From the NCBI GenBank assembly GCA_021851985.1, contig JAJZOS010000025.1, forward strand, positions 1-9,486: a stretch of 9,486 nt of DNA. The letters run 5' to 3'. Of this stretch, positions 1-9,486 are shown piece by piece. The notes beneath the pieces are model-generated. The model worked only from the letters and a program-made list of their open reading frames with translations. It did no database searches and had not been told where the DNA came from. Within the stretch, counting starts at the first letter, position 1; every line of letters starts with the position of its first letter. This DNA is from Microcaldota archaeon. Lineage in GTDB: Archaea; Micrarchaeota; Micrarchaeia; Micrarchaeales; CABMGC01. Made by a program: the position numbers and the translations under genes.

Positions 1-1
1 C

Positions 2-757
2 CAGCAGCTCGGCGGGTCGATACAGAACGTAAGCTCGGTCAAGCAGAAGCTTGTTGCCCTATCAAAGCAGCTTGCATCCCTTAGCGCGCAGCCAAGCATA
101 CTCCAGGACATCGTAAGGGCCGTCGATGCGCCGATAGCTACGGCAATACTCGGCTCGCAGCCGTTCTCCGCTGCAGTTGGCCTCGTTCCTCTGGTATCGT
201 TGATACCCTCCATAATAATAGGTGCAATACTTCTCGCTGCGCTTTTTGCGTTCCATAGGAAACTAAGAAGGAGCTCTAGGATAGCGGCAAATCCAAGGAC
301 AAACAGGAATTGGAATATACTATTCATATTCGCATTCATTCTGTTCCTGGCGTTCCTTGCCATGACTTACTATGTATCAGCAGCAGCTAATTCCAATTCG
401 CAGCTTTATGTTGCCAGGGATGCCATAATTTCAGCAAAAGCAGTTGCAATAGCATACAACGGCACAATAAACCCCTCCATGACATCATGTGCAAACAGGC
501 TCTCCTCAATACTCAAGTCCGAGAAGAAGGCAGTATATACTATAACGCTCAACGGGCTGCAGTGCAGCACAGGCTCATCGTTCCAGACTACGGATTCATG
601 CCTATCAAGCTACGCATCAAGCGGAATACCAATAATAATCCTAACAAACAGCACAAAGAATACGCTGACAGCATATTCGTTCTTCGGAACGATACTGGGC
701 CAGTCAGGCACTCCGCAGTTCACGAATTCATGCCTTTCATATTTATTCATAAAATAG
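2..757 (+). CDS. Partial two-span membrane protein with four-Cys outer domain (5' end outside window)
   Basis: The reading frame is open from the first bases, so this is the last 251 residues of a longer protein; a TTG at 200 is inside it and is unlikely to be the true start. Visible parts: a polar helical stretch (residues 8-30), a first membrane span (about 64-84), a basic loop (HRKLRRSSR, then Arg/Asn-rich, 85-104), a second span (about 105-126) and a C-terminal domain of about 125 residues with exactly four cysteines (C163, C188, C200, C244) and N-glycosylation-type sequons (NGT, NST). The basic loop predicts a cytoplasmic turn, so both ends should be outside. The four-Cys domain resembles that of the next gene, which starts 9 bases downstream; the two are probably co-transcribed paralogues. 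I do not recognise a named family, and no function is assigned. Confidence 0.8.
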   Translation, partial: QQLGGSIQNVSSVKQKLVALSKQLASLSAQPSILQDIVRAVDAPIATAILGSQPFSAAVGLVPLVSLIPSIIIGAILLAALFAFHRKLRRSSRIAANPRTNRNWNILFIFAFILFLAFLAMTYYVSAAANSNSQLYVARDAIISAKAVAIAYNGTINPSMTSCANRLSSILKSEKKAVYTITLNGLQCSTGSSFQTTDSCLSSYASSGIPIIILTNSTKNTLTAYSFFGTILGQSGTPQFTNSCLSYLFIK

Positions 758-766
758 GTTGATGCA

Positions 767-1306
767 ATGGCCGAAAAGAAGACTGAATCAAGGGCAAAGA
801 AGAAGGCGCCAGCTCCAAATACCGGCAAGCAGGAAATAAAGAGGATAATCATCGCCGCAATCATAATCATAATAATAGCTGCAGCCGCATTGTTCTTGCT
901 TCCGATGATTAATGCTCCAGTGCCTTTCTCAACATTCAAGTCAAACTTCCAGAGCGCTCCGAAGATAGGCGTGGTCGGCACCTTAACTCAGTCTTCAAAC
1001 CAGAGTCAGTATGTTGAAAGCTGCGCTGTAAAATCTGTTGAGAATATAGCATATACAAGGAAACCTTCCACAATAGACTTTTATCTCATCGCCCAGAACG
1101 GCACATGCACGTACCAGCGGGGTCTTGGCACTGCAGCTCCTAACATAGCAAATGCATCTTATTGCATAAGCCTGGCTGACAATGAGCCTTCGGTATTCCT
1201 CAACTACAGTTCAGCAAACCATACCTCAATTTCTGCTTCGCGGCTTTTTGCTTATGGCAATGCTGCCTACATGTCTGCGTGTCCGATATCGGTTGAGCTT
1301 GGTTGA
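767..1306 (+). CDS. Small single-span membrane protein with four-Cys outer domain
   Basis: 179 residues, ATG start just after the previous stop. The N-terminus is Lys/Arg/Glu-rich (1-26) and should be cytoplasmic. It is followed by one very Ile-rich span (about 27-48) and then an outer domain of about 130 residues with four cysteines (C86, C114, C133, C172) and several NxS/T sequons. The layout (a segment with SAPKIGVVG, then SCAVKS, then NGTC, then YC, then F-YG and AC near the end) parallels the preceding protein (SAKAVAIAYNG, SCANRL, LQC, SC, FFG, SC), so the two are likely tandem paralogues. An imperfect Shine-Dalgarno-like AGGTTGAT lies just upstream of the ATG. The last 40 bases overlap the convergent hjc gene. 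The stop codon lies in the second copy of a 10-bp tandem repeat, so the C-terminus may have been reset recently. Family unknown; probably envelope-located. Confidence 0.85.
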   Translation: MAEKKTESRAKKKAPAPNTGKQEIKRIIIAAIIIIIIAAAALFLLPMINAPVPFSTFKSNFQSAPKIGVVGTLTQSSNQSQYVESCAVKSVENIAYTRKPSTIDFYLIAQNGTCTYQRGLGTAAPNIANASYCISLADNEPSVFLNYSSANHTSISASRLFAYGNAAYMSACPISVELG

Positions 1307-1743
1307 GCTTCAGCTGCCTGTACACCGCCAGAATCGATATTCTTTACCGACTCCCCGCCTAACGCGAGTATCGCGTCAATTGTCCTGTTTATCTCAAAAG
1401 CTTTCTTCATGGTCACATTGAAGTTCTTTTCACCTTTCGTAAATTCAGAGAGCCTGATGAACAGCCAGCCGCGGTTCTTTATCTTCCACGCAACGAATGT
1501 GCTTGTCGCGCTGTTCCTCTCCCACTCAATGAGCTTCTCGAACTGCTCGGGCTCAAGTGAAAGGCTTCCCCTGTCCCAGGCCTTGCATTCGAATGAGAGG
1601 CAGAAGCCGTTTTTTATTGCCAGTATATCCGGCCCTAGTGCATTCACTCCTGATCCTGCAGCGCGCACTACCGAATAGCCGAGATCATAGAACTTTCCGA
1701 GCAGCTCCCTTTCGCTCCTCGCGCCCTTAACATACCTATGCAA
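1267..1743 (-). CDS. hjc: Archaeal Holliday junction resolvase Hjc
   Basis: 158 residues, related to the archaeal Hjc nucleases, which act as dimers and cut four-way DNA junctions during recombination and fork repair. The signature is clear: KGARSERELL near the start, RAAGSG (27-32), GPDILA (37-42), FECKAW (51-56) and GWLFIRL (92-98). By comparison with Pyrococcus Hjc (E9, D33, E46, K48), the metal-binding and catalytic residues are E11, D39, E52 and K54, so the enzyme should be active. The start is TTG: an AGGTGA Shine-Dalgarno (minus strand, 1753-1748) sits 4 bases before it, and the family's N-terminus begins just here. No in-frame ATG precedes the KG motif. The protein exceeds the usual 120-140 residues because of a polar tail (about 130-158) encoded antisense to the end of the upstream membrane-protein gene. 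The tail is probably dispensable. Confidence 0.93.
   Translation of the reverse strand: MHRYVKGARSERELLGKFYDLGYSVVRAAGSGVNALGPDILAIKNGFCLSFECKAWDRGSLSLEPEQFEKLIEWERNSATSTFVAWKIKNRGWLFIRLSEFTKGEKNFNVTMKKAFEINRTIDAILALGGESVKNIDSGGVQAAEAQPSSTDIGHADM
1291..1310. repeat. 10-bp perfect tandem duplication in the convergent gene overlap
   Basis: The unit ggttgagctt occurs twice in direct succession. On the + strand the second copy supplies the in-frame TGA (1304-1306) that ends the membrane protein. On the minus strand it codes for residues in the tail of Hjc (EAQPSSTD region). Because 10 is not a multiple of 3, the duplication changes the downstream reading frame of both genes. Without it the membrane protein would read on to a TGA at 1419-1421. 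This looks like a replication-slippage event. Confidence 0.9.
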
Positions 1744-1747
1744 TAAG

Positions 1748-1785
1748 TCACCTAACCAACATTTACTGTGTAAATGAATATATAT
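1748..1785 (-). promoter_or_regulatory. hjc promoter (TATA box) and ribosome-binding site
   Basis: On the minus strand an AT-only box, atatatat (1785-1778), lies about 35 bases before the TTG start. A transcript starting some 25 bases downstream of it (near 1755) would just include the AGGTGA Shine-Dalgarno at 1753-1748. This fits a short archaeal 5' leader. It rests on position and motif only. Confidence 0.5.
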
Positions 1786-2024
1786 CTAATTGCACCACAC
1801 AAGGGATTCCTCTGCCAAACTGCCAGAAACATTGGTGTATAAATGGCTTAGTTAATGCAACAAACGAAAATCGAACTGCCAATGTCGTTGGCTATCAGCA
1901 TAATCGGCAGTGCCTTGCTTTTGTGGCAAAATGTCGGTACGGGACGTTTGGAAAATAGAAAATGATAGACGCTGTGAATCAGCGCATTTTGTGATGTTGC
2001 AGAGGAATACGATACACCACCTGA

Positions 2025-2032
2025 TTTATAAT
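2025..2032 (+). promoter_or_regulatory. TATA box for the giant surface protein gene; probably leaderless
   Basis: The motif tttataat lies 23-30 bases before the ATG at 2055, which is the usual distance from an archaeal TATA box to the transcription start. No Shine-Dalgarno is visible between them; a second AT-rich run, ttataaaaa, covers 2041-2049. Together this suggests that transcription starts at or next to the ATG and that the mRNA is leaderless. Confidence 0.55.
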
Positions 2033-2054
2033 ATTTATTGTTATAAAAACTATC

Positions 2055-5000
2055 ATGTCCAGATTGAGATACATATTTATTTTATTATCAATATTTTTAA
2101 TTTTCCTGCTTGAAAACCAGGTTTTTGCCGTCTCTTGCCTCAATTCGCCACCTTCAGGTGCAACATACTGCATCCCATTCGGTGTAAACAACATCCAAAC
2201 CTCTTCCATTGGCTCAAATACGCAGATAATGCTTGGCACAACAAGCACTGGTGCTTTCATAGGCCTTAATACGCTCACCTTTTCAGCGTCATGCGGCGGC
2301 TCTCAATGCTTCAATAACCAACTAAGTAACTTTGCAGTTTACAATACAGTTTCAGGGCAAATATCCTTCAATACTATATGGATCGAAGCATACAATGCCT
2401 TCAATGAGATGCAGTCAAACGGGCTTACCTCCAATGCCCTTATATGGTTTAAGATACCTGACAACGTACCTGCAAGCACAAACGATACAAACTGGGCATT
2501 GGCTATATATCCGTTAAGCACAAACAACATTGATAAAAGAACGCTGGGTCTTGCGCCTCAGATCTACTGCGCAGGATCTGGATGCGCAACTTCATATTAT
2601 GGCGAAGCAGACAATGGGAATTCGATATTCGATTTCTACGACAATTTCACAGGAACATCAAGCCCTAATTGGATAGATTCTGACGGTTCAGATCCCGGTG
2701 CGCATATAACGCTTACTACGAATAACGGATTTACCTGGAATACTCTTGCCGGCACAACCTTATTTTTCAATATTTTCAATAACGAATATACAGTACCATA
2801 CAATGAATTTATTGATTCCTATATATCTTCAAATGCGCAAATACCTGGTGGATCCAATGCTGCTGGATTTGGGGTCTTCAACACTCCGTACAGTGGAACA
2901 CCAGCAGGTTCAAATACGCTCATGTTTCAAATGTTGATATCTACAAGTGCGGGCGTCAGGGTATACATAGCAAATCCTTTTACATTAGGTAGCTGCAGCT
3001 GCAATATAAATCCAGATACTCGGTATGTTATTTCGGGATTATTCGACCCATCATCTGCAACAGTATATAAAAATTATACACTTGAAAAAACTACAACTAT
3101 GCCTTCAAGTATAGTTCCTAATTCAATAATGATTAGTGCCTTTCAAAGCGGTTCAAATACTCAAAATGCGATGTATCAATGGATAAGAACTAGAACCAAC
3201 CCTCCAAATGGCGTATATCCTATAGTAAATTTCGGCTCTGCACATGCTGTTGTTGCACTATCCGTTTCTATTGCCCCTTCTTCAGCAACGACACTAGATG
3301 CGGGCCAGAGCGTCACATTCGCAGCATTAGCAATTGGCGGCACAGGATCCTACACTACATACAATTTCATAGTATTCAACAGCATAACTAATGTCATAAT
3401 AGCCAACTCTCTCCAGACATCAAATTCATTCATATTCACTTCGAACTCAAACATCGTAGGCAACACCATCGAGGCGAACGTAATAGTTACGGATAGCGCC
3501 TCTCATAATGCAAATTCTCTAAATACCGGCCAGATAACTATAAACCCTGCATTTACTGTTTCTATAACCCCTTCATCTACTGCAGTGATCGATGCAGGCC
3601 AGGACGTTGAATTCGCAGCATTAGCAACCGGAGGAAGCAGTTCATATACAACTTACAACTTCATAGTATTCAACTCGATAACGAATACGATAATTGCCAA
3701 TTCGCTTCAGGCTTCAAATACCTTTACATTCGCATCAAATTCAAATATCGTAGGCAATACCCTCAAGGCGAATGTAATAGTTACTGACAGCGCATCAAGC
3801 ACTGCAAACTCCATAAATTCTGCATTAATATCTGTGAATTCACTTCCTTCAGTTTCAATATTTCCTTCAAACATACTTGCAGATTCTGGCCAGATTGCCA
3901 CATTCACGATTACGGCAACGGGGGGCACCGGACCTTTTGCAGTAGAGCTCTACAACATAACTGGCGCAGCAGCAGTATACAACGCAATAATAACAAACTC
4001 CAGCGGTGCATTGAATTCGTGGGCTGCTTCAAACGATTATCCTGCCAACACCTACTCACAGGCGTGCAGCTATTATTCCGATTTTGTATACTGCGTGGGC
4101 GGATATGCTAAATACGGCGGAACAAGCTTCATAACTGCAAATACTTATTCAACACAGGTATTCTCTGACGCTCTAGGTTCATGGACTGGCCAGTCTCACT
4201 ATCCGTTTGCCGTTTACCTGTCATCCTGCCCGTCATACAGTGGATACATCTATTGCATTGGTGGCTATAATTCCTTATCTTCATCTGCGACTAACATAAT
4301 ATATTCTGCGCAATTGTCTTCAGGAAGCTTCGGCACCTGGAATGCACAGCCAAACTACCCAATTCCAATTCAAGCCCAGAGCTGCAATATATATTCTGGA
4401 TACATCTACTGCGTAGGAGGATATGATATCTCATATGAAAATGCAGTATACTCTGCTCCAGTATCAAACGGAATAATTGGTTCATGGACACAACAGAGCA
4501 ATTATCCGCTTAGTTCTGAATATACCTCATGCTCTGTCAAAAATGCGTATATCTACTGTATTGGAGGCTATGGTACTGGTTTATTTAAATCTACATACTC
4601 AGCACCAATATCAGGTGGCATTGTAGGGACATGGACACAGCAGCCTAACTATCCAAATGAAATTACGGGTCTTTCTTGCATACCATCAAATTCTTATATA
4701 TACTGCTTAGGGGGCAAAGCTGTTAGTGTTGACATATCCTCAAATGCTGTATACTCTGCTTCAATATCGAGTGGAACAATAGGTTCATGGATGCCACAAT
4801 CAAATTATCCAGCTAATGTTGATTCCCAGCAGTGTATTAGTCCATCGAGTTACTATAGTAGTTATATCTATTGCTTTGGCGGTGAGCAATCAGATCCGCA
4901 ACTTATTTATAATTATACATTCTCAACTACAATGCTTAATTCAAATACCCTATCTATAAATGCGCTCGCAGTTAATGGTAACACATTCGCATTCAATGCA

Positions 5001-7559
5001 ATATTCACAGATGAAGGCACATCTCCATATTTTGTGCCTTCAAGCCAGAACTCGCTTTCACATCTAAGTATAAATCCTGCATTATCAGCAGAACCGATAT
5101 TCACAACCAATTACATAAAGATAGATACTGGCCAGTCAATTACCCTTTCATCAAGTCTATCAAACGGCTTCGCTCCGTATTTTTATCAGTGGTATTCAGG
5201 CAATTCCACAACATGTTCATCAAATATACTAAGCGTCGGAAACCTATCGTCTACCCTATCTGTTACTCCTTATCATGACATATCCTATTGTTATAAATCA
5301 ACAGACAATGCGTCTGAGCCTGAAATAGTATATTCCGCAACAAACGAAGTTGTTGTTAATTCAAGGCCTTCAATTTCTATAATAACTTCGAATGTGCTGT
5401 ATGGACAAATAGCAACAGTCAATGCACTTCTATCTGGAGGTACAGGATCTCTATTTAATTTTAAATTCTATAATGTTTCATCCGGAAGCATTGAGTCAAG
5501 CGGTTCAATAACCTACACCGAAACAAATACAATTGGTACTGGCGCACTTGGCAACTTCATGAATGCAACTGCATATCCATTTCCGATACAAGCGCAGGGC
5601 TGCATTACATACAATTATTACATATACTGTGTGGCAGGATATTCATATCAGACTAGCTTGATAAAATATCTTACTAATACTGTATATTCCGCGCAGATTC
5701 AGAATGGCACAGTAAGTGCATGGACGCAACAACTGAATTATCCTTCAAATGTCTATGATCATCAATGTACTGGATATTCCGGTTATATATATTGTATTGG
5801 AGGAATAAACGATCTCTCTACAGCGTCTGTAGTAAATTCTGTATTCTCTGCCTCAATTTCCGGAGGCACAGTAGGATCATGGGTATTGCAAGGCAACTAT
5901 CCCATGGAAATAGGGCAACAACAATGTGAAGCATATTCTGGTTATATATACTGCGTCGGCGGGGCCTCTGCCGGAAGTAATAATGAAGTATTCAATTCTG
6001 TATACTCTGCATCAATTTCCGGCGGCACGGTTGGTTCATGGGTGCAGCAGGGCAATTATCCTGTGCCTGACGCTGACCACACTTGCACCATATACTCTGG
6101 CTATATCTACTGTCTTGGGGGGCAGTCAGCAATCCTGAATTCACGCTACACAAGTGTATATTCTGCTCCTGTATCTGGAGGCACTGTAGGAACATGGACA
6201 TCGGAAACAAGCTATCCGGTCGGACTTGATGGCATGTCGTGCAATGCTTATAATGGCAATATTTACTGTATAGGCGGAGATCCTGCAAACAACATAAGGG
6301 AGCAGTATATCTACAGTGCACCTATATCAAGCGGCACCGTGGGTTCATGGTCAATAGTGCAAAACTATAATTTCGGAGTTGGCGGTACATCATGTAATGC
6401 CTATGGCGGTTATATTTACTGCGTCGGCGGATTCGATCAGCCATTAGTACATGACACTTATGCAGTATATTCGTCGCAGATAGTGCCCAGCATCAATGTA
6501 TACTATAATTTTTCTGCAGAATCCACAACCAATATTCAATTCAATGCAATTGCAACTGATGAAGGAACGTATACGCCACTTTTGTTTGCATCAGCTACAA
6601 ACACTGTTGTAATAGCTAAGAACGACCTTCTTTCTAATACAGTATCTAATAATCCATCTGCAGTGGGTTTCTATACTCCAGTGAACATCACGTTCACAGG
6701 CACTCCGACGATAAACAACCAGAGCGCGTGGTCGCTTTATGTTGATGGCACATTTTTCGGAAAAACAGATTCAACAATTTACTGGACGGAGCAGGGCTCT
6801 CCTGGAACTTACTCATTCACATTTACAAATCCTGGAAATGCTAATTACACTTCGTCATCGCTCACATCAACGCTTAAAGTCGGATCTCTCGGCACAGGAG
6901 GATCCTCGGTGTCCTCTTCATCTCTGCCTCCTTCAACTACAACAACATCAACAGTGGTAACCACAGTGCCCCCGCCAATTTTGCTGAATGAGACAGTAAA
7001 TTTGATACATGGGTCATCGCAGCAGATAAGCTTCAGCAACACTGGGGTCATGATTGAGCTTGTATCGAACACCTTCTCAAATTCAACAGCAAAATTGCTT
7101 GCAATTAATGTAACTGCATTCTCCCCTAATGCGCCCATAGGCTTCATAAAGCTTTCAGCTACGAACATCACGTCCAATACGACCAAAGTGAATAACATAA
7201 ATGTAAGATACAGATATCCATGCAGCATCCCCGCAGCAAACATAAGGCCATTCATACTCAAGAATGGAATATGGAATCCAATATCTCTATTCATAGTGAA
7301 TGCAACTTCATGCATAGTCTCATTCAGCATGCCTGCGGATCCTGTTGTGGCGGTAATGGCGCAGAACCAGACTGCATCAAAAACGCCTTCAAATGCCTCA
7401 TCTGTATCGACCATGCTTCCTACAACAGCAACTGCCGCTGCTCAGCAGGTTCCATCTTCAACATCGAATATATTGCTTATCTCAATAATCATAATCATCA
7501 TAATAATTATAGCAGTCCTGTACATGCTTAAAAGCAGAAGGTCAAAGTTTGGGTCATAA
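2055..7559 (+). CDS. Giant membrane-anchored surface protein with Ig-like modules and two kelch-like propellers
   Basis: 1834 residues. In order: signal peptide (1-25, cleavage after VFA); a DUF2341-like region (about 85-195) followed by a lectin-like beta region (about 196-395; NGNSIFDFYDNFTG junction); Ig/PKD-like modules starting at about 399, 500 and 598 (98-residue period); kelch-like propeller 1 (653-956); the rest of an Ig module to about 1009; an Ig-like module (1010-1103); part of another (1105-1163); propeller 2 (1164-1476); the rest of that module to about 1521; a further Ig-like module (1522-1608); a Ser/Thr/Pro stalk (1610-1641); a domain resembling PGF-pre-PGF (about 1642-1768); a second polar linker; a Leu/Ile-rich membrane span with nine Ile in a row (1805-1825); and a basic tail KSRRSK. 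The bulk should face outside. Many NxS/T sequons suggest heavy glycosylation. A role in adhesion, ligand binding or the S-layer is inferred; the ligand is unknown. The gene is visibly more AT-rich than dnaG. Family names come from recalled motifs, not from a search. Confidence 0.9.
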   Translation: MSRLRYIFILLSIFLIFLLENQVFAVSCLNSPPSGATYCIPFGVNNIQTSSIGSNTQIMLGTTSTGAFIGLNTLTFSASCGGSQCFNNQLSNFAVYNTVSGQISFNTIWIEAYNAFNEMQSNGLTSNALIWFKIPDNVPASTNDTNWALAIYPLSTNNIDKRTLGLAPQIYCAGSGCATSYYGEADNGNSIFDFYDNFTGTSSPNWIDSDGSDPGAHITLTTNNGFTWNTLAGTTLFFNIFNNEYTVPYNEFIDSYISSNAQIPGGSNAAGFGVFNTPYSGTPAGSNTLMFQMLISTSAGVRVYIANPFTLGSCSCNINPDTRYVISGLFDPSSATVYKNYTLEKTTTMPSSIVPNSIMISAFQSGSNTQNAMYQWIRTRTNPPNGVYPIVNFGSAHAVVALSVSIAPSSATTLDAGQSVTFAALAIGGTGSYTTYNFIVFNSITNVIIANSLQTSNSFIFTSNSNIVGNTIEANVIVTDSASHNANSLNTGQITINPAFTVSITPSSTAVIDAGQDVEFAALATGGSSSYTTYNFIVFNSITNTIIANSLQASNTFTFASNSNIVGNTLKANVIVTDSASSTANSINSALISVNSLPSVSIFPSNILADSGQIATFTITATGGTGPFAVELYNITGAAAVYNAIITNSSGALNSWAASNDYPANTYSQACSYYSDFVYCVGGYAKYGGTSFITANTYSTQVFSDALGSWTGQSHYPFAVYLSSCPSYSGYIYCIGGYNSLSSSATNIIYSAQLSSGSFGTWNAQPNYPIPIQAQSCNIYSGYIYCVGGYDISYENAVYSAPVSNGIIGSWTQQSNYPLSSEYTSCSVKNAYIYCIGGYGTGLFKSTYSAPISGGIVGTWTQQPNYPNEITGLSCIPSNSYIYCLGGKAVSVDISSNAVYSASISSGTIGSWMPQSNYPANVDSQQCISPSSYYSSYIYCFGGEQSDPQLIYNYTFSTTMLNSNTLSINALAVNGNTFAFNAIFTDEGTSPYFVPSSQNSLSHLSINPALSAEPIFTTNYIKIDTGQSITLSSSLSNGFAPYFYQWYSGNSTTCSSNILSVGNLSSTLSVTPYHDISYCYKSTDNASEPEIVYSATNEVVVNSRPSISIITSNVLYGQIATVNALLSGGTGSLFNFKFYNVSSGSIESSGSITYTETNTIGTGALGNFMNATAYPFPIQAQGCITYNYYIYCVAGYSYQTSLIKYLTNTVYSAQIQNGTVSAWTQQLNYPSNVYDHQCTGYSGYIYCIGGINDLSTASVVNSVFSASISGGTVGSWVLQGNYPMEIGQQQCEAYSGYIYCVGGASAGSNNEVFNSVYSASISGGTVGSWVQQGNYPVPDADHTCTIYSGYIYCLGGQSAILNSRYTSVYSAPVSGGTVGTWTSETSYPVGLDGMSCNAYNGNIYCIGGDPANNIREQYIYSAPISSGTVGSWSIVQNYNFGVGGTSCNAYGGYIYCVGGFDQPLVHDTYAVYSSQIVPSINVYYNFSAESTTNIQFNAIATDEGTYTPLLFASATNTVVIAKNDLLSNTVSNNPSAVGFYTPVNITFTGTPTINNQSAWSLYVDGTFFGKTDSTIYWTEQGSPGTYSFTFTNPGNANYTSSSLTSTLKVGSLGTGGSSVSSSSLPPSTTTTSTVVTTVPPPILLNETVNLIHGSSQQISFSNTGVMIELVSNTFSNSTAKLLAINVTAFSPNAPIGFIKLSATNITSNTTKVNNINVRYRYPCSIPAANIRPFILKNGIWNPISLFIVNATSCIVSFSMPADPVVAVMAQNQTASKTPSNASSVSTMLPTTATAAAQQVPSSTSNILLISIIIIIIIIIAVLYMLKSRRSKFGS
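3249..3842 (+). repeat. Tandem 98-residue Ig/PKD-like repeats in the giant protein
   Basis: Two complete modules follow each other: VSIAPSSATTLDAGQ through TDSAS to ITINPA, then VSITPSSTAVIDAGQ through TDSAS to LISVNS. A third starts in the same way (VSIFPSN, then DSGQ, then GGTGPF). The anchoring valines fall at residues 404, 502 and 600, an exact 98-residue step. The first two share long stretches such as YNFIVFNSITN and SNIVGNT but differ at many silent positions, so the duplication is not fresh and the protein sequence has been kept by selection or homogenised in part. Confidence 0.85.
4011..4922 (+). repeat. Kelch-like propeller 1: six blades, each with a Cys pair
   Basis: Six repeats of about 50 residues with the pattern (G/N)(S/T)W..Q.NYP......(S/Q/A)C-x8-YC(V/I/L/F)GG, then a Tyr-containing strand (VYSA) before the next W. 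The double Gly, the Tyr and the Trp are the classic kelch landmarks. Each blade adds two cysteines, one directly before the GG motif and one nine residues earlier (13 in blade six, where the loop is longer). Six blades would close a propeller; disulfide bonding within blades is inferred. Confidence 0.88.
5544..6482 (+). repeat. Kelch-like propeller 2: six blades, each with a Cys pair
   Basis: Six further blades with the same pattern as propeller 1, including C-x8-C in all six and YC(V/I/L)GG in five; blade one has YCVAG. Blades two to four are close to each other (SGYIYC, SISGGTVGSW, QGNYP), which points to more recent blade duplication inside this propeller than in propeller 1. Confidence 0.88.
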
Positions 7560-7590
7560 ATGTGCCATTAAATCATACTTACAATATGAA

Positions 7591-7657
7591 TTTTGTTATT
7601 TAAGTATTCGACTAGCTCCTCAAATTCGACCTATTGCATACTCTTATTAAGCTTTTT
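7591..7657 (+). terminator. T-rich stretches after the giant gene, likely termination signals
   Basis: Two pyrimidine/T-rich runs follow the stop codon: ttttgttattt at 7591-7601 and ttttt at 7653-7657. Archaeal RNA polymerase commonly stops at such U-tracts without a hairpin. No strong hairpin precedes either. Placement is by composition only. Confidence 0.4.
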
Positions 7658-7702
7658 ATCCTTAAATAATATTGGTAAACAGTTTGATTTAAAGGTGCAA
7701 AT

Positions 7703-7774
7703 ATGGCATGTTATACTAATTTAAAATTCAAGTATAGGGCTGGTCTAGCCTCTGCTAGACGTGCACAAGAATAA
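7703..7774 (+). CDS. Possible 23-residue basic microprotein
   Basis: ATG to TAA, 23 codons. The product starts MACYTNLKFKYRAGL and ends SARRAQE; it is basic and has no membrane span. Support: a GGTG Shine-Dalgarno (7694-7697) sits 5 bases before the ATG, and a TATA-like ttaaataat (7662-7670) lies about 25 bases before the expected transcript start. Against: frames this short arise often by chance, and a perfect 7-bp hairpin inside it could be the real feature. No homologue is recognised. Confidence 0.3.
   Translation: MACYTNLKFKYRAGLASARRAQE
7743..7760 (+). other. Perfect 7-bp stem, 4-base loop hairpin
   Basis: GTCTAGC (7743-7749), loop CTCT, GCTAGAC (7754-7760). It lies within the possible microgene. 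No U-tract follows, so it is not a standard intrinsic terminator. It could be an RNA structural element, an RNA-processing site or a palindromic protein-binding site. Confidence 0.55.
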
Positions 7775-7803
7775 ATCGGCTGTTCCTTAAAAAGTGAATA
7801 AAG

Positions 7804-7872
7804 GTGCGAAAAGGAGTGAATGATAAAAGCGCAATATGCATGTTAGCGTGCTGTGCGCATTGTGTTCAATAG
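7804..7872 (+). CDS. Possible Cys-rich mini-frame just upstream of dnaG
   Basis: Reads from GTG (7804) or, better placed, GTG (7816) to TAG (7870-7872). The 18-residue version begins VNDKSA, translated as Met-initiated, and continues ICMLACCAHCVQ, with four Cys and one His in nine residues. A GGTG lies 9 bases before the 7816 start. The stop overlaps the ribosome-binding site of dnaG, as a leader peptide would. Very short and therefore weak; listed so that it is not lost. Confidence 0.15.
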   Translation: MRKGVNDKSAICMLACCAHCVQ

Positions 7873-7881
7873 GTGTGATAA

Positions 7882-9300
7882 ATGGCAAAAACTTATCTGG
7901 AAATAGTAAAATACATGGTCGAAGCGAAGTTTAACATAGAGGGGCTTGTGGACAAGCCGGACATAATAGGCGCCGTGTTTGGACAGACGGAAGGCCTTCT
8001 GGGCAGCGATCTCGACCTCAGGGAGCTGCAGAAGAACGGCAAGATAGGCAGGATAGAGATAGATGTGCAGCAGTCGTCAAACAGGACTGCAGGAAAGCTC
8101 TTCCTTCCTGCATCTTTGGACAAGGTCGAGACATGCATACTCGCAGCTGCAGTTGAGTCTGTGGACCGCGTAGGGCCATATGAGGCGCAGTTCAGCGTAG
8201 ACAAGGTCGAGGATACAAGGTCAGAGAAAAGGAGGAAGATACTCGTGAGGGCAAAGGAGCTTGTCAAGAAGATGCTTGATACCGGCATGCCGGACAGCAA
8301 GGAGTTATCAGAACTTGTGCAGTCGGATGTGAGGGCCAGCGAGATAACCACATATGGTCCGGAGCAGCTTTCAGCAGGGCCCGACATAGCAGCGAGCGAA
8401 GAGGTCATAATAGTTGAGGGAAGGGCAGACGTGCTAAACCTGCTAAAGAACGACATAGGATATTCGATAGCTGTTGGAGGCGCTGCAAGCACCATCCCAA
8501 AGACACTGATAGATCTGGCTACGCAGAAGGAAGCCACTCTGTTCGTGGATGGCGACAGGGGAGGCGACATGATAGCAAGATCCATACTCAACGTCGCAGA
8601 GATTGACTTCATAGCCAAGGCTCCTGATGGAAAAGAGGTTGAGGATCTTACGAGGAAGGAGATAATAAAGTCTCTCAGGACCAGGATACCTATAGACCAG
8701 TACAGGGTGATAGGATCCAGCCAGCCCGGCGTCCAGAGATTCCAGAGGCAACAGAGGGAGCAACAGCCGCCTGCAAGGAATGACTCGTTCAGGGAGCAGA
8801 GGCAACAGCTTTCTGCACAGCAGCCGGCACAACAGCCGGCACCGCAGCCTCAGGCAAGGCAGGCACAGCCTAAAGTAAGCACTGTCATGGAAAAGGAAGC
8901 ACCGCAATCCGATACAACAGCAATACCTGGAATAGATGCTGCTGATTTCGAGCCGGCGTCGAAGCTCGGCAAGGAGGCAAAAACCGATTCTCCCGTACTG
9001 CAGGCTCAGGTATTCTCGCAGCTGTCAATCAGTCTGGACGAGCTTTCAGGTACGCTAAGGTCGAGGCTTTACGACAATGCAGCAAACGTGGTAAAGGAGG
9101 TTCCGATAAGGGAGCTTCTCTCCGAGATAGAAGCATCAGAAGGCATATATGCTATAGTGCTTGACGGAGTGATAACGCAGAGGCTTGTAGAGCTCTCGCT
9201 CCAAAAAGGAGTAAAGGCAGTATACGGGATAAAGGCCAATCCGCTTACAAGGAAGTTCCACGACATAACGCTTTATACAAAGGAACAGGGCAAGCTTTAG
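7882..9300 (+). CDS. dnaG: Archaeal DnaG primase-like protein (TOPRIM domain)
   Basis: 472 residues. In archaea this protein has a TOPRIM fold, can make short RNA primers in vitro, and is a stable partner of the RNA-degrading exosome through Csl4. The N-terminus carries the family block NIEGLVDKPDIIGAVFGQTE (18-37) followed by GSDLDLRELQ. The TOPRIM domain (about 172-258) has its glutamate in VEGRADV (E179) and its acidic pair in FVDGDRGGD (D223, D225), so the catalytic set is intact. Residues 281-335 are a Gln/Pro/Arg-rich low-complexity linker. The C-terminal domain (about 370-472) has the typical YAIVLDGVITQRLVELS and YGIKANPL blocks. The start is fixed by the family N-terminus and by a GGTG (7872-7875) 6 bases upstream. 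It stands apart from the giant gene and probably has its own promoter. Confidence 0.95.
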   Translation: MAKTYLEIVKYMVEAKFNIEGLVDKPDIIGAVFGQTEGLLGSDLDLRELQKNGKIGRIEIDVQQSSNRTAGKLFLPASLDKVETCILAAAVESVDRVGPYEAQFSVDKVEDTRSEKRRKILVRAKELVKKMLDTGMPDSKELSELVQSDVRASEITTYGPEQLSAGPDIAASEEVIIVEGRADVLNLLKNDIGYSIAVGGAASTIPKTLIDLATQKEATLFVDGDRGGDMIARSILNVAEIDFIAKAPDGKEVEDLTRKEIIKSLRTRIPIDQYRVIGSSQPGVQRFQRQQREQQPPARNDSFREQRQQLSAQQPAQQPAPQPQARQAQPKVSTVMEKEAPQSDTTAIPGIDAADFEPASKLGKEAKTDSPVLQAQVFSQLSISLDELSGTLRSRLYDNAANVVKEVPIRELLSEIEASEGIYAIVLDGVITQRLVELSLQKGVKAVYGIKANPLTRKFHDITLYTKEQGKL

Positions 9301-9486
9301 ACGACCAACCCATCCGTGCATTCGCTCAAAGGCGCTGGTGTGAATGCAGGGCTCAAACGCCGCAAGGCTGATTTGGAATAGCTTGCGGAATCACGATAAG
9401 AAAAATTAAATGCGGATATGCCGTATCTCCAGAAACAACAGGAAGAAAATTCGGAGCTTACAACGCCAAAGATGATGCATAAAAAA
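9301..9486. other. Region after dnaG: two hairpins and unresolved short frames
   Basis: Two inverted repeats follow the stop: TGCATTC (9317-9323) with GAATGCA (9342-9348), and CCGCAAG (9360-9366) with CTTGCGG (9382-9388). The + strand after them is A-rich, not T-rich. Three short + frames overlap here: 9344-9409 (21 codons, with GGTG at 9337-9340 upstream), 9372-9482 (contains CGITIRKIKCGYAV and ends at TAA, but has no usual start codon), and 9418 to the window edge (MPYLQKQQEENSEL, still open). At most one is likely to be real; the sequence does not settle which. Confidence 0.5.

Follow-up and report, generated by a model that had tools for sequence, protein, structure and literature searches.

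Two kelch propellers predicted to be nested within Ig-like modules of a Micrarchaeota-type surface protein

One gene in the window, by which we mean the whole 9,486-nucleotide stretch of DNA that was analysed, raises the question of whether two kelch-like propellers interrupt Ig-like modules of a surface protein or stand in line between them. The open reading frame (positions 2055..7559, + strand) is open throughout and encodes a protein of 1834 residues; the span of interest, 3849-6617, corresponds to residues 599-1521. Judged by eye, the N-terminus is signal-peptide-like, the body is rich in Ser, Thr and Asn, and residues ~1806-1826 are hydrophobic and followed by a basic tail. The source is a draft genome of 33 contigs and 0.88 Mb that contains paralogs of this protein, and its relatives in the protein database bear the name Candidatus Micrarchaeota. 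The neighbouring genes encode the archaeal Holliday junction resolvase Hjc (1267-1743, - strand) and DnaG (7882-9300, + strand), and the surface gene is thus located among core genes. The dnaG gene has an internal tandem repeat at 8815-8849 (period 12, 2.9 copies) encoding a Gln/Pro/Ala-rich stretch. In a Pfam search with the 1834-residue protein, the kelch family PF24681 matched in four stretches (E 1.5e-31) and both PF13964 and PF01344 exceeded their cut-offs. The Ig signal was weak (Ig_3, E 0.0012, below cut-off), and neither a PKD domain nor an RTX family was among the six Pfam families found at E up to 0.1.

We describe the Ig-like modules with a profile of 92 positions, for which paralogs and relatives supplied 176 uninterrupted modules. 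The seeds of its first iteration included modules 1 and 2 of the window protein and none of its halves, and the final set was made without the window protein. Profile match coordinates refer to P0001, a near-identical protein in the database that is of equal length, lies on a different contig and differs at 16 of 1834 residues. All features of the protein given here lie on the + strand. Module 1 (3261..3551, residues ~403-499) and module 2 (3552..3845, residues ~500-597) are complete, with profile matches at 408-497 (E 1.3e-21) and 507-595 (E 2e-19). Module 3 comes in two parts. Its first half (3849..3959, residues 599-635; match 604-668 to model positions 2-67, E 5e-10) has predicted strands at 599-604, 614-622 and 628-634, which we read as A, B and C, and its second half (4935..5081, residues 961-1009; match 953-1000 to model positions 43-88, E 3e-4) has predicted strands at 965-971, 978-986 and 993-995 plus 999-1001, read as E, F and G. 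Module 4 (5082..5363, residues ~1010-1103) is uninterrupted and lies between the two nested units with a nearly complete profile match (1022-1102 to model positions 6-92, E 1.6e-14). Module 5 is again in two parts. The first half (5364..5537, residues ~1104-1161; match 1112-1160 to model positions 5-53, E 2e-3) has predicted strands at 1109-1114, 1119-1124 and 1133-1144, read as A, B and C, and an extra strand at 1153-1160; the second half (6492..6620, residues 1480-1522; match 1470-1520 to model positions 39-91, E 9e-4) has predicted strands at 1480-1487, 1492-1503 and 1510-1512 plus 1516-1520, read as E, F and G. When the flanks are aligned to the complete-module profile, both post-propeller segments match the second half of the model, as the earlier note had proposed.

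Between the halves of module 3 lies kelch propeller 1 (3960..4934, residues ~636-960, structure match ~636-937), and between those of module 5 lies kelch propeller 2 (5538..6491), for which our boundaries, residues ~1162-1479, agree with the earlier note. Each has six blades, and in the models each forms a closed ring of four-stranded blades as in known kelch structures. Propeller 1 had been thought to begin at residue 653; from the structure match it probably begins at ~636 instead. The segment YNYTFSTT (952-959), which had been assigned to the Ig module, sits in a block with a pLDDT of 39 and aligns by eye with the last kelch strand of relatives, and both observations weigh against the Ig assignment. 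The Ig half after propeller 1 restarts near 961-965. Every blade of both propellers contains a pair of cysteines (12 pairs, residues 671-940 and 1183-1456) spaced 9 residues apart, or 13 in the last blade of propeller 1. A C-x7-10-C pair was found in 703 of 742 near-full blade matches of the survey set described below, the window's included, and one disulfide staple per kelch blade is likely.

If the flanks of each propeller belong to one module, they should do better together than chance partners do. Each of the four Ig halves outscored its shuffles (0 of 1000 as good). When rejoined with linkers trimmed, the flanks of unit 1 scored 67.9 bits against 50.7 for the best of 200 shuffled suffixes, and those of unit 2 scored 42.1 against 32.5, with trims scanned equally for real and shuffled joins (63 for unit 1, 49 for unit 2). 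The untrimmed join of unit 1 was no better than controls, being equalled by 130 of 1000 shuffles and 49 of 214 unrelated windows, because linker residues cause the halves to overlap; for the untrimmed join of unit 2, just 1 of 1000 shuffles and 0 of 225 unrelated windows were as good.

Both the propeller folds and the Ig strands are model predictions. AlphaFold2 modelled both propellers confidently and the Ig flanks with moderate confidence, with strands predicted on either side. In ten-residue blocks, pLDDT was 56-79 before the propeller and 55-72 after it in unit 1, and 50-61 before (39 in the first ten residues) and 65-71 after in unit 2. Because the flanks are only moderately confident, we infer, rather than read from the models, that the two halves close into one sandwich. 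The alignments used for folding had 49 rows each, of which 11 carried Ig flanks and 38 were taken from 63 listed kelch stretches; nested units known solely as database proteins were left out. Alignment A3, made of uncut modules and nested units, had the single long gap that was expected, but it misplaced strand E of the uncut modules across the gap, and since this puts strand E on the wrong side A3 was excluded from folding. The matches listed by Foldseek and VIA-align were to propellers only.

Related sequences contain the host module without a propeller. In five paralogs from the same genome, the position of propeller 2 is taken by an uncut module, and once rejoined, the flanks of each unit match a single uncut module of L080, a relative of 3797 residues (E 1.3e-16 for unit 1 and 1.8e-10 for unit 2). 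The C-terminal region of the window protein (6621..7556) is common to four of these five paralogs: two match from residue 1492 or 1493 to the end (74% and 77% identity), and two more match part of the region (74% and 69% identity). The earlier note had claimed that both propellers are inserted in Ig modules of a common type and at a common point. The complementary profile halves, the shuffle controls and the uncut copies support this claim well, and in terms of sequence the Ig halves are shown to be complementary parts of one module family of which uncut copies exist.

Such a layout could in principle come from two genes or repeats misjoined during metagenome assembly, since the draft genome is in 33 pieces and repeats are common in this protein family. 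However, the reading frame is open across the whole ORF, P0001 has the same layout on its different contig, and the layout recurs in other genomes and in database proteins. We consider an assembly artefact to be extremely improbable.

We wished to determine how widespread this arrangement is and surveyed 942 ORFs and proteins, a non-random sample picked by kelch or Ig matches. Classified by their flanks, 196 kelch clusters comprised 17 that were nested (window unit 2 being counted twice, from two copies), 8 provisionally called tandem, in which the neighbouring Ig modules are complete or nearly so, 3 with a right half only, 2 with a left half only and 166 without an Ig match. Because the method also yields the 8 tandem rows, it does not force a nested answer. 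Of the right-half rows, two come from window unit 1 and the third from a unit of L062; in these a first-half match exists but overlaps the propeller or exceeds the length allowed by the rule. With window unit 1 and the unit of L062 included, and with unit 2 of the window counted once, the total is 18 nested kelch units. At 70% identity 15 of them are distinct, 2 in the window protein and 13 elsewhere. For this total and for the counts of half pairs, the window protein was represented by P0001 and its near-identical locus copy L028 was dropped.

The order of the halves is informative about the alternative that nothing is nested, namely that the propellers stand between degenerate or shortened Ig modules and that the flanks are truncated remnants folding alone or with a neighbour. 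Among 111 neighbouring Ig matches lying 60-700 residues apart, a first half was followed by a second half in 20 and the reversed order occurred in none; in a smaller set with gaps of 120-450 the figures were 18 and 0 of 51. Of the 20 pairs, 17 span kelch and 3 span other inserts; two belong to the window protein, and three are near-copies of other rows. One more of the 20, in L270, is too weak to trust (E 5e-3 and 0.4, around an insert without a Pfam match) and was given no weight. The family does have propellers between complete Ig modules, as seen in the 8 tandem rows and in 34 pairs of complete Ig matches over kelch or YVTN propellers, and the modest confidence of the modelled flanks would also fit an in-line arrangement. 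Against this, the half that is missing on one side of each propeller is present on its other side, the order of halves is never reversed with the Ig profile, and the trimmed, rejoined flanks fit one uncut module better than 200 shuffles do. An arrangement without nesting thus appears improbable.

Across the order to which the window belongs, a nested-unit profile matched at E 1e-20 or better in at least 82 of 164 genomes, mostly via its kelch part, and the Ig module was found at E 1e-6 or better in at least 121 of 164. Matches spanning the full nested profile (start at or before position 10 and end at or after position 410 of 420, with some candidates per genome scored) occurred at at least 12 places in at least 5 of the 164 genomes, the window's own included. 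Nesting is a minority arrangement both among kelch clusters and among genomes of the order. In two relatives (G025:C5 and G010:C13) kelch matches cross stop codons, and these may be decaying copies.

Kelch propellers are not the only domains found in such a cut. In paralogs from the same genome, a YVTN-type propeller follows the strand-C segment of an N-terminal Ig module, with the second half of the module behind it. These inserts match several Pfam propeller families, and by eye the YVTN cut in this related host module corresponds to the point after strand C. Four uncut copies of that host, including one from the source genome, were used to build a second profile. In L023 and L024 of the source genome and in L063 and L223 of relatives, this profile matched in two pieces, one on either side of the propeller. 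It also split around kelch propellers, in P0036 (2-43 and 48-121) and in L251 (2-46 and only 87-123); the second half in P0036 is weak with the Ig profile (E 0.5) but reaches 3e-13 with the YVTN-host profile. In total 6 prefix/suffix pairs were obtained with this profile; the single pair in reversed order, in L223, joined the end of a split module to a partial match further along. L022 and L026 miss the strict prefix/suffix rule because the profile matches extend into the propeller, though the cut is plain by eye. Residues 70-201 of P0036, considered as an uncut host, proved to combine the last part of a YVTN propeller with a second half of a host module, and they are not counted as uncut.

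Two further kinds of insert were found. In a genome of the same genus, a LamG-type domain (PF13385, E 2.1e-13) lies in the cut, and the Ig profile is split around it into 3-47 and 46-92, the second part being weak (E 0.04). In L213 (contig C5 of G049), a 5658-residue protein of the same Ig modules, one module contains a 234-residue glycine-rich insert for which there was no Pfam match. Several variations were also observed. The LamG-type insert (L064:450-1450) terminates in a motif typical of the start of the domain; this motif usually opens LamG-type domains, and the insert may be circularly permuted. In L021:15609-18770, from the window's own genome, the host module is nearly complete apart from a YVTN propeller that appears to interrupt it close to its end; this would be a different insertion point, perhaps the F-G loop. 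In the relative G027, L063:4611-13151 appears to have two YVTN propellers in a single host-module gap of 627 residues, and L063 also has two nested kelch units.

We then considered how the two units of the window protein arose. The earlier note had taken them for a duplicated nested unit. This is plausible in that units 1 and 2 are mutually the most similar rows (47% identity); by tree distance the nearest to both is L081, a kelch protein that lacks an Ig match, and the tree does not group the two units as sisters. In a quick kelch tree of 116 propellers, 64 of 112 inner branches are open forks. The tree left out clusters of fewer than 5 blades or more than 345 residues and included 14 hand-picked database proteins without an Ig match, and its tandem label also covers the rows with a left half only. 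The smallest number of changes in the nested label that fits this tree is 8, and at least 2 of them are dictated by supported branches. A single insertion followed by copying of host and propeller as one block would account for the mutual similarity of units 1 and 2 and for the three units of G027, which form a supported group (96), whereas repeated insertion or exchange of heads would account for the label changes. Separate events are required in any case for the other inserts found at a similar cut (YVTN, LamG and glycine-rich). On balance we regard copying of one block as the less likely history, though a possible one.

Based on these results, the reading that we favour, with a probability of roughly 0.8, is that a Micrarchaeota-type archaeon secretes the protein and displays it, anchored in the membrane, as a surface protein whose stalk is a row of Ig-like modules, two of which hold a six-bladed kelch propeller in the loop after strand C. 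Strands A-B-C would precede the propeller and E-F-G follow it, and both halves would close one sandwich around it. The propeller would then project to the side of the stalk, two linkers fixing both of its ends at one face and leaving the opposite face free to bind, and the whole protein may act as an adhesin toward a partner cell or matrix. The Ig module would be a socket to which heads have been added, or in which they have been exchanged, more than once. A broader proposal, to which we give slightly less than even odds, is that one Ig-like family in the window's order is a general-purpose socket: unrelated heads (kelch propeller, YVTN propeller, LamG-type lectin fold and glycine-rich stretch) would plug into the loop after strand C, and lineages would swap heads while keeping the stalk, which would diversify the recognition of partner cells in archaea that are tiny and depend on a host.

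Split Ig folds and propeller-bearing surface proteins both have precedents. Archaeal PKD/propeller surface proteins have propellers and Ig/PKD-type modules in tandem and are not known to have them nested. The integrin beta hybrid domain is an Ig fold split by an inserted ligand-binding I-like domain; it resembles the window protein in this architecture, and the fold of the insert differs. The earlier note's statement that this architecture is not known from described proteins was too strong, since the available part of one report describes split Ig domains with a ligand-binding insert in RTX adhesins (PMC10865825), and that of another describes kelch and YVTN propellers alongside PKD-fold modules in a related archaeon (PMC5498576). 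In FrhA and MpIBP, as set out there, a sequence-discontinuous Ig-like domain holds the ligand-binding domain, which has both termini on one side and is turned outward from the stalk (PMC10865825). The window protein shares with these adhesins a split Ig-like domain with an inserted domain, its host likewise being discontinuous at the sequence level with a half on either side of the insert. Unlike in the RTX adhesins, the inserts are kelch propellers (YVTN in relatives), the stalk is archaeal and lacks an RTX match in Pfam, and sister host modules in the archaeal family bear different heads. As a split Ig domain holding a head is known from RTX adhesins, the nesting of propellers is a variation on a described principle.

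Closer in lineage, Mia14, an ARMAN-2-related archaeon, has surface-layer-type proteins with a PKD fold, kelch and YVTN propellers and CARDB-like modules; the available part of that report describes them as large and strain-specific and proposes a role in cell-cell contact (PMC5498576). The window protein similarly combines Ig-type modules and propellers in one large protein of a related archaeon. The domain kinds are the same, and that part of the Mia14 report does not mention nesting, whereas here the propellers interrupt Ig modules. Giant surface proteins of nanohaloarchaea, which are also DPANN archaea, have many Ig-like domains and two propellers and are proposed to bind host cells; in the part of that report available the propellers follow an Ig domain and nesting is not mentioned, whereas here they are nested (PMC10266531). 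In the open full-text literature searched, we recognised no description of a propeller nested in an archaeal Ig module or of head exchange. Relative to that literature, the propeller-in-Ig combination and the exchange of heads are what we have not seen before.

To our knowledge, how DPANN archaea recognise and hold host cells is an open question. Split Ig domains easily escape ordinary profile searches, and related proteins with other heads at a similar spot suggest a modular, sideways display of binding heads. If the reading favoured here is true, a socket with exchangeable heads would provide concrete and testable candidate recognition domains that are predictable from sequence, and it would suggest that archaea and bacteria separately reached the outward display of heads from split Ig domains.
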